From positions 62,001-126,000 of the forward strand of contig WRBA01000002.1 in assembly GCA_009779915.1 (NCBI GenBank): a stretch of DNA of 64,000 bases, read 5' to 3'. Origin of the DNA: Defluviitaleaceae bacterium. Lineage in GTDB: Bacteria > Bacillota > Clostridia > Lachnospirales > UBA5962. Under the pieces are notes generated by a model. The model was not told the origin of the DNA and searched no databases. It saw only the letters and a list, made by a program, of their open reading frames with translations. Of this stretch, positions 1 to 64,000 are shown piece by piece (position 1 is the first letter of the stretch; each line of letters starts with the position of its first letter). The position numbers were made by a program, and so were the translations under genes.

Positions 1-287
1 TGATATTCTGGATTTTTTGTATTGTACACATATACAGGATAAGGCATAGTGTATATAGAGCTGTATACCCAATCAGGAACATCAAGCCCATAGTCATTTG
101 ATAACTTATGAGCCGCCGCCAAAATGCACGCATTTAACATATCAGAATTATTTTTTACTTGCGGTGGACTGCTAATCATTTCATGCCTCACTGTATCCGT
201 TGTTCGATAAAATACGTCCAAAAAAGAACCAAGTGCAATCTCAAAGTCATGGTAATTTATAACGTCCGTTAGATTGTAGCTTGACAC
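1..287 (-). CDS. Partial hypothetical protein, third gene of a toxin-antitoxin operon
   Basis: The frame is open on the minus strand from a GTG at 287 to the window edge (95 codons visible, the 3' end is missing). The GTG is preceded by an AGGGGGG ribosome-binding site at 294-300 that overlaps the stop codon of the toxin gene, so the three genes are probably co-transcribed and coupled. The visible protein is soluble and rich in Tyr, Asp and Asn, with no signal peptide or membrane segment. I do not recognise the family. Position after a YafQ-type toxin suggests an accessory protein or the start of an unrelated downstream gene; function is not inferred. Confidence 0.6.
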   Translation of the reverse strand, partial: MSSYNLTDVINYHDFEIALGSFLDVFYRTTDTVRHEMISSPPQVKNNSDMLNACILAAAHKLSNDYGLDVPDWVYSSIYTMPYPVYVYNTKNPEY

Positions 288-298
288 GTTGTACCCCC

Positions 299-571
299 CT
301 AAAACAAGTCGGAGTGTGTGCCTGTTCGGGTTAGATACAGATACAGTGTATCGTCCTTTTTCCTATAGACGAGCAACCAATCTGGCGTGATGTGGCATTC
401 CCTACAGTCGATATAATCACCTTTCAATGCGTGGTCTTTATATTTTTCGGGCAACTGCTCACCTTTCTTCAAAATTGCAAGCACTTCTGTGAGCAACGAT
501 AAGTCGTAACCACGCTTTTCAACTCGCTTCAAATCTTTTTGGAATCTTGTTGTCGGCTTGACCGTGTACAT
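299..571 (-). CDS. YafQ/RelE-family mRNA interferase toxin
   Basis: A 90-residue protein with the features of the type II toxin YafQ of the RelE/ParE superfamily. It starts with the typical basic helix containing FQKDLKR, has a central region with HALKGDY and the CRECHITPDWLLVY segment, and ends in LTRTGTHSDLF, the conserved C-terminal His-Ser-Asp-Leu-Phe found in YafQ toxins. Members cleave mRNA on the ribosome. The start codon overlaps the stop of the antitoxin gene (TAATG at 569-573), the usual translational coupling of such pairs. Length is normal for the family, and the residues I can see suggest an intact toxin. Confidence 0.9.
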   Translation of the reverse strand: MYTVKPTTRFQKDLKRVEKRGYDLSLLTEVLAILKKGEQLPEKYKDHALKGDYIDCRECHITPDWLLVYRKKDDTLYLYLTRTGTHSDLF

Positions 572-846
572 TAAGCAAGCAACTCCTTCATCATCTCGTC
601 AATGTCGGTGTAACTCTTGCCGAGTGTCGGGTTCTTTATCATAGCTTCAACTTCCTCGATTGCGGCTATGGTTTCAGCATTTGGAGTGCTTTTGGACACT
701 CTAAAGGGTATTCCCTGCTGTCTTACAACGGTTTTTGCAAATACAGTAAACGCTGCTGTCATCGACAAGCCTAAGTCGTTGCAAGTATTGTCAAAGTCAC
801 GCTTCAAATCTTCGTCCATTCGGATATTGATACTTGTTTGAGCCAT
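571..846 (-). CDS. RelB/DinJ-family antitoxin
   Basis: A 91-residue antitoxin of the RelB/DinJ type. The N terminus (AQTSINIRMDEDLKRDFD) is the ribbon-helix-helix DNA-binding part, followed by the family segment LGLSMTAAFTVFAKTVV, and the acidic C-terminal half is the region expected to wrap the toxin. I place the start at ATG 846 rather than the GTG at 855, because the AGGAAG ribosome-binding site would overlap the GTG but is 8 nt from the ATG. It is the first gene of the operon, and family members repress their own promoter. A sigma-A-like promoter lies directly upstream. Confidence 0.88.
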   Translation of the reverse strand: MAQTSINIRMDEDLKRDFDNTCNDLGLSMTAAFTVFAKTVVRQQGIPFRVSKSTPNAETIAAIEEVEAMIKNPTLGKSYTDIDEMMKELLA

Positions 847-879
847 TAAAAACACTTCCTTTCTGCTCTTAGTATAACC

Positions 880-909
880 ATCATACCATAAATGTATTTA
901 CAGTGTCAA
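880..909 (-). promoter_or_regulatory. Predicted promoter/operator of the toxin-antitoxin operon
   Basis: On the minus strand a perfect -35 TTGACA (904-909) is followed after 18 nt by a TATGAT -10 (880-885). A small dyad, GTAT-N7-ATAC, overlaps the -10 and downstream bases and is a candidate site for the ribbon-helix-helix antitoxin. The motif match is direct; autoregulation is inferred from the family. Confidence 0.6.
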
Positions 910-1060
910 CGAATTTGCGCGCAGTTTTTGAATGTATTTTTTGAATGATGTCACAAAGGAATTTACCTTCCTGCTGTTTTGCGGTGCAATCGCAAAATAA
1001 GAGAATAGCCGCCCTGCGGCGGCATAGCTTGATTTTCTTTTTTATTACTTATAGGATATG

Positions 1061-1091
1061 GCCTGTATTGTATTGGCAGTACAATACAGGC
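1061..1091. repeat. Perfect 12-bp inverted repeat
   Basis: GCCTGTATTGTA (1061-1072) and its exact complement TACAATACAGGC (1080-1091) are separated by 7 nt. There is no T-run after either arm, so it is not a standard terminator. It lies between the antitoxin promoter and the insertion-sequence remnant, and it may be an operator or part of the decayed mobile element. Confidence 0.6.
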
Positions 1092-1135
1092 GAAGTTGGG
1101 GGGCCGCAAAACAGGGAGCATTATGACAATACAAT

Positions 1136-1182
1136 GCGCCCCAAAAGCTAGACACAAAACTAACTTTTGGGGTGCTTTTTTT
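1136..1182 (+). mobile_element. Left-end hairpin of a decayed IS3-type element
   Basis: GCGCCCCAAAAG (1136-1147) pairs with CTTTTGGGGTGC (1164-1175), with one G-U pair, and is followed by seven T. This CCCCAAAAG...CTTTTGGGG arrangement, placed just before a transposase OrfA fragment, resembles the terminal region of IS3-family elements, where the inverted end and the start of orfA are close together. It would also work as an intrinsic terminator reading rightward. Confidence 0.5.
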
Positions 1183-1198
1183 GAAGAAGCAGACTTAT

Positions 1199-1418
1199 TA
1201 GGCACTGCCGGAGCGCAGATACAACGCTGGGTAAAGCGATGCGAGCACTTTGATACAGAAGGGTTACTGCTAAGAAACGGCAGTTATACTGGAGAGTTTA
1301 AAATAAACGTGATAGAATGTATGCATACACATCAGCTCAGCTATCAATCAATGAAACAGCAGTAGTATTCGGCATACCGGAAGAGAAGGGAAAAATAACG
1401 AGACTAAAAATTTGAGGA
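1199..1418 (+). pseudogene. Fragment of an IS3-family transposase OrfA (frameshifted)
   Basis: From about 1199 the frame encodes a helix-turn-helix segment (GAQIQRWVKRCEHFDTEGLL, then RNGSYTGEFKINVIECMHTH) of the kind found in IS3/IS150 OrfA proteins. The frame stops at 1363-1365, but another frame starting near 1347 continues the same protein with NETAVVFGIPEE, the next conserved block of such OrfA proteins, before stopping around 1418. The two halves in different frames show a frameshift. No OrfB with a DDE domain follows, so the element is a dead remnant of roughly 280 bp. It is not expected to be functional. Confidence 0.7.
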
Positions 1419-1421
1419 GTG

Positions 1422-1450
1422 TCGACAAACTAATTTTAATATGATATAAT
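1422..1450 (+). promoter_or_regulatory. Predicted sigma-A promoter for the chemoreceptor gene
   Basis: TCGACA (1422-1427, five of six matches to TTGACA) and a perfect TATAAT (1445-1450) are separated by exactly 17 nt. It lies immediately after the end of the IS3-type fragment and about 110 nt before the chemoreceptor start. It is therefore possible that the promoter arose from, or was left by, the element's right end. Confidence 0.55.
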
Positions 1451-1560
1451 GCCTCGGATGATATGTGTACAAATGTAAAAAGTGTAAAAGCTGACCCTTA
1501 ATTTCAGCTTGTATATTTTGGTTTAACAAGACCATACTTGTATAAAGAGGAGTGCATTTC

Positions 1561-4500
1561 ATGACAAACATGATATCCAGCGGCATTTATATGTTCTTGC
1601 TGCTGCCTGTTGCTGCGGTATTGATTTCCGCACGAATAAACTATATCAGGACACGGCAAAATCCTATGTTTATGCTTTTGTGCCTGGGTGCCACCGGCTG
1701 GCTTATTACAGATCTTGCGATACTCTATGTTCTTAATGAGAGTATTAATATTTTTATTTGGAATATGTCGACAATATTTGTAGCTATTGCTTGTCTCTCA
1801 CTTTTCCTGACTATATTTCAGTTTTTTTTGCCAGGGCGCAAAATGTCCGAGGGTTTTCTTGTTTTGTTGTGTTCTATCCCTTCCATAACTGCTGTATTGG
1901 CACTTACATCACCTTTTCATACATTTTTAAGAAGTATTCAAAGTATGAATGTCTGGCCCAGGGAAGTTGATTATTCATTAGGCCCTTGGTTTGCGGTTCA
2001 TTCTGTATTTGCCTTTGTAATGACGATTACCAGTATTGTTATTGTGGTTATGTATGGGCTTTCCGGAAAATCAAAGTCCGACCGAGGTGCTTCTGTGCTT
2101 TTTATTATGGCCCTTGTCATGTTACTGATAGGCAACGTGCTATATGTGACAGATATTTTACCTTTAAACATAAACCCTACATCAATGGGTGCTGCCGTGG
2201 CTTTGATACTGATACATCTGGCCCTGACAGACAGCAAATATAGTATAAGTTTTCGTATGTTTAACACATTAAAGAGTAGAATAACTTTCCCGATTCTTAT
2301 GGTGATGTTTATTATGATTATTGCCATTGTTGTATATGTGGCCAGGACTACACGGCTTCTTGTTGAGGATTTTGAGGACGGCAGGATGATAGCGGCCACC
2401 CAGGCGGTGCGTGCTCATCTTGATGCATATGAGCAAAAGACTCTTATAGCTGCTTCGGCAATGGGCAGCAGTGCTGAGCTGATAAGGCTTATTAACCTCG
2501 GGGAGCGGGAAGCTATTTGGCAATATGTTAATGAAAGAGAGCGGCATTTTGGTGTTGATGAAATTATTGTTGCTAATTACGAAGGTACGGTACTCTCTCA
2601 CTCCTTGGACGAGGGTTCCAATGGGGTAAATGCCAGGGATATTGCATCTATAGCGGCGGGATTGCGAGGGGAAAACCTTACCCTCTATACGCCTACGGAC
2701 GCGCACTATATGGTTATGAGTACTTCGTCACCCATTATGGATGGCGGCATGATTGTCGGCAGCGTGTCGGCGAGTTTTGTTGTGAGTTCAAATGAATTCG
2801 TAGATAATATTTCTCGGATATTTGGCGTGGATATTACGGTTTTTGACGGCAATACTTCAGTTTCGTCCACTCTTATCCATCCCGCAACCGGTGATAGGGC
2901 TATAGGCACTACTGTGGCACCCGATGTTGCGGCAGCGGTGCTGGAGCGAGGGGATAGCTTGGCTCTCGATTTAAATATATTTGGTTTACTGCCTTTTTCT
3001 GCCTATTATTTCCCGCTTCCGGATGCCTATGGCAATCCTGTCGGCATGTTTTTTATCGGTATCTCTCAAGAGCATGCAATTGCTACTACCAGTGCCCAGC
3101 TTCGCAATATACTTCTCATTGCCATACTTGGCGTTGTCGTGGTTTCTGCAATTATGTTCCAGTTAATTTTTAGAACCCTGAAGCCTCTTAGCTCTCTTGC
3201 AGAAAATATCAAGGATGTGGCGGCAGGGAATATTAATGTGAATATAGACCGGTCAAAAATCACATACGATGAAATAGGTATGCTAACAACTGATGTATGC
3301 GGTCTCATTGATGTTTTGAAAGGGATTATTGATGACTTGGCTGTGGTTTCCCATGAGTTTATAGTGGCTGGCGACTTTGAGAAACGAGTTGACATAGATA
3401 AGTATCATAATTCGTTCAGGGAAATGATTGAGGGAATTCATAGTATCATGGATGACCAAACAAACGATATTTTGAAGGTGCTGGGTGTTGTAGAACAGAT
3501 TGGCAACGGTGATTTTAATGTTGCGATTGAAGGAATGCCTGGCAAAAAAGCGATTATGCCTCAGGTACTCCGCAGTGTTACCGACAATTTAAACAGTGTT
3601 AGCGCCGAAGTAAGTGGAATGATTGACGCGGCGACAAAGGGTGATTTCTCCATAGAAATTGATGCAAATAAATACAGTGGTGACTGGTGCGAGATTATGG
3701 AAGGCATGAATCGCCTTGTGGCGGCTGTGGCAGAACCTCTTGCGGTCATAGAATCATCTTTGAATGAAATGAAAGACGGCAATTTTGAGGCTGCAAGAAT
3801 TGAAAAGTCCTTCGAGGGCACTTTTGAAAATGTGAAAAACGCACTTAATACAACCGATGAAACCACCCTTATCTATATAAGTGATATTGCGGATATTCTC
3901 GGCCGCATAGCGCAAGGTGATTTGACAGTCACTATAAAGCGGGACTATATAGGGTCATATGCACCTATAAAGGCTTCCCTTATCGCCATTCTGGAATCCC
4001 TAAATAACACAATGGCGGATATTTCCGCTGCTGTGGATCAGGTGGCTATGGGGGCCGGACAAATATCCCAGAGTGCTATGCAACTTGCTGAGGGGGCTAC
4101 GAGACAAACTGCCTCTATTGAGGAATTAAGCAGTTCTCTTGCCTTAATTCATGAGAAAGCTAATCAGGCAAGCGGTAGTGCGGAAACGGCAAATATGAGT
4201 ACCAAGGACTCTCAAGAATTTGCGGCACAAGGCAGTGCTGCTGTCAAGTTTATGTCGGATACTATGAACGCAGTTATGACATCAAATGCAGACATCACCA
4301 AAATAATCGATGTTATCACCAGTATTGCGTTCCAAACAAATCTGCTTGCTCTAAATGCATCTGTTGAAGCTGCAAGGGCAGGTGAGCATGGCAAGAGCTT
4401 CTCTGTTGTAGCCGATGAGGTGCGTACTTTGGCGGGCAGAAGTCAGCAATCAGCTTCCGATACCGCTGCTATTGCCGAAGAGAACAATAAAAATGTGCAA

Positions 4501-4776
4501 GAGGGTGTGAAGGCCGCAACAGAGGTGGTAGCTTCTTTCGAAACCATTGCCAGCAACATAGGCGAAATTTCAAACCATGTTTCGCATATTGCCAATATTT
4601 CCAGTGAGCAGCTGGATTCCATATCCAGCATAAATGCGAGTATTTCAGATATAACCGGTGTAGTTTCAGGTACCTCAGCAACGGCAGAAGAATCTGCGGC
4701 AGCTTCGCAAGAGTTGAGATCCCAAGCAGAGATGCTAAGGCAAAAAGTCGCATTTTTTGAGCTGAAAGATCAATAA
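1561..4776 (+). CDS. Methyl-accepting chemotaxis protein with 7TM kinase-type N terminus
   Basis: A 1071-residue chemoreceptor. Residues 1-225 form a bundle of about seven hydrophobic helices resembling the histidine-kinase N-terminal 7TM domain. A further membrane helix at about 241-262 leads to an extracellular Cache-like domain (about 263-510, ending GMFFIGIS), then a membrane helix at 517-540. Next come HAMP and HAMP-like repeats, including [13 protein letters not shown], and the cytoplasmic signalling coiled coil with the hairpin tip [20 protein letters not shown] near residue 922. It should control a CheA kinase and so swimming direction. The start is ATG 1561: the AGAGGAG at 1546-1552 is 8 nt upstream and overlaps the alternative GTG at 1552. 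No CheA or CheW gene is in the window. The ligand is unknown. Confidence 0.9.
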
Positions 4777-4826
4777 TGAAGTTGTTGCAAAATAAGCAAG
4801 GGGTAATAGGGGACTTCAAACACCGC

Positions 4827-4855
4827 AAAAGCGGCGGTATACACCGCCGCTTTTT
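4827..4855 (+). terminator. Intrinsic terminator after the first chemoreceptor gene
   Basis: GCGGCGGT (4831-4838) pairs with ACCGCCGC (4843-4850) around a 4-nt loop. It is extended by A4827-4830 against the T-run at 4851-4855. It separates the chemoreceptor gene from the LuxR-type regulator gene. Confidence 0.85.
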
Positions 4856-4907
4856 ATAAGCGAAGAAGAGATTTCAGGGTAATCAACAAGAATTGGAGAT
4901 GCTTGCA

Positions 4908-7406
4908 GTGAATATCAGCAATATCATGCTAGAGCGGCGCGACTTGATTAACACACTTAATGAGCTCAAAAATAACCGTTTAATAATTGTATGTGCACCG
5001 GCTGGATATGGTAAAACAGTGTCTGTCGTACAGTGGTTTGACAAGGATTCTCGTGCTAAAGCTGTTTTTTTTGCGGACGAGTATGATAATGACACCTCTG
5101 GTTTTTGTGTGCGTTTTTGCTCTGCGCTTCTTACTTGTCAACCTCGTAATGCAACCCTTGATTCGTTTGTTTCGCATCCGTCATTTCAAAATGCTCCTGA
5201 AGAGTTTACACTTCGTGCCATTTCAGCCCTTTCTGCCAGAAAACAGACGGTGCTTGTTGTAGATGATTTGCATCTGCTTCATAACAGCAAAGTCTTGCAG
5301 CTGCTCCGTGTTTTTATTGGGCGTTTGCCTAAAAATTTTCAAGTTGTTTTAATTAGCCGTCACGATTTGCGGTTGAGTTTTTCCGATCTATGGATAAAAG
5401 GTCAAGTTGCCTATGTAGGCGCAGATCAATTTCTCTTCACCGAAAAGGACATAATTGATTTGTGCAAAATACGAGGCGGGTCAATTACACAGGAACAGGC
5501 AAAAGATGTTAGTCAGAAAACCCAAGGCTGGGCAATTGGAATCAATGCGTTTTTACTCTCAGGCGGGGATTATTCCAATAAAGTTTATGGCTACTTAGAT
5601 GATTTTATAAGGATGAATATTTGGGAAAACTGGGATGAGTCAACCCAGAATTTTATGCTCCGCACCTCGGAATTAAAGGAGCTTAATTATTCATTATGTG
5701 CTGCGCTGACAGGTAATTTAAACTGCGATAAATTTATAAAAGAGTTGTTACAAAAAGGTGCTTTTATTACGCAGTTGAAAAAGGGTGTTTATCGTTATCA
5801 CCATTTATTTCAGCAGTTTCTTAAACGTATGGCTAATGAGCGGGGCGAGGGGTTTTTGTACTCTCTTTTAGAAACTGAAGGTCAATGGCATTTGGCACAA
5901 GGGGATTTTTACAGTGCCATAGATTGTTTTATTCGATGTAAAAGCTATATTGGAATAGCAAATTGTTTTGATTTTTTGGCTGGTTCCGGAAACAGCAATT
6001 TTGCTTTGGAGCGGCTTATTCCAATATTTAATCATCAAGAAGTTAAAAATGCCGCAAAACATTACCCTCGTTTGTTATTTTTGCTGATTATATGTGCATT
6101 TGCTGATGGACGTGCAAATGATATGGTTCTTTTTATGGATGAATATTACTCCAGGCATAATGAAATTTTGGCAGCTTACCCTGAGTCGGTGTATAAGTCG
6201 CTTTTTTTGCGTATATATGATTTTCGTGTTCCCCCAAGCCGGATGATGGATGAAATTGGAGCATTGTCTGATACATCCGATGTTTCTTTTACACCTTGGA
6301 GCGCATCACTGCATATGCCATTTCTTCATCGGGCTCTCAAAGACTATTCTGAAATGGCTATCGGGAATGTGATTGATAACTGCAAGATGCTGCAATCAAA
6401 TATTGGCTGGATTCTTGGTGAGGAAGCCACTATGCTCCTTCAAATCTTAACAGCGGAACTGTTATACGAAAAAGGAGATTTGGAACAAGCATATGAATAT
6501 GCTGTAATGGCAGCGGCAGAAGCTAAAAGCCATTTTCTGCCGGAATCAACCTTTTGTGCTATGTCGATTTTGGTTTTTGTACTGGACGCGCTTAACAGAG
6601 AAGGTGATAAAGGCTCTATGGCAGCATCTAAGGTATGCGAATCTATATCGCAGCTTATTGAGGAAACTAAATCATACGAGCTGCTTCATAATTTTGATGC
6701 CTTATCAACACGCCGTCAAATTGCGGTCGGTAATATTAAAGCTGCTAAAGGATGGATTGATTCGCAAAATTCCGAAAGCCCGATTTTATATAAAATGTAT
6801 GCTGATTTCACTACATGCAGGGCTTTTATAGCCACTGAAAACTTTGATTGTGCAATTATTCTATTAAAAAAAGTTTTAGGAATTGCCAGGGCTTTTAATC
6901 GAACCCTAGACATCATTGAGGTGCAAATACTATTGGCGGTTGCTTACTGGAAAAAGAAAGGGAAATTTCAAGATATCGCATTGGATCATTTGGATGCAGC
7001 AGTTTGTATGGCCTACCCTTACGGCTATGTTCAAATGTTTGTAAATGAAGGTGCAAAGATTGCCGGGATGCTGCATAAACTAACAAATCGTGTTAAACAG
7101 CGGAAAGAGGGTGGTAGCGGGCTTTTTAGTTTTGTCAGGCTATTATACTTAAAATCTCGCGATTACAAAAATGTCGAAGCAGAAAGCAGAACGGCAAAAG
7201 TACCTGTAGTATTTACAGATAAACAAAAAGCAGTAGCACAGCTGCTTTGCCAAGGTAAAACCTACGAGGAAATCGCAGAAACCTTAGGTATTAAAAGAGG
7301 GAGCGTTCGTACTCATCTAAAGTTTATTTATAACAAACTTGATGTAACAAATGGTATAGATGCCGTGGATAAAATAAAAATAATGGGATTATTGAATCAA
7401 TACTAG
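4908..7406 (+). CDS. MalT-like STAND ATPase with LuxR-type HTH, transcriptional regulator
   Basis: A regulator of about 832 residues with MalT-like architecture. An N-terminal STAND-type NTPase carries a Walker A APAGYGKT near residue 30 and a Walker B LVVDDLHLL. A winged-helix-like segment and a long helical, TPR-like region (about 300-740) follow. The C-terminal LuxR/GerE helix-turn-helix begins FTDKQKAVAQLLCQGKTYEE and includes RGSVRTHLKFIYNKLDV. Such proteins bind an inducer in the helical region, oligomerise with ATP and activate sigma-70-type promoters. The start is uncertain: TTGGAG at 4893-4898 fits GTG 4908 (9 nt spacing), with ATG 4899 as an alternative. It lies between two chemoreceptor genes, so it may control them; that is inference. 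Confidence 0.85.
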   Translation: MNISNIMLERRDLINTLNELKNNRLIIVCAPAGYGKTVSVVQWFDKDSRAKAVFFADEYDNDTSGFCVRFCSALLTCQPRNATLDSFVSHPSFQNAPEEFTLRAISALSARKQTVLVVDDLHLLHNSKVLQLLRVFIGRLPKNFQVVLISRHDLRLSFSDLWIKGQVAYVGADQFLFTEKDIIDLCKIRGGSITQEQAKDVSQKTQGWAIGINAFLLSGGDYSNKVYGYLDDFIRMNIWENWDESTQNFMLRTSELKELNYSLCAALTGNLNCDKFIKELLQKGAFITQLKKGVYRYHHLFQQFLKRMANERGEGFLYSLLETEGQWHLAQGDFYSAIDCFIRCKSYIGIANCFDFLAGSGNSNFALERLIPIFNHQEVKNAAKHYPRLLFLLIICAFADGRANDMVLFMDEYYSRHNEILAAYPESVYKSLFLRIYDFRVPPSRMMDEIGALSDTSDVSFTPWSASLHMPFLHRALKDYSEMAIGNVIDNCKMLQSNIGWILGEEATMLLQILTAELLYEKGDLEQAYEYAVMAAAEAKSHFLPESTFCAMSILVFVLDALNREGDKGSMAASKVCESISQLIEETKSYELLHNFDALSTRRQIAVGNIKAAKGWIDSQNSESPILYKMYADFTTCRAFIATENFDCAIILLKKVLGIARAFNRTLDIIEVQILLAVAYWKKKGKFQDIALDHLDAAVCMAYPYGYVQMFVNEGAKIAGMLHKLTNRVKQRKEGGSGLFSFVRLLYLKSRDYKNVEAESRTAKVPVVFTDKQKAVAQLLCQGKTYEEIAETLGIKRGSVRTHLKFIYNKLDVTNGIDAVDKIKIMGLLNQY

Positions 7407-7408
7407 TC

Positions 7409-7440
7409 ATTATAGTGAAATTACTTCAAAACAGTAATAA
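7409..7440 (+). repeat. 32-nt dispersed motif, copy 1
   Basis: This stretch matches 21271-21302 at 25 of 32 positions, sharing TATAG, AAA, ACT, CAAA and CAGTAA blocks. Both copies lie in intergenic DNA. A short echo (ATTATAGCGAAATT) occurs at about 7502. Function unknown. Confidence 0.4.
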
Positions 7441-7469
7441 TTAAGTATAAAATATATCTACAAGATAAG

Positions 7470-7498
7470 GTGCCTGTCTAAATTAGCAGGCACTTTTT
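7470..7498 (+). terminator. Intrinsic terminator after the MalT-like regulator gene
   Basis: GTGCCTG (7470-7476) pairs with CAGGCAC (7487-7493) around a 10-nt loop, followed by TTTTT (7494-7498). Confidence 0.85.
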
Positions 7499-7792
7499 GT
7501 ATTATAGCGAAATTGTAAATGTATGGAAGGACATGCCGCTCTTTTCTAAATGGACAATTCGCAAAGTTCAGTATTTTAAGGCATCTTATCGGCATGAAGA
7601 TAAATCTGCGTAGCTAATATATGCCTTGTGCAAAGAAGTTTAGATTAAAATAGACCTACCTAACGAGGAAGTAAGGAAATTTTTTTTATGCTAAAATTTA
7701 TGCAAATGAATTAAATTAAGTCATATTTAGAGTGCAAAAATATACTGAAAATTCAAATTACTCACAAAAACAATTCGTAAGGAGTTTAGAAA
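7499..7792 (+). other. Gene-poor leader region before the micro-ORF and second chemoreceptor
   Basis: I see no convincing gene and no recognisable riboswitch here; in particular, no c-di-GMP-I (GEMM) core. The region is AT-rich, with a T8 run at about 7681-7688, and ends in a strong AAGGAG ribosome-binding site (7779-7784) that serves the micro-ORF at 7793. It probably holds the promoter of the second chemoreceptor unit. Confidence 0.4.
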
Positions 7793-7843
7793 ATGAGTGA
7801 AAAGAAGAGCAGGGCAATCAAAAAAATTCGTAAGGGCAGTTAA
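7793..7843 (+). CDS. 16-codon basic micro-ORF upstream of chemoreceptor gene
   Basis: ATG to TAA encodes MSEKKSRAIKKIRKGS, a very basic peptide. AAGGAG at 7779-7784 is placed 8 nt before the ATG, which is an optimal ribosome-binding site. The start region (ribosome-binding site, TAGAAAATGA, then a Glu-Lys-Lys/Arg-rich start) closely resembles the 32-codon ORF at 13150. This suggests two copies of one short gene or leader, the one here being truncated. It ends 37 nt before the chemoreceptor ATG. It could be a small protein or a translated leader; no known family is recognised. Confidence 0.45.
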   Translation: MSEKKSRAIKKIRKGS

Positions 7844-7880
7844 TATATTTCAATTTTTAAGTTAAGGGGATGAGACTCAA

Positions 7881-10439
7881 ATGGACAAAATTAGAGGATT
7901 AAAATTCAAAGGTAAAATTTTACTGCCTACTGCGGTGTTGTTTGTACTGCTGCTCACTATAATTATAGCCTTTTCAATCCGACGGTTTAATAACTTTGCG
8001 GAATATCTTATGCAGGCGCGTATAGAGGCTGCCGCAGGAGGCATTAGGGATGTTATTGAAGAGTATAGGATGTTGACCATAGATGTTGGATTTAGAGTCG
8101 GTAGTGATCCTCGGATAATTGCCGGTGTATTAAATGAAGATACACCTGAATTGCTTAGGGTTGGACAGCAATTAGCAGACGAACACAACTTCGCATATTT
8201 CTCTTTTATGAACAGAGATGCCATAGCATTAGCAAGAACCCATCAACCGCAGAACTATGGTGATCTTATAGGGACGCCTTCTTTGCGAGATGCCACATTG
8301 GGAATAATCAGTAATGCTTACGGTGCACAAAGTCAGTATCTTGCCACTGTTCGTTCTAGTGTTCCCATAATGCATGAAGGGGAAATTATCGGCGGGATTG
8401 TTTCTGCTATCTCTTTGGATACTGATGCATTTGTTGACAGGATACAAAGAACATTTGATGCTGAAGTCATTGCTTTTGTGGATGGTGTTAGTGTTGCGTC
8501 GACTTTTAGAGAGCCTGATGGTTCACGTATGATTGGCACCGAAATGCCTCGGCATATTGCAGAAGTAGTTGTAGGCAGACAGCAGGAAAAGTTTGATACT
8601 GTTGAAATCTACGACGAAGTATTTAGTGCGTTTTATCTGCCAATGATAGGCTCCCATGGTGAAATGTTCGGGCAGCTTTTCATTGGATTAAATAACGAGG
8701 GCGTTATTGCGGAGCGTAATACCCTAGCACTGCAAGTAATTTTACTGGCTCTATTTGGCGCAGTGATTGCTCTGTTTATACTGTTTTTGATTTCCGAAAG
8801 GCTGATAAAGCCTATAAATCAACTTGAGAGGCTGGTTAAGGATGTTTCCACCGGGAATATCAATATTAACATAGACAGGCAAAATATCACCCAAGATGAA
8901 ATAGGAGATTTGACTCTTAATATACTCAATCTTGTAGATGTTATTAAAGGGATGACAGATGACCTCGTCAAAGTACATTATGAGTACATTAAGATTGGCA
9001 ATATACATTATGCTATTGATGAATCAAAATACCAAAACGCATATGGTGAAATGATTGGATTGATAAATAACTTAATGACCGCAGTTACCACAGATATACT
9101 TGATGTAGCAGATACATTAAATCATATTAGTGATGGTGATTTTGAAAAAAGTATGAATGCCGAGGTTTGGGTGGGTGATTGGGTAGCTATGCCAAAAGCT
9201 GTAAACAAACTTACAAGCAATCTAAAAGCTGTAAGTTCCGAAATAGGGGCATTGATTGAAGCGGCAGCAGTTAAAGGAGATTTGAATTTCGAAATTGATG
9301 AAACCAAATACAAAGGTGATTGGTGTGAAATTATGATGGGGCTTAACGCCATAGCCAAAGCTGTTTATGCACCTCTTAAGGTTATTGAAATAGCAATGGG
9401 AGAGATGCAGGCAGGGAATTTCGATTTAGTTAGTATTGACTCTAAAATCTCTGCTAACGGTGTTAGTCCTAATTCAGCAGATTATAACGGATTATTCAAG
9501 GATACTTTAATTGCCTTTGATGCGACTGTTACAGACATATCTTCTTATATCGACGAACTGGAAAAGGTCTTGGCACAAATGGCAGATGGTGACTTGCGTA
9601 ATAAAATTGAGCGTGAATATGTTGGGTCATTTAATTTGATTAAACGTTCTGTAAATAATATCAGCGATACTTTGAATAAAACTATGTCGGAAATTTCATC
9701 ATCATCCGAGCAGGTTTTATCGGGAGCAAAACAAATTTCTATCAGCGCACAAGAGTTGGCGAATGGTGCCCAGGAGCAAGCCAGCTCTGTGCAGGAGCTT
9801 AATGCCGCGATTGACATGATAGGTCAGCAGACGCGGCAAAATGCTAATAGTGCAACAGAGGCGAAAGAGCTTTCTAATATATCTACCGCTAATGCAAAAG
9901 ATGGCAACGCGTCAATGAATGAAATGCTGTCAGCTATGGCGCAAATCAAGGAATCGTCTAACGATATTTCCAAGATTATAAAAGTAATTCAAGATATTGC
10001 GTTTCAAACCAATTTACTTGCCCTTAACGCTGCTGTAGAAGCGGCAAGAGCCGGGGAACATGGCAAAGGCTTTAGTGTGGTTGCGGAGGAAGTGCGAAGT
10101 TTGGCAATGCGTAGCCAAGATTCTGCTTCCGAAACGACAGGTCTTATTGAAACATCAATCAACCGGGTTGAAAGTGGCTCAAGCATTGCGGAATCTACAT
10201 CCCATACCTTAGACACAATCGTTAAAAATGCCGCTGATGTATCAGAGTTTATTAGTAAAATTTCTATAGCTTCAAAGGAACAAACCGAAGCAATTGCACA
10301 AGTAAGCGAGGGGCTATCTCAAATTTCAAGAGTAACACAAAATAATGCAGCAGTTTCGCAAGAAACGGCGGCGGCTTCGGAAGAGCTTGATTCACAAGCC
10401 GAACTTTTGCGGCAGCTTGTATCTTATTTTAAACTCTAA
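7881..10439 (+). CDS. Methyl-accepting chemotaxis protein with Cache and poly-HAMP
   Basis: An 852-residue chemoreceptor. There is one membrane helix at about 13-34, an extracellular Cache-like domain to about 283 (with [16 protein letters not shown] and GQLFIGLN), and a second membrane helix at about 284-307. A canonical HAMP ([20 protein letters not shown]) and several HAMP-like repeats follow, including [13 protein letters not shown]. The signalling domain has its tip [20 protein letters not shown] near residue 704. It is closely related to the receptor at 10553 and shares its Cache type with the one at 1561, so the three probably arose by duplication. AAGGGGA at 7864-7870 is about 10 nt before the ATG. 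It lacks a C-terminal CheR-docking pentapeptide. Ligand unknown. Confidence 0.93.
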
Positions 10440-10552
10440 ATGTCCAAGGGCTTGCCGCCTTTTAGAGGCAGCATATCTCGAAGTGACCGGATTTGAAAGA
10501 TAAGTGAAAATCTAAGTTAACAATTAATATAGATGAGAGGACAGTGTTATAA

Positions 10553-13066
10553 ATGACAGGATTAAAATTTAAAGGGAAAATAGTTTTGCCGGTGATTCTG
10601 CTGATAATCATTCTGCTTGTGAGCACATTGTCAGTTGCGGTAGTACAGTTTAATGGTTTTATGATACATCTTATGGATGCGCGGATGGATACAGCGGCAA
10701 ATGGCTTAAGAGATTTTGCCGAGGATACGCGGCGCCATGTTATAGATGTAGGACTCCAAATTGCAAATGACCAGCGGCTGGTTCAAGCGATGCTGGGTGA
10801 GGATACACAGGAAATCCTCCGTATAGGCCGGCTAATTGTTGAACAGTATGGTGTTACCTATATAACAGCCGCTAATGCGGATGCAATTGTTCTTGCCCGT
10901 ACAGACGAGCCGCAACGTTATGGCGATGAGTTTCGCACCGCCTCTTTGCTTGAAGCTTTAGAGGGTGTAGTTTCTGTTGCCTATTCTCCTGTAGGCGAAC
11001 GGCAAATCCCTATCCGTTCTTCTGTGCCTGTGTTTTATCAAGGCGATATAATTGGTGTAGTTGTAGTAGGCTATGCGTTAGACACGCCGAAAGCCGTAAA
11101 TGCCCTAAGGGATAGATTTGATGCTGAGTTTACCATTTTTGTAGGTGATATGCGTGTTGCATCTACTCTTGTTGATAATTCCGGAAACAGTATAGTTGGA
11201 ACCAGGATAACAGATGATGCAGTTTTGCGAACTGTATTTCAACAACAACGAGAACTTACTCTTACTACTGATATTTTCGGGCGGAGCTTTAACTCTTTTT
11301 ATCTGCCCCTTGTTGACCCGGACGGTAATATATATGGCACTATTTTTATGGGATTTCCTACTGATGAAATTTTCCGTGAAAGGAATATAGTAGTCTTTAC
11401 TTTGATAGGTATAGGCTCGGCGGGAGTAGCGGCGGCAATTGCTATAATGCTTTTTATAATCGGCAGGCTAATGCAGCCTATTAAACGGCTTGTGGATTTG
11501 GTAACCAACATTTCCCAAGGAAAACTTAATGTGAATATTGATAAATCCAATATCCCAAACGATGAAATAGGTGTGTTGACACATGATATTGTCGGTCTTA
11601 TAGATATAATAAAAGCAATTATGGATGATTTGTCCAAAGCATATCATGAATATATGAAAGTTGGTGATATGCACTACACAATAGATGACAGCAAATATCA
11701 AAACTCATTTAAAGAAGTAATCGAACTTATTAATGCACTCCTTACGCAAAATACCAAAGATATAGAGAGTATGGCTATTGCCCTTGATAAAATAAAAGAG
11801 GGAGATTTTGAAGCAAATGTGGTAATCGAAGATTGGCCCGGCGAGTGGGCAATACTACCACAGACAATGAACGGACTATGTGCCAATCTAAAATCAGTAC
11901 ACGCTGAAATAGCCGGAATGATACATGCGGCAGCCACATTGGGCGATTTACACTACCGTATAGACGAAAGCAAATATGCCGGCGGTTGGCGGGAAATAAT
12001 GGTTGGGTTGGACGAAATAGCTGAAGCGGTAGACTTGCCGGTTGTCGAAATTAGGGATATAATGGACAATCTTTCGCGCGGGGATTTTAGTGCCAAAGTA
12101 GTAGGCGATTATAATGGTGATTTTCTGCAAATGAAGAATGCAGTAAATAACACCATTGAGACGCTTTCACTCTATATTGATGAAATTACGAGGGATTTAG
12201 CGGCAATGTCTGGCGGGGATTTAACCACGGTTATTACAAATGAGTATGTGGGCAGTTTTGGTCCTATTAAGGAATCTCTTAATAATATTACTGTAAGCCT
12301 AAATAAAACAATGTCGGAAATATCTTCCGCTTCCGACCAAGTACTGACCGGTGCCAAACAAATTTCTATGAGCGCGCAAGAATTGGCAAACGGTGCCCAG
12401 GAACAGGCAAGCTCTGTGCAAGAACTTAATGCCACAATTGATGTAATTAACCAACAGACAAGGCAAAATGCGGATAATGCTGTAGAGGCAAGTGACCTTT
12501 CCAATAAATCCACAGTTAACGCCCAGGAAGGCAACGAGGCCATGAAGCGGATGTTAAAGGCTATGACGCAAATCAAGGAATCGTCCAGCGATATTTCCAA
12601 TATTATTAAAGTTATCCAAGATATTGCGTTCCAGACCAATTTACTTGCCCTTAACGCATCAGTAGAGGCGGCAAGGGCAGGCGAACACGGCAAAGGCTTT
12701 GCCGTTGTAGCGGATGAGGTTCGAACCCTTGCAGGGCGCAGCCAAGAAGCCGCAACCCAAACAACGGAGCTTATACAAGACTCTATCAACCGTGTTGAAG
12801 CTGGCTCAAGCATTGCAGGAACCACGGCAGAAACCTTAGATGCTATTGTTATAAGTGCCGGCGAAGTGCTGGATGTTATAGGCAGTATTTCGACAGCCTC
12901 AAAAGAACAGGCAGAAGCAATTGGGCAAGTAAGCGAGGGGCTTTCACAAATTTCAAATGTAGTACAAAATAATTCAGCAGTTTCCGAAGAAACTGCGGCG
13001 GCTTCAGAAGAACTTAATTCACAAGCTGAACTTTTGCGACAGCTTGTATCCTATTTCAAACTCTAA
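10553..13066 (+). CDS. Methyl-accepting chemotaxis protein with Cache and poly-HAMP (paralogue)
   Basis: An 837-residue receptor built like its upstream neighbour. A membrane helix lies at about 8-28, followed by a Cache-like domain and a second membrane helix at about 281-305. HAMP plus HAMP-like repeats come next ([19 protein letters not shown] is the repeat signature), then the signalling coiled coil with tip [20 protein letters not shown] near 690. The last residues ([13 protein letters not shown]) are identical to those of the receptor at 7881, while the Cache domains differ more. That pattern suggests duplication followed by divergence of ligand binding. It lies 113 nt downstream of the neighbouring receptor with no obvious terminator between, so the two may be co-transcribed. 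Confidence 0.93.
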
Positions 13067-13090
13067 AATTTCAAGAAACTATTTTTGCTT

Positions 13091-13121
13091 ACCACTTCGG
13101 GGCAAAATGCCCCCAAGTGGT
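13091..13121. repeat. Strong stem-loop without T-run
   Basis: ACCACTT (13091-13097) pairs with AAGTGGT (13115-13121), and GGGGC pairs with GCCCC inside, leaving an AAAAT loop and one C-C mismatch. No T-run follows on either strand. It lies between the third chemoreceptor and the micro-ORF, where it may protect the upstream mRNA or reduce read-through. Confidence 0.6.
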
Positions 13122-13149
13122 TGGGTTTGAAATATAAGGCGGCTAGAAA

Positions 13150-13248
13150 ATGAATGAGAAAAGAAAATCGATCCCAAAAATAATAGAGGCGTTTAATATG
13201 ACCGACGATGTATGGCAGAAAACAAGTCGAAGAGACAGTAAAATGTAA
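13150..13248 (+). CDS. 32-residue micro-ORF upstream of the PAS kinase gene
   Basis: ATG at 13150 to TAA at 13246-13248 encodes a 32-residue basic peptide beginning MNEKRKSIPKIIEAF. AAGGCGG at 13136-13142 is placed 7 nt upstream. The start region is alignable with the 16-codon ORF at 7793: AAGG, TAGAAAATGA, then Glu-Lys and Lys/Arg. Its stop is 34 nt before the kinase ATG. I recognise no family. It could be a small sensory-adaptor peptide, a leader or a decaying gene. Confidence 0.45.
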   Translation: MNEKRKSIPKIIEAFNMTDDVWQKTSRRDSKM

Positions 13249-13282
13249 TTTCATAACAAGTCTAATAAGGAGTTGAGCATGG

Positions 13283-16200
13283 ATGCAGCTATCTGACATA
13301 AAAAATGAGATACACCTAATTATGGATGAAATGCGGATAGAAGATTGTCTGCTTATATTCGATTCAACAGGCAATTTAACGGATTGCAACCAAAATAGCC
13401 TTGATTTTTTTGATATTTCCAAAAAGAGAGAATTAGCTGAACAATTAGCTGTACTTTCTTCTAAGTATCCAACCGACGGATTGGCTTGCGGCGGAACTTT
13501 TATCGAATATATTAGAAATGTTGTAAATAGCGGGAGTATTAATATTGACTGGATTTTTTCTCGTGCTGACGGCAGGTTAATACAGACATATGTTAAATTG
13601 GTAGGTATTGATTTAAATCATGTGCTTTGCCAAATACGTATGCGTTATGAGGATGATAAGACCCTGAAAGAAAAGCTGGCTATGGCCGAAGAACAAAGAG
13701 TTCGTATAATGCTTGATTCTATCCCTGCAATTTGTACTTTTTGGGATGAATCGCGAAACCTTATTTTCTGTAACCAATCTGCGGCAGAGCATTTTGAACT
13801 GGAAAAGCCGCAGGATTATATTGACCGGTTCGGTGAACTATCTCCGATACGGCAGCCTTGCGGCGTATCCTCTATGAAAAAGGCATTGCACTATGTAAAC
13901 ATAGCTTTTGAGACGGGCTATTCCCAGTTTGATTGGATACATCAAAAGCTTGATGGTACGCCAATGCCTTCACGGGTGACATTAATACGGGTAAATTGGC
14001 AAGGTGAGCATGGTCTTGTTGGATTTACTGAAGATATGCGTGAGAAATATGCTGAAGATAAATTGCATGAGGATTATCAACAAAGGTTACTATTTATTCT
14101 TGATAATGTGCCAATGATTGTAGGTGTTTGGGATGTTGATGGCAGCATGCTAGATTGCAACGAATTTACTGTAAAAACTTTATCCATTAGCCGCAACATA
14201 AGACATTATCTTGATATTTCAACACCAATTCAGCCTTGTGGCACAGATTCTCTTGCTTTGGCGAAGGAATATATAGAGCAGGCTTATAAAAATGGTAAGG
14301 CGAATTTTAATTGGGTTTATCAAAAGCCTTGCGGAGAAGAAATACCCTGCGAAGTTTCTTTGATGCTGGTGCAATGGGAAGGCAAGCCTGCACTTGTTAG
14401 TTTCGCACGTGATTTGCGTGATTTCATTAAATATCAAAAAAATGAGGCGGCAATGCAGCAAAGATTGCAAGCCATGTTGGATGCTTCCCCGATGGTCTGT
14501 GCTGTTTTTGATGAAAACATTAATGTTTTGGAAGTCAATCAAGAAGTGGTTAATGTACTAAAATTATCTAATAAACAAGAATATATTGATAATTTTTTTG
14601 CCCTTTCTCCGGAGTTTCAGCCTGATGGTATATCTACACGGGAAAAAGCCATTGAAGCATTTACAAATGCGGTTGTAACAGGTGAAGGACATATAAAGGA
14701 ATGGGTTCAGCTTACTTCTGATGGAGAAGGTATACCTTTTGAAATATACTTAAAACGTATGGAGCTAGGCGAGAAAACTGCTGTGATTACTTATGCAAGG
14801 GATTTGCGTGAATATTATAAATTAGGAGAACTTGAGAATATATCAAAGCAAAGACTGCAAGCTATGCTGGATGCTTCCCCAATAATTTGCGCTATTTTTG
14901 ATGAATATATTAATGTTGTGGAAGTCAATCAAGCGGCTGTAGATATATTGAAATTGTCCGGCAAACAAGAATATGTTGATAGATTTTTTGAGCTTATGCC
15001 TGAATTTCAGCCTGATGGGATACTTACGCGAGAAAAAGCTATAGATGCATTTATACAGACAGTTAAATTGGGTGACGGATATATCAAAGAATGGATAATG
15101 TTTAATTCTGAAGGAGAGTGCATTCCTTTTGAAGTGCATTTAAAGTCAATGGAACTTGATGGTAAAAAAACAGTTGTTATGTATGCCTATGATCTTCGTG
15201 AATCCTATAAGTTAATGGAAGCAGAGCGGAAATCCGGCGAAATGTTTAGCAGACTTTTAGAAGCCTCTCCTATGTTCATTGAAATACGGGATGAGCAGCT
15301 TAACCTTATAGATTGCAACGGTCAAGTTGCAAGCCTTTTTGGAGCAGCAAGCAAAGAGGAGTTTATCGAAGAGAATGAAAGATATTATCCGAAATATCAG
15401 CCTTGCGGTACGCCATCTAAAGAAAAAGAAACTGTTTTATTAAAACAGGTCTTGCAAGATGGTTATCTCCAATTCGAGTACACACACCTTACTGTGGACG
15501 GTGAAGATTTACCCCTTGAATTTACTTATGTGCGCCTCCACAACAACGACAAAACCACTATAGTAGGATATGCTTATGATTTGCGCCATATTAGGCTGAT
15601 TGAGAAACAACGCCTAGAAATATCAGAAGAAAGTAACAAGGCAAAAAGTAGATTTTTGGCCAGGATGAGCCATGAAATCCGCACACCTATTTCGGCAGTT
15701 TTAGGTCTTTCAGAAATTCAATTACGCAATCATGTAATGCCGTCTCAAACGGAAGAAGTTTTTACAAAAATATATGACTCTGCAAAGTCACTGCTAACTA
15801 TTGTTAATGATATTTTAGATTTTTCCAAAATAGAGTCAGGGAAAATGTCGTTAATAAACAACATGTACGATGTATCCAGTTTGATTAACGATGCATCTCA
15901 ACTTCATTTGGTTTACTTAGAGCACAAAGATATTAAGTTTCAATTGCACGTAGATGAAAACCTTCCGGTTTATTTGGAAGGAGATGTTTTGCGTATCAGG
16001 CAGATTATAAATAATTTGTTAACTAATGCTTTTAAGTATACTGAGTCAGGCTCAGTGACTTTATCTATACAATGCAAAAAGGATAAGGAAGATTATGTGA
16101 TGTTGGTTATATCTATCCAGGATACCGGCACCGGAATGACCCAAGAGCAGATAGAAAAGATACAAGACTTAAATAGCGAGTATGTACGTTTACACGAGCA

Positions 16201-16813
16201 GGAGAAGCCTTTTGTCAGCGGCACAGGGTTAGGATTTCCGATTGTTTACAGCTTGCTGCAAATTATGGATGCCCATATTGATTTGGAAAGCGAAGTAGGC
16301 AAGGGTACTTGCGCGATTGTTCACATTCCTCAAAAAGCAATCGGTTCGGAAGTATTAGGGAAGGAAGCGGTCCGAAGCTTGCAAAACTTTGAAGCAGGCA
16401 AATGGCAGGGTGCGAAAGAATTTGAATTTAAGCCGGAGCCAATGCCCTACGGAAAAGTCCTTGTTGTAGATGATGTGGAACTCAATTTACTTGTAGCAAA
16501 AGGGATGCTGGAGGCTTATGAGCTTAATATTGGGTTATGTGAAAGCGGTATTGATGCCATAGAAAAAATAAAGCAAGGTGAAGTATATGACATTATCTTT
16601 ATGGATCATATGATGCCGGAAATGGGTGGGATTGAAGCCACAAAAATTTTACGGGATATGGGCTATAATCACCCTATTGTGGCACTTACTGCCAATGCGG
16701 TTAAGGGGCAGGAGGAAATGTTTATGAATAATGGGTTTTCCGGGTTTATATCAAAGCCGATTGATATTAAAGTCATGAATTCTTATCTTGTTCGCTTTAT
16801 TCGTGACAAATAG
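13283..16813 (+). CDS. Six-PAS hybrid histidine kinase with receiver domain
   Basis: A 1176-residue cytoplasmic sensor kinase with no membrane helix. About six PAS-like segments fill residues 1-760. The fourth and fifth (about 395-630) are near copies sharing RLQAMLDASP and EFQPDGI. HisKA follows, with the phospho-acceptor His797 in MSHEIRTP, then HATPase_c with N-box NNLLTNAFKYTE and DTGTGMT. The C-terminal receiver has KVLVVDD, Asp1108 in IIFMDHMMPEMGG, and Lys in FISKPID. It should pass a phosphoryl group from His to its own receiver and perhaps to a phosphotransfer protein not seen here. AAGGAG at 13267-13272 also sits 6 nt before an out-of-frame ATG at 13279 that stops after five codons. 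Signal unknown. Confidence 0.92.
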   Translation: MQLSDIKNEIHLIMDEMRIEDCLLIFDSTGNLTDCNQNSLDFFDISKKRELAEQLAVLSSKYPTDGLACGGTFIEYIRNVVNSGSINIDWIFSRADGRLIQTYVKLVGIDLNHVLCQIRMRYEDDKTLKEKLAMAEEQRVRIMLDSIPAICTFWDESRNLIFCNQSAAEHFELEKPQDYIDRFGELSPIRQPCGVSSMKKALHYVNIAFETGYSQFDWIHQKLDGTPMPSRVTLIRVNWQGEHGLVGFTEDMREKYAEDKLHEDYQQRLLFILDNVPMIVGVWDVDGSMLDCNEFTVKTLSISRNIRHYLDISTPIQPCGTDSLALAKEYIEQAYKNGKANFNWVYQKPCGEEIPCEVSLMLVQWEGKPALVSFARDLRDFIKYQKNEAAMQQRLQAMLDASPMVCAVFDENINVLEVNQEVVNVLKLSNKQEYIDNFFALSPEFQPDGISTREKAIEAFTNAVVTGEGHIKEWVQLTSDGEGIPFEIYLKRMELGEKTAVITYARDLREYYKLGELENISKQRLQAMLDASPIICAIFDEYINVVEVNQAAVDILKLSGKQEYVDRFFELMPEFQPDGILTREKAIDAFIQTVKLGDGYIKEWIMFNSEGECIPFEVHLKSMELDGKKTVVMYAYDLRESYKLMEAERKSGEMFSRLLEASPMFIEIRDEQLNLIDCNGQVASLFGAASKEEFIEENERYYPKYQPCGTPSKEKETVLLKQVLQDGYLQFEYTHLTVDGEDLPLEFTYVRLHNNDKTTIVGYAYDLRHIRLIEKQRLEISEESNKAKSRFLARMSHEIRTPISAVLGLSEIQLRNHVMPSQTEEVFTKIYDSAKSLLTIVNDILDFSKIESGKMSLINNMYDVSSLINDASQLHLVYLEHKDIKFQLHVDENLPVYLEGDVLRIRQIINNLLTNAFKYTESGSVTLSIQCKKDKEDYVMLVISIQDTGTGMTQEQIEKIQDLNSEYVRLHEQEKPFVSGTGLGFPIVYSLLQIMDAHIDLESEVGKGTCAIVHIPQKAIGSEVLGKEAVRSLQNFEAGKWQGAKEFEFKPEPMPYGKVLVVDDVELNLLVAKGMLEAYELNIGLCESGIDAIEKIKQGEVYDIIFMDHMMPEMGGIEATKILRDMGYNHPIVALTANAVKGQEEMFMNNGFSGFISKPIDIKVMNSYLVRFIRDK

Positions 16814-16889
16814 CATTCCTGAGTGTAATTAATACCTACTGAAAATATTTATTATTTTTGATATATATAGCTAAAGGACAATAAGTATC

Positions 16890-18800
16890 ATGGATAAATT
16901 ACTTGAATTGCTTTTTAGAAGAATCTTTGATAATGATACCTACGAAAGAATCAAGCCATATGCTAATTTCAATTTAAAGAAATGGCAATGGAAATATATT
17001 ATACATGTAGCATTAAAAATAGATGCAAATGGCGGCACGGTTGCTGAAAACAGAATAGATAAAGTATATTCAATCATGAGTGCTAAGTATGGATTTGAAG
17101 GAAGAGAACCTGAAAATATTGAATTATTAGGGTATACCAAAAAAATTCGTGACAGCCTCTTAATAGTGGAGAATAATCTTTGGCTTGCTCCTCAACGATT
17201 AATTTATAATTTTGTGGTTGAGCGGAATGATTGTAATCATGTAATAATCAAAAATTTTCTTGCACAATACAATATCGCTTATAATCCGCCCCTGCCTATT
17301 GAATCGCTTTATAAACAGATAAGTGAAACGTGTATAAAGAAACACAGTCAACAAATTTCTTTTCTGACAAAAGTTTTGGGCGAGGAAGTATATAACGGTG
17401 TAATAAATAAGGATGGCTGTAAAATACTTAGTGCTAAAGGGTTAGGATTAATATTAACAATTGCTGATGTTACCTCAAATCAACGAGATATGATTGAGTG
17501 TTTATTTGGTATGCGTACAGAAGATGATAAAGAAATGAGGCTGTTTGAAGTCGTAAAATTATTAGATATTGATGCCGCAAACCTATATAGAGCAGAGGCG
17601 AAGTTTTGCAATCCAAATGTTCAAAAAGTGTTGATTGAATGTTTGGAAGGGTGCAATGAAAATATTGACAGTATTATGGAATTGGCTCAAAAACAGGCGT
17701 TTAAGCGTAGGTTTTATAATCTGCATAATTTTTACTATAAACTTATGAAAAAAGCAGTTTATTATGAGTTATCAAGAAATGAACTTGACCTTATGTTAGA
17801 TGTTGCACAGGTAAAATGTGATACAGATAGAAAAATTATCAGCGACTATCTTGGCGTAAATGCCGAAAAAATGGAAAAACTCTGCAAAAATATCCAAGCT
17901 ACAAATAAACAAGGGAAGACCCTAAATACAAATGAAATTACCGGTAGAGTAAAAATTATACTGGAGCAATTGTTAAATACCAATAGCATGGGTGCAAAAA
18001 TTATAGAATCTTTTATAAAAGGTGATGCCAAATTCATCAGCGAAATTAGTTACAGGAAAAACAACAAAAAGCAATTAGATCTTATTAACAAGTATGCTAG
18101 AACTCCTCAAAGGATAAATACCCCCTTTCATGAAAATATGTGGGATGAAGTATTGAGGGCATTTCAGTTTAACGACAAGCATAAACAGGTTTTCAAATTG
18201 TTTTATGGTGTAAATGGTGAAGGTGAGATGTCTATATCAGATATCACTCAAAAATTAGGTACGACCCCAAAAGAGTCATCTGTAATATATGGCGTAATCC
18301 TAAGCAAATTTGAACGCTATAGAGATGATTTGGAACTGCTCATTGAGAATTACTACTGTAATAACATATTCGATACGAGTTATGTGTGCCGAAAAAAGCA
18401 AAAAGCGTTTTTAAAGGAGATTATGCAAGATGATTTTTGTGGTAATATGAATGTCGTTTTATCAAAAGCGCAGTGGGATTTAATTTTTGAAGAGGCGCGT
18501 TTTAACAAAAGAGAGAAAGCCATTGTGTCATATAATTTTGGAATTGGATGTGAATATGAATATGAATATAAAGAAATTAGAGACAAAGTGACCCCCTTGA
18601 TTACTGAAGGTGGTGTTGCCGCAATAATCAGAAAAGCTCATGCAAAACTGAAAAGCGAAGGTGCAAAATTATTGGTTTTGGAATTTATTAATGCAAACTA
18701 TTTTAGGTCTAGGAGTTTTGCGGATGGAATTTTTGAAACCGCCGCGAAAGCGGACGCTGCCTTGCCGCAGCTCTCTTCTAAAACAGTAACAGATTTATAG
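16890..18800 (+). CDS. Hypothetical protein with three sigma-region-4-like segments
   Basis: A 636-residue, Lys/Asn-rich, soluble protein. I do not recognise it as a whole. Three segments resemble the sigma-70 region 4 helix-turn-helix pattern: about 197-239 (NQRDMIECLFGM, then LFEVVKLLDIDAANLYRAEA), about 427-475 (VFKLFYGVNGEGEMSISDIT, then a helix), and about 537-587 (KREKAIVSYNFGIG, then a helix). This suggests a DNA- or RNA-polymerase-binding regulator rather than an enzyme. The last 30 residues (from about 606) differ in composition (Ala-rich) and are encoded by hairpin-forming DNA, so they may have been added by a repeat insertion. It follows the hybrid kinase gene by 76 nt and may act in the same pathway. 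Confidence 0.6.
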   Translation: MDKLLELLFRRIFDNDTYERIKPYANFNLKKWQWKYIIHVALKIDANGGTVAENRIDKVYSIMSAKYGFEGREPENIELLGYTKKIRDSLLIVENNLWLAPQRLIYNFVVERNDCNHVIIKNFLAQYNIAYNPPLPIESLYKQISETCIKKHSQQISFLTKVLGEEVYNGVINKDGCKILSAKGLGLILTIADVTSNQRDMIECLFGMRTEDDKEMRLFEVVKLLDIDAANLYRAEAKFCNPNVQKVLIECLEGCNENIDSIMELAQKQAFKRRFYNLHNFYYKLMKKAVYYELSRNELDLMLDVAQVKCDTDRKIISDYLGVNAEKMEKLCKNIQATNKQGKTLNTNEITGRVKIILEQLLNTNSMGAKIIESFIKGDAKFISEISYRKNNKKQLDLINKYARTPQRINTPFHENMWDEVLRAFQFNDKHKQVFKLFYGVNGEGEMSISDITQKLGTTPKESSVIYGVILSKFERYRDDLELLIENYYCNNIFDTSYVCRKKQKAFLKEIMQDDFCGNMNVVLSKAQWDLIFEEARFNKREKAIVSYNFGIGCEYEYEYKEIRDKVTPLITEGGVAAIIRKAHAKLKSEGAKLLVLEFINANYFRSRSFADGIFETAAKADAALPQLSSKTVTDL

Positions 18801-18830
18801 CAAGCTATAATCTGTTACTGTTTTAGAAGA
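18774..18830. repeat. Very long near-perfect palindrome overlapping a gene end
   Basis: The arms at 18774-18801 (28 nt) and 18804-18830 (27 nt) are complementary except for one extra A, with a 2-nt centre. The left arm encodes the last residues and stop codon of the 636-residue protein gene. It may act as a bidirectional terminator or mRNA-end protector; there is no strong T-run. Just upstream (18747-18776) are two smaller hairpins, CCGC-GAAA-GCGG and GCTGC-6 nt-GCAGC. Confidence 0.85.
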
Positions 18831-18846
18831 ATTTAAGTATAATTAA

Positions 18847-18941
18847 TTTAAAGTTTATGAACGCCCCGAAATTCGTACATTTTGTAAGCAAAATGTACGA
18901 ATTCTTGAGGCTCGTTTAAGACCATTTTGGTCTTAAACGAC
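18847..18941. repeat. Dispersed double-hairpin repeat family A, copy 1
   Basis: A 95-bp unit starting TTTAAAGTTTATGAACGCC and ending CTTAAACGAC. Hairpin 1 has 15-nt arms (AATTCGTACATTTTG) around TAAG; hairpin 2 has 13-nt arms (TCGTTTAAGACCA) around TTT. Two further copies lie at 34333-34427 and 50859-50979. This copy ends on the stop codon of the minus-strand gene at 18941. Confidence 0.9.
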
Positions 18942-19630
18942 TATATCACATTAAAATTAGTATGCTTATACTTTGCTATTTTGTCAGCCATTTCTTGCCC
19001 GTAGGCCTGGGCAAAATCTTTAAGTACTCTCGTATTTACCTCTTCGCCGCTCCCCTCGAATATAGCCCCGGTTACCTCATTATAAGACCAGTAGGAATGA
19101 GCGCAGTGAAATTCAAAATCTTTGACATACTCCATCTTTTTGGGGTTATTAGGAGCTTCTTTGAAATTAGCGTTTACTATTTTGTGTATACAGCAGTCAC
19201 TTTTATGTATAGTTTGAGGAACTTCAAATATTATATACGGGTTAAAACCTCGGCATATAGAATTGTCAAGATGGTCGCAATATTCGTGTCCTGCTTCAAT
19301 AAGCCCCATTTCCTCAAATTTAATATGCCATGGGCAACGGTGTATATGTACAATATAATCAGGGGAAAGTCCCTTAATCTCAACTATATGAGCATCGTCG
19401 GAACCTGATATTTCAGGTGTTGAAACCCATTCCCCATATTGTAAATATGTTTCGAAATTAAGTTCATGCCCGTCACGGATTGCTTTTTGTGCCATTCTTC
19501 TGCCTCTTTGACCGGCATAGTATTGGGTTGCGTGGATGAAAGCTTTTCGCCCTCTCTCGCCAAATGTTTCTGTTAAATGTACATAAAACTTAGCTGCAAT
19601 GAAAGCATGAGTTTTTTCGTTAAATCCCAT
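18941..19630 (-). CDS. L-2-amino-thiazoline-4-carboxylic acid hydrolase-like protein
   Basis: A protein of about 229 residues matching the pattern of the ATC-hydrolase-like family: FGERGRKAFIHATQYYAGQRG near the N terminus, a Cys/His-rich centre (CPWHIKFEEMGL, GHEYCDHLDNSICRGF) and a CAHSYWSY segment. The family is named for an enzyme that opens the thiazoline ring of an L-cysteine precursor, but most members are untested. The start is ATG 19630, with GGAGG about 6 nt upstream; a more upstream in-frame ATG has no ribosome-binding site. It lies 37 nt after the amidase gene on the same strand, so the two are probably an operon acting on amide-like compounds. Confidence 0.7.
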   Translation of the reverse strand: MGFNEKTHAFIAAKFYVHLTETFGERGRKAFIHATQYYAGQRGRRMAQKAIRDGHELNFETYLQYGEWVSTPEISGSDDAHIVEIKGLSPDYIVHIHRCPWHIKFEEMGLIEAGHEYCDHLDNSICRGFNPYIIFEVPQTIHKSDCCIHKIVNANFKEAPNNPKKMEYVKDFEFHCAHSYWSYNEVTGAIFEGSGEEVNTRVLKDFAQAYGQEMADKIAKYKHTNFNVI

Positions 19631-19666
19631 AATATTACCTCCTAAATTTTTATTTTTCAAAACGTA

Positions 19667-21139
19667 CTAAATATTAAAAACAGGAGCTTTTCGCATTTTT
19701 GAAGCCTGCTCATAGGCGTATGCGGCGGCAATCAATTTAGGTTCATCAAAGGCTTTGCCTATAATCGTTATGCCATAGGGCGTGCCGTCCTTTTTATATC
19801 CTGCAGGTATGCTTATTGCCGGATATCCTGATATAGGGGCAAGACCTGATGGTCTTGTACTTACTAAGATATCTAAATTATGCTCTTTAAATACTTTATC
19901 AAGTCCTTCATCTTTAGAAAGCCGTAGGCATTCAAGACGTGCTTCAATATATTCGGCATCAGTTAAATTGCCGGAAGCTTTGTACTGAGCGTCCTGCAGA
20001 ATACTCATGCCATATTTTAGCCCCTCCTTCGGATGATCCCCATAAAAATCAATCATATCTTTTAGGGAACGGACTTTATTGGAAGCCCCGGTTGTTGCAA
20101 GATAGGCATTAAGGCTTTTTTGAAATTCGTAAAGTAAAACATTGATGCTAAATTTATTGCGAAAAGCCATAGATTCCTGAATTTCATCGGGTACGGCGGA
20201 GTTTTCTATAATATTGGCACCGCATTTAGCTATTTGAGCGATAGCATCCTCAGCGAGCTTGGTATACTCTTCATCAGGATCCATAGGTCCTTCTTTCGGC
20301 TCAAAGTAATTTATCCCAACCCTAAGCCCTTTAAGCCCCTCCGGATTTAGAAATTTGGTATAATCTTTTGGGATTTTATCCTCGCTGCACCATGTTGCAG
20401 GGTCATACTCGTCAGAGCCTGCGATAATATTCAAAAGTGACGCTGCATCCGCAACTGTTCTAGCCATAGGGCCGGCTGTATCCTGTGCTGTGCTGATTGG
20501 TATAATCCCATAGCGGCTTACAAGCCCTACAGTTGGCTTTATACCTACTACCCCATTTGCAAATGCCGGTGAAATTATGGAACCGTTGGTTTCCGTGCCT
20601 ATGGAAACGGCACAGAGGTTAGCTGAAATCGACACAGCCGAACCTGTGGAAGAGCCGGAAACGGGCGCACCGGCTTTGTAAGGGTTTATCACTTGCCCTC
20701 CTCTTGATGAGTAGCCGCTTTCCATAGTATAAGACATAAAATTGGCAAGTTCAGTCATATTTGCCTTGCCCATAATAACAAGACCGGCATCTCTAAGCTT
20801 TTTGACTAAAGTGGAATCGTAATTGGCAAAATTGCCCTTAAGAGCAAGGGAACCTGCGCTGGTACGCATTTTGTCACTGGTATTGATGTTGTCCTTTAAT
20901 AAAATCGGAACACCGTGGAGAGGGGAACGGATTTTGCCTAAGGTACGCTCCCTGTCCATTGCGGCGGCTATAAAGAGTGCATCAGGATTTAATTCGATTA
21001 TAGAATTAAGGGCAGCTCCTGTGCTGTCAATTTTACCGATTCGCTCCATATAGCTTAAAACAAGCTTATAAGAGGTAATTTCTCCTTTTTCAAAAGCAGC
21101 CCTAATGTCTTTAATCGTGCATTCTTCCAAAGTAAACAT
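19667..21139 (-). CDS. Amidase signature family hydrolase
   Basis: A protein of about 490 residues of the amidase signature family (GatA/fatty-acid amidase fold). The catalytic Lys is in GVPILLKDNINTSD, and the Gly/Ser-rich signature SGSSTGSAVSISANLCAVSI and GTETNGSIISPA supply the cis-Ser and nucleophilic Ser of the Ser-cisSer-Lys triad. It hydrolyses carboxamides; the substrate cannot be read from sequence. No gatB or gatC gene is nearby, which argues against a tRNA amidotransferase. The start is ATG 21139, preceded by AGGAGG; an upstream in-frame ATG lacks such a site. It is the first gene of a two-gene unit with the ATC-hydrolase-like gene. Confidence 0.88.
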   Translation of the reverse strand: MFTLEECTIKDIRAAFEKGEITSYKLVLSYMERIGKIDSTGAALNSIIELNPDALFIAAAMDRERTLGKIRSPLHGVPILLKDNINTSDKMRTSAGSLALKGNFANYDSTLVKKLRDAGLVIMGKANMTELANFMSYTMESGYSSRGGQVINPYKAGAPVSGSSTGSAVSISANLCAVSIGTETNGSIISPAFANGVVGIKPTVGLVSRYGIIPISTAQDTAGPMARTVADAASLLNIIAGSDEYDPATWCSEDKIPKDYTKFLNPEGLKGLRVGINYFEPKEGPMDPDEEYTKLAEDAIAQIAKCGANIIENSAVPDEIQESMAFRNKFSINVLLYEFQKSLNAYLATTGASNKVRSLKDMIDFYGDHPKEGLKYGMSILQDAQYKASGNLTDAEYIEARLECLRLSKDEGLDKVFKEHNLDILVSTRPSGLAPISGYPAISIPAGYKKDGTPYGITIIGKAFDEPKLIAAAYAYEQASKMRKAPVFNI

Positions 21140-21270
21140 AATACGCCTCCTTTTATAGTCAATAGCCATTATTAAAGTAATAAAGCCCTTTTTGATATTA
21201 TAATTAATTGGGATGAATATGTCAAAGATTTGACAATGCCCATAGAAAGCATTAAAATCAAATAAATAGT

Positions 21271-21302
21271 ACTATAGCAAAATGACTCCAAACCAGTAAC
21301 AA
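21271..21302 (+). repeat. 32-nt dispersed motif, copy 2
   Basis: It matches 7409-7440 at 25 of 32 positions. It lies in the 323-bp gap between the divergent amidase and substrate-binding-protein genes, which otherwise holds only the UUCG hairpin at 21343 and presumably both promoters. Confidence 0.4.
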
Positions 21303-21342
21303 AAACTTGTTGTTTTTTCACATGGCATCGTTGCCAGAACCA

Positions 21343-21366
21343 CGGTCATACCTTCGGGTATGACCG
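21343..21366. repeat. 10-bp UUCG tetraloop hairpin
   Basis: CGGTCATACC and GGTATGACCG flank a TTCG loop, followed by GAACCGGTCTCC. The GTCTCC end recalls repeat family B (34450, 43494). No T-run follows. It lies about 100 nt before the substrate-binding-protein start and may belong to its leader. Confidence 0.6.
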
Positions 21367-21462
21367 GAACCGGTCTCCTTGCCCTGTAAAAAAATCACGG
21401 CGTTTTATGATACTGTTTCGAAGGCATTTTACTATAAAAAATATAAAAAAGGGAGTGATTTT

Positions 21463-23031
21463 GTGAAGAAGAAAAGCATTTTAGGTTTGATTTTAACAGG
21501 TGCTTTGTTAACTGGTGTTCTAAGTTCTTGCGCCCCTCAGGTGCCGCAGCCGGCACCCGATGCTCAAGCAGCCGCCCCTACAGGTGTTGTACCCGGACGT
21601 GACCAGGCTGTAGATCGCGGCGTTATTTTGGCTATTACCGCTGAAACGCCTTCGATTGCGGTTGCAAGGCACTCGGCACTTATCGGTCATTATAAAAATA
21701 TTTTGACTAACAACGGTCTTTTCAGAATGGATTATAATCTTAACCAGGTTCTTGATTTGGCTGCGAGTATGGAGGCAATTAGCGACACAATATTCGAGTT
21801 TAGGCTTCATGAAGGCATTATGTTCCATAATGGAGAAGAAATGACAGCCTATGATGTTATAGCTTCTTTGGAATATGTACGTACTTATCCTTACCAAAAC
21901 GCTAACCATGGCAGTGTTGTAGGTTGGGAAGTTATTGACAGATATACTCTCAGACTTGACACAGGCGAGCCTAATGCAATGATGGCCTTTGAGCTTGCCC
22001 ATCAGGCAAACTTTATTATGCCAAGGTCTTTAATTGAATCGGGTCATGATTTTACAGCGGATCCGGTAGGCTCAGGTCCGTTTGTGTTTGAAAGCTGGGC
22101 ATTTGGTGATAATTTACATTATGTGCGCTTTGATGACTACTTTGATCAGGAACGTTTTCCGATGATTTCGTACTTGAACTGGAGAATTATACCTGAAGGT
22201 GCTTCAAGGACAATAGCTCTTGAAACAGGAGAGGTTCACTATTTGGTTGATGTTCCCTTTCCTGATGTCCCAAGGCTTGAGGAAAACCCTAATGTCAACG
22301 TGATTGCAATTCCCGGCGCAACATATAATTATTTATTGCTTAATCACAATCGTCCACAGTTTGAAAATGTTATTGTAAGGAAAGCCATTGATATGGCTAT
22401 AGATAAGGAAGCCGGAGTATTAGCCGGTTTTGATGGCTGGGGTATCCCTACTTGGAGTATGGTGCCGCCGCAATTCGCAGGTGTGTCTGCAGAGGGGCAG
22501 AGAACTTTTGACCCTGAAGGTGCCAGGGCACTCCTTGCACAGCATAATATTGACCCGGCGACTCTTAGCTTTGATATGCTTGTCTATGATGAGGAAAAAA
22601 GGCGTATGGGTGAAGTTGTTCAAGCAAATCTTGCCGATATCGGTATTGAAACAACTATTACTATGATGGATTTTGCAGCTTGGATGACACAAACCCTTGG
22701 TGATTATGATGCGGCTTTTGCCCGCTTTACCTCAGCTAATCTGTTGTCATTTATGAGAACTTGTATGCATATCGACTTTTTGGGGACTCAAAACAGAAGC
22801 AATATGTATAACCGTGAACTTTCCGATTTGATTACCCAAGCAGTTGCCACAGTTGATGAACCTGCAAGGCTTGCCATTCTTTACGAAGCTACAAGAATGG
22901 CTAATGACTTAGCAGTATGGGTGCCGACTAATATGAATATTGCGGTGCGGGCAGCTAATGCAAACCTTATAGTTCCTGAAACGGCCGGAAATGGCTTCAT
23001 GTTCTTTAATATGATGTATTGGGTTGAGTAA
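21463..23031 (+). CDS. Family-5 (peptide/nickel-type) ABC substrate-binding lipoprotein
   Basis: A 522-residue extracellular binding protein of the DppA/OppA type. The signal peptide starts VKKKSILGLILTGALLTGVL and ends in the lipobox LSSC, so it is lipid-anchored. The mature protein has family hallmarks: VGSGPFVFESW, MAIDKEAGVLAGF, and a C-terminal peptide-binding lobe. Such proteins deliver peptides or other small solutes to an ABC permease. The start is GTG 21463, 5 to 9 nt after GGGAGTG. No permease or ATPase gene of this transporter is in the window, so it is an orphan here. Its neighbours are two amidohydrolases, suggesting that the ligand is their substrate. Confidence 0.9.
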   Translation: MKKKSILGLILTGALLTGVLSSCAPQVPQPAPDAQAAAPTGVVPGRDQAVDRGVILAITAETPSIAVARHSALIGHYKNILTNNGLFRMDYNLNQVLDLAASMEAISDTIFEFRLHEGIMFHNGEEMTAYDVIASLEYVRTYPYQNANHGSVVGWEVIDRYTLRLDTGEPNAMMAFELAHQANFIMPRSLIESGHDFTADPVGSGPFVFESWAFGDNLHYVRFDDYFDQERFPMISYLNWRIIPEGASRTIALETGEVHYLVDVPFPDVPRLEENPNVNVIAIPGATYNYLLLNHNRPQFENVIVRKAIDMAIDKEAGVLAGFDGWGIPTWSMVPPQFAGVSAEGQRTFDPEGARALLAQHNIDPATLSFDMLVYDEEKRRMGEVVQANLADIGIETTITMMDFAAWMTQTLGDYDAAFARFTSANLLSFMRTCMHIDFLGTQNRSNMYNRELSDLITQAVATVDEPARLAILYEATRMANDLAVWVPTNMNIAVRAANANLIVPETAGNGFMFFNMMYWVE

Positions 23032-23074
23032 TTTTTATAAAAAACATATAGGTTTATTTTAAGCTTTATAACTA

Positions 23075-23108
23075 AAACCAGCCTTTTCTTACATGAAAGG
23101 GCTGGTTT
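23075..23108 (+). terminator. Intrinsic terminator after the substrate-binding-protein gene
   Basis: AAACCAGCC (23075-23083) pairs with GGCTGGTTT (23100-23108), with further A/T pairs inside the stem. A short T-rich stretch ends the stem. Confidence 0.7.
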
Positions 23109-23220
23109 CTACCAGTGTAATGAGTAGAGTCAAAAAATCCAGGCATCAAAGGGTAGCTATCACAAAATTGGGCATTATACAATTAAGCAGCTTAAATTAT
23201 AAAGAAGGGGTATGTGGCAT

Positions 23221-24486
23221 ATGAAAACTATCTTGAAAAACGCAGGTATATTAACTATGGAAAAAGCTGAGGTACTACAGGATTTTGATCTGTTGTTCGA
23301 AGGCGGTAAAATTTTAAAAATTGATAAAAATATTAAAGCAGACGAAGCAAAGGTCGTTGATTGTACCGGCAAATTTCTAATGCCGGGGCTTTTTGATATG
23401 CATGTCCATTTAAACTCCACAGAGATGATGCAATTATTTATTGCAAATGGTGTTACATCAGTGAGGAATATGTGGGGTTTCCCTATCCAGCTTGAATGGA
23501 AAGCACAGATAGAGAGGGGAGAACTTTTGTCGCCATATATATATTCAACCGGACCTTTGACAGATGGGGTTTCTTATTGGACAGGTTCTACAATAGTAAC
23601 AACTCCGGAAGAAGCAGAAGCCGCTGTTCTTAAGGATATTAAAGATGGTTATATGTATTTCAAAGCCTATCCAAGCATACCCAAAGATGCATTTCTACAT
23701 TTACTTGCAGTAGCGAAGAAGTATAATTTCAAAGTAGTAGGACATGGCAATAATGAGCTAAGCTGGAAAACCCTTGCTGATTTTGGATATTATTGCTGTG
23801 AACACACAAACTGTCTGCCTGAAGACCCGAGCGACATAACTTATATAGCAAAATCCGGCATGTGGCTCTGCCCGACTCATGTTGTTGTTAAAACTATTGC
23901 CGATTATGTTTTTGGAGATGCTTCATATGAAAATCATCCGCATAAAGAGTATGTAACAGCCAGAAATATGAAAGAATGGGAGCAAATAACCATATGGCGT
24001 AAAACCAACGGCCGATATGATACTTCCGAGGAATACCCTATGGAGGAGCGTATATCACGAGCCCTTAAGTTTATCGAAGCTGCAGGAGCAGATAAGATAA
24101 TATTAGGTACTGACACTCCTAATCCCGGAGTTGTAGCAGGTCATTCAATCCATGATGAGCTGGTGCATATGGTTAATGAGTATAAACTTAGTATTTTCGA
24201 CACCCTTAAGTCGGGGACTGTAAATGGTGCCTTGCATTTAGGCATAGAAAAGCAAAAAGGTATGCTTGCGGAAGGTTTTGACGCGGATATACTTATTTTG
24301 GAAGCGAACCCTCTATTGGATATCAGAAATGTTTCCAAAATTAACACGGTTATTCAAGGCGGAAGACTCCACGATAGAACTGAGCTTGACAATATGCTGG
24401 AAAAAGCACGCAATATAAAGGATGAAGACATTATTTTCGTTTACGAGTCAGATAATATTAACGGAGGTCATGATGGATCATATTAA
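23221..24486 (+). CDS. Amidohydrolase family protein (paralogue 1)
   Basis: A 421-residue metal-dependent hydrolase of the amidohydrolase superfamily. The metal ligands are visible: His-x-His in DMHVHLNS, the likely carboxylated Lys in YFKAYPS, His in VVGHGNNE, His in CCEHTNCLP, and Asp in LGTDTPNPG. A C-terminal DADILILEANPL segment completes the composite beta domain typical of imidazolonepropionase-like and prolidase-like members. The start is ATG 23221, 10 nt after GAAGGGG; an ATG at 23212 is too close to that site. It is co-directional with the binding protein upstream and with its own paralogue at 24862. The substrate is probably a cyclic or peptide-like amide, by context only. Confidence 0.88.
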   Translation: MKTILKNAGILTMEKAEVLQDFDLLFEGGKILKIDKNIKADEAKVVDCTGKFLMPGLFDMHVHLNSTEMMQLFIANGVTSVRNMWGFPIQLEWKAQIERGELLSPYIYSTGPLTDGVSYWTGSTIVTTPEEAEAAVLKDIKDGYMYFKAYPSIPKDAFLHLLAVAKKYNFKVVGHGNNELSWKTLADFGYYCCEHTNCLPEDPSDITYIAKSGMWLCPTHVVVKTIADYVFGDASYENHPHKEYVTARNMKEWEQITIWRKTNGRYDTSEEYPMEERISRALKFIEAAGADKIILGTDTPNPGVVAGHSIHDELVHMVNEYKLSIFDTLKSGTVNGALHLGIEKQKGMLAEGFDADILILEANPLLDIRNVSKINTVIQGGRLHDRTELDNMLEKARNIKDEDIIFVYESDNINGGHDGSY

Positions 24487-24841
24487 AGCGTTGGTAACTA
24501 CTGATGTACTTGTAATAGGCGGCGGTGGTGCAGGTGCAGCGGCAGCAATTGCGGCGTCGGAACATGGGGCTAAAGTTGCGGGGGTGAATGTGCCAGTGGA
24601 GTATTCGGCGCAAATCGCGTAGCTGATGCCGTTACGGAGATGTTAGTACAAGGGGAGTGTGCGGGGATTTCCGCCGCAAAATACGCTAAGGGCAAAGAAA
24701 TTGCCGATGGCAGCGGTGCTGAAGATGCCAAAAAGCTCCTTGCCTTATTTGAAAACAATGGTGGTATATGTTCCGGATGTTGATAAACTTACTATAAAGC
24801 CGGCGAATAATAAATATTTTAAAGACCTTGTTCGTAATTAG
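24473..24841 (+). pseudogene. Flavoprotein (fumarate-reductase-like) gene with internal deletion
   Basis: The reading frame starts with an FAD-binding dinucleotide fold (TDVLVIGGGGAGAAAAIAAS) and then, in another frame, continues at 24598 with GVFGANRVADAVTEMLVQGE. That is the conserved C-terminal FAD-contact block of FrdA/SdhA-type flavoproteins (usually GxxGANRL). The few hundred residues that should lie between are missing, and the frame changes. A last piece in the first frame ends at 24841. GGAGG precedes the ATG, so the gene was once translated. The remnant overlaps the end of the upstream amidohydrolase gene by 14 nt. It is not functional. Confidence 0.8.
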
Positions 24842-24861
24842 AGATGAAAGGCGGCGTATTT

Positions 24862-26094
24862 ATGAAAACGATTTTCAAAGGTGCATCGGTATTTTCTATG
24901 GAGGTGCCTGATGTTAAAGGTATCATTGCCGATATTTTGATAGAAGAGGGCATAATTTGTGCTATAGACAAAAATATCAATACAGACGGTGCAAATATTA
25001 TAGATTGTACCGGAAAATTTATAATGCCGGGTCTTTTTGACGGTCACGTCCATATAAACAGCGATGAAATGCATGGGCTTTTTATCGCTAACGGCGTAAC
25101 TTCGGTGCGGAATATGTGGGGCTTCCCCCTCCAAAAGCAGTGGGATAAAGAGGTGAGGGAAGGTAAGCGTATTGGTCCATATATTTACTCCACAGGACCT
25201 CTTATTGATGGGGTTGAATCATGGAAAGGCTGCCTATTTGTCCGTACAGTTGAAGAGGCTATTAAGGTTGTAGATATTACTGTTGACGAGGGCTGGGGTT
25301 ATGTTAAGGCCTACCCTTCTCTTCCTAAAGATGCTATGCTTGCACTTATGATACGGGCAAAGGAAAGAGGCATTGGAGTTGTAGGGCATTTAGCCTACAA
25401 TGTTGATCCACGTACTTTGGCGGATTTGGGCTATTACTGTGTTGAGCATACAGGATGTTTGCCGTCAAATATTGATGATGTAAGGTATTTAGCTAAAAGC
25501 GGCATGTGGTTTTGCCCTACTCAAATGGTGGAAAATACTTTAGTGGTTAATGTGGTAGGCGGTGAGAGCCTTGAGGATATCCCTCATATCGAATATGTTT
25601 CACCTCTTCATAAGAAAGGGTGGGAGGAGATAATAGGCAGATGGCGTAATAATTATGCTAAGGGCAGCCCATTTTATGATAGTTTTAAAGACCCGGAGGA
25701 GGTACCAAACCGTGCTAGGGTATTTATGCTTTACTCCGACAATGTAATTTTAGGCACGGATACTCCTAATCCGGGGGTTGTACCCGGTTTTTCAATCCAT
25801 AGTGAGCTTGAAGAGATGGTTTATCGCTATGGTATGACGCCTTATAAAGCTATTCACTCAGGTACAGCGAATGCGGCAAAGCACTTAGGTATTGAAAATA
25901 AAAAAGGCAAGCTCCTTAAAGGGATGGATGCGGATTTACTTGTTTTATCAAAAAATCCTTTTGAAAATATTTCTAACAGCAGAAGTATTGAATATGTTGT
26001 CCAAGGAGGGCGTGTGTTTGATAAAGAAGCTCTCGAAGGGATGAAATTTGACTCAAAAAACCGTAAGGAAGATGAAATTATATCTGTTTATTAA
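24862..26094 (+). CDS. Amidohydrolase family protein (paralogue 2)
   Basis: A 410-residue paralogue of the protein at 23221, with the same metal ligands: HVH in DGHVHINSD, Lys in YVKAYPS, His in VVGHLAYN, His in VEHTGCLP, and Asp in LGTDTPNPG. Long identical stretches such as NGVTSVRNMWGFP show a fairly recent duplication, while the substrate loops differ. The start is ATG 24862, 7 nt after AGGCGG; the ATG at 24844 has no ribosome-binding site. The two copies flank a deleted flavoprotein gene, so the duplication probably enclosed an operon that later lost that gene. Substrate unknown. Confidence 0.88.
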   Translation: MKTIFKGASVFSMEVPDVKGIIADILIEEGIICAIDKNINTDGANIIDCTGKFIMPGLFDGHVHINSDEMHGLFIANGVTSVRNMWGFPLQKQWDKEVREGKRIGPYIYSTGPLIDGVESWKGCLFVRTVEEAIKVVDITVDEGWGYVKAYPSLPKDAMLALMIRAKERGIGVVGHLAYNVDPRTLADLGYYCVEHTGCLPSNIDDVRYLAKSGMWFCPTQMVENTLVVNVVGGESLEDIPHIEYVSPLHKKGWEEIIGRWRNNYAKGSPFYDSFKDPEEVPNRARVFMLYSDNVILGTDTPNPGVVPGFSIHSELEEMVYRYGMTPYKAIHSGTANAAKHLGIENKKGKLLKGMDADLLVLSKNPFENISNSRSIEYVVQGGRVFDKEALEGMKFDSKNRKEDEIISVY

Positions 26095-26217
26095 AGTGTG
26101 TGATGAAACACTTATTAGACCTGTCCACTAACCTGCTTTTATCAGATTTCTATTAGGCAGGGGAGCCTGACCGAGGAGACCGTATAAGTTATGCTGTGCT
26201 GTTGGTTTACGAGTGTA

Positions 26218-27096
26218 TTAATGCCTCTTCCTTGCGATAATTTTAACTCCATCAATATTATATACGTACAAATCGTCAGGAATAACATAGCCTTCCACAT
26301 TTTCACCACTGTCAGGCAAGGATGCAAGAGAAAGGTCACCGAAAAGATGTTCGCCTGGACTTATCTTACGATTTGCAAGCCGCCTCATTGCATGAGCGGC
26401 TTTTTTCAGCATGTCAGGGCTTACGACAGGGTCGTTATGCCCGGGGTGGACGGACAATAGCTTATCTACCATAGAACCCACTTTCTCTAAAGAGTCTGCA
26501 TAGGTCTCGATTTGAGAGTTTCCATAAAATTTACCTTCATAATGAGCATAAAGATGCCCCGGATAATATGTATCACCGGTAAAAAGCATTTTGTTTTCCA
26601 TATCTAAAAGCATAATAGAATCAGGGGAATGCCCCGGCGTGTGAATAATTTTAATTATACGCCCGCCAAGATCTATTATATGCTCATCTTCTATTGAGTA
26701 TGGGTTACAAGGAGGGATATGGTAATCACCTTTGGCGAATTTTTCAAAATACCCTGCCGCAAATAAATTAGGCTTATTATGCGGGGCAAGCTCAGCAGCA
26801 CTATAGCCTTTTTTCAGCCTGTCAAGGGCTTCAGGACAATTATATACCAAAACCTCTTTAAAAAGATGATTATTACCTATATGATCAAAATGTATGTGAG
26901 AATTAACGACGATAACCTCTCCATCCCACAAAGTATTAACAATTTCACGAATATTGCCAATTCCAGCTCCTGTATCAAATAAGAGAGCAGATTTTTTACC
27001 GATAATCAAATAAGATATAACTTCTTGAAAATGAAAAGGCTCCATAATAGCAAAAACTCTATTAGAAAGCTCCACAACCTTAAACCATCCGCTCAT
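26218..27096 (-). CDS. MBL-fold metallo-hydrolase
   Basis: A 292-residue member of the metallo-beta-lactamase fold. The metal-binding motif is NSHIHFDHIGN (HxHxDH), with further ligands in HTPGHSPDS and in DTYYPG, and a final His in SVHPGHNDP. Residues 1-60 form the beta-sandwich start. Relatives include glyoxalase-II-like thioesterases and lactonases. AGGAGG precedes the ATG. It is convergent with the amidohydrolase genes and follows the tRNA-Leu gene, so its link to the catabolic patch is only by position. No exact substrate is assigned. Confidence 0.88.
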   Translation of the reverse strand: MSGWFKVVELSNRVFAIMEPFHFQEVISYLIIGKKSALLFDTGAGIGNIREIVNTLWDGEVIVVNSHIHFDHIGNNHLFKEVLVYNCPEALDRLKKGYSAAELAPHNKPNLFAAGYFEKFAKGDYHIPPCNPYSIEDEHIIDLGGRIIKIIHTPGHSPDSIMLLDMENKMLFTGDTYYPGHLYAHYEGKFYGNSQIETYADSLEKVGSMVDKLLSVHPGHNDPVVSPDMLKKAAHAMRRLANRKISPGEHLFGDLSLASLPDSGENVEGYVIPDDLYVYNIDGVKIIARKRH

Positions 27097-27120
27097 ATAA
27101 ACCTCCTATATATATGGAAT

Positions 27121-27146
27121 AAGGCTTTCGATTCCTCGAAAGCCTT
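27121..27146 (-). terminator. Hairpin after tRNA-Leu
   Basis: AAGGCTTTCGA and TCGAAAGCCTT pair over 11 bp around a 4-nt loop. The T-run on the minus strand is weak (TTATT), so it may be a processing or partial terminator between the tRNA and the MBL-fold gene. Confidence 0.6.
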
Positions 27147-27161
27147 AACCTTAAATAACCC

Positions 27162-27243
27162 TGCCCGGAACAGGACTTGAACCTGCACGGGTTGCCCCAC
27201 TGGATTCTAAGTCCAGCGCGTCTGCCAATTCCGCCATCCGGGC
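27162..27243 (-). tRNA. tRNA-Leu (anticodon TAG)
   Basis: An 82-nt class II tRNA. The acceptor stem GCCCGGA (27237-27243) pairs with TCCGGGC (27163-27169), with discriminator A at 27162. The D-loop region reads TGGCGGAATTGGCAGACGCG, the anticodon stem-loop is CTGGA-CTTAGAA-TCCAG, a variable arm follows, and the T-arm carries GGTTCAAGTCC. The anticodon TAG reads CUA/CUN leucine codons. No CCA is encoded. Confidence 0.95.
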
Positions 27244-27375
27244 TAAGAGCCGCCATTATGCGACCGCTCAGAGAACTGATTACGGACAAAATCCGAAACT
27301 CTCCTTCCGGGATTATACAGCACTTGCAAGGGTTTAGTCAATACCCTTTGAGGTAAAAATGAGGTGTTTTCATAA

Positions 27376-27410
27376 AAAAAGCTGGCATCCTTAAAAGCTG
27401 CCAGCTTTTT
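27376..27410. terminator. Bidirectional intrinsic terminator
   Basis: AAAAAGCTGGCA (27376-27387) pairs with TGCCAGCTTTTT (27399-27410), a 12-bp stem with A/T runs on both sides. It ends the minus-strand DUF378 transcript. Confidence 0.9.
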
Positions 27411-27440
27411 GTTGTAAGATAATAATACAAAATAAAATTT

Positions 27441-27677
27441 TTATCTTACTGTATCTACATCTATATCTCTGTCTCTGTTCCAAACCCTGTGATACATACT
27501 TAGACAGTACAAACCTGCAGCACCTACAAGGATGTAAATAAATCTTGATGCCATTGTAGACATTCCGCCGAATATGCCGGCCACAAGGTCATATTGGAAA
27601 AACCCTATTAAGCCCCAGTTAACTGCACCTACAATAACTAAGGTTAGACAAAGCCAATCTATAGGACGTGCTCTCAT
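27441..27677 (-). CDS. DUF378 family small membrane protein
   Basis: A 78-residue protein with two hydrophobic helices: WLCLTLVIVGAVNWGLIGFF (the WGLIGF motif is typical of DUF378/YuzA proteins) and a second, FIYILVGAAGLYCLSMY. The charged C-terminal tail ends in alternating Asp and Arg. The start is ATG 27677, about 8 nt after GGAGG; a longer frame starting at 27692 has no site. Function in the family is unknown. It is a single-gene unit between two terminator-like regions. Confidence 0.88.
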   Translation of the reverse strand: MRARPIDWLCLTLVIVGAVNWGLIGFFQYDLVAGIFGGMSTMASRFIYILVGAAGLYCLSMYHRVWNRDRDIDVDTVR

Positions 27678-27759
27678 AGCGATAACCTCCAAAAGCGGTG
27701 TGTATTTTTGCGGCTAATAAAAATCTAAGCCTAAAAAACCGCTTTGAATTATTATTATC

Positions 27760-28182
27760 CTATAAATCATCATTATCCATCATATTTTTTACAATTTTTT
27801 TATTAACGACACTTTGCACCATAAGAGGCAATATTTTTTTATGAATGGTTAAATTGTAGCATTTATCATAAAGCCCATGAAAATCCTCATACAATTTAAT
27901 CAAAAGACTATCATCAACTGATTCTATATAAGCCTCAAAAAGTTTTCCAATATCAGGGAGAGAATAAATTTCTTTAAACTCATAAATTAAGGCAAGAAGA
28001 ATTATATGCTTTTTAAGATAATATCTTTTTTTAGCCGGAGGCGGTATTATACCAATCCGCACATAGTTTTGAATCATGGTTTTTGTAAAATGCATACCGA
28101 ATCCATCAAAAAAGCGAATAACTTGAGAAACTGTCATTTCCCCATTATAACTTCCAATATTTTTCAAAATATTATGTATCAT
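27760..28182 (-). CDS. DUF1836 domain protein (MerR-like HTH)
   Basis: A 140-residue protein with a MerR-like winged-helix N terminus (MTVSQVIRFFDGFGMHFTKT, then MIQNYVRIGIIPPPAKKRYY), the signature of DUF1836, followed by a helical C-terminal half. Such proteins are common in Firmicutes and are presumed DNA-binding; the target is unknown. AGGAGC precedes the ATG. Its start lies 9 nt after the dut stop, so it is probably co-transcribed with dut. Confidence 0.8.
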   Translation of the reverse strand: MIHNILKNIGSYNGEMTVSQVIRFFDGFGMHFTKTMIQNYVRIGIIPPPAKKRYYLKKHIILLALIYEFKEIYSLPDIGKLFEAYIESVDDSLLIKLYEDFHGLYDKCYNLTIHKKILPLMVQSVVNKKIVKNMMDNDDL

Positions 28183-28191
28183 AAAATGCTC

Positions 28192-28650
28192 CTATTTATT
28201 ATTGCTGTGTCCTGTATGCCCAAAGCCGCCGCTGCCTCTTTTGGTATTGGGAAGGTCATCTGTTTCTTTAAAATCAGGGCATAAAATTTTGGCTATGACC
28301 ATTTGAGCTATCCTATCACCTCTTGCTACTTCGAAATCCTCACTACCGTGATTTATGAGGATTACTTTTATCTCACCTCTATAATCCGAATCTACTGTCC
28401 CTGGAGAGTTTAGGGTCGTAACCCCAAACTTTGCCGCAAGCCCGCTTCTGGGTCTAATTTGAGCCTCGTAATCAGGAGGGATTGCTATACGGATGCCTGT
28501 GGAAATGGCTTTATATTCACCCGGCTTTATTATCACGCACTCCGTAACATTAGCGCACAAATCCGCACCTGCAGAGCCTGATGTTTGATATTTGGGAAGC
28601 TCCAGATCATGAGCATTTTCAACTTTGCTTATTAAAAAATCATTTGTCAT
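28192..28650 (-). CDS. dut: dUTP diphosphatase
   Basis: A 152-residue trimeric dUTPase that hydrolyses dUTP to dUMP and pyrophosphate, keeping uracil out of DNA. The five family motifs are visible: [33 protein letters not shown] with the catalytic Asp, RGDRIAQMV, and the C-terminal [10 protein letters not shown] that closes over the active site. The start is ATG 28650, with GAGGTAG upstream; a longer frame to 28695 would begin inside the terminator hairpin of the upstream gene. It is followed by the DUF1836 gene. Confidence 0.95.
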
Positions 28651-28668
28651 AGCTACCTCATGATTTGA

Positions 28669-28702
28669 AAATGCCTTGCCTAATAGGATGGGCAAGGCAT
28701 TT
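28669..28702 (-). terminator. Intrinsic terminator after gap
   Basis: On the minus strand AAATGCCTTGCC (28691-28702) pairs with GGCAAGGCATTT (28669-28680) around a 10-nt loop, followed by a short T-run. It separates gap from dut, and its stem lies close to the dut ribosome-binding site. Confidence 0.8.
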
Positions 28703-28724
28703 AATATTTTATATTATTACAGCT

Positions 28725-29741
<1,017 letters not shown>

Positions 29742-29824
29742 CTAGGTTAATTATCTTTAATTTCAAAGTTCCTATCTATTAGTATAACATATTTCTGTAT
29801 TCACGGGAAACAATTTCAGTTAAC

Positions 29825-32800
29825 TTAAGCAAAATACTTTACACCGGATAAGAAAATTTCCGCTTCATAATTTCCAGGGACATTTTTAAATGCAGCTTTA
29901 GTATATCTTTCATTATGACCCATTTTGCCGAAAACCCGCCCATCAGGGCTTGTAATACCTTCTATTGCTAAGGTTGAGCCGTTAGGGTTAAACTCAAAGC
30001 AGTTAGCACCATTACCGTCAAAATCCACATATTGAGTGGCTATTTGCCCATTTGATTTTAATATTTCTAAATCAGCTGGCTTTGCTAAAAATCTGCCTTC
30101 GCCATGGCTTATAGCTACGCGGTAAATCTCACCGGGCTTAGTCCGCCACAGCCAAGGGGATTTGTTGGAAATTACTTTTGTATTGAGTATAGAGGATACA
30201 TGCCTGCCTATTTTGTTGGATGTAAGAGTAGGGCTTAACTCATTAAGCTCCCTAATCTCACCGTGAGGCAAAAGTCCAAGCTTAACAAGAACTTGGAAGC
30301 CGTTGCATATACCTATAACAAGACCATCCTTCGTGCCAAGCAAGCTCTCCAAGGCGTTTTTAATATATTCATTCCTAAAAGCCGCGGCTATGAATTTGCC
30401 GCTGCCTCCAGGCTCATCCCCGGCACTAAAACCGCCGGGTAAGGCAAGTATTTGGGAGTTTTCAATCTTTTTAGCCATAATTTTGCAGCTTTCTTTAATT
30501 TGAGCTGCATTAAGGCTTTGTACCACAAAAATTTCAACTTCTGCGCCGGCGGCTTCAAAAGCCCTCGCTGTGTCGTACTCGCAATTAGTGCCGGGGAAGG
30601 CAGGGATTAAAACTTTAGGCTTAGCTATGCCAAGTTTGGAGAAAGTTTTAGGTGCATCAGCCAGCGGCTCCAAATTGTTGTCCTCAAAAGGTATATCTAA
30701 AAGCAAGTTAGTGTTAAAAACACTTTCAAGGGTTGAAAGCCACTTTGTAAGTGCCTCAAAATGGTTTATTTTCTTACCGTTTATTACGAAATCGATATCC
30801 TCAGTGGTATTGCCTAAATGAAGGGTTTCAAAGTCTTTGAAATTACTTTCAAACTTAGCTTTATCGCAGCCAAGCTCGAAAACAAAGCCGCCGTAATTTG
30901 CGCTAAACAGGCTTCTTTCATCAAGTTCAATATTAAAGCCTAAGCGATTACCGAAAGCCATTTTGGATAAAGCCTCGGATACACCGCCAAAGCCTATGGT
31001 ATGAGCTGAAATAATATTGTTGTTTGCGATATTTTCACAAACTATTTTATTAAGTTTACGAAGATATTCAAAATCAGGCATACCCTTATCATCAAATTGG
31101 TTAAACACCGCAAAAATTGGCGATCCGGCATTCTTAAACTCCGGTGAAATTATATTATCCACATGAGTATGGCTTACCCCAAAGCTTACAAGGGTAGGAG
31201 GCACATCAAGTTCGTTAAAAGAGCCGGACATAGAGTCCTTGCCCCCTATTGAAGCAGCACCAAGCTCAAGTTGGGCTTTAAGGGCACCTAAAAGTGCGGC
31301 AAAAGGCTTGCCCCACCTTACAGGATTTGCTCTTAAGCGTTCAAAATATTCTTGGAAGCTTAAGTAAATTTTACTTGGGTCACCCCCTGTTGCCACAATT
31401 TTCGCAACTGAGTCAATAACCGCGCACATAGCACCGTGATACGGGCTCCATTTTGACAATTTAGGGTCAAAACCAAAGGACATAATTGATGCAGTAGTCG
31501 TATCCCCTTCTATAACAGGCAGCTTAGATACCATTGAAAGAGCAGGGGTAAACTGGAATTTTCCGCCAAAAGGCATTAACACCGTGCCGGCACCTACAGT
31601 GGAGTCAAAATTTTCCGAAAGCCCCTTTCCGGCACAAACATTTAAATCGGCTAAGTTATTAAGCCATTTTTCTACAAGGCTTGCACCTTCTGTATTACGT
31701 TCCGTAAAAGCCTTAGGGGTCTCAATATAAACATCGGCGTACTGCTTTGCCCCATTAGTGTCAAGAAAATCCCTTGATATATTAACAATAGACTTGCCCC
31801 GCCAATTTATAACAAGCCTTCTGGAGTTATTAACATCGGCAACAACAACCGCATCTAAATTCTCCAAAGCGGACAGGCGGATAAACTCATCTGCGTCGCC
31901 TCCTGCGACACAAACTGCCATACGCTCCTGGGATTCGCTTATAGCAAGCTCCGTACCATCAAGTCCTTCATATTTTTTAGGCACTTTGTCTAAATTAACA
32001 ACAAGTCCTTCTGCAAGCTCGCCTATAGCAACACAAACACCGCCGGCACCAAAGTCATTACAGCGTTTTATAAGCTTTGTAACCTGAGGGTCTCTGAAAA
32101 GTCTTTGGATTTTACGTCCTGTAGGGGCGTTGCCTTTTTGTACTTGAGCGCCTAAAAGCATAATAGACTCATCAGTCTGCACTTTGGAGGAACCTGTTGC
32201 GCCGCCTATGCCGTCACGCCCTGTTTCCCCCCCAAGGAGTATGATTACATCCCCCTCAGAGGGTCGTTCTCTAACCACATGGGACGCAGGCACGGCACCA
32301 ACAAGGGCACCAAGCTCCATACGCTTTGCAACATAGCCTTCGTCATATATTTCATGGATAAGCCCCGAGGCAACTCCAACCTGATTACCGTATGAGCTGT
32401 AGCCACGTGCCGCTTCCTGAGTGATTTTCCGCTGAGGAAGCTTGCCTCTTAAAGTCTCCTCGAGAGGTGTCCTCGGGTCGCCGCTCCCTGTAATTCTCAT
32501 TGCCTGATAAACATAAGCTCTCCCTGAAAGGGGGTCTCTTATAGCCCCTCCAAGGCAAGTGGACGCGCCGCCAAAAGGCTCAATCTCAGTGGGATGATTA
32601 TGAGTTTCGTTTTTAAACATTAAAAGCCACTCTTCTTCTTTACCGTTTATATCAGCTTTTATTTTTACAGAGCAAGCATTAACTTCCTCGGATTCATCAA
32701 GGTTTTTAAGCACACCTGTTTTTTTCAAATACCGCATACCCATTTGAGCAATGTCCATAAGACTCACAGGCTTGTCCTTATCGCCATGAACCTCTTTGCG

Positions 32801-33592
32801 AAGTTTTAAATACTCCTCATAAGAAATTTTAATAGGCTCTGAAAACTTCCCATCCTCAATTTCGACTTTTTCAATATTTGTAAGGAAAGTGGTGTGCCTG
32901 CAATGGTCAGACCAATAAGTATCCAAAACCTTTATTTCAGTTATTGTAGGGTCACGTTTTTCAGTGTTTTTAAAATAATTATGGATATGTAATATATCCT
33001 CACGGCTCATTGCAAGTCCTAATTCCTCACAAAGCTCCATAAGTTTATCCTCTTGCATATCAATAAATTCATTAAGAATTTCCACGTCCCCAGGCTCAGT
33101 ATGAGGAGTTTTGAGGCTTTCAGGCTTTTTAAGCGAGCATTCCATAGAATCTACAGGGTTAATGATATAGGCTTTAACTTTGGCAATTTCCTCTTCATTT
33201 AACTGACCTTTAAGTACGTAAAACTTTGAGCTTACAACACAAATATTGTCCATCTCATCTTCGCCCATGATTATCTTTATAGCAGCCTCAGCCCAATCAG
33301 CCCTTTGGTCATACTGCCCGGGCAAATATTTCACTCCAAAGGCGCATTCATCGTTTGAAAGAGGCAAATTTTCTCTATAGCATATATCAACAGGAGGCTC
33401 AGAAAATACCGCACCTATACATTTTTCATATACCTCATCGCTTATGCCGGCTACATCATAACAATTTAATACACGTGCCCCTTGAAGGTTTTTAATCCCA
33501 AGATTATTATTAATATCGAAAAAAAAGCTCGACCCTTCCGTGCCTGCGGAAGGCTTACGCTCAACATAAATGCGCCTTATTTTGTTGTCCAT
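29825..33592 (-). CDS. purL: Phosphoribosylformylglycinamidine synthase, single-chain
   Basis: A 1255-residue FGAM synthase with all three activities in one chain, the large form found in many Clostridia. The central synthase domains contain FKNETHNHPTEIEPFGGAST and GGETGRDGIGGATGSSK. The C-terminal glutamine amidotransferase starts KVLIPAFPGTNCEYDTARAF and has its nucleophile in VIGICNGFQ (Cys near residue 1092). It converts FGAR, ATP and glutamine to FGAM in purine synthesis. TAGGAG precedes the ATG, which lies only 8 nt after the codY stop, so the two genes are very probably co-transcribed. Confidence 0.97.
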   Translation of the reverse strand: MDNKIRRIYVERKPSAGTEGSSFFFDINNNLGIKNLQGARVLNCYDVAGISDEVYEKCIGAVFSEPPVDICYRENLPLSNDECAFGVKYLPGQYDQRADWAEAAIKIIMGEDEMDNICVVSSKFYVLKGQLNEEEIAKVKAYIINPVDSMECSLKKPESLKTPHTEPGDVEILNEFIDMQEDKLMELCEELGLAMSREDILHIHNYFKNTEKRDPTITEIKVLDTYWSDHCRHTTFLTNIEKVEIEDGKFSEPIKISYEEYLKLRKEVHGDKDKPVSLMDIAQMGMRYLKKTGVLKNLDESEEVNACSVKIKADINGKEEEWLLMFKNETHNHPTEIEPFGGASTCLGGAIRDPLSGRAYVYQAMRITGSGDPRTPLEETLRGKLPQRKITQEAARGYSSYGNQVGVASGLIHEIYDEGYVAKRMELGALVGAVPASHVVRERPSEGDVIILLGGETGRDGIGGATGSSKVQTDESIMLLGAQVQKGNAPTGRKIQRLFRDPQVTKLIKRCNDFGAGGVCVAIGELAEGLVVNLDKVPKKYEGLDGTELAISESQERMAVCVAGGDADEFIRLSALENLDAVVVADVNNSRRLVINWRGKSIVNISRDFLDTNGAKQYADVYIETPKAFTERNTEGASLVEKWLNNLADLNVCAGKGLSENFDSTVGAGTVLMPFGGKFQFTPALSMVSKLPVIEGDTTTASIMSFGFDPKLSKWSPYHGAMCAVIDSVAKIVATGGDPSKIYLSFQEYFERLRANPVRWGKPFAALLGALKAQLELGAASIGGKDSMSGSFNELDVPPTLVSFGVSHTHVDNIISPEFKNAGSPIFAVFNQFDDKGMPDFEYLRKLNKIVCENIANNNIISAHTIGFGGVSEALSKMAFGNRLGFNIELDERSLFSANYGGFVFELGCDKAKFESNFKDFETLHLGNTTEDIDFVINGKKINHFEALTKWLSTLESVFNTNLLLDIPFEDNNLEPLADAPKTFSKLGIAKPKVLIPAFPGTNCEYDTARAFEAAGAEVEIFVVQSLNAAQIKESCKIMAKKIENSQILALPGGFSAGDEPGGSGKFIAAAFRNEYIKNALESLLGTKDGLVIGICNGFQVLVKLGLLPHGEIRELNELSPTLTSNKIGRHVSSILNTKVISNKSPWLWRTKPGEIYRVAISHGEGRFLAKPADLEILKSNGQIATQYVDFDGNGANCFEFNPNGSTLAIEGITSPDGRVFGKMGHNERYTKAAFKNVPGNYEAEIFLSGVKYFA

Positions 33593-33600
33593 AAATACTC

Positions 33601-34224
33601 CTACCTCCTTTTATTAAATTTATCAAGTTCTGTTGTTAAGCGCTCATTTAAAATTTTTATATGAGTACCCTTAACTCCAAGAGAACGAGTTTCAATAAGC
33701 CCTGCGGATTCAAGCTTTCTAAGTCCATTAACTATAGCGGAACGTCCTAAGTTATGCTCATCGGCGATTTTTTTGGCTATTAAAACTCCCTCGGACTCTG
33801 AGAGTTCGCCTACAACATGAATTACAGCCTCAAGCTCTGAATATGAGAGAGTTGAAAGTGCCGCCTTAACATCAGAGCTTTTAGGGCGGCTGTTTTCAAT
33901 GCCTAAAATAACCAAAGTAATAAAAGATGAAATAAGCTCCCCGTATTTAAGCTCGTCCTCATTAAAAGCTTTTTTGCGCCCAAGCTCCAAGCCTCCTGTC
34001 CGCTCTCCTGAAAGAACAATTGGTAAAACCACACTTTCGAGTTCTAAATCAGATAAGCCTCCCAAAGGTTCGGTACGAAGAACAAGGGCACCCCTGTCAT
34101 CAACAATACGGACTGAAGCATTAAGAGCATTACCCAAATCCTCAGCCAATATTTTTATAAAATCGGCATAATCTAAGCTTCGTTTAATTGCGTCATAAAT
34201 TGTTTGGCGGGGGCTATATTGCAT
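33601..34224 (-). CDS. codY: CodY-type transcriptional repressor, short form
   Basis: The C-terminal half is clearly CodY: LSYSELEAVIHVVGEL followed by a winged helix with AKKIADEHNLGRSAIVNGLR and RSLGVKGTHIKILN. CodY represses nutrient-starvation genes when bound to branched-chain amino acids and, in many species, GTP. This protein has 207 residues instead of about 260. The loss lies in the N-terminal GAF domain: after VRIVDDRGALVLRTE it passes almost at once to LPIVLSGERTGGLELGR, skipping about 45 residues that in Bacillus carry most of the isoleucine pocket. The start is ATG 34224 with AGAGGAT upstream. The neighbours (dprA, topA, codY) are a conserved clostridial order. Confidence 0.88.
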   Translation of the reverse strand: MQYSPRQTIYDAIKRSLDYADFIKILAEDLGNALNASVRIVDDRGALVLRTEPLGGLSDLELESVVLPIVLSGERTGGLELGRKKAFNEDELKYGELISSFITLVILGIENSRPKSSDVKAALSTLSYSELEAVIHVVGELSESEGVLIAKKIADEHNLGRSAIVNGLRKLESAGLIETRSLGVKGTHIKILNERLTTELDKFNKRR

Positions 34225-34332
34225 ATTGCCGATCCTCTCTAATTATCCTGGCAATGGTGCATAACTAGTTTCAGTCAATTTTTTTTAGTGAATAAGCTTT
34301 AAAGCACTAAATGAGCTTGCTCATTTTGCTGT

Positions 34333-34427
34333 TTTAAAGTTTATGAACGCCACGAAATCCGTACATTTTGTAAGCAAAATATATGGATTCTCGAGGCTCG
34401 TTTAAGACCATTTTGGTCTTAAACGAC
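34333..34427. repeat. Dispersed double-hairpin repeat family A, copy 2
   Basis: A 95-bp copy in the 347-bp gap between codY and topA. Relative to copy 1, a T-A pair in hairpin 1 is replaced by C-G (both arms changed), which is a compensatory change. Hairpin 2 is identical. A family B copy follows 22 bp later. No other gene is seen in this gap. Confidence 0.9.
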
Positions 34428-34449
34428 TATGCCGCTTTTTGCTTCAACA

Positions 34450-34509
34450 ATGACCCGCAGTAGCGGACGAGCCGCAAGGCTCGGTTCCGGCTTTAGCCGG
34501 AAGTCTCCC
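34450..34509. repeat. Dispersed triple-hairpin repeat family B, copy 1
   Basis: A 60-bp GC-rich unit with three tandem small hairpins: CCGC-AGTA-GCGG, CGAGCC-GCAA-GGCTCG and TTCCGGC-TTTA-GCCGGAA, ending GTCTCCC. It matches 43494-43553 at 59 of 60 positions, the one difference being in a loop. Confidence 0.9.
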
Positions 34510-34571
34510 TTTTGCGAAACCCACGCAAAAATCATTACCGCAAAACACTCGCACCGCTCTAAAAAATTGCT

Positions 34572-36677
34572 TCAACTTAGGTTATGCACTGTTGCCTCCT
34601 CGTCATTTTTATCAACAAATTCTTTTGAATAGCCGCAAGTACTATCCGAGCATACTACTTTCTTGGTTTTAGAGCCTTTTTCTACCATATAGGCACCGCA
34701 AAGCGGGCAATCTTCCCCTGCCGGTTTATTCCAAGACATAAAATCGCAGTCGGGTGTGTTTTCACATCCGTAATATCTTCGCCCTTTTTTAGTTTTTTTA
34801 ATCAATATTTTGCCGCTGCATTTAGGGCAGTTAACATCTGCTTCCTCAAAAAACGGTTTTGTATTTCTACAATCAGGAAAAGAAGGGCAAGCAAGGAATT
34901 TTCCGAATTTTCCGTGCTTTATAACCATATTGGCACCGCAGTTGTCACAAAGGATATCGGTTTTTTCGTCCTCTATGGTTATTTCACCAACTTTTTCCTC
35001 AGCTTCTATTATTTTAGGCAAAAACTCAGCATAAAACTTTCTTATAAGCTCTTTCCACTCTAAATCCCCGTCTTCAATTCTATCTAAATCATTTTCGATT
35101 TTGGCTGTAAAATCTATATCAACAATATCGCCAAAATTATTTTCCATTATTTCATTTACAATTTCCCCAAGCTCTGTAGGGTAAAAAACCTTATTTTCTT
35201 TAACCACATAACCTCTGTGAAGTATTGTAGTTATAATAGCCGAATAAGTGCTTGGGCGACCTATACCAAGCTCCTCCAGGCTTTTTACAAGGCTTGCGTC
35301 AGAGTAGCGGGGCGGCGGCTGAGTAAAATGCTGTGTCCCGTCAATACTTACTGCCTTAAGTTTTTTCCCCTCTTTAAGTTCGGGCAGCTTTGAAGTATCA
35401 TCCTCTTCATCTTCTGTACTTTTGTACACAGCCAAATAGCCCGGAAATTTTAAAGTTGAGCCGGAGGCGCGAAAAGCAGCGTTACCTGCGGCAATTTTAA
35501 CCCCTAAAGTTTCAAAAACCGCGCTTTCCATTTGGCAAGCAACAAATCGCTCCCAAATAAGTTTGTATAATCTAAATTGGTCTCTTGACAATGAATCTTT
35601 TATAATAACAGGAGTAAGCCTTGTATAAGTGGGTCTTATTGACTCATGGGCATCTTGTGAACGACCTCTTTGTTTGTATTCTATCTTTTCTTTCACAGCA
35701 TATTCGCTGCCGAAATTATTTTCAATAAATGTTTTTGCCTCTAAAAAAGCTTCATCAGACACTCGTACCGAATCGGTACGGATATAACTTACAAGACCTA
35801 AAGTACCTTCCCCCTTTACATCAACCCCTTCGTAAAGCTGCTGAGCTATTTGCATTGTTTTATTAGTGGCAAAGCCTAAAGCCTTAGAAGCTTCCTGCTG
35901 CAAAGTGCTTGTTGTAAAGGGAGGGCTTGGCTTTCTTGTTTTAGTGCCAGTTTTTATTTCATCAACGACAAATTCTTCTTTTTTTATCTTGGCAAGAAGT
36001 TTATCAACCTCCGCTTTGCTTTTAAGTTCAGCCTTTTTACCGTCGATAGTTGCAAGTTTAACTTCAAACTTACTTTTACCATCCTGAAGTTTGGCTGAAA
36101 CCGTCCAATATTCCTCAGGGATAAAATGTTCAATCTCTTCTTCCCGGTCGCAAATCATTTTCATAGTTGCGGACTGGACGCGGCCTGCGCTTAAACGCCG
36201 TTTAACCTTCTTCCAAAGAAGAGGGCTTATTTTATAGCCTACAATCCTGTCCAAAATACGGCGGGCTTGCTGGGCGTCCACTAAATCCATATCAATATCT
36301 CTTGCTTGTTTAATGGATTTTTTGACCGCATCCTTCGTAATCTCATTAAAGCTTATACGCCCTGTGTTTTTATCTTGAAGCTTAAGCGCGTGATACAAAT
36401 GCCAGCTTATAGCCTCGCCTTCCCTATCAGGGTCTGTTGCGATATAAACTTTTTTTGCGTTTTTAACCTCTTTACGCAAAGTGGCTAAAATCTCACCTTT
36501 ACCTCGTATAGTGATATATTTAGGCTCGAAATCATTATCAAAATCAATACCCATATCGCTTTTTGGAAGGTCTCTAACATGCCCTACAGATGCTTCTACT
36601 TTATAATTACTGCCTAAAAATTTCTTAAGTGTTTTGGCCTTTGCCGGTGATTCAACAATAACCAAATTATCTGCCAT
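34572..36677 (-). CDS. topA: DNA topoisomerase I
   Basis: A 701-residue type IA topoisomerase that relaxes negative supercoils. The Toprim domain begins LVIVESPAKAKTLKKFLG and contains TDPDREGEAI. The catalytic Tyr is in LVSYIRTDSVRVS near residue 300. Three C-terminal zinc ribbons are complete (CDNCG...CPSFPDC, CPKCSG...CENTPDC, CPLCG...CSDSTC). The start is ATG 36677, 6 nt after GGAGG; an in-frame start at 36689 overlaps that site. A family C palindromic element sits 15 bp upstream of the start codon, between dprA and topA. The dprA-topA-codY order is conserved in Clostridia. Confidence 0.97.
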   Translation of the reverse strand: MADNLVIVESPAKAKTLKKFLGSNYKVEASVGHVRDLPKSDMGIDFDNDFEPKYITIRGKGEILATLRKEVKNAKKVYIATDPDREGEAISWHLYHALKLQDKNTGRISFNEITKDAVKKSIKQARDIDMDLVDAQQARRILDRIVGYKISPLLWKKVKRRLSAGRVQSATMKMICDREEEIEHFIPEEYWTVSAKLQDGKSKFEVKLATIDGKKAELKSKAEVDKLLAKIKKEEFVVDEIKTGTKTRKPSPPFTTSTLQQEASKALGFATNKTMQIAQQLYEGVDVKGEGTLGLVSYIRTDSVRVSDEAFLEAKTFIENNFGSEYAVKEKIEYKQRGRSQDAHESIRPTYTRLTPVIIKDSLSRDQFRLYKLIWERFVACQMESAVFETLGVKIAAGNAAFRASGSTLKFPGYLAVYKSTEDEEDDTSKLPELKEGKKLKAVSIDGTQHFTQPPPRYSDASLVKSLEELGIGRPSTYSAIITTILHRGYVVKENKVFYPTELGEIVNEIMENNFGDIVDIDFTAKIENDLDRIEDGDLEWKELIRKFYAEFLPKIIEAEEKVGEITIEDEKTDILCDNCGANMVIKHGKFGKFLACPSFPDCRNTKPFFEEADVNCPKCSGKILIKKTKKGRRYYGCENTPDCDFMSWNKPAGEDCPLCGAYMVEKGSKTKKVVCSDSTCGYSKEFVDKNDEEATVHNLS

Positions 36678-36691
36678 GATTTCCTCCATTG

Positions 36692-36817
36692 AGAATCTGT
36701 ATTCAGTAATGGATTGTGCATATATTGGAGTCTGATTTTGCGCTTAAGGAGACGTTGATGCAAAGTGGCGCGAAATCAGCCGGAAATATGTGCGATTGCT
36801 TGCTGAATGCAGGTTCT
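36692..36817. repeat. AGAACC palindromic element (family C), divergent copy
   Basis: A 126-bp long imperfect hairpin. The left end AGAATCTGTATTCAG matches the complement of the right end (AGAACCTGCATTCAG) at 13 of 15 positions, with both differences forming U-G pairs on the plus strand. Pairing continues inward through GATTGTGCATAT and CTGATTTTGCGC. It fills the dprA-topA gap and ends just before the topA ribosome-binding site. Confidence 0.7.
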
Positions 36818-36821
36818 TAAT

Positions 36822-37919
36822 TTATCTTGTATACTTTTGACCAGGCAGCTCGCTTATTTTACCTGCAAGCCCCAGCTTGGTAAGAGCCACCAGGACACTT
36901 CTTGGGTCAAGTTCTGATTTTTGGACAATATCATCTAAATCTATTGGCTCATCACCTAATAAAGCATATACCGTTTTTTCGTTTGGCGCAAGAGGTATAT
37001 TCTCATTATTATAAATTTCTTCATTAATATTATACAAATTTTCACTTTCCACTATACCTAAAGCGTCTAAAACATCCATAGCACAAGTTGCCACATGCGC
37101 TCCTTCTTTTATGAGTTTATTAGTGCCCTCACTTCTTGCACTTGTAATATTTCCAGGGACAGCCAGTACCTCGCGCCCTTGCTCAAGAGCGTGGTTAACA
37201 GTAATCATAGTGCCTGATTTTATACCGGACTCAATTACAATAAGAGCTAAACTTAAGCCGCTTATAATCCTGTTTCGCAAAGGGAAATGCCATCTGTCGG
37301 TATTTGTCCCGGGCGGGAATTCGCTTATAAGGCATCCTTTTTCTTTAATTGCCTCGTAAATCTTCTCATTTACAGCCGGATAGCATATATCAACACCACT
37401 GCCAAGTACGGCTGCCGTAGGCTGCCCCATATCTAGTGCCCCTTTATTAGCTACGGCGTCCAGCCCATCAGCCATGCCGCTGACTATAATTACACCTTTT
37501 TCAGCCAGTTCTTTGGAAATTTTATGAGCAGCGGTTCTGCCATAGCTTGTAGGTCTTCTTGTACCTATTATACTAATCCATAATTTATCGAAATCCGGCA
37601 TATTTCCAAGGATAAACAGCCCAAAAGGAGGATTTGGAATATCTTGTAAAAGAGGAGGGTAGCTATCTGAAAATTTTGATATAAAATGAATGCCTTTCTT
37701 CTCCATATCAAAAAGCATTTTGTCAGGGTGAAATCTTTGCTTTATATAAATTATTTTTGACAATACTCCCTCAGGCAGGGATTTGCACTCCCGCAACTGT
37801 ACCTGCGAAGCGTTGTAGACCCCTTCGGCACTTCCGAATTTTGTCAGTAAATAGTCTATATACTGGGAGCCCGGACCATATAAATGAGCCAGCCAAATCA
37901 TATGTTTTAAATCATCCAC
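36822..37919 (-). CDS. dprA: DNA-processing protein DprA
   Basis: A 365-residue DprA/Smf protein that loads RecA onto incoming single-stranded DNA in transformation. An N-terminal helix-hairpin-helix/SAM-like part is followed by the Rossmann-like core (ISIIGTRRPTSYGRTAAHKI, then GMADGLDAVANKGAL, LGSGVDICYP, FPLRNRIISGLSLALIVIE) and a C-terminal winged helix (TVYALLGDEPIDLDDI). The start codon is GTG 37919, 8 nt after AGGAGG. Upstream is a short AGAACC element and then the divergent comM gene, so two competence-type genes share one intergenic region. It starts the dprA-topA-codY-purL series. Confidence 0.95.
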   Translation of the reverse strand: MDDLKHMIWLAHLYGPGSQYIDYLLTKFGSAEGVYNASQVQLRECKSLPEGVLSKIIYIKQRFHPDKMLFDMEKKGIHFISKFSDSYPPLLQDIPNPPFGLFILGNMPDFDKLWISIIGTRRPTSYGRTAAHKISKELAEKGVIIVSGMADGLDAVANKGALDMGQPTAAVLGSGVDICYPAVNEKIYEAIKEKGCLISEFPPGTNTDRWHFPLRNRIISGLSLALIVIESGIKSGTMITVNHALEQGREVLAVPGNITSARSEGTNKLIKEGAHVATCAMDVLDALGIVESENLYNINEEIYNNENIPLAPNEKTVYALLGDEPIDLDDIVQKSELDPRSVLVALTKLGLAGKISELPGQKYTR

Positions 37920-37941
37920 TAACCTGTACCTCCTTTATCTA

Positions 37942-38010
37942 AGAACCAGCGGACAATAATGGGCGAATCTGAATTTCCGATCTTATTTTAAGCCGCTTGT
38001 CGTTGGTTCT
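37942..38010. repeat. AGAACC palindromic element (family C), short copy
   Basis: A 69-bp element from AGAACC to GGTTCT. The left half is close to the left end of the copy at 63545 (CAATAATGG, CGAATCTGAATTTC). The right half (TTTTAAGCCGCTTGTCGTTG) matches the complement of that copy's right arm. It sits between divergent dprA and comM, just before the dprA ribosome-binding site. Confidence 0.8.
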
Positions 38011-38109
38011 TAAACCAAGTATAAATAAAATCAGCCAAAAATTCAACAAAATATGGACTATTTCGATATATACGTTATAATTAACCTTATTAGTGAAGTA
38101 GGTGATTTT

Positions 38110-39633
38110 TTGGTTACCAAAATAACAAGCTCTGCCTTAAACGGCGTAGATGGCTATATTGTTATAGTTGAAACTGATATTGGACGTGGCATGCCCGCCT
38201 TTGATATTGTTGGGCTTCCCGGTTCTGCCGTAAAAGAATCAAGGGACAGAGTAAAATCCGCAATAAAAAATTCAGGTATTGATTTTCCCGTTAAGCATAT
38301 AACTGTAAACCTTGCTCCGGCACATACGAAAAAGGAAGGACCTGCATTTGACTTACCCATAGCCGTAAGTATTTTAGGGGGCATTGAGGCTATAAATGCC
38401 GCTAAGCTTACTAAAGTTGTTTTTTTAGGGGAATTGTCTTTAGATGGCTCCCTTAGACCTGTTAAAGGCGTCCTTTCAATGGTTCATTCTGCTTATAAGG
38501 AAGGTTATACTAAATTTGTAGTGCCCATCCAAAACGCTAAGGAAGCTGCTTTGGTAGATGGCGCGGATGTTTATGGTGTTGAAAGCTTAAGCGAACTTTT
38601 GGCTCATTTAAAAAAGCCTCATCTTAAGCCTGTTAAAGCCGATGAAAACAATAAACCTGATTGTAATAACTTAAATGTTGGCTTGGATTTTTCTGATGTA
38701 AAAGGTCAGTACAAAGTAAAGCGCGCGCTTGAAATAGCAGCTTCCGGATATCATAATATACTTATGCTGGGACCGCCCGGGTCCGGTAAAACAATGATGG
38801 CAAAGCGTCTTCCGGGTATAATGCCGCCTCTTCAATTATATGAGAGTATCGAAGTAACTAAAATATACTCGGTATGCGGTCTTTTACGTCAGGAAAATGC
38901 TTTGGTTACTGAAAGACCTTTCCGCTCTCCTCACCATACAAGTTCTTATCCATCTCTTGCCGGCGGCGGCGGAAACCCTAAGCCCGGGGAAATGAGCTTG
39001 GCGCACAAGGGGATATTATTCTTAGATGAGCTGCCGGAGTTTAGCCGAAATACTTTGGAGACTTTGCGCCAGCCCATGGAAGATAAGTCCATAACCATTG
39101 CGAGAGCTGTAAATACATTAACCTATCCTTGCGATTTTATGCTGGTTGCCGCTATGAATCCGTGTCCTTGCGGTAATTTATACAGTGAAAATGATTGTAA
39201 GTGTTCAGGTACCCAAATCAGGCAATATATGAACAAAATTTCGGAACCCCTTTTAGACCGCATAGATATACATGTAGAGACTACGATGCCTACATATGAA
39301 GAAGCTCAAAGTGCCTCTTCCGGTGAATCCAGTGAAGATATACGAGTTAGGGTTCTAAAAGCTATAGAAATACAGCGAAAAAGGTATGAATCCAGTGGAA
39401 TACTGTATAATTCTCAGCTTTCCGCAAAGGAAATTGAAAAGTTTTGCACTGTAGACAAAGGCTCTAAAGAGATAATTAAAAATACTTTTGAAAAACTAGG
39501 TTTTAGTATAAGAGGATATCATAAAATATTAAAAATCGCCCGCACAATAGCGGATTTAGACGGCTCTGAAAATATTCATGAAATCCACGCCCTTGAGGCG
39601 GTGAATTTTAGAAGACTTATGCAGGAAAGATAA
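38110..39633 (+). CDS. comM: YifB/ComM-family Mg-chelatase-like ATPase
   Basis: A 507-residue protein of the YifB/ComM family. The N-terminal domain begins VTKITSSALNGVDGYIVIVE, with PAFDIVGLPG. The AAA+ core has Walker A GPPGSGKTMMAKRLPG near residue 219, RPFRSPHHTSS, and Walker B GILFLDELPEF. A Cys cluster (CPCGN...CKC) and the C-terminal Mg_chelatase_C domain complete it. ComM is a hexameric helicase promoting branch migration in natural transformation. I chose TTG 38110 as the start, with AGGTG about 5 nt upstream; the longer frame to 38053 adds residues not found in the family. It is divergent from dprA. Confidence 0.92.
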   Translation: MVTKITSSALNGVDGYIVIVETDIGRGMPAFDIVGLPGSAVKESRDRVKSAIKNSGIDFPVKHITVNLAPAHTKKEGPAFDLPIAVSILGGIEAINAAKLTKVVFLGELSLDGSLRPVKGVLSMVHSAYKEGYTKFVVPIQNAKEAALVDGADVYGVESLSELLAHLKKPHLKPVKADENNKPDCNNLNVGLDFSDVKGQYKVKRALEIAASGYHNILMLGPPGSGKTMMAKRLPGIMPPLQLYESIEVTKIYSVCGLLRQENALVTERPFRSPHHTSSYPSLAGGGGNPKPGEMSLAHKGILFLDELPEFSRNTLETLRQPMEDKSITIARAVNTLTYPCDFMLVAAMNPCPCGNLYSENDCKCSGTQIRQYMNKISEPLLDRIDIHVETTMPTYEEAQSASSGESSEDIRVRVLKAIEIQRKRYESSGILYNSQLSAKEIEKFCTVDKGSKEIIKNTFEKLGFSIRGYHKILKIARTIADLDGSENIHEIHALEAVNFRRLMQER

Positions 39634-39635
39634 AG

Positions 39636-39665
39636 TTGACATTATATACTCTATTGTTGTATAAT
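39636..39665 (+). promoter_or_regulatory. Predicted promoter with dyad, PadR-lipase operon
   Basis: A perfect -35 TTGACA (39636-39641) and perfect -10 TATAAT (39660-39665) with 18 nt between. A dyad (ATTATATAC and GTATAAT) overlaps the spacer and -10, a plausible operator for the PadR regulator encoded directly downstream. The promoter starts right after the comM stop. Confidence 0.75.
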
Positions 39666-39700
39666 CAATACATTGAATATAGCGCAAAGGGGTGTTAATT

Positions 39701-40255
39701 TTGTCTTTGAAACATGGGCTGCTTGGGCTTTTAAATTATTATCCAATGACAGGGTATCAGCTGGATAAGAAGTTTAAGGAAACATTGGGACATTTTTGGC
39801 AAGCAAAGGCTAGTCAAATATACCGCGAATTAGATGTAATGGAACAGAGCGGCTGGCTTACCAGCGAGCGTGTTATACAGGATGAAAGACCAAATAAGCG
39901 GGTCTATTCAATTACAGCAGAGGGAAAAAATGAGTTTATGGATTGGCTGCAATCGCCGGAAGCTTATATCAAAAATGCTGCGAATACAAAAAGTGCGTTT
40001 TTGATGCGAGTGTTCTTTGCGGGTGAAACCAGCGAAAAAGAGGCACTAGATTTGTTGCACTCATTTCGTGATATATGTATTGAGTTTGGTATGGTAATGG
40101 ATAATATTAAGAAAGATATTGCTAGGTACGAGCTGGCTCATGACCCTGAAGAAGGCATATATAGGAAATTTACAGCATTATATGGTGAAATGATGAGCCG
40201 GACAATGCTTGAATGGGTGGAAAAATGTATCGTTATGCTTGAAGACAAGGCGTGA
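39701..40255 (+). CDS. PadR-family transcriptional regulator
   Basis: A 184-residue PadR regulator. The winged-helix domain (SLKHGLLGLLNYYPMTGYQL, then FWQAKASQIYRELDVMEQSG, and RPNKRVYSITAEGK in the wing) is followed by a C-terminal helical dimerisation domain (about 95-184), as in subfamily 1 PadR proteins. The start codon is TTG 39701, 8 nt after AAAGGGG, matching the usual family start; a GTG at 39692 overlaps the site. Such regulators repress efflux or stress genes until a small ligand binds. The gene 49 nt downstream encodes a secreted or anchored lipase-like protein and is the likely co-transcribed target. Confidence 0.93.
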   Translation: MSLKHGLLGLLNYYPMTGYQLDKKFKETLGHFWQAKASQIYRELDVMEQSGWLTSERVIQDERPNKRVYSITAEGKNEFMDWLQSPEAYIKNAANTKSAFLMRVFFAGETSEKEALDLLHSFRDICIEFGMVMDNIKKDIARYELAHDPEEGIYRKFTALYGEMMSRTMLEWVEKCIVMLEDKA

Positions 40256-40304
40256 AGTTAAAAGATTTGTAAAGGCATCAATATCAAAGAAGGAGGGTGT
40301 ATTT

Positions 40305-41639
40305 ATGAAAATATTTATTAGAATTTTATATACAATTACAGGTATTGCTACACTGGCAATTACAGTGCTAATAATTTATACTGCACGTGGGGGCTTTGAT
40401 ACCCAGGAAGTGACTGAGTACTTTGTTCAAAGAGTGAGGGTGCCTATTACCTCTGCAACAACGGTTACTTTTGATATGGACTACCGGATGTTTTTTGGGG
40501 ATAACACCATTTACTCACCTGATATAGCTCATGCGTCTCTCTTAATATCTCATCATCCGGCAACTCCTATCCTGTTAGAAAGTATGGGGCTTTCTAATAT
40601 TGAAGTAATATATCCTGGCAGGTCTATTGATAATGACCGTGTAAGGCTTACGATGGGGTATAGGCAAATAGAATATGCCGAAAATATGTGGAATATTGTT
40701 AATGTATATATTTCAGGCTTATTCGAGCATCACGGATGGTTTAGTATGTTTGATATAGGTGCAGATATTCCCGAATATTTTACTATGACCGGACAGCATC
40801 CTGACTGGATTAATCCCAATAATCATAAAGGGTTTGATGTTACAGCCAATCGTATTATTGCTGAGGTTAAAAGATATATAGACAATATTGACACAGCTGA
40901 TAGGACAGTCCTTTGGGTTACCGGTCACTCAAGAGGCGGGGCTGTTGCCAATATAGTAGGGGCTTATTTTGAAAACGACCCACAGATAATTTCTTTTACT
41001 TACTCATTTGCCACTCCTAATATCACTACAGATACATCTGCAAGGGAGTATCAAACTATTTTTAATATTATAAATGAAGATGATATGATTCCCTTATGGC
41101 CGCCTGTTCAGTGGGGATTTATCAGATATGGCAGAGATATATCTTTGAGTGTAGCAGACTTTGTAGAGGAATTTAGCGAGTTAATAAGGCTTAGATATTT
41201 CTATTACGAGAATATGGATTCGATAATTAGGGATTTTGCGGCACTTATCCCAAACAGGGAAGCAATGTACGATTTTGAATGGGGTACTTATTACGTGTCT
41301 TGGGATTTTGAAAGCAGAGAAGAAGTGGAAGAAATGAAAGACAGGATGGAAACCGTGCTGCATCCGGGGGTAGAAAATTTTGGAATGATTCAATTTGTCA
41401 ATTTTGAAATATATGAAATCCCCGGAGGAGGCTATAGACTTGTCAATTACCAATCTCCCGCATTTTTTGTAAAGGTTTTGGCAGAAATAGCGTCAGGTGC
41501 TAATGTTGAGCGTCGGTATATAGCACCTCAATTTGTTAATATGCGTACTGATTTTAACAGAGCGTTTAACATAAGCTTTAGCCGTGCCAATACTTCTGCT
41601 GCCCACTATGTAATTGTTGAACTTTTGCGGGAAGATTAG
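40305..41639 (+). CDS. Class 3 lipase-like membrane-anchored hydrolase
   Basis: A 444-residue protein with one N-terminal membrane helix (IRILYTITGIATLAITVLII), probably an uncleaved anchor, and an extracellular alpha/beta hydrolase domain. The nucleophile elbow VTGHSRGGAVANI puts the catalytic Ser near residue 208, and FSYFATPNITT-like and DDMIPLWPP segments fit the Asp region of class 3 lipases. The acid and His partners are not certain. The start is ATG 40305, 7 nt after AGGAGG. It follows the PadR gene and probably shares its promoter. Substrate unknown. Confidence 0.8.
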   Translation: MKIFIRILYTITGIATLAITVLIIYTARGGFDTQEVTEYFVQRVRVPITSATTVTFDMDYRMFFGDNTIYSPDIAHASLLISHHPATPILLESMGLSNIEVIYPGRSIDNDRVRLTMGYRQIEYAENMWNIVNVYISGLFEHHGWFSMFDIGADIPEYFTMTGQHPDWINPNNHKGFDVTANRIIAEVKRYIDNIDTADRTVLWVTGHSRGGAVANIVGAYFENDPQIISFTYSFATPNITTDTSAREYQTIFNIINEDDMIPLWPPVQWGFIRYGRDISLSVADFVEEFSELIRLRYFYYENMDSIIRDFAALIPNREAMYDFEWGTYYVSWDFESREEVEEMKDRMETVLHPGVENFGMIQFVNFEIYEIPGGGYRLVNYQSPAFFVKVLAEIASGANVERRYIAPQFVNMRTDFNRAFNISFSRANTSAAHYVIVELLRED

Positions 41640-41705
41640 GCTTAGTGAAGGCTAGGGCAAACCCATGAAAAATAATTACCAAACTTTGCAAACTCTCCTT
41701 GACCT

Positions 41706-41743
41706 AAGTTCCTCGCCGAAATCCTGATTTCGGCGAGGAACTT
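41706..41743. terminator. 17-bp stem-loop between lipase and trpS genes
   Basis: A perfect 17-bp stem (41706-41722 with 41727-41743) has a 4-nt loop. The following bases (TCAAATG) are only weakly T-rich, so it may be a terminator for the lipase transcript or a stable mRNA end. No T-box (no TGGNACCGCG) is seen before trpS. Confidence 0.65.
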
Positions 41744-41826
41744 TCAAATGTTGATTTAGTGGGGATTCTGTGATAAAATAATATATTATAGTTAAATTTA
41801 TTTAAAAATAAAGGAGTTTACAGACA

Positions 41827-42825
41827 ATGCAGCAAGTTAAAGACAGGGTTTTTTCCGGTACCCAGCCTACTGGTGTACCTACTTTAGGTAATTATGTAGG
41901 GGCATATAGAAATTGGCTTAAAATGCAGGATGACTACGATTGTTTATTTTGTGTAGTTGACATGCATAGCTTAACTGTGAGAAATGATGCGGCGGAGCTT
42001 CGTAAAAACGCAAAAAGTCTTCTGGCACTTTATCTTGCTGTAGGTTTTGACCCGGAAAAATGCATACTATATTTCCAATCACATGTGCCGGAGCATGCAC
42101 AGCTTTCTTGGATTTTAAACTGCTATACTTATATGGGCGAGTTGTCTCGTATGACCCAGTTTAAGGATAAATCCGCGAAACATAGCGAAAATATCAATGC
42201 TGGGCTTTTTACGTACCCTGTTTTGATGGCAGCGGATATATTGCTCTTTAATGTTCAATATGTCCCTGTAGGCGAGGACCAGAAACAGCATGTGGAAATA
42301 ACAAGAGATATTGCGGAACGCTTTAACAATATTTATGGTGATGTGTTTACCATACCTAAACCTTTGATAAGTAATGTAGGTGCTAGGATAATGAGCCTTT
42401 CTGTTCCTGAAAATAAAATGAGCAAATCTGACGATGCAAGCGGATATATTTCAATGCTTGACACAACTGATGTTATAATTTCAAAATTTAAAAAAGCTGT
42501 TACGGACTCTGAAAAGGAAGTGCGTTATGACCCTAAGGCTAAGCCGGGCGTATCTAATCTTTTGACTATATATTCGGTTATGACGGACAAATCTGTAAAA
42601 GATGCTGAGAAAGACTTTGAAGGGGTTGGCTACGGCGGCTTTAAACTAGCCGTTGGTGAAGCGGTGGCGGATAAGCTTAAGCCAATTCAGGATGAATATA
42701 ATAGAATAATGGATGACAAAGTATATCTTGAATCTGTAAGTAAAGATGGTGCCCAAAAAGCCCGGAAAATAGCCATGAAAACTTACGGCAAAGTTGCGAG
42801 GAAGGTTGGGTTAGCCCAAATTTAA
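41827..42825 (+). CDS. trpS: Tryptophanyl-tRNA synthetase
   Basis: A 332-residue class I aminoacyl-tRNA synthetase charging tRNA-Trp. The HIGH-type motif is PTLGNYVGA in SGTQPTGVPTLGNYVGAYRN, and the KMSKS motif is ENKMSKSDDASGYI. The Trp-binding stretch MAADILLFNVQYVPVGEDQ is present. Length is normal. AAGGAG lies about 9 nt before the ATG. A yvyF-like gene follows after 20 nt, so the two are likely one transcript ending at the terminator at 43279. Confidence 0.97.
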   Translation: MQQVKDRVFSGTQPTGVPTLGNYVGAYRNWLKMQDDYDCLFCVVDMHSLTVRNDAAELRKNAKSLLALYLAVGFDPEKCILYFQSHVPEHAQLSWILNCYTYMGELSRMTQFKDKSAKHSENINAGLFTYPVLMAADILLFNVQYVPVGEDQKQHVEITRDIAERFNNIYGDVFTIPKPLISNVGARIMSLSVPENKMSKSDDASGYISMLDTTDVIISKFKKAVTDSEKEVRYDPKAKPGVSNLLTIYSVMTDKSVKDAEKDFEGVGYGGFKLAVGEAVADKLKPIQDEYNRIMDDKVYLESVSKDGAQKARKIAMKTYGKVARKVGLAQI

Positions 42826-42845
42826 AGAAAGTAGGTGGGATATTT

Positions 42846-43268
42846 ATGGATTTCATCAATTGCCCGAGATGCGGCAAAGTATTTAGACGTCTAAGTGTTC
42901 CTATTTGTGAAGACTGTGTGGAAAGCGAAGAGAAAGACTTTATTCGGATAAAAGAATTCATAGCTGATAACCCTACATCTACTTTGAAAGAGGTTGCGGA
43001 AGGGACAGACGTTTCTGTTAAACGGCTGTTCAAATACCTGAGAGAAGGACGCTTAGAGATTGCCGGTGGTCTTGCCGGCGGTGAGTTTACATGTGAAAAA
43101 TGTAATAAGCCTATTGCCACAGGAAGGATTTGCTCAAAATGTCATTTGGAGATGACATCTAAAGTAAGTGAGCTTTTTGGCAAGGACAAAGATGAAAAAC
43201 CAAAAGACTCACCTGCAAACTCTGGCGGCTCCAGGATGTATACCTATGATAAAAAAAAGAAAGACTGA
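42846..43268 (+). CDS. YvyF/TIGR03826-type flagellar-operon protein
   Basis: A 140-residue zinc-ribbon protein. The N terminus has NCPRCGKVFRR and CEDCVESEE (a CxxC pair), followed by a helix-turn-helix-like region (TLKEVAEGTDVSVKRLFKYL). A second ribbon (CEKCNKPI...CSKCHLEM) and a Lys/Asp-rich tail complete it. Proteins of this type are encoded with flagellar regulators such as flgM in Bacillus and Clostridia. Here flgM and flagellin genes are not adjacent; the partner is trpS. The role is probably regulatory. Confidence 0.75.
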   Translation: MDFINCPRCGKVFRRLSVPICEDCVESEEKDFIRIKEFIADNPTSTLKEVAEGTDVSVKRLFKYLREGRLEIAGGLAGGEFTCEKCNKPIATGRICSKCHLEMTSKVSELFGKDKDEKPKDSPANSGGSRMYTYDKKKKD

Positions 43269-43278
43269 AAAGTCTATG

Positions 43279-43308
43279 CCCTGCTAATATTAATAGCAGG
43301 GCTTTTTA
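43279..43308 (+). terminator. Intrinsic terminator after the yvyF-like gene
   Basis: GCCCTGCTA (43279-43287) pairs with TAGCAGGGC (43295-43303) around a 7-nt loop, followed by TTTTT. Confidence 0.92.
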
Positions 43309-43370
43309 TGTTTTGTGAACAAGTCAATCATATGGCAATTGTGGATAACCTCATTTTATCATCTTTGTTT

Positions 43371-43461
43371 GAAATTTTCTGAAATATTTCGTCCTGTGAA
43401 AAGTGCCTGTACTTTGCTCCAGTACTGCGCTTTGCACACTTCTTATCTTTCAAAAAATTTC
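43371..43461. repeat. Long imperfect stem in the gene-free gap before the spore-protein gene
   Basis: GAAATTTTCTGAAA (43371-43384) matches the complement of 43448-43461 at 13 of 14 positions, and an inner GTACT/AGTAC pair closes a loop at 43409-43425. Together with family B copy 2 it fills the 391-bp gap between 43269 and 43659; no gene is seen there. Confidence 0.55.
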
Positions 43462-43493
43462 TGAACAAATCTAACAAAAGCAGGTTACACACC

Positions 43494-43553
43494 ATGACCC
43501 GCAATAGCGGACGAGCCGCAAGGCTCGGTTCCGGCTTTAGCCGGAAGTCTCCC
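43494..43553. repeat. Dispersed triple-hairpin repeat family B, copy 2
   Basis: 59 of 60 positions are identical to 34450-34509, with three tandem hairpins ending GTCTCCC. It lies about 100 nt before the spore-protein gene, whose promoter must be nearby; I could not assign a convincing sigma-G site. Confidence 0.9.
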
Positions 43554-43659
43554 ATTGCTATTTGCAAACTTTGCAAAATATTACCTTAATAAAAGAAATA
43601 TGGGCGGATATAATATGTTATGTAACACCATTTTAAATTTTTTCAGGAGGTAATTTGTA

Positions 43660-43872
43660 ATGACTAGTAGCAATAATAACACAAACAGACATTCTGTTCC
43701 TGAAGCTAGAGCTGCTATGGAGCAAATGAAATATGAAGTAGCCAACGAAATCGGCGTACCTTTAAAACAAGGTTATAACGGCGACTTAACTTCCGCTCAA
43801 AACGGTTATGTAGGCGGATACATGGTTAAGAAAATGATTGAAGCTCAACAAAGGCAAATGGCTGGCAAGTAA
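43660..43872 (+). CDS. Alpha/beta-type small acid-soluble spore protein
   Basis: A 70-residue SASP that coats and protects spore DNA. The germination-protease cleavage region MKYEVANEIGV and the conserved C-terminal DNA-binding block (NGDLTSAQNGYVGGYMVKKM) are both present. An Asn/Ser-rich N terminus precedes them. AGGAGG lies about 9 nt before the ATG. It is a single-gene unit followed by hairpins. It shows that the organism forms endospores; expression is expected in the forespore. Confidence 0.95.
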   Translation: MTSSNNNTNRHSVPEARAAMEQMKYEVANEIGVPLKQGYNGDLTSAQNGYVGGYMVKKMIEAQQRQMAGK

Positions 43873-43891
43873 TTGCGATTCATTTTTACGT

Positions 43892-44029
43892 AAAAGCGGC
43901 TAAGGCTAATCTTTTAGATTTTAAATTAGTATAAAAAGCTGCTTTTGGCAATTAGTAAAGCTTTTATATAGCTTTCCCAATTGCCATTATAAAAATCCCT
44001 CCATGATTGTTTAAATTGTGGGGGGATTT
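43892..44029 (+). terminator. Three consecutive hairpins between the spore-protein gene and cysK
   Basis: AAAAGCGGCT (43892-43901) pairs with AGCTGCTTTT (43937-43946). GGCAATT (43947-43953) pairs with AATTGCC (43979-43985). AAATCCCTCC (43993-44002) pairs with GGGGGGATTT (44020-44029), with one G-U. The first and third look like terminators. The cysK promoter should lie after about 44030. Confidence 0.65.
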
Positions 44030-44107
44030 GACTTTTGTTAAGATATTGTGATAAACTAATTTTATAGTAAGAAATTTGTCAAAAAAGTTATAAAAAGGAG
44101 AAAAAGT

Positions 44108-45115
44108 ATGGAATCTCAACTTAAAAAATTGGCTGAACTTGAGCATTTGATAGGCAATACGCCTTTAACGGAAATAACTTTTAGGTACAAAGGCAAAGAG
44201 CGTAAAATTTTTGCCAAACTTGAATATTACAATTATTCCGGCTCCATTAAAGATAGGATGGCACTGAATTGTTTGAAACGCGCCTATCAAAATGGGCAAA
44301 TTAAAGAAGGTTATACAATTACAGAAACTACCAGCGGCAATACAGGCATCGCTTTTTGTGCCCAAGGCAGATACTTAGGTCATGAATGTTTGATTCATAT
44401 GCCTGCTTGGTTAAGTGTTGAGCGCGCGAATATGATGAAAAGCTTTGGGGCGACTCTTAAGCTTGTAACTCATGAAGAAGGCGGTTTCCCTAAATGTCTT
44501 GAACTGACTAAAGAGTTTGCGAAAAATGACAATGTTTATTATCCTGATCAATTCTCAAATATATATAATGTAGAAGCCCATTACACTTCTACAGGACCTG
44601 AAATATGTAAGCAAATGGACAAGCTTGGGCAAAAAATCCATGGTGTAGTCGCTGGGGTAGGCACAGGCGGCACTATAATGGGTATAGGCAAGTATTTAAG
44701 AGATGTTGATTCTAACATAAAAGTATTCCCTATGGAGCCGGAGTCAAGCCCGACTCTTTCTACAGGCTATAAAGTAGGCAAACATAGGATACAGGGCGTT
44801 TCAGATGAGTTTATACCTGATATTATGGATCTTAAATTCTGCGACAATATTATAATGGCTGATGATGGGGATTCTATCATAATGGCTCAAAAATTAAGTA
44901 AAGTTTTAGGTCTTGGAGTTGGGATTTCTTCAGGGGGCAATTTTATATCGGCTATTAAAGCTGCTGATTTAATTGGCGAAGGCGCGAACATAGTAACATT
45001 ATTTTCTGATGATAATAAAAAATACCTTTCTACGGACTACACGAAGGAAGAGCCGGTTAAAGAAGATTTCTTATCAACTGATGTTGAGCTTTTAGGTATG
45101 AAGGTTGTAAAATAA
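44108..45115 (+). CDS. Cysteine synthase family PLP enzyme
   Basis: A 335-residue fold-type II PLP enzyme. The PLP Lys is in YSGSIKDRMAL, the substrate loop is TTSGNTGIAFC, the phosphate-binding loop is GVGTGGTIMGIGKYL, and the Ser contacting PLP is in VGISSGGNFIS. It joins O-acetylserine (or a related activated serine) with sulfide to make cysteine. The C-terminal 20 residues are longer than in standard CysK, and EPVKEDFLS is unusual, so a related cystathionine-type or homocysteine-forming activity is possible. AAAGGAG is 9 nt before the ATG. Single-gene unit. Confidence 0.88.
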   Translation: MESQLKKLAELEHLIGNTPLTEITFRYKGKERKIFAKLEYYNYSGSIKDRMALNCLKRAYQNGQIKEGYTITETTSGNTGIAFCAQGRYLGHECLIHMPAWLSVERANMMKSFGATLKLVTHEEGGFPKCLELTKEFAKNDNVYYPDQFSNIYNVEAHYTSTGPEICKQMDKLGQKIHGVVAGVGTGGTIMGIGKYLRDVDSNIKVFPMEPESSPTLSTGYKVGKHRIQGVSDEFIPDIMDLKFCDNIIMADDGDSIIMAQKLSKVLGLGVGISSGGNFISAIKAADLIGEGANIVTLFSDDNKKYLSTDYTKEEPVKEDFLSTDVELLGMKVVK

Positions 45116-45147
45116 GCATAGTTTTTAAATGAATAAAATAACTGGCT

Positions 45148-45178
45148 GCCCCGATTTTTAAAGTCGGGGCGGTTTAAT
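45148..45178 (+). terminator. Intrinsic terminator after the cysteine synthase gene
   Basis: GCCCCGA (45148-45154) pairs with TCGGGGC (45164-45170), followed by GGTTTAATTT. The convergent exporter operon ends at 45248. Confidence 0.75.
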
Positions 45179-45247
45179 TTGATTATCAGGATGATTTATA
45201 TAGATTTAAAGGTGTATTATATTAAAACAACTATTTTTCTTATGTGA

Positions 45248-46516
45248 TTAATATACGCCAATATCAACCCTTGCAGTCATACCTATACGCAAGTTTGTAT
45301 CTACCGATGTGACAAGTACCTCCGCCTCAAATTCCACAATAGGGGCTGCAGGGTTTGCCGCAGGATTTATCCTGCTTATTACTCCTATATATTCAGCATT
45401 TCCTGTTCCGTCAGAGGTGATTGTAACCTCCATACCTTCCGATACTTGACTTAAATCATATTCTCTAAAGCTCGTTGCAATCCTTAAGTTTGCAGTATCT
45501 TCAACGGTGAATAAAAGCCCTGCACCTATGGCGCCTTCTCTTGCGATAACAGCTGTTACAGTGCCGCTTATAGGCGCTCTTATTATAGAATCCTCCAATT
45601 GTTTTTCAAGTATTTGAAGGGCAATTTCCATATGTTCTAAATTGGTTGAAATCTCTGCACCGGCAGCATTACTCCTAAGCCTTTCGATATCCTGCCTTGA
45701 AGAAGTACGGGCCGCATTAAGTGCATCCTGTGCATTTCTGTGAGAGGTAATTGCCGCTTCTAAAGCTATTTCCAACTGAGTAAGGCTGCGCTGTTGTGCA
45801 GCTATAGCGTTTTCATAGTTTGTACGTGCGTTGTTATATATGTTTCGCACATTTTCAAATGTTGTTTCCGATTGCCTAAGTTCCTCTCGGGATAAAGCCC
45901 CTGCATCGTATAATGCAGTTAAATTTCTATGGGTATTCTCTCTTGTGTTAAGCTCTATCCTTGCACTTTCCCATGCACTTTCAGCAGACAAAACGAGAGA
46001 ATCACTTCTTTCACTGTAATCTGCTAAAGCATTAGCATGATTTATCTGTGCCGTCTCTAAATTTACCATGGCAGCGTTTAATGAAGCTTCTGCACTTAAA
46101 ACATGAGGATTTGTATTGTTTGTAAGGTTTACGGAAGCCTCGTTTAAAAGCCTCTGACTGTCTGTGAGTAAGTTTTGGCTGTTTTGCCTTGCAAGCTCAA
46201 GGGCGGCATTTTGCTGGGCTATAGTCAGCTCTAAACCGGATACATCCAGCACTGCCAGTATTTGCCCTTCTACCACATAATCTCCAATTTCAGCATAAAC
46301 TTGGCTGACTGTAAAGCCTAAAGTAGTATATATATTTCTGCTTCGAATGCTTTCAACTACCCCTCTTACAGTTATAGAAGCAGTGGACGAGGCAGAGTGT
46401 ATATCAGCATAACTTGCAATATAAGGCAGAGGAGCTGCAACCTGTGAATCACAGCCGGTAAGGAAGTTTAAAGCTAATAAAACAGCCGTAATTTTAATTG
46501 TTTTAAAGATTTTCAT
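45248..46516 (-). CDS. HlyD-family membrane fusion lipoprotein
   Basis: A 422-residue adaptor. The signal peptide ends in the lipobox LTGC, so it is a lipoprotein on the outer face of the membrane. A lipoyl-like half (VVEGQILAVLDVSG) leads to a long Ala/Asn-rich coiled coil (about 95-290). The second lipoyl half (RAPISGTVTAVIAREGAIGA) and a beta-barrel domain follow. The start is ATG 46516, 8 nt after AAGGA. It is the last gene of a four-gene exporter operon. In an organism without an outer membrane it probably acts as an extracellular extension of the ABC exporter. Confidence 0.88.
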   Translation of the reverse strand: MKIFKTIKITAVLLALNFLTGCDSQVAAPLPYIASYADIHSASSTASITVRGVVESIRSRNIYTTLGFTVSQVYAEIGDYVVEGQILAVLDVSGLELTIAQQNAALELARQNSQNLLTDSQRLLNEASVNLTNNTNPHVLSAEASLNAAMVNLETAQINHANALADYSERSDSLVLSAESAWESARIELNTRENTHRNLTALYDAGALSREELRQSETTFENVRNIYNNARTNYENAIAAQQRSLTQLEIALEAAITSHRNAQDALNAARTSSRQDIERLRSNAAGAEISTNLEHMEIALQILEKQLEDSIIRAPISGTVTAVIAREGAIGAGLLFTVEDTANLRIATSFREYDLSQVSEGMEVTITSDGTGNAEYIGVISRINPAANPAAPIVEFEAEVLVTSVDTNLRIGMTARVDIGVY

Positions 46517-46538
46517 AGTCAACATCCTTTCTTAAACG

Positions 46539-47252
46539 CTACCTCAGCGGAATACGAACCCTGGCATTTACACCAATAACATTATCCAATATAATATCAT
46601 CTATTATATTAATTTTTATAGGTATCAAATGAGTCACTCTCGTAAATGTACCGCCGGTGTTAAAAAACATTGATTGCCCTGTAAGCTCAGCTGCCGTAAC
46701 AAGCCCTATTTCGGAAACATAGCCGTTAAATTGCCTATTGCCAAATACATCTATAGTGACAGTAGCGGGCTGACCAACTTGCACTCTTGCAATATTCGTT
46801 TCTTCTATATTAGCTTGAATGTGCAAGCCGTTAATATCAGCGATAACAGCCAAAACATCCATAGGGGACACTAATTGCTCCGCTACGGCATTTGCTTGCA
46901 CGACAAGTCCATCAAAGGGCGAGCGGAGGGTCTCCCCATTTTCTACCCAGCCGATAACTTCATTTTCCGCAACATAGCGGCCTTGGTAAAGGGTGAACCG
47001 CTCCAATACTCCAGGCGTATTGGAGGATATAGGGATTAAAGTTGTAGTTACCCTTGCATTATCCGTTGTAAGATAATTAACGCTTTGAGTGTAAAAATAC
47101 AGCCCAGCCCCTACGCCTGAGATAAGTATTAGAGTCAAAGCCAGTACTAATATTATTTTCCCTTTTCCATTTTTCTTTTCGGAAGCTTCAGTGGTTTTTG
47201 TAACTTCCTCTTTTGCTTCCTCTTTTTTCTCTTTTACTTTATCATCATCCAT
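46539..47252 (-). CDS. EmrA/HlyD-like membrane fusion protein
   Basis: A 237-residue protein. A Glu/Lys-rich cytoplasmic N terminus (about 1-35) is followed by one membrane helix (IILVLALTLILISGVGAGLYF) and two short lipoyl-like halves (NTPGVLERFTLYQGRYVAEN, SPFDGLVVQANAVAEQLVSP) without a coiled-coil hairpin between them. A beta-barrel-like C terminus ends at LDNVIGVNARVRIPL. The start is ATG 47252, with GAGG 7 nt upstream. It sits 16 nt after the second ABC gene and 22 nt before the lipoprotein adaptor. Lack of the hairpin makes it a shortened adaptor. Confidence 0.85.
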   Translation of the reverse strand: MDDDKVKEKKEEAKEEVTKTTEASEKKNGKGKIILVLALTLILISGVGAGLYFYTQSVNYLTTDNARVTTTLIPISSNTPGVLERFTLYQGRYVAENEVIGWVENGETLRSPFDGLVVQANAVAEQLVSPMDVLAVIADINGLHIQANIEETNIARVQVGQPATVTIDVFGNRQFNGYVSEIGLVTAAELTGQSMFFNTGGTFTRVTHLIPIKINIIDDIILDNVIGVNARVRIPLR

Positions 47253-47268
47253 ATTCAAGCCTCACTTT

Positions 47269-49098
47269 CTATGAAATCATGCCCTCTTCGGTAATACCCT
47301 CAGAGAATTGAGAATTATATAAATCAGCATAAAAGCCGCCGCACTCAAGGAGTTCATTATGATTGCCTTTTTCTATTATATCGCCGTCTTTCATTACAAG
47401 TATTACATCAGCATTTCGTATAGTGGACAATCTATGGGCGATTACAAAACTTGTGCGGTTTTGCATAATTTCTTTCATGGTTTTTTGTATTAAAATTTCC
47501 GTCCGTGTGTCTATTGAACTTGTGGCTTCATCTAAAATCAGTATCGTAGGGTTTTTTAAAATAACCCTGGCTATTGTAAAAAGCTGTTTCTGCCCCTGAG
47601 AAATATTCGACGCTTCCTCGTTTAAAACCATATTATAGCCCCCAGGAAGGGCGCGGATGAAATTGTGGCAATGAGCGGCTTTCGCCGCGGCAATAACCTC
47701 TTCATCGGTGGCATTTGGTGAACCATAGCGTATATTTTCCATAATAGTGGCATTATAAATCCATGTATCTTGCAGTACCATGCCGAAAATATCCCGCAAA
47801 TCACCTCTGGTGAAATCCGTCGCGTCCACTCCGTCAATAAGTATTTTGCCGCCGTTAAGTTCATAAAACCGCATTAAAAGCTTTACAACGGTAGTTTTTC
47901 CAGCCCCGGTAGGTCCTACAATAGCAACTGTTTGCCCTGCACTAATCTCTGCCGAAAAGTCGTTTAATATAATCTTATCAGGATTGTAGCCAAAGCGGAC
48001 ATTTTGGAAAGATACATTGCCTTCGTAATGGTCTTTTTTAAAGGATTTTTCCACATCAGGGGAATCTTCCTCTTCTTCCAAAAACTCAAAAACCCGCTCA
48101 GCCGCCGCAATTGTTGCCTGCATTTGATTACTTGCAACTCCAAGCTCAGCAAGAGGCTGTGTAAAAGTTTGTATATATTGTATAAACGCCTGCACATCCC
48201 CAATAGTTACCGCACGCCGCACTACTAAATAGCCCCCTAAAATACATACGAGTACATAACCTAAATTGCCTACAAAATTGAAAATAGGCTCCACGATATT
48301 TGTCATAAAGTCAGCTTTCCACGCGGATTGGCGCAGTTTTTTATTAGCTTCTATAAACTTCTCTTCGGCTCGTATTTCACCGTTATAAGCCCTTACGATA
48401 TCGTGCCCGCTATAGGTTTCTTCAACTATGCCGCTTAAAGTGCCCAAAGCTTCCTGCTGCTCACTAAAATATACATGAGACCTCTTTAAAACTGCCATCA
48501 TAAGCCACATGGAAAGGGGAATAACAACTAAAGATGCGGCGGTTAAAACTATACTAATAGAAATCATCATAACTAAAACACCGATGATTGTTGTAACAGA
48601 TGTGACCAATTGAGTCAAATTAGTGCTTAGGGTTTGGCTCATAGTATCCACATCATTAGTAATTCTTGAAAGCACCTCACCGTGGGAGCGGGTGTCGTAA
48701 TAGTTTATAGGCAGCCTATGCATTTTTTCCGATATTTCCGTTCGAAGCTTATAAGTCACTTTTACAGAAAGCCTTGAGATAATAATTTCCTGCGCCAAAT
48801 GGCAAAGTGCTGATATAATGTATAACCCAATCAGCCATCCTGTAATCCTCATCATATAGGGGAAATTAGTTAAAAGCCCTGTGCCAAGCCAATGAGCAAC
48901 AACTCCATCTACAAGAGCTGTTGTTACCCGTCCCAAAAGCCTTGGGCCAATAACTGAAAACACAGTGGAAAACATTGCAAAAAGAAACACTACAATAAAC
49001 GCTGCTTTATGAGGCGATAAGTATATTATAAGCTTTTTAACAGTTTGCTTAGGGTCTTTTGCCTGTTTTGCTAAGCCTTCACCCATTTCAAAGTCCAT
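47269..49098 (-). CDS. ABC exporter, ATP-binding/permease half (consensus-site subunit)
   Basis: A 609-residue half-transporter: six membrane helices (about 40-330) and a C-terminal nucleotide-binding domain with Walker A GPTGAGKTTVVKLL, signature NISQGQKQLFTIARVIL, and Walker B LILDEATSSID with the catalytic Glu. ATG 49098 lies inside the end of the upstream gene (11-bp overlap) and has AGGAGG just before it, showing translational coupling. With the subunit encoded upstream, which has Asp in place of that Glu, it should form a heterodimeric exporter of the BmrCD/LmrCD type. Substrates of such pumps are drugs or peptides. Confidence 0.93.
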   Translation of the reverse strand: MDFEMGEGLAKQAKDPKQTVKKLIIYLSPHKAAFIVVFLFAMFSTVFSVIGPRLLGRVTTALVDGVVAHWLGTGLLTNFPYMMRITGWLIGLYIISALCHLAQEIIISRLSVKVTYKLRTEISEKMHRLPINYYDTRSHGEVLSRITNDVDTMSQTLSTNLTQLVTSVTTIIGVLVMMISISIVLTAASLVVIPLSMWLMMAVLKRSHVYFSEQQEALGTLSGIVEETYSGHDIVRAYNGEIRAEEKFIEANKKLRQSAWKADFMTNIVEPIFNFVGNLGYVLVCILGGYLVVRRAVTIGDVQAFIQYIQTFTQPLAELGVASNQMQATIAAAERVFEFLEEEEDSPDVEKSFKKDHYEGNVSFQNVRFGYNPDKIILNDFSAEISAGQTVAIVGPTGAGKTTVVKLLMRFYELNGGKILIDGVDATDFTRGDLRDIFGMVLQDTWIYNATIMENIRYGSPNATDEEVIAAAKAAHCHNFIRALPGGYNMVLNEEASNISQGQKQLFTIARVILKNPTILILDEATSSIDTRTEILIQKTMKEIMQNRTSFVIAHRLSTIRNADVILVMKDGDIIEKGNHNELLECGGFYADLYNSQFSEGITEEGMIS

Positions 49099-50836
49099 TA
49101 TTAACCTCCTCGTCCGAAAGCTGGGAGGAAGCAATTTCTTTGTATACCTCACAGTTTTTAAGGAGTTCTGAATGAGTGCCTTGCCCGGCAATATTACCGT
49201 TATCCAAAACCACTATCTTATCAGCATCCATAATTGAAGAGATTCGCTGAGCGATTATGACTATTGTACAATCTTTCATTTTCTTCTTAAGTGCCTGGCG
49301 AAGGAGGGCATCAGTCTTTAAATCAAGTGCCGAGAAACTATCATCAAACAAGTAAATTTGTGCCTTTTTAACCAAGGCTCTGGCAATAGAAAGTCTTTGA
49401 CGCTGCCCGCCGGAGAAATTAGAGCCTCCTTGTGCTACATTGGACTCGTAGCCATCTTCTTTTTCCTTGATAAAGTCCGCTGATTGTGCCGTTTCAGCGG
49501 CATCATAAAGAGTTTCATCTGCAGCATTTTTGTCAGCATAAAGCAGATTGGAGCGGATGGTGCCGGTAAAAAGCACAGCTTTCTGAGAGATATAGCCGAC
49601 TTTATTGTGCAAATCTTCCTTATGAATATCTCTGATATCTATACCATCAACAAGTACAGCCCCTCCTGTAACATCAAAAAAGCGCAGTATAAGCTTAAAT
49701 ACAGAAGTTTTCCCTGAGCCGGTGGAGCCGATGATTGCAGTAGTCTCTCCGGGCTTTGCGCTGAAACTAATGTCATTAAGTACATTGTCATCACTTTCCA
49801 GGGCATCAGGATAACGAAAACTTACATTCTTAAACTCAATTTCACCCTTAAAATCATCAGGCAAGGGGAGAGGTTTGTTTTTATAAGGAACGCCTCCCTC
49901 GGCTTCTAAAACTTCTTTTATACGCTCGGCACTGACAACAGCACGAGGCAATATAACAAGCATAATAGCAACCATTAAAAAAGCAAAAATAATCAGTAAT
50001 CCATATTGCAAAAAGGCAAAGATATCCCCTATATCAATTTGAAAAGCGGACACCTGCCTTGCCCCAACCCAAACAATTAGGGCAGTTGTAATATTTAAAA
50101 TCAACATTATAGTTGGCATTATAAATGAAAATGCCTGATCAACAAATAAATTTGTATCGGCCAAATCTTTATTTGCCTTGTCGAAACGTTTTTTCTCAAA
50201 GCTTTGGGTGGAAAAAGCGCGCACAACTAAAATACCGCTTAAATTTTCACGGGAAACAAGGTTTAGCCTGTCTATTAAAACTTGTATCAGCTTATATTTT
50301 GGAAACGCCACAAAAAACAATATAACCATAGCACCTACCATAGTAATAGTAGCAAGGGCAATTATCCAAGTCATAGAAGGGCTTCTCTCTAGGGCTCGTA
50401 TAATACCGCCAATGCCTATAATAGGGGCGTAAATAAATTGGCGGATAGCCATAGTTAAAGCACTTTGTACCTGCATTATATCATTTGTGGTTCTTGTTAT
50501 AAGAGATGAAGTTGAGAAGCGATTAACTTCGGCACTGGAGAAACGCAGGATTTTTTTAAACACGGCTTCACGTAAATCATTGGCAACACCTGTAGCTGTC
50601 CTTGCAGTGAAAAAGCCCGCTCCAAGGGCTGTAAAAACACTAAGCAGTGTTATTAAAAGCATTATCAAACCATTTCGCCAAATAACGGAAATATGACCGG
50701 GCAGCACACCGTCATTTACAATATTAGCCATATAGCTGGGCAATATGAGTGCCAAAATAGCCTCTGTAAAAAGAAGCAGAGCCGCGCATAAAATCATACC
50801 GCTATAAGGTTTCATAAATTCAAAAATTTTTGACAT
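49088..50836 (-). CDS. ABC exporter, ATP-binding/permease half (degenerate-site subunit)
   Basis: A 582-residue half-transporter with about six membrane helices and a nucleotide-binding domain: Walker A GSTGSGKTSVFKLI, signature SNFSGGQRQRLSIARAL, and Walker B YLFDDSFSALD. The catalytic Glu is replaced by Asp, the hallmark of the degenerate subunit in heterodimeric exporters. It overlaps the second subunit gene. Its ribosome-binding site is weak (GAGTAA), unlike its neighbours. Upstream lies a family A repeat, then the MerR gene on the same strand, so MerR-driven transcription may extend into this operon. Confidence 0.93.
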   Translation of the reverse strand: MSKIFEFMKPYSGMILCAALLLFTEAILALILPSYMANIVNDGVLPGHISVIWRNGLIMLLITLLSVFTALGAGFFTARTATGVANDLREAVFKKILRFSSAEVNRFSTSSLITRTTNDIMQVQSALTMAIRQFIYAPIIGIGGIIRALERSPSMTWIIALATITMVGAMVILFFVAFPKYKLIQVLIDRLNLVSRENLSGILVVRAFSTQSFEKKRFDKANKDLADTNLFVDQAFSFIMPTIMLILNITTALIVWVGARQVSAFQIDIGDIFAFLQYGLLIIFAFLMVAIMLVILPRAVVSAERIKEVLEAEGGVPYKNKPLPLPDDFKGEIEFKNVSFRYPDALESDDNVLNDISFSAKPGETTAIIGSTGSGKTSVFKLILRFFDVTGGAVLVDGIDIRDIHKEDLHNKVGYISQKAVLFTGTIRSNLLYADKNAADETLYDAAETAQSADFIKEKEDGYESNVAQGGSNFSGGQRQRLSIARALVKKAQIYLFDDSFSALDLKTDALLRQALKKKMKDCTIVIIAQRISSIMDADKIVVLDNGNIAGQGTHSELLKNCEVYKEIASSQLSDEEVNNGL

Positions 50837-50858
50837 AGGAATATTTACTCAACTTTAC

Positions 50859-50979
50859 TTTAAAGTTTATGAACGCCCCGAAATTCGTACATTTCTTTGA
50901 GTGCATCGTAGATGCAAGAATGTAAGCAAAATGTACGAATTCTCGAGGCTCGTTTAAGATCATTTTGGTCTTAAACGAC
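50859..50979. repeat. Dispersed double-hairpin repeat family A, copy 3 (enlarged apex)
   Basis: A 121-bp copy. The flanks and hairpin 2 match copies 1 and 2, but 26 extra bases occur at the top of hairpin 1 and themselves fold (TGCATC-GTA-GATGCA), so the stem is lengthened rather than broken. One G-C pair in hairpin 2 is a U-G here. It lies between the MerR gene and the exporter operon. Confidence 0.85.
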
Positions 50980-51051
50980 CTTAGGATACAATCAATCATT
51001 ATACACTATTGCATAAGGCAAAAGTCAATAGGAAATATAATTATAAATAAG

Positions 51052-51855
51052 CTACATCTTTTCTGTTTTATTTTGTACATACAAACCAAATGGGTCAGTG
51101 TTTAATTTGGTGAGGTAAATATCTAATGCCCCATAGATAAAAGTGCTTGCAGGTTTATCATTAAATTTTTCATCGAAACTATTATGGATTTTAGCAAGTT
51201 TAGATATTAAATTCATATCGCCTTTTACAAATGTTATGAGCAGTTCCCAATATGACTTGGCAAATAATTGACCTTTATCGCTCTCGGGCAGTATACCTTT
51301 TTTGTGAAGCCTTGTTCCCTCTATGTTTAAGCAGTTTAGGGTTTTTACTATTTTTGCAGCACTCTCTTTGTCGTATTGCCGCAAGTGGTCGAATAGTTCA
51401 TCATCAAAATGTTTTATAGCCCAGTAATGCACATTTTTCATTTGCAAATTTTCAATGATAGCTGCGTATTTCCTAAAATCTACTGACTGCATTTGCAGTA
51501 CTTCCGCTTTAAGCATCTCTATGGTCTCTAAAGATTCAGCAAGCTGCTTCATTTTTTCGCGGATAGCTGTGGCTTGTTCCGTAAGTGCATCAGCAACATC
51601 ATCCGGGGTTTCCAATGTTACAAAGTGGTTTTTTATATCGTCAAGAGAGAAGCCTAAATGTTTCATCGCTAATATTTGGTTTAACGCTACCATATCTTTA
51701 TCGCTGTAAAGCCTATAACCGCTCTTGCTCTCTGACGACGGCGGCAATAGTCCGGCCTTATCGTAATAATGAAGAGTACGGACTGTAACTCCCATCTTCT
51801 TAGCAAGTTCGCCTACAGTCATATAATTCTCAGGAATAGCCCTATATTTATCCAT
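51052..51855 (-). CDS. MerR-family transcriptional activator
   Basis: A 267-residue regulator. The N-terminal MerR domain (TVGELAKKMGVTVRTLHYYD, KAGLLPPSSESKSGYRLYSD) is followed by a coiled coil (about 85-135, TEQATAIREKMKQLAESLET) and a helical C-terminal part about 130 residues long, large enough for a TipA-like drug-binding domain, though I cannot confirm the class. The start is ATG 51855: an upstream ATG at 51876 overlaps the -10 of the promoter, so it cannot be in a leader. Such proteins bend DNA to activate promoters with a 19-bp spacer, exactly what precedes this gene, so it is likely self-activating and may also serve the exporter operon. Confidence 0.92.
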   Translation of the reverse strand: MDKYRAIPENYMTVGELAKKMGVTVRTLHYYDKAGLLPPSSESKSGYRLYSDKDMVALNQILAMKHLGFSLDDIKNHFVTLETPDDVADALTEQATAIREKMKQLAESLETIEMLKAEVLQMQSVDFRKYAAIIENLQMKNVHYWAIKHFDDELFDHLRQYDKESAAKIVKTLNCLNIEGTRLHKKGILPESDKGQLFAKSYWELLITFVKGDMNLISKLAKIHNSFDEKFNDKPASTFIYGALDIYLTKLNTDPFGLYVQNKTEKM

Positions 51856-51874
51856 ATCAACACCTCGCAGCAAC

Positions 51875-51905
51875 ATTATAAACCCTGACGCAAGGTTAGG
51901 GTCAA
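51875..51905 (-). promoter_or_regulatory. MerR-type promoter with 19-bp spacer and operator
   Basis: On the minus strand a -35 TTGACC (51900-51905) and -10 TATAAT (51875-51880) are 19 nt apart, the over-long spacing used by MerR regulators. The spacer and -35 carry a dyad CCCTAAC-5 nt-GTCAGGG with one unpaired position in each arm, a typical MerR operator. The gene directly downstream encodes a MerR protein. Confidence 0.85.
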
Positions 51906-51919
51906 TATTTTTTTAAAAA

Positions 51920-53407
51920 TCACAAATAAACATTTCGCGTTGCAATTTTATTACAAAAAACGCTGTCATGTTCTACAAACAGTATTGTTGGCTGATATTC
52001 GGCAAGCAAATTTTCAATTTGCATACGAGATATTACATCGATATAATTTAGGGGTTCATCCCAAATAAGAATATGGGATTTTTCGCATAAACTCCTGGCA
52101 ATAAGGACTTTTTTCTTTTGTCCTGCGCTAAAATCCTCCAATTTTTTATCAAACTGTACTCTTGAAAAGTCAAGCTTACGCAAAATAGCTTTAAAGAGAG
52201 TTTCGTCTAAGCCGTTTTCTCTGATAAATGCAGACAGACCGCCTTTAAGATAAGACGTATCCTGGGAAATATATGAAATGGATAAACCGCTGCTTTTTTC
52301 AAAGTTTCCGGTATACTGCAAGCCCTCACCGCAGACTAATTTAATAATACTCGACTTGCCTGATCCGTTTTTACCACATAATGATATGCGCTCACTTTTT
52401 TCGATGGTTAAGTTGATATTTTCGCAAACTATTTTGTCGCCATAAAATATAGATACGTCTTTAAGTGAAATAAGTCTATTATGATGATAGTCAAGCTGGG
52501 CTAATTTAAGGGATTCAGAGGATTCAATATTTTTAAGGAGTTTGGATTTTTCCTCGCTCGCGCTTTCGTAACGACCTTGTATTACTTTGCTGCGCTTCAT
52601 CATTTTAGCTGATTTGGCTGCTTCATAAGGTCGCCTGCCTATGCTTTTTTCGATATTTTTTGGATTGAAGCCGATTTTTCGGCTCTCAGCTTTATCAGAC
52701 CACATGGCCTTCTCTCTTGCGGTTTTTTCAAGGCGTTTAATCTCTTTTTTTAACTTATCATTTTGGGCAAGCTGGGAGCTATCCTGCCTTTCCTTATTCA
52801 AAAGCCAGGATGAGAAATTACCCCGCTGTATTTCAATATCAACTTTATTTATGGAAAGAATATGAGAGATACATCCGTCAAGAAAAGCCCGGTCATGAGA
52901 GACTAATATATAGCCCTTTTTACCCTTTAAATACTTGCTTACTATCTCTCTGCCCTGTGAATCGAGATGATTTGTAGGCTCATCAATTAAAAGAAAGCTG
53001 TTTTCTTTTAAAAATAGGGCAGCAAGCATAATTTTTGTCCGCTCTCCATTTGAAAGAGTGTAAAATGGGCGGTATAATACTTCACTTTCCACCTCAAGTA
53101 ATGATAATTCCCGCTCCAGTTCCCATTTTTGGTAAGATGGATAAATATTTTTTACAATAGAGATTGTACTTAAGCTTTCATCGGATATTTCAAATGGGAA
53201 ATATTCAAACTTACAAGGTATGCTTATTGTGCCTCCATATGGGAATTTACCCATAAGCAAATTTAGGAAAGTTGTTTTGCCTCGCCCATTTCTTCCTGTA
53301 AATCCCAATTTCCAATCGGTATCTATTTGAAAACTTACATTTTCAAAGATATTGTCATAACTGCCTTCGTAGGCAAATGTTAGGTTTGTTATATTAATCA
53401 ATGCCAT
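51920..53407 (-). CDS. ABC-F ribosome-protection protein, Lsa-type
   Basis: A 495-residue soluble protein with two ABC domains and no membrane helix. Domain 1 has GRNGRGKTTFLNLL, signature TLSNGERTKIML and Walker B LLIDEPTNHLDSQG. The linker (about 180-300) is long and basic (KLKKEIKRLEKTAREK...WSDKAESRKIG). Domain 2 has CGKNGSGKSSIIKLV and WDEPLNYIDVISRMQ. The N terminus (LINITNLTFAYEGSYDNIFE) and domain 1 resemble Lsa-type proteins that remove lincosamide, pleuromutilin or streptogramin A antibiotics from the ribosome. Resistance is inferred from family; activity was not tested. An attenuator-like leader lies upstream. Confidence 0.9.
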   Translation of the reverse strand: MALINITNLTFAYEGSYDNIFENVSFQIDTDWKLGFTGRNGRGKTTFLNLLMGKFPYGGTISIPCKFEYFPFEISDESLSTISIVKNIYPSYQKWELERELSLLEVESEVLYRPFYTLSNGERTKIMLAALFLKENSFLLIDEPTNHLDSQGREIVSKYLKGKKGYILVSHDRAFLDGCISHILSINKVDIEIQRGNFSSWLLNKERQDSSQLAQNDKLKKEIKRLEKTAREKAMWSDKAESRKIGFNPKNIEKSIGRRPYEAAKSAKMMKRSKVIQGRYESASEEKSKLLKNIESSESLKLAQLDYHHNRLISLKDVSIFYGDKIVCENINLTIEKSERISLCGKNGSGKSSIIKLVCGEGLQYTGNFEKSSGLSISYISQDTSYLKGGLSAFIRENGLDETLFKAILRKLDFSRVQFDKKLEDFSAGQKKKVLIARSLCEKSHILIWDEPLNYIDVISRMQIENLLAEYQPTILFVEHDSVFCNKIATRNVYL

Positions 53408-53440
53408 AATGTGTCCCTTTGTCCCTTTCTAAAGCGCAAT

Positions 53441-53473
53441 AAAAAGCTGCAAGAAAGTTAATTCCCGCAGCTT
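53441..53473 (-). terminator. Predicted attenuator terminator in the ABC-F leader
   Basis: On the minus strand AAGCTGC (53467-53473) pairs with GCAGCTT (53444-53450) and is followed by TTTTATT. It lies about 35 nt before the ABC-F start. Its 3' arm overlaps a segment (53449-53460) that pairs perfectly over 12 bp with an upstream segment (53577-53588) inside the leader ORF, giving an alternative fold. Confidence 0.75.
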
Positions 53474-53506
53474 CAAAATGCACATTAGCAGAAACGCGAA
53501 TCGTTT

Positions 53507-53596
53507 CTACAGAAAGGTGCAACGAGATTTTGCAAAGCAAAATCGAGTGGCTATGCAAAAAAAGCGCAAAAATTCGTAACTTTCTTGCTTGGACAT
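53507..53596 (-). CDS. Predicted leader ORF of the ABC-F attenuator
   Basis: An ATG at 53596 opens a 29-codon frame ending TAG at 53507-53509, encoding a Phe/Cys/Arg-rich peptide that begins MSKQESYEFLRFFCIATRFC. The 12-nt upstream half of the alternative stem (53577-53588) lies in its fourth to seventh codons, so a ribosome stalled early in this frame would free or hide that segment and change the fate of the terminator. No clear ribosome-binding site precedes it, and an in-frame ATG further upstream exists. This is inference from layout. Confidence 0.5.
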   Translation of the reverse strand: MSKQESYEFLRFFCIATRFCFAKSRCTFL

Positions 53597-53703
53597 AACA
53601 AAAAAACTTGTTTTTTGTACATCCTGCATTACTTAGCAAGAAATATTACGCATTTTTTCACCCCTTGTTTATATTTATAATGTTTCATTACAAGTTAATT
53701 TTA

Positions 53704-54804
53704 TCAAAAATCACCCTCTTTGTCAATCCTATAGCTAACGGTTTTAAGCCAATAACCATGTTTTCCCTCTTCTATATCTTTACAATCACAGCAGCTAAAC
53801 TCAATAAGCCCTGATACATGGGCACTGTCTTTGCTGATTTTTGTATAAATATCAGGCATACCAAAAATAATCTGTGAGATGTTATCTTGGTTTTTATACC
53901 CAAGTATTAAATGGTTGAATTTCTTATATGCCGCCACTATGAGATAATCATCTTTAAGATGTTTAAACTCGTCCGGAAGGTAATTAAGCTCATTAGGCGT
54001 TATACGTACCCATTGTAAATCTGAGTCCTGCTCTTTAAAAGGGCGTATCTTTGAACAGTTTACAAAAATATTTTGTAAATTTACCATCTCAGACTCACTA
54101 AGACCTACACTCTCAGCAGGGGTATCGGCTTCGGATAAAGCCTCTACTTTGTAGTTATCTTCCGTTATATTATCAATTTCACTTAGTTTTTCGTTAATTT
54201 TTTTAGCCATATCTTTAAAGGTTTTTTCAGCGGCACCTTCTTCGAGTGTCTCAAAAAACTCCGGTGGTGAAACGGCTTCCGGCGGGGGAGGGATTTCATC
54301 TTTTTCAAGGAAAAGGGTATTTGGCTCAGGGTCATTTTCAGGCAATTCATCTTTAATAGGTTCAGCATATGCAGTTTCCGGCAGCTTTTTACTGTGAATA
54401 TGCAAATTATTCTTCCAAGCAACTTCTCTGTCCCTGTGACCTACAATTGGTGCTTTTATAGCATTTCCATCTAAAATCATCATTCCGGCTACATTAAAAG
54501 CATTAAGCGCAATGCCGGAACCGTCTACATCATCAGCACTGCATTCCCATTTAAGCTCCGCACTGCCTTTATCACTTACTATTATTCTTCCAATATCAAT
54601 TGCCGCCCCCGATACATTGTCCGAAGATACTATATACGCGTTGCAAATTACCCCCGGCTTTAAATTCTGGACACTAAAACTTACCTTGCCGGATTCTCCT
54701 TTGGCTTCGAGGACACATTTTCCAAGAGCTTTTTTACCTTTCATTGTAAATTCGGTTGTGTTTTCACTTAATATTATTTGATATCTCTGATAATTTTGAG
54801 ACAT
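53704..54804 (-). CDS. Hypothetical protein with Pro/Glu-rich linker
   Basis: A 366-residue soluble protein that I cannot name. Residues 1-125 look like a beta-rich domain with repeated Gly/Ser strands (GKVSFSVQNLKPGVICNAYI, GSAELKWECSADDVDGSGIA). A Pro/Glu-rich linker follows (about 150-190), then a helical stretch and a C-terminal domain (about 255-366) with LQWVRITPNELNYLPDEFKH, GYKNQDNISQIIFGMPDIY and paired Cys in FSCCDCKD. No signal peptide or membrane helix. Similar two-part proteins occur in spore-forming Clostridia, but I infer no function. It is a single-gene unit. Confidence 0.75.
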   Translation of the reverse strand: MSQNYQRYQIILSENTTEFTMKGKKALGKCVLEAKGESGKVSFSVQNLKPGVICNAYIVSSDNVSGAAIDIGRIIVSDKGSAELKWECSADDVDGSGIALNAFNVAGMMILDGNAIKAPIVGHRDREVAWKNNLHIHSKKLPETAYAEPIKDELPENDPEPNTLFLEKDEIPPPPEAVSPPEFFETLEEGAAEKTFKDMAKKINEKLSEIDNITEDNYKVEALSEADTPAESVGLSESEMVNLQNIFVNCSKIRPFKEQDSDLQWVRITPNELNYLPDEFKHLKDDYLIVAAYKKFNHLILGYKNQDNISQIIFGMPDIYTKISKDSAHVSGLIEFSCCDCKDIEEGKHGYWLKTVSYRIDKEGDF

Positions 54805-55195
54805 ATTTACATCCTCCCTAATAGAAAACAGAATCTATTAAGGTATATTCACATACGTAAGAGAATATAACCAAGGCTCTTAGAGCTTGTTTAGTATCTC
54901 ACTTTCTTGTGCGCTTTTTCAGGTTTATCGACTATAAAACAAAGTTTCAATGGGCAGCAAACGCCGCCGCCGTATAGTCGGAGATATTGCAAGGAGAAAA
55001 GGATTGTGATATACTATTGATTATTGATGGTTAGCTGTATATTATAGATAGATACCACATAACTATTTGTGCAGAAAAGCAGTGAATGCTTTTGAAAAAA
55101 CAATTTTTGCAAGAGTTATTTGTTTATAATCTTTGCCCCGCCCTTTGGGCGGGGCAGTTATCCTAATAACCTAAGATAAATTAAAGGAGATCACC
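54805..55195. other. 391-bp gene-free stretch with two hairpins
   Basis: No gene is seen. CGACTATA (54929-54936) and TATAGTCG (54973-54980) could form a distant stem around GC-rich DNA. GCCCCGCCC-TTT-GGGCGGGGC (55135-55155) is a very stable 9-bp stem 40 nt before the YgiQ start, without a T-run. It may be a leader or a terminator remnant. Confidence 0.5.
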
Positions 55196-57040
55196 TTGTT
55201 TTTACCTATTTCAGCCGAGGGAATAAGTGAATTTGATTATATACTAGTAACAGGTGACGCCTATGTGGATCATCCATCTTTTGGTGCGGCTATAATAGGG
55301 CGGGTTGTCCAGAGCTTAGGCTATACCATTGGCATCATAGCCCAGCCTGATTGGAAGAATGTGGGAAGCTTTAAGTCACTAGGTAAGCCGAGATACGCCT
55401 TTTTGGTTACCGGAGGCAATATAGACTCAATGGTGGCTCACTACACCGCAGCGAAAAAAAAGAGATCTGATGATGCTTATTCACCAGGCGGGGCTGCTGG
55501 TCTTAGACCTGACCGTGCCACTATTGTATATGCCAATAAAATTAGAGAAGCTTATAAGGATGCATTTGTTATTATAGGCGGGATTGAGGCCAGCCTTAGG
55601 AGGCTGTCTCATTATGATTATTGGGATAATAAGGTAAGGCGTTCCATACTTCTTGATAGTGGAGCCGATTTGCTGGTTTATGGAATGGGTGAGCATCAAA
55701 TAACGGAAATTACAGATTGCCTTAAATCAGGGAAGTATGAAGACCTTAAAAGCATAGATGGAATATGTTATAATAGTAAAACTGAACCGGATATACCTTG
55801 TGCCATTACATTGCCTGCATATGGTGATGTACAAAAGGATAAAGCTTTGTACGGCGAAAGCTTTATGGTTCAATACGACAATTCAGACCCTTTTACAGCA
55901 AAAACCCTTATAGAACCTTATGAAAACTGTTTTGTTGTGCAGAATCCGCCTTCTAAACCTATAAACACTCCTTTATTTGATAAAATTTATGCACTGCCCT
56001 ATATGAAAAATTATCATCCTATATATGAAACAATGGGTGGCGTTCCTGCTATAGAAGAGATAAAGTTCAGCCTTATATCCAGCAGAGGTTGTTTTGGATC
56101 GTGTAATTTCTGTGCGCTTAGTTTTCATCAAGGTAAAATTGTCCAAGGGAGAAGCCATATATCTATAATCAGGGAAGCGGAAAGTTTTAAATGGGATCCG
56201 GATTTTAAAGGGTATATACATGATGTTGGTGGTCCTACGGCAAATTTTAGGTTACCTGCTTGTAAGAAGCAGCTTAAGAAAGGTGCTTGCGTAGACAAAA
56301 AATGCCTTTTTCCCAAACCTTGTAAGAACTTAGATATAAGTCATACGGATTATCTGAGCCTTTTGCGTAAACTTCGTGATATACCGGGAGTTAAGAAAGT
56401 TTTTATACGTTCAGGTATACGGTATGATTACTTGATATATGATAAAAATAAAGAATTTCTTAGGGAATTGTGTAAATATCATATAAGCGGTCAGTTAAAA
56501 GTGGCACCTGAACATATTTCCGACAAAGTTCTTGGTAAAATGGGTAAGCCCGGCAGGAAGGTTTATGAAAAATTTTCCGGGAAATACTATCAGTTAAATA
56601 AGGAGTATGGCTTGTCCCAGTATCTTGTGCCTTATTTAATGTCCTCTCATCCAGGCAGCGATTTAGAAAGTGCCGTAGAGCTTGCCGAGTATTTGCGTGA
56701 TATTAACTTTACTCCGGAACAGGTTCAGGATTTTTACCCAACTCCCGGCACATTATCAACCTGTATGTATTATACGGAGATGGATCCCAGGACAAAGGAA
56801 GAGCTCTACGTGCCTAAATCCTCACGGGAAAAAGCAATGCAGCGAGCCCTTATACAATATAAAAATCCTAAAAATTATGAACTGGTTAAAGAGGCTCTTT
56901 TAAAAGCAGGCAGAGCGGATTTAATAGGTTTTGGTAAAAATTGCCTAATAAGACCCCGCCAGAATGCGGAGCCTAAAAAAGCAGTTGTATATAGAAAAAA
57001 AGCTAAAAAAACTATCAGAAATATTCACAAAAAGCATTAA
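55196..57040 (+). CDS. YgiQ-family radical SAM protein
   Basis: A 614-residue member of the YgiQ family. The N-terminal domain includes [18 protein letters not shown] and [18 protein letters not shown]. The radical-SAM [4Fe-4S] motif is CFGSCNFC in [20 protein letters not shown] near residues 300-307. A basic C terminus ends it. Members bind SAM and an iron-sulfur cluster; the reaction is unknown. The start codon is TTG 55196, 6 nt after AAAGGAGA. A coiled-coil membrane protein gene follows after 16 nt and is probably co-transcribed. Confidence 0.93.
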
Positions 57041-57056
57041 TTTTTGGAGGTTTATT

Positions 57057-58415
57057 ATGAGCGAATCAAAAATTAAATCTACTATATTGCTCTATGGAAC
57101 TTGCTTAATTCTTTTAAGTTTTACTATTACAACTATAGTAATTTTAGGCAATGGGTTGGACTTTTTATTGGTTATTTTTAGCGGACTCTTTCATCTTGTG
57201 GTACTGATATTCAATTTTATTTGCTCGGCTGTAGTTGCAAAAAAAATATATAGTTCATTTACCGCTTTTTTAGGAGAGGCAAATTTAGATTGTGAAGATA
57301 TTGCTCCTATGGGACAGTTTTTGGATTTAGCAGGAAAAGCGTTTAGCACATCGCCTCCAACACTTATAAAAGTTGACATGTTAGAAGGTAAGAGTAAAAA
57401 TATTGCAAAAGAGATTAACAAATTTATAAATGAACTGCATAGTATGGAGCTGGCAATAGATAAAACCCTTGCCATTACCCCTGCCTTGCGGTCAGGGAAA
57501 AAAGCTGAGCGGCTTCTGGTACTAATTAATTCACTGGTGGATGATTTGGAAGGGGTTTCTAAAGGTACTAAGCCAAAAGGGCATTATGATAGCAGGTTAA
57601 GTCAAGTGTTTGATGAGATTTTTGGCAACTATGCCGAGCTTATTGAGTCCAGAAAAGCCCTTAACAATACTTTAGAAGCGTTAAAAAAGAACAATGCAAA
57701 TCAATTGCCAAAGGATATGCCCATTGGTATAGAGCTTATGCGAATTTTTGGAAATATTAGCAGTATAGAAGGGGCACTTGTTCGTTTAGCTGAGTTTGAG
57801 CTTGAAAACGGATGTGATAATCTACCAAAAGATTTTAAATCCGCTGATATAATCCGTAATATTTTGAATCAATATAAGGCTTCTTTACAAGATGTTTTTA
57901 ACACTTTAAGCTTGGCAAATAATCTATCAGATACTATGGCTAACGAGACAAAAATACTAACTACTGCCAAGGCAGAAGAGAAACGCCTTATGGTGCAGCT
58001 TAGAGATTTGGCTAAAAATGTAAATATACAGCTAAAAAGCGGTTCACATATAAGTGGTGCCTCATCTAAAGTGGACAATATTTTGCAATTGATTGAAAAA
58101 ATCGACGATAATAAAATAGCAAGTTCAAAGTATGCAGATAATATGTCTGCTTATGTTAAGGAAATTTCTAAAAACTTAGATTTAAGTTTAAAAAGCATTA
58201 CAAAATTTAAATTTAAACGCGAATTAAAAAGCTTTGTCAGAAACCCAATTGCTGCGGGAACTCATGGCATATTACCCGAAAAAACAGCTGATTCTAAGCT
58301 TGGTCGTACATCATCCGGCGCCGCATCTCCTGCAATGCTGCCCAGGCACTATGGTAAAGTCCCTGAAAGTGGTTATAATTTCGATAGTAAAGATTATGGA
58401 AAGTATTCGAGGTAA
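57057..58415 (+). CDS. Hypothetical two-helix membrane protein with long coiled coils
   Basis: A 452-residue protein. Two hydrophobic helices lie near the N terminus (about 9-30 and 36-60), then a long cytoplasmic or extracellular helical region with many Leu/Lys/Glu heptads (for example NKFINELHSMELAIDK, LVNSL-type segments). It resembles the layout of chemoreceptors and coiled-coil scaffolds but has no signalling tip, HAMP or kinase domain. The C-terminal 60 residues are basic and Ser/Gly-rich. The start is ATG 57057, 7 nt after GGAGG. Function unknown; it may be a structural or membrane-organising protein. Confidence 0.75.
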   Translation: MSESKIKSTILLYGTCLILLSFTITTIVILGNGLDFLLVIFSGLFHLVVLIFNFICSAVVAKKIYSSFTAFLGEANLDCEDIAPMGQFLDLAGKAFSTSPPTLIKVDMLEGKSKNIAKEINKFINELHSMELAIDKTLAITPALRSGKKAERLLVLINSLVDDLEGVSKGTKPKGHYDSRLSQVFDEIFGNYAELIESRKALNNTLEALKKNNANQLPKDMPIGIELMRIFGNISSIEGALVRLAEFELENGCDNLPKDFKSADIIRNILNQYKASLQDVFNTLSLANNLSDTMANETKILTTAKAEEKRLMVQLRDLAKNVNIQLKSGSHISGASSKVDNILQLIEKIDDNKIASSKYADNMSAYVKEISKNLDLSLKSITKFKFKRELKSFVRNPIAAGTHGILPEKTADSKLGRTSSGAASPAMLPRHYGKVPESGYNFDSKDYGKYSR

Positions 58416-58457
58416 TAATTTTCAATTTACGACATATCGACATAAAACCTACATTTT

Positions 58458-58500
58458 TTCGACAATCGATATTGCTTTGGAAGATTTTTTATGATATATT
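58458..58500 (+). promoter_or_regulatory. Predicted promoter with Spo0A-like box, M55 peptidase gene
   Basis: TTGCTT (58472-58477) and TATATT (58495-58500) are 17 nt apart. Just upstream, TTCGACA (58458-58464) is the complement of TGTCGAA, the Spo0A box, and a weaker copy (ATCGACA) lies at 58436-58442. A Spo0A site this close to the -35 would suit activation. Based on motif match alone. Confidence 0.4.
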
Positions 58501-58534
58501 ATGAAAGTAAAGGGGTTAGTCAGGAGGAGATATT

Positions 58535-59359
58535 GTGAAGAAAGTATATATTTCGGCGGATATCGAGGGCATTTCTGATATAGTTACAGGGTTATCGACA
58601 ATGCGTTCAGGGCATGATTTTGGAATAGCAAGAAAACGCTTCGCAAAAGAAATAAATGCTGCTGTTAGGGCGTGCTTTGATTTTGGATGCAGCGATGTTA
58701 CAATTTGCGAAGGTCACGCGGATATGGAAAATCTTATTATTGAAGATTTGGATCCGCGTATAAGACTTATTTCCGGAGCTATGCGCCAAAGCCTTCAGAT
58801 GGAAGGTATTGAAATGGGATATGATGCATATATATCCTTTGGGCACGCCGGAGCCGGGCTTAATATTGACGGAGTATTAAATCACTGCTACAATGGCAGG
58901 AAAATATATAATGTCAGGCTAAATGGTCAAACTATGAATACCGAAACGATTATAAACGCCACTATAGCCGGGCATTATGGGATTCCCTTGATAGCTGTAA
59001 TAGGGGATTCGGCTGTGGTTCGTGAGGTTAAGGAGTTTGTGCCAAATTGTGAAGGGGTCGCCGTTAAAGAAGGGCTTTCCCGTCATTGTGCCATATCTTA
59101 TCATCCACAGGTATGTGAGCAAATGATTTATGATGGTGTAAGCATTGCTCTTAAAAAAGCGGCTGATATTAAGCCTCTTGACTTAGGTTCTCAAATTACC
59201 CTGGAAATAGATTATAAAGAAACTAGTATGGCTGACAGTGCTTGTTTGGTTCCGGGGGTGGTACGTCTTGCGCCTCGCACCATAAGTTATAGCGGTGAGG
59301 CAAAAACTGTATTTAAGCTGCAAAACTTGCTAATATACAGGCTTGTAGATACTATTTAA
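58535..59359 (+). CDS. M55-family D-aminopeptidase (DppA-like)
   Basis: A 274-residue zinc peptidase of the DppA/M55 family, which releases D-amino acids from short peptides. Metal ligands match: ISADIEGISD (Asp and Glu), EGHADMENL (His), SFGHAGAG (His), and Glu in MNTETIINATIAGHYGIPL. Length is normal. The start codon is GTG 58535, about 7 nt after AGGAGG. In Bacillus, dppA is induced by nutrient limitation and repressed by CodY, and this genome has a codY gene about 24 kb away. No dipeptide transporter genes are adjacent; downstream genes are an HD-GYP protein and a small hypothetical, probably in the same transcript. Confidence 0.92.
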   Translation: MKKVYISADIEGISDIVTGLSTMRSGHDFGIARKRFAKEINAAVRACFDFGCSDVTICEGHADMENLIIEDLDPRIRLISGAMRQSLQMEGIEMGYDAYISFGHAGAGLNIDGVLNHCYNGRKIYNVRLNGQTMNTETIINATIAGHYGIPLIAVIGDSAVVREVKEFVPNCEGVAVKEGLSRHCAISYHPQVCEQMIYDGVSIALKKAADIKPLDLGSQITLEIDYKETSMADSACLVPGVVRLAPRTISYSGEAKTVFKLQNLLIYRLVDTI

Positions 59360-59383
59360 TATTAGTAGGAGAAGACTGCTTTG

Positions 59384-60559
59384 ATGATAGAGACGATTCT
59401 TCCATCTGAATATTTGGAAAAAGGCATGAAAGCACTGGATTATGTATATACACCTGATGGTGTAACTATTGTTAGACCGGGAACGCTCCTGACAGAGCGT
59501 ATGATAGACTTTATTCACCAGCATAATATTGGATATGTGAAGGTGGAGTTTGACGAGGGCAAATATCCAAATGCCATTAGAGTACGTGAGCCCAGACCTG
59601 AGAAAGAATCGATATTTACTAATATACCGGATATAAAACCGGTAATTGACGATGAACTTAGAGATGAAGCTATAGTATCAATTAAAAAAATGTTTGAAGC
59701 TTTTGATACTACAGATTTTAACGAAAAAAATATGACAACTGCTCATCTCGCAGTCAAGGAAATATATTCTGTTGTTGATAAGCTTATTGAAACTTTGTCT
59801 GATGAAACTCATTCTCTAATCCATATAGCGGATTTAAAAAGTTACGATGAGTATACATATCACCACTCATTGAGCGTGGCGGTACTTGCAATTGCTATAG
59901 GGCAGAGTATGAGCTTTTCCGATGAAGATCTTAGGCTTCTTGGTCGGGCAGCTATGATGCATGATATAGGCAAGATTTATGTGCCTAATGAACTAATAAA
60001 TAAGCCGGGCAAATTAACCGAATCGGAGTTTAGGGCAGTAAAAAACCATACGGCAGAAGGATACCGTCATTTAATGTTTGAAAAAGTTGGTGACGAACAC
60101 TTTAGAAAAATTGTATTATGTCATCATGAAAAAGTAAATGGCACCGGTTATCCTAATAAGCTTGAGGGCAAAGACATACCTTTTATGAGCCGTATAATAG
60201 CGGTTGCGGATATGTATGATGCGGTAACTTCTTATCGCTCTTATCGTAAGCCGATGTCGCCGTCTGAGGCTATTGAGCTTGTTATGAGCGAGGTTGAAAG
60301 AGCCTTGGACTATAATGTTGTAAAAACTTTTGTGGAAAAAATGGATTTCTACCCTGTAAATACATGTGTTGAGCTTTCCGACAACAGACTTGGGGTTGTA
60401 ATTGACAATACTAACTCTATGCGTCCTATTATTCGTATGTTAGACACGAAGGAAGAGCTTGACCTTATGGAAATGAGTAATTTAAGCCTTGTTATTAATC
60501 GTGTGATTGACAGCGATGATTACGAAGAGTTAGCTAAAAAGAAGCAAGAAAATAGTTAA
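59384..60559 (+). CDS. HD-GYP domain protein, probable c-di-GMP phosphodiesterase
   Basis: A 391-residue protein. The N-terminal part (about 1-115) is unlike known sensor domains. The HD-GYP domain follows: HHSLSVAVLAIAIGQSM, HDIGKIYVP (HD pair near residue 193), HHEKVNGTGYP (the HHExxxGxGYP signature of active members), and ADMYDAVTSYRSYRKPM. Such enzymes cleave c-di-GMP to pGpG or GMP, promoting motility. The start may be ATG 59384 or TTG 59381, the AGGAG at 59367-59371 being 12 or 9 nt upstream. The genes lie 24 nt after the M55 peptidase and 17 nt before a small hypothetical. Confidence 0.92.
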   Translation: MIETILPSEYLEKGMKALDYVYTPDGVTIVRPGTLLTERMIDFIHQHNIGYVKVEFDEGKYPNAIRVREPRPEKESIFTNIPDIKPVIDDELRDEAIVSIKKMFEAFDTTDFNEKNMTTAHLAVKEIYSVVDKLIETLSDETHSLIHIADLKSYDEYTYHHSLSVAVLAIAIGQSMSFSDEDLRLLGRAAMMHDIGKIYVPNELINKPGKLTESEFRAVKNHTAEGYRHLMFEKVGDEHFRKIVLCHHEKVNGTGYPNKLEGKDIPFMSRIIAVADMYDAVTSYRSYRKPMSPSEAIELVMSEVERALDYNVVKTFVEKMDFYPVNTCVELSDNRLGVVIDNTNSMRPIIRMLDTKEELDLMEMSNLSLVINRVIDSDDYEELAKKKQENS

Positions 60560-60576
60560 GGCTGGTGTAAGAGTTT

Positions 60577-60909
60577 ATGATTTTTGATTTCGTAGGAAAA
60601 ATTAAAAATATGAATGCTGAAAATTTTGAGAAAGAAGCTATATCCCAATGTCTTTCGGAAATTCATAGAAAATTTGACAAGCCTATGAATGAAATTCGTA
60701 TATTAAAAGAAGGCGACACGAATGACGCTCTGATTAAAGCACGGACTTCTGTATCATCTTATCTTCCTTTTCACGAGGCGGAGCTTTCCGAGGCGGTGGA
60801 AACCTTTAGAGAATACCTTGATGAAATTGCAAACGCCCTTGGAGGCGAAGTCAGTAGAGATGAGGGTTTTTATAATAATACCAAGACTTTTCATAAGTTG
60901 TTTTTGTAA
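60577..60909 (+). CDS. Small hypothetical protein
   Basis: A 110-residue helical soluble protein of unknown family. It has no Cys or membrane helix and is rich in Glu/Lys; segments such as CLSEIHRKFDKPMNEIRILK and ELSEAVETFREYLDEIANAL suggest a helical bundle. It lies 17 nt after the HD-GYP gene and just before a terminator, so it probably belongs to the same operon. No function inferred. Confidence 0.65.
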   Translation: MIFDFVGKIKNMNAENFEKEAISQCLSEIHRKFDKPMNEIRILKEGDTNDALIKARTSVSSYLPFHEAELSEAVETFREYLDEIANALGGEVSRDEGFYNNTKTFHKLFL

Positions 60910-60925
60910 ATATAGTAAAAACAAA

Positions 60926-60949
60926 GGGCTGGTGCATTGGCGCCAGCCC
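60926..60949. terminator. Bidirectional terminator between convergent operons
   Basis: GGGCTGGTGC (60926-60935) pairs with GCGCCAGCCC (60940-60949), with one G-U. It is followed by an AT-rich tail. It separates the HD-GYP operon from the 2-oxoacid oxidoreductase operon. Confidence 0.75.
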
Positions 60950-60959
60950 ATATTATTTA

Positions 60960-61502
60960 CTATTTCGCGGCATTCCCGCCTTTTTCAATAGCCACCTTAT
61001 TAAGCTCTATAAGGTCGGCTCTTTTTTCGCCAAGTCTAACCTTTAAAGCCTCAATTATGGATTCGGTTTTGGCACATTTAAGCAATTCGTTTAAACAGCC
61101 AAGAGCTATCATATTTGCCACCCTAAGATTTCCAAGTTCATTAGCCATATCGGATATTGGAAGCCCCAGGTATTTAACATCGCTTCTGCTTTCCTTAAGC
61201 CCGGAGTCAGTCATAGAAGTGTTGTAAATAAGAACTCCCTCCGGTTTTACAAAAGGCTCAAATTTATCAAATGAAGGCTGGTTAAGGGCAATTACCGCGT
61301 CTGCTGATTGGATAATTGGGCTGCCTATGCGCTTATCACTTATAATAACCGAGCATGAGGCTGCTCCTCCCCTCATTTCAGGACCATAGGAAGGGAACCA
61401 TGTAACATGCTTATCTTCAAGCATAGCAGCATAAGATATAAGCTGACCGCTAAGGAGCGCGCCCTGACCGCCGTAGCCTGCAAAAATCATCTTAATATTC
61501 AT
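60960..61502 (-). CDS. 2-oxoacid:ferredoxin oxidoreductase, gamma subunit
   Basis: A 180-residue subunit matching the gamma (catalytic CoA-related) domain of pyruvate/2-oxoacid:ferredoxin oxidoreductases. It begins MIFAGYGGQGALLSGQLI and contains WFPSYGPEMRGGAASCSVII. It is the last gene of a four-gene operon; its ATG overlaps the beta-subunit stop (TGATG). The complex oxidises a 2-oxoacid to acyl-CoA and passes electrons to ferredoxin; which 2-oxoacid is uncertain. Confidence 0.93.
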   Translation of the reverse strand: MNIKMIFAGYGGQGALLSGQLISYAAMLEDKHVTWFPSYGPEMRGGAASCSVIISDKRIGSPIIQSADAVIALNQPSFDKFEPFVKPEGVLIYNTSMTDSGLKESRSDVKYLGLPISDMANELGNLRVANMIALGCLNELLKCAKTESIIEALKVRLGEKRADLIELNKVAIEKGGNAAK

Positions 61503-62245
61503 CAGTTACCCTCCTTTATAAGCCCTAAGGGATAATAGTCAACCATATCTTTTTTAAGCCATTCGACAGCATCTAAAGGGGTCATACCCCAGCCGGTAGG
61601 ACAGGTGGATAAAATTTCAACCATTGAAAAGCCTTTCCCTTCCATTTGATATTGGAGGGATTTTTTAATAGCTTTTTTGGCGTTGTTAATGGATTTTACG
61701 TCAACAACCATTACACGCTCGATATAATAAGCCCCTTCTATTGCGGCCATAACCTCGCTCATACGAATAGGCATACCGGCGTATTTTTGGTTACGTCCAT
61801 GAGGCGAAGTTGTGGCTTTTTGCCCTACAAGGGTTGTAGGTGCCATTTGTCCTCCTGTCATTCCGTAAATAGCGTTATTTACGAAAAATACGGAGATGTT
61901 TTCGCTCCTGGCGGCTGCATGAATGATTTCAGCAGTACCGATGGAAGCAAGATCGCCATCCCCTTGATAGGTAAAGACACAAGCATCCTCATGTACGCGC
62001 TTAATACCTGTGGCAACAGCGGGAGCCCTGCCATGAGCCGCTTCCTGCATATCGCAGTTAAAATAATCATAAGCTAAAACCGAGCAGCCAACAGGAGCCA
62101 CACCGATAGTTTTATCGCTTAAACCAAGCTCTTCAATACATTCGGCTATAAGCCGGTGTATAATACCATGTGTACAGCCGGGGCAGTAATGAAAGCCTAC
62201 ATTTCTTAGCATATCAGGTCTTTTAAACACTAAAGTCTCGCTCAT
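61502..62245 (-). CDS. 2-oxoacid:ferredoxin oxidoreductase, beta subunit (TPP-binding)
   Basis: A 247-residue TPP-binding subunit. FHYCPGCTHGIIHRL is the N-terminal CPGC block, and the TPP/Mg motif is GDGDLASIGTAEIIHAAARS followed by NNAIYGMTGGQ. It forms the active site with the alpha subunit. TAATG overlap with the upstream gene shows tight coupling. Confidence 0.95.
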   Translation of the reverse strand: MSETLVFKRPDMLRNVGFHYCPGCTHGIIHRLIAECIEELGLSDKTIGVAPVGCSVLAYDYFNCDMQEAAHGRAPAVATGIKRVHEDACVFTYQGDGDLASIGTAEIIHAAARSENISVFFVNNAIYGMTGGQMAPTTLVGQKATTSPHGRNQKYAGMPIRMSEVMAAIEGAYYIERVMVVDVKSINNAKKAIKKSLQYQMEGKGFSMVEILSTCPTGWGMTPLDAVEWLKKDMVDYYPLGLIKEGN

Positions 62246-63303
62246 TACAACACCTCCCCTAATTTAAGGATTTGGGCAAAAATTTCTTCCGCCGTTGGGA
62301 TTATTCCGCCCATTCTGCCGTAGAAATGGACAGGAGCGGTATCTCCTACAGCAAGTTTAACGTCTTGAAGCATTTGACCGGCACTCATTTCAACAACGAG
62401 TACGCATTTTTTGCCTTTTGTCGCTTCCTTAAGTTCTTTTTCAGGATAAGGCCAAAGGCTGATAGGCGTAAACAAACCGATTTTGTGACCTTTAAGCTCA
62501 TTTTCATCAATTGCGGAGCGGATTGTACGTGAAGTAGAGCCATAAGCCACCACTAATATGTCGGAATCTTCCATATTATAAGTTTCATAAAGTACTTCGC
62601 TCTCTTTGATTTTTTTATATTTAGCTTGTAAGTTAAGGTTCCATTCCTCAAGCTCCGATGGAACTAAGGAGAGGGAATTTATAACCGCCCTCGGACGGTT
62701 TTTATCTTTCCAGCCTACTGTAGCCCAGCTTTTATCCACTTTAATAGGTTTTTTCTCTTGGATTACAACGGGCTCCATCATTTGCCCGATTACGCCGTCA
62801 CCTAAAATAATAGCAGGCATCCTATATTCATCAGCTTTATCAAAAGCAAGCTGAACCAAATCCACCGCAGATTGAACGCCGGTAGGGGCGTATACTAAAC
62901 AATTATAATCCCCATGCCCCCCTCCTTTTGTGGCTTGGAGATAATCACTTTGGGAAGGCTGGATACTGCCAAGCCCAGGACCTGCCCGCATAATATTTAC
63001 AATAACCACAGGAAGGTTAGCCCCTGCCATATAGGATATACCTTCGGCTTTAAGAGATAATCCGGGACCGGAAGAGCTGGTCATAACCCTTGCGCCGGAG
63101 CCTGATGTACCATAGCACATATTTATCGCGCCTATTTCCGATTCGGCCTGAATAAATATACCGCCTACCTCAGGAAGCCTCCAGGAAAAATATTCAGGTA
63201 TTTCATTTTGCGGCGTTATAGGATAACCGTAAAAATAACGGCATCCAGCCATGACAGCGGCTTCCGCAATAGCTTCATTGCCTTTCATAAACCTTTTTTC
63301 CAA
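62245..63303 (-). CDS. vorB: 2-oxoacid:ferredoxin oxidoreductase, alpha subunit
   Basis: A 352-residue alpha subunit of the VorB/KorA type. The N-terminal pyrimidine-binding part has KGNEAIAEAAVMAGCRYFYG, YPITPQNEIPEYF and AGPGLGSIQPSQSDYLQATK. The C-terminal domain has VVAYGSTSRTIRSA and LFTPISLWPYPEKEL. The start codon is TTG 63303, 8 nt after GGAGG. It is 12 nt after the ferredoxin-like subunit. The 3-methyl-2-oxobutanoate specificity suggested by the VorB-like length and by the phosphate butyryltransferase neighbour is inference; 2-oxoglutarate or aromatic 2-oxoacids are possible. Confidence 0.9.
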   Translation of the reverse strand: MEKRFMKGNEAIAEAAVMAGCRYFYGYPITPQNEIPEYFSWRLPEVGGIFIQAESEIGAINMCYGTSGSGARVMTSSSGPGLSLKAEGISYMAGANLPVVIVNIMRAGPGLGSIQPSQSDYLQATKGGGHGDYNCLVYAPTGVQSAVDLVQLAFDKADEYRMPAIILGDGVIGQMMEPVVIQEKKPIKVDKSWATVGWKDKNRPRAVINSLSLVPSELEEWNLNLQAKYKKIKESEVLYETYNMEDSDILVVAYGSTSRTIRSAIDENELKGHKIGLFTPISLWPYPEKELKEATKGKKCVLVVEMSAGQMLQDVKLAVGDTAPVHFYGRMGGIIPTAEEIFAQILKLGEVL

Positions 63304-63315
63304 CTAATTCGCCTC

Positions 63316-63522
63316 CTATCTATAAACTTCGATAATCAAATCGGGACACATAACAGCACAAAAAGTACAGCCTGTACACTGGTTTAAATCGGTACATGTA
63401 ACAGGGTGGTAGCCTTTGGGATTTACCTTAGTTTCATCAATTTTTAAGATTTTTTTTGGGCAGACACTCATACAAAGGCGGCAGCCCTTGCACGCATCTT
63501 CTTTAAATTTAACTTTTCCCAC
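63316..63522 (-). CDS. 4Fe-4S ferredoxin-like delta subunit
   Basis: A 68-residue protein with two [4Fe-4S] motifs, CKGCRLCMSVCPKK and CTGCTFCAVMCPDL, the delta subunit passing electrons from the 2-oxoacid oxidoreductase. GTG start at 63522, 6 nt after AAGGAGG. First gene of the operon. The right edge of the family C element lies 23 bp upstream. Confidence 0.95.
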   Translation of the reverse strand: MGKVKFKEDACKGCRLCMSVCPKKILKIDETKVNPKGYHPVTCTDLNQCTGCTFCAVMCPDLIIEVYR

Positions 63523-63544
63523 AATAACCCTCCTTAAAAAGTTT

Positions 63545-63746
63545 AGAACCAGCGGTCAATAATGGACGAATCTGAATTTCTGGCCTTACTTTAAGCCAAT
63601 TTAGACGGCACTGACGACGCATATGCAAAGCTAATCTGCTACGGCTGGCAACTTTTGTTTCTTAGTGAAACAAAAGTGCATGGACAACGACAAGTGGCTT
63701 AAAATAAGCCGAAAGACAGATTTGTAGCTTATTGACCGCTGGTTCT
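63545..63746. repeat. AGAACC palindromic element (family C), full-length copy
   Basis: A 202-bp MITE-like element with 18-bp perfect terminal inverted repeats (AGAACCAGCGGTCAATAA) that continue as an imperfect stem for about 54 nt per arm. An internal hairpin (ACTTTTGTTTC-TTAGT-GAAACAAAAGT, 63651-63677) caps the middle. It lies exactly between the phosphate butyryltransferase stop codon (63747) and the ferredoxin gene's ribosome-binding site. No ORF is evident in it. Confidence 0.9.
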
Positions 63747-64000
63747 TTATTCAGAAATAAGCATAGCCGTTGCAATGGAATAAAATTTAGAAACATCCGA
63801 ATCCGCCCGGCTGGTAAGTACGATAGGGCATTTAGCCCCCATTACAACACCTGCGCCGACGCCTCCGGCAAGATATACGATTGATTTATATAAAACATTA
63901 CCTGACTCAATATCATCCATAAGCAGGATATTTGCGGAGCCGCCGATTTTATCCTTATAACCTTTGTGAGAAGCAGCTTCCTTGGATACGGCAACGTCTA
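63747..64000 (-). CDS. ptb: Phosphate butyryltransferase, C-terminal part (partial)
   Basis: The visible 84 codons are the C-terminal end of a Ptb/Pta-type phosphate acyltransferase: the segments DVAVSKEAASHKG, NILLMDDIESGNVLYKS, GAGVVMGAKCPIVLTSRADS are typical. The enzyme converts butyryl-CoA (or a branched acyl-CoA) to acyl phosphate, which a kinase then uses to make ATP. The 5' end is outside the window. The stop codon directly abuts the family C element. The position upstream of a 2-oxoacid oxidoreductase operon matches clostridial ptb-buk-kor/vor clusters, but no buk gene lies between. Confidence 0.85.
   Translation of the reverse strand, partial: DVAVSKEAASHKGYKDKIGGSANILLMDDIESGNVLYKSIVYLAGGVGAGVVMGAKCPIVLTSRADSDVSKFYSIATAMLISE

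Follow-up and report, generated by a model that had tools for sequence, protein, structure and literature searches.

A probable ribosome-mediated transcription attenuator before an Lsa-type ABC-F gene belongs to a leader family found across Clostridia, Negativicutes and Paenibacillaceae

The window, i.e. the whole 64-kb stretch of DNA that was analysed, carries on its minus strand a gene (51920-53407) which, judged by its sequence, is an Lsa-type ABC-F gene, as the first-pass annotation had proposed. The 495-aa product scores 466 bits with the NCBIfam model ribo_prot_ABC_F, above the cut-off of 380, its best solved relative is the ribosome-bound Lsa(A) (structure 7nhk), and it is 60.6% identical to the plasmid-borne Lsa(E). 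With ABCF_Lsa_all (NF000167), by far the best-scoring subfamily model, it reaches 708.3 bits and thus stays under the curated cut-off of 750, and we hence speak of an 'Lsa-type' gene and do not assign it to a named Lsa allele. A gene for a MerR-family regulator (51052-51876, minus strand) lies 43 bp 3' of the ABC-F gene in the same orientation, and after it come genes for two half-transporters of the ABC exporter type (50836-49088 and 49191-47269); together with the ABC-F gene, these possibly form one resistance cluster. The gene and its leader comprise the following features:

53698-53726, minus strand: predicted sigma-A-like promoter, TTGACA-17-TAAAAT with an extended -10 TG (consensus scan, 11/12 matches)
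53658-53666, minus strand: Shine-Dalgarno (SD) site of the uORF, AAGGGGTGA (from the sequence; aligns with the GGAG(T/C)TGA block of relatives)
53633-53653, minus strand: leader uORF of six codons, ATG CGT AAT ATT TCT TGC TAA, encoding MRNISC and a stop (from the sequence and relatives)
53636-53643, minus strand: arm 1, UUUCUUGC, forming the 5' strand of the anti-antiterminator from within the uORF (pairs with 53588-53581)
53577-53588, minus strand: arm 2, GCAAGAAAGUUA, partner of arm 1 or of terminator arm 3 (12-bp perfect match to 53460-53449)
53561-53573, minus strand: antiterminator extension with complementarity to the terminator 5' arm (constrained fold)
53480-53548, no strand assigned: one copy of a two-hairpin repeat dispersed in the genome, lying mid-leader (13 further copies in the same genome, E <= 1e-3)
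53438-53474, minus strand: intrinsic terminator (fold, inverted repeats, covariation)
53449-53460, minus strand: arm 3, UAACUUUCUUGC, in the terminator 3' arm (12/12 pairing with arm 2)
53414-53430, minus strand: SD region of the ABC-F gene, AGAAAGGGACAAAGGGA, with a predicted pairing to the repeat (inverted repeat I3, pairing probabilities)
51920-53407, minus strand: Lsa-type ABC-F ribosomal protection gene, 495 aa (NCBIfam models, structure match, Lsa(E) identity)

The predicted promoter lies about 300 nt upstream of the ABC-F gene, where it overlaps the last codons at the 3' end of the preceding gene (53704-54804, minus strand; a 366-aa protein of no confident family, weak DUF7922), and we infer a transcription start near 53690. 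The terminator stem consists of GAAGCUGCGGGAA (53474-53462) and UUUCUUGCAGCUU (53456-53444) and is followed by UUUAUU. Pairing of the extension at 53561-53573 with the terminator 5' arm would leave both arms of the terminator sequestered in the antiterminated state. As read from these complementary segments, the leader is a set of anti-antiterminator, antiterminator and terminator of the classical kind. Its fold (-87.2 kcal/mol, compared with -57.9 kcal/mol for dinucleotide shuffles; z = -6.4) was equalled by none of 200 shuffles; a perfect inverted repeat of at least 12 arises in 24 of 2000 shuffles and is, taken alone, modest evidence.

When bacterial genomes were scanned with the ABC-F protein, 80 loci were obtained, most of which carry the same leader in the order GGAG(T/C)TGA, start codon, UUUCUUGC, hairpin, GCAAGAAAGUUAC, AUUCUUUUCACUCA and terminator, the common terminator of the relatives being GAGCUGCAAGAA...UUUCUUGCAGCUC. 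In a covariation alignment of 48 leaders (47 besides that of the window), 98.2% of the cells of the arm 1/arm 2 helix are paired, with two-sided changes at 3 pairs; the corresponding values are 93.9% and 7 pairs for arm 2/arm 3, and 99.1% and 8 pairs (40 cells) for the terminator. Compensatory changes in the three helices outnumber those in shuffled and slid controls, and in one leader (L046) all arms have changed jointly (UUUCCUGC / GCAGGAAA / UUUCCUGC). A second conserved block is 92.6% paired with the terminator 5' arm in the 48 leaders, and the antiterminator extension of the window has kept its complementarity with different bases. The three predicted, mutually exclusive helices are supported by this covariation. 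The first-pass annotation had already named the terminator (as 53441-53473) and the 12-bp perfect pairing between 53577-53588 and 53449-53460 that overlaps its 3' arm, and both hold up, the former by its fold, its stem with U-tract and its pairing in the alignment, the latter by the conservation of the arms in the 47 other leaders.

The covariance model R1, which describes the 5' half of the leader (36 leaders, the window left out), has the leader as its only significant match in the window (62 bits, E 7.6e-10; next 15 bits). Across 148 genomes of the class it gave six matches, namely the window and five others, each of which adjoins a gene 56-66% identical to the window ABC-F. R1 further matches the lsa(E) leader of the Enterococcus faecium plasmid pJEG050 (L135; 75.8 bits, uORF MYNFSC plus stop), which belongs to the same family by its matching arms and terminator, but is without the repeat insertion and has a second short ORF between terminator and lsa(E); a paper describing this leader was not found in the open-access literature searched. 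Members of the family stand before dozens of lsa-like genes, the hosts of which belong to Clostridia, Negativicutes and Paenibacillaceae, and before one plasmid lsa(E). In Rfam 15, only a tRNA was found in the window, and the leader was unmatched there and at 8 related loci. The earlier impression that the leader resembles none of the known ones is therefore correct as far as Rfam and the uORF are concerned, the latter being unlike MIN of vmlR, MRI of cplR and MAGN of lsaA, but it has to be amended in that the leader is a member of a widespread family.

The ABC-F gene can occur apart from the attenuator, as is illustrated by the closest protein relative found (L039, MAG DTU069; 72% identity), which has no such leader directly upstream. 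Among seven genomes of the same taxonomic family, two others have a strong ABC-F relative, one preceded by the leader (L120) and one with none directly upstream (L119). No R1 match was obtained near the gene start of lsa(B) and of the Priestia and Paraclostridium plasmid relatives.

One could imagine that the leader is not controlled by the ribosome at all and instead represents a riboswitch or the binding site of a trans-acting protein, as structured leaders with terminators are typical of such systems too and a MerR-family gene lies just downstream. However, arm 1 is located inside the footprint of an SD-preceded start codon in every leader class, no Rfam family matches, and the characterised ABC-F leaders are ribosome-controlled, so that we regard this explanation as extremely improbable.

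The arrangement of the uORF itself speaks to what the ribosome would sense. In a census of 76 leaders, the uORF reads M-stop in 36, xxSC-stop in 29, MK-stop in 4, ME-stop in 2 and otherwise in 5 cases; one relative (L130) is preceded by a uORF identical to that of the window. The uORF thus ranges from M-stop up to seven or eight codons, yet the distance between its AUG and the end of the arm 1 UCUUG block is held to 14-20 nt in 76/76 and to 15-18 nt in 66/76 leaders. With the spacing kept in so narrow a range and the peptide variable, the signal would be a start-codon-stalled ribosome and not the peptide. The opposite view, in which a particular nascent peptide would sense the drug through elongation stalling, be it in MRNISC or in a Phe/Cys-rich frame of greater length, in the manner of erm and msrD leaders, could be based on the recurrence of the SC-stop ending in the 29 uORFs and on the presence of longer Phe/Cys frames at 53622-53551 and 53629-53507. 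Yet SC is simply the reading of arm 1 in that frame, arm 1 is kept in leaders with M-stop, MK-stop, ME-stop, MRN-stop or another frame (MDSFLA-stop), and the longer frames lack a well-placed SD site, which makes sensing of a peptide very unlikely from our point of view.

The first-pass annotation had proposed ribosome-mediated attenuation with a 29-codon Phe/Cys-rich leader frame. Strong comparative evidence has accumulated for the attenuation, but the sensor appears to be the six-codon uORF further upstream, acting by its position and not as a Phe/Cys stalling peptide; this conserved uORF falls just outside the segment 53408-53640 to which the annotation was confined. The 29-codon frame itself could not be reproduced, the nearest ones having 23 codons (53622-53551) and 40 codons (53629-53507). 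As candidates for the leader ORF these were rejected, on inspection, for want of a well-placed SD and in view of the conserved sensor upstream, and an informal look at the relatives revealed no conserved frame at their place.

The most unusual members of the family are those in which the uORF AUG is directly followed by a stop codon (36/76; UAA 18, UGA 10, UAG 8), and these belong to Paenibacillaceae and a few relatives. The loci concerned are among L066-L118 (Paenibacillus, Cohnella, Brevibacillus, Shimazuella), where the lsa-like gene follows after about 200-250 nt. Their arm 1 lies at the same distance as in leaders with longer uORFs. Since the codon after the AUG in this class is always T-purine-purine, with UGG occurring once (L101), the conservation of the stop is statistically inseparable from a preference for purines. 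The default minimum of uORF4u is three codons (PMC10219788), and AUG-stop uORFs could hence be overlooked; in the open-access literature searched, we found none in bacterial antibiotic attenuation.

The mechanism as such is already known from other ABC-F genes. The uORF MIN of vmlR works by such attenuation (PMC9226507), as does MRI of cplR (PMC10201436), and lincomycin and retapamulin stall initiating ribosomes with little need for sequence context (PMC9226507; PMC10201436). Like the window leader, that of Bacillus subtilis vmlR has a short SD-preceded uORF in an anti-antiterminator hairpin, an antiterminator and an intrinsic terminator before the ABC-F gene, and lincomycin and retapamulin stall initiating ribosomes there with loose demands on the uORF sequence (PMC9226507). 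It differs by its uORF (MIN as opposed to MRNISC) and by a pause hairpin and an SD-sequestering SL-4, where the middle of the window leader is a dispersed repeat; moreover, of the two leaders only that of vmlR has experimental proof. In Clostridioides difficile, cplR shares the tiny uORF and the attenuation of a PLSA-type ABC-F gene, which is both transcriptional and translational in that case, but its uORF is MRI, its product belongs to another ABC-F subfamily, and the cplR terminator itself sequesters the SD of the gene (PMC10201436). For lsaA of Enterococcus faecalis, a member of the Lsa subfamily with predicted uORF control, the reported uORF consensus is MAGN (PMC10201436), to which MRNISC does not conform; the one lsaA-like locus examined (Enterococcus raffinosus, 40.7% identity) gave no R1 match. 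Among the attributes of ribosome-mediated transcription attenuators of ARE-ABC-F genes, those that can be read from sequence are present in the window, i.e. a short SD-preceded uORF that overlaps the anti-antiterminator, mutually exclusive antiterminator and terminator, and a ribosome-protection ABC-F gene downstream.

The comparative evidence speaks strongly for ribosome-mediated attenuation of the Lsa-type ABC-F gene, and we consider it highly probable that this transcription attenuator is driven by a ribosome stalled at initiation. Without drug, MRNISC-stop would be translated quickly and arm 1 would pair with arm 2, such that the terminator could form at 53474-53441 and transcription would end before the gene. 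An antibiotic that stalls the ribosome at or just after initiation would park it on the uORF AUG, where its footprint would hide arm 1; arm 2 would then pair with arm 3, the terminator would be blocked, and RNA polymerase would read into the gene, the product of which would shield ribosomes from the drug. For translation of the uORF and for read-through we extrapolate from vmlR, cplR and related systems, and by the same analogy pleuromutilins, lincosamides and streptogramin A are the expected inducers.

The computed energies are consistent with such a switch. In the free leader the terminator has an advantage of 7.3-7.6 kcal/mol, whereas the antiterminator is favoured by 1-3 kcal/mol if the uORF is covered to +15 of the AUG, as it would be by the footprint of a ribosome stalled at initiation, and the transcript ends at the U-tract. 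Across the 48 leaders the terminator is favoured in all free RNAs (median -15.0), the balance shifts upon covering of the uORF (median +2.7), and the shift of the window lies inside the family range. For the complete leader at equilibrium with the ribosome in place, the terminator together with a repeat-derived outer stem is nevertheless favoured by 7.5 kcal/mol, and the relatives show the same, albeit weaker, tendency (median -1.6). As the full-length equilibrium favours the terminator even with the ribosome, the decision must fall during transcription, and in this model we expect it to be kinetic, as in other attenuators.

The repeat from which the outer stem derives takes the place of the middle segment, between arm 2 and the terminator, that the relatives conserve. 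The first-pass annotation had counted two other internal hairpins to the leader; these exist, but they are part of this genome-dispersed repeat, lie outside the conserved core and are ruled out as parts of the attenuator core. The copies of the repeat, which are mostly intergenic (53480-53548, L002-L008, L122-L127), measure about 70-105 bp, are often flanked by TATAAT-like boxes and occur in tandem at two places (L005/L006 and L008/L125), and their stems vary yet remain complementary. In the free leader, CCUUUCU of the repeat (53517-53511) is predicted to pair with AGAAAGG (53430-53424) in the SD region of the gene when the terminator forms; at the corresponding position the relatives carry a CUGUAU / AUACAGGAGG stem, and, by inspection, two bases unlike those of the other repeat copies improve the pairing. 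In this one sequence, these observations are suggestive of a co-option of the repeat as an SD-sequestering part.

The repeat-bearing copy could, on the other hand, be impaired. In the extreme case the leader would be a degenerate relic, the attenuator having been broken by the insertion and the gene being constitutively off or low, which would fit the replacement of the conserved segment and the full-length equilibrium in favour of the terminator despite a stalled ribosome. Against this stand the intact arms, with 12/12 pairing of arm 2 and arm 3, an antiterminator extension that is still complementary though its bases have changed, an energy shift within the family range and an intact ABC-F gene, and we accordingly find a relic very unlikely. 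Beyond the initiation-stalled attenuator, we see the chances as evenly balanced for a broader proposal, namely that the family senses nothing but a ribosome held at the start codon, so that the coding part can vanish and AUG-stop would be a one-codon, peptide-free sensor, and that in the window the repeat serves as middle and SD-sequestering part.

What began as a single predicted attenuator is thereby extended to a defined family of leader RNAs before dozens of Lsa-type ABC-F genes and a plasmid copy of lsa(E), which is annotated for lincosamide and streptogramin resistance. As a unit, this family appears to be undescribed in the resources searched (Rfam 15, open-access literature). With six-codon, two-codon and AUG-stop uORFs at equal spacing, it further makes the distinction between sensing of a peptide and of a start-codon stall directly testable.

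Lastly, several loci (L135:1625-2000, L068, L116, L136 and L137, the latter being lsa(B)) have a second short ORF, which lies downstream of the first terminator (or promoter), still ahead of the ABC-F gene, and is followed by sequence around CCGACTTTG...TACAAAGGAGG. This region possibly represents a second, translational attenuator, and lsa(B) and the Priestia gene apparently have only this second-ORF element.
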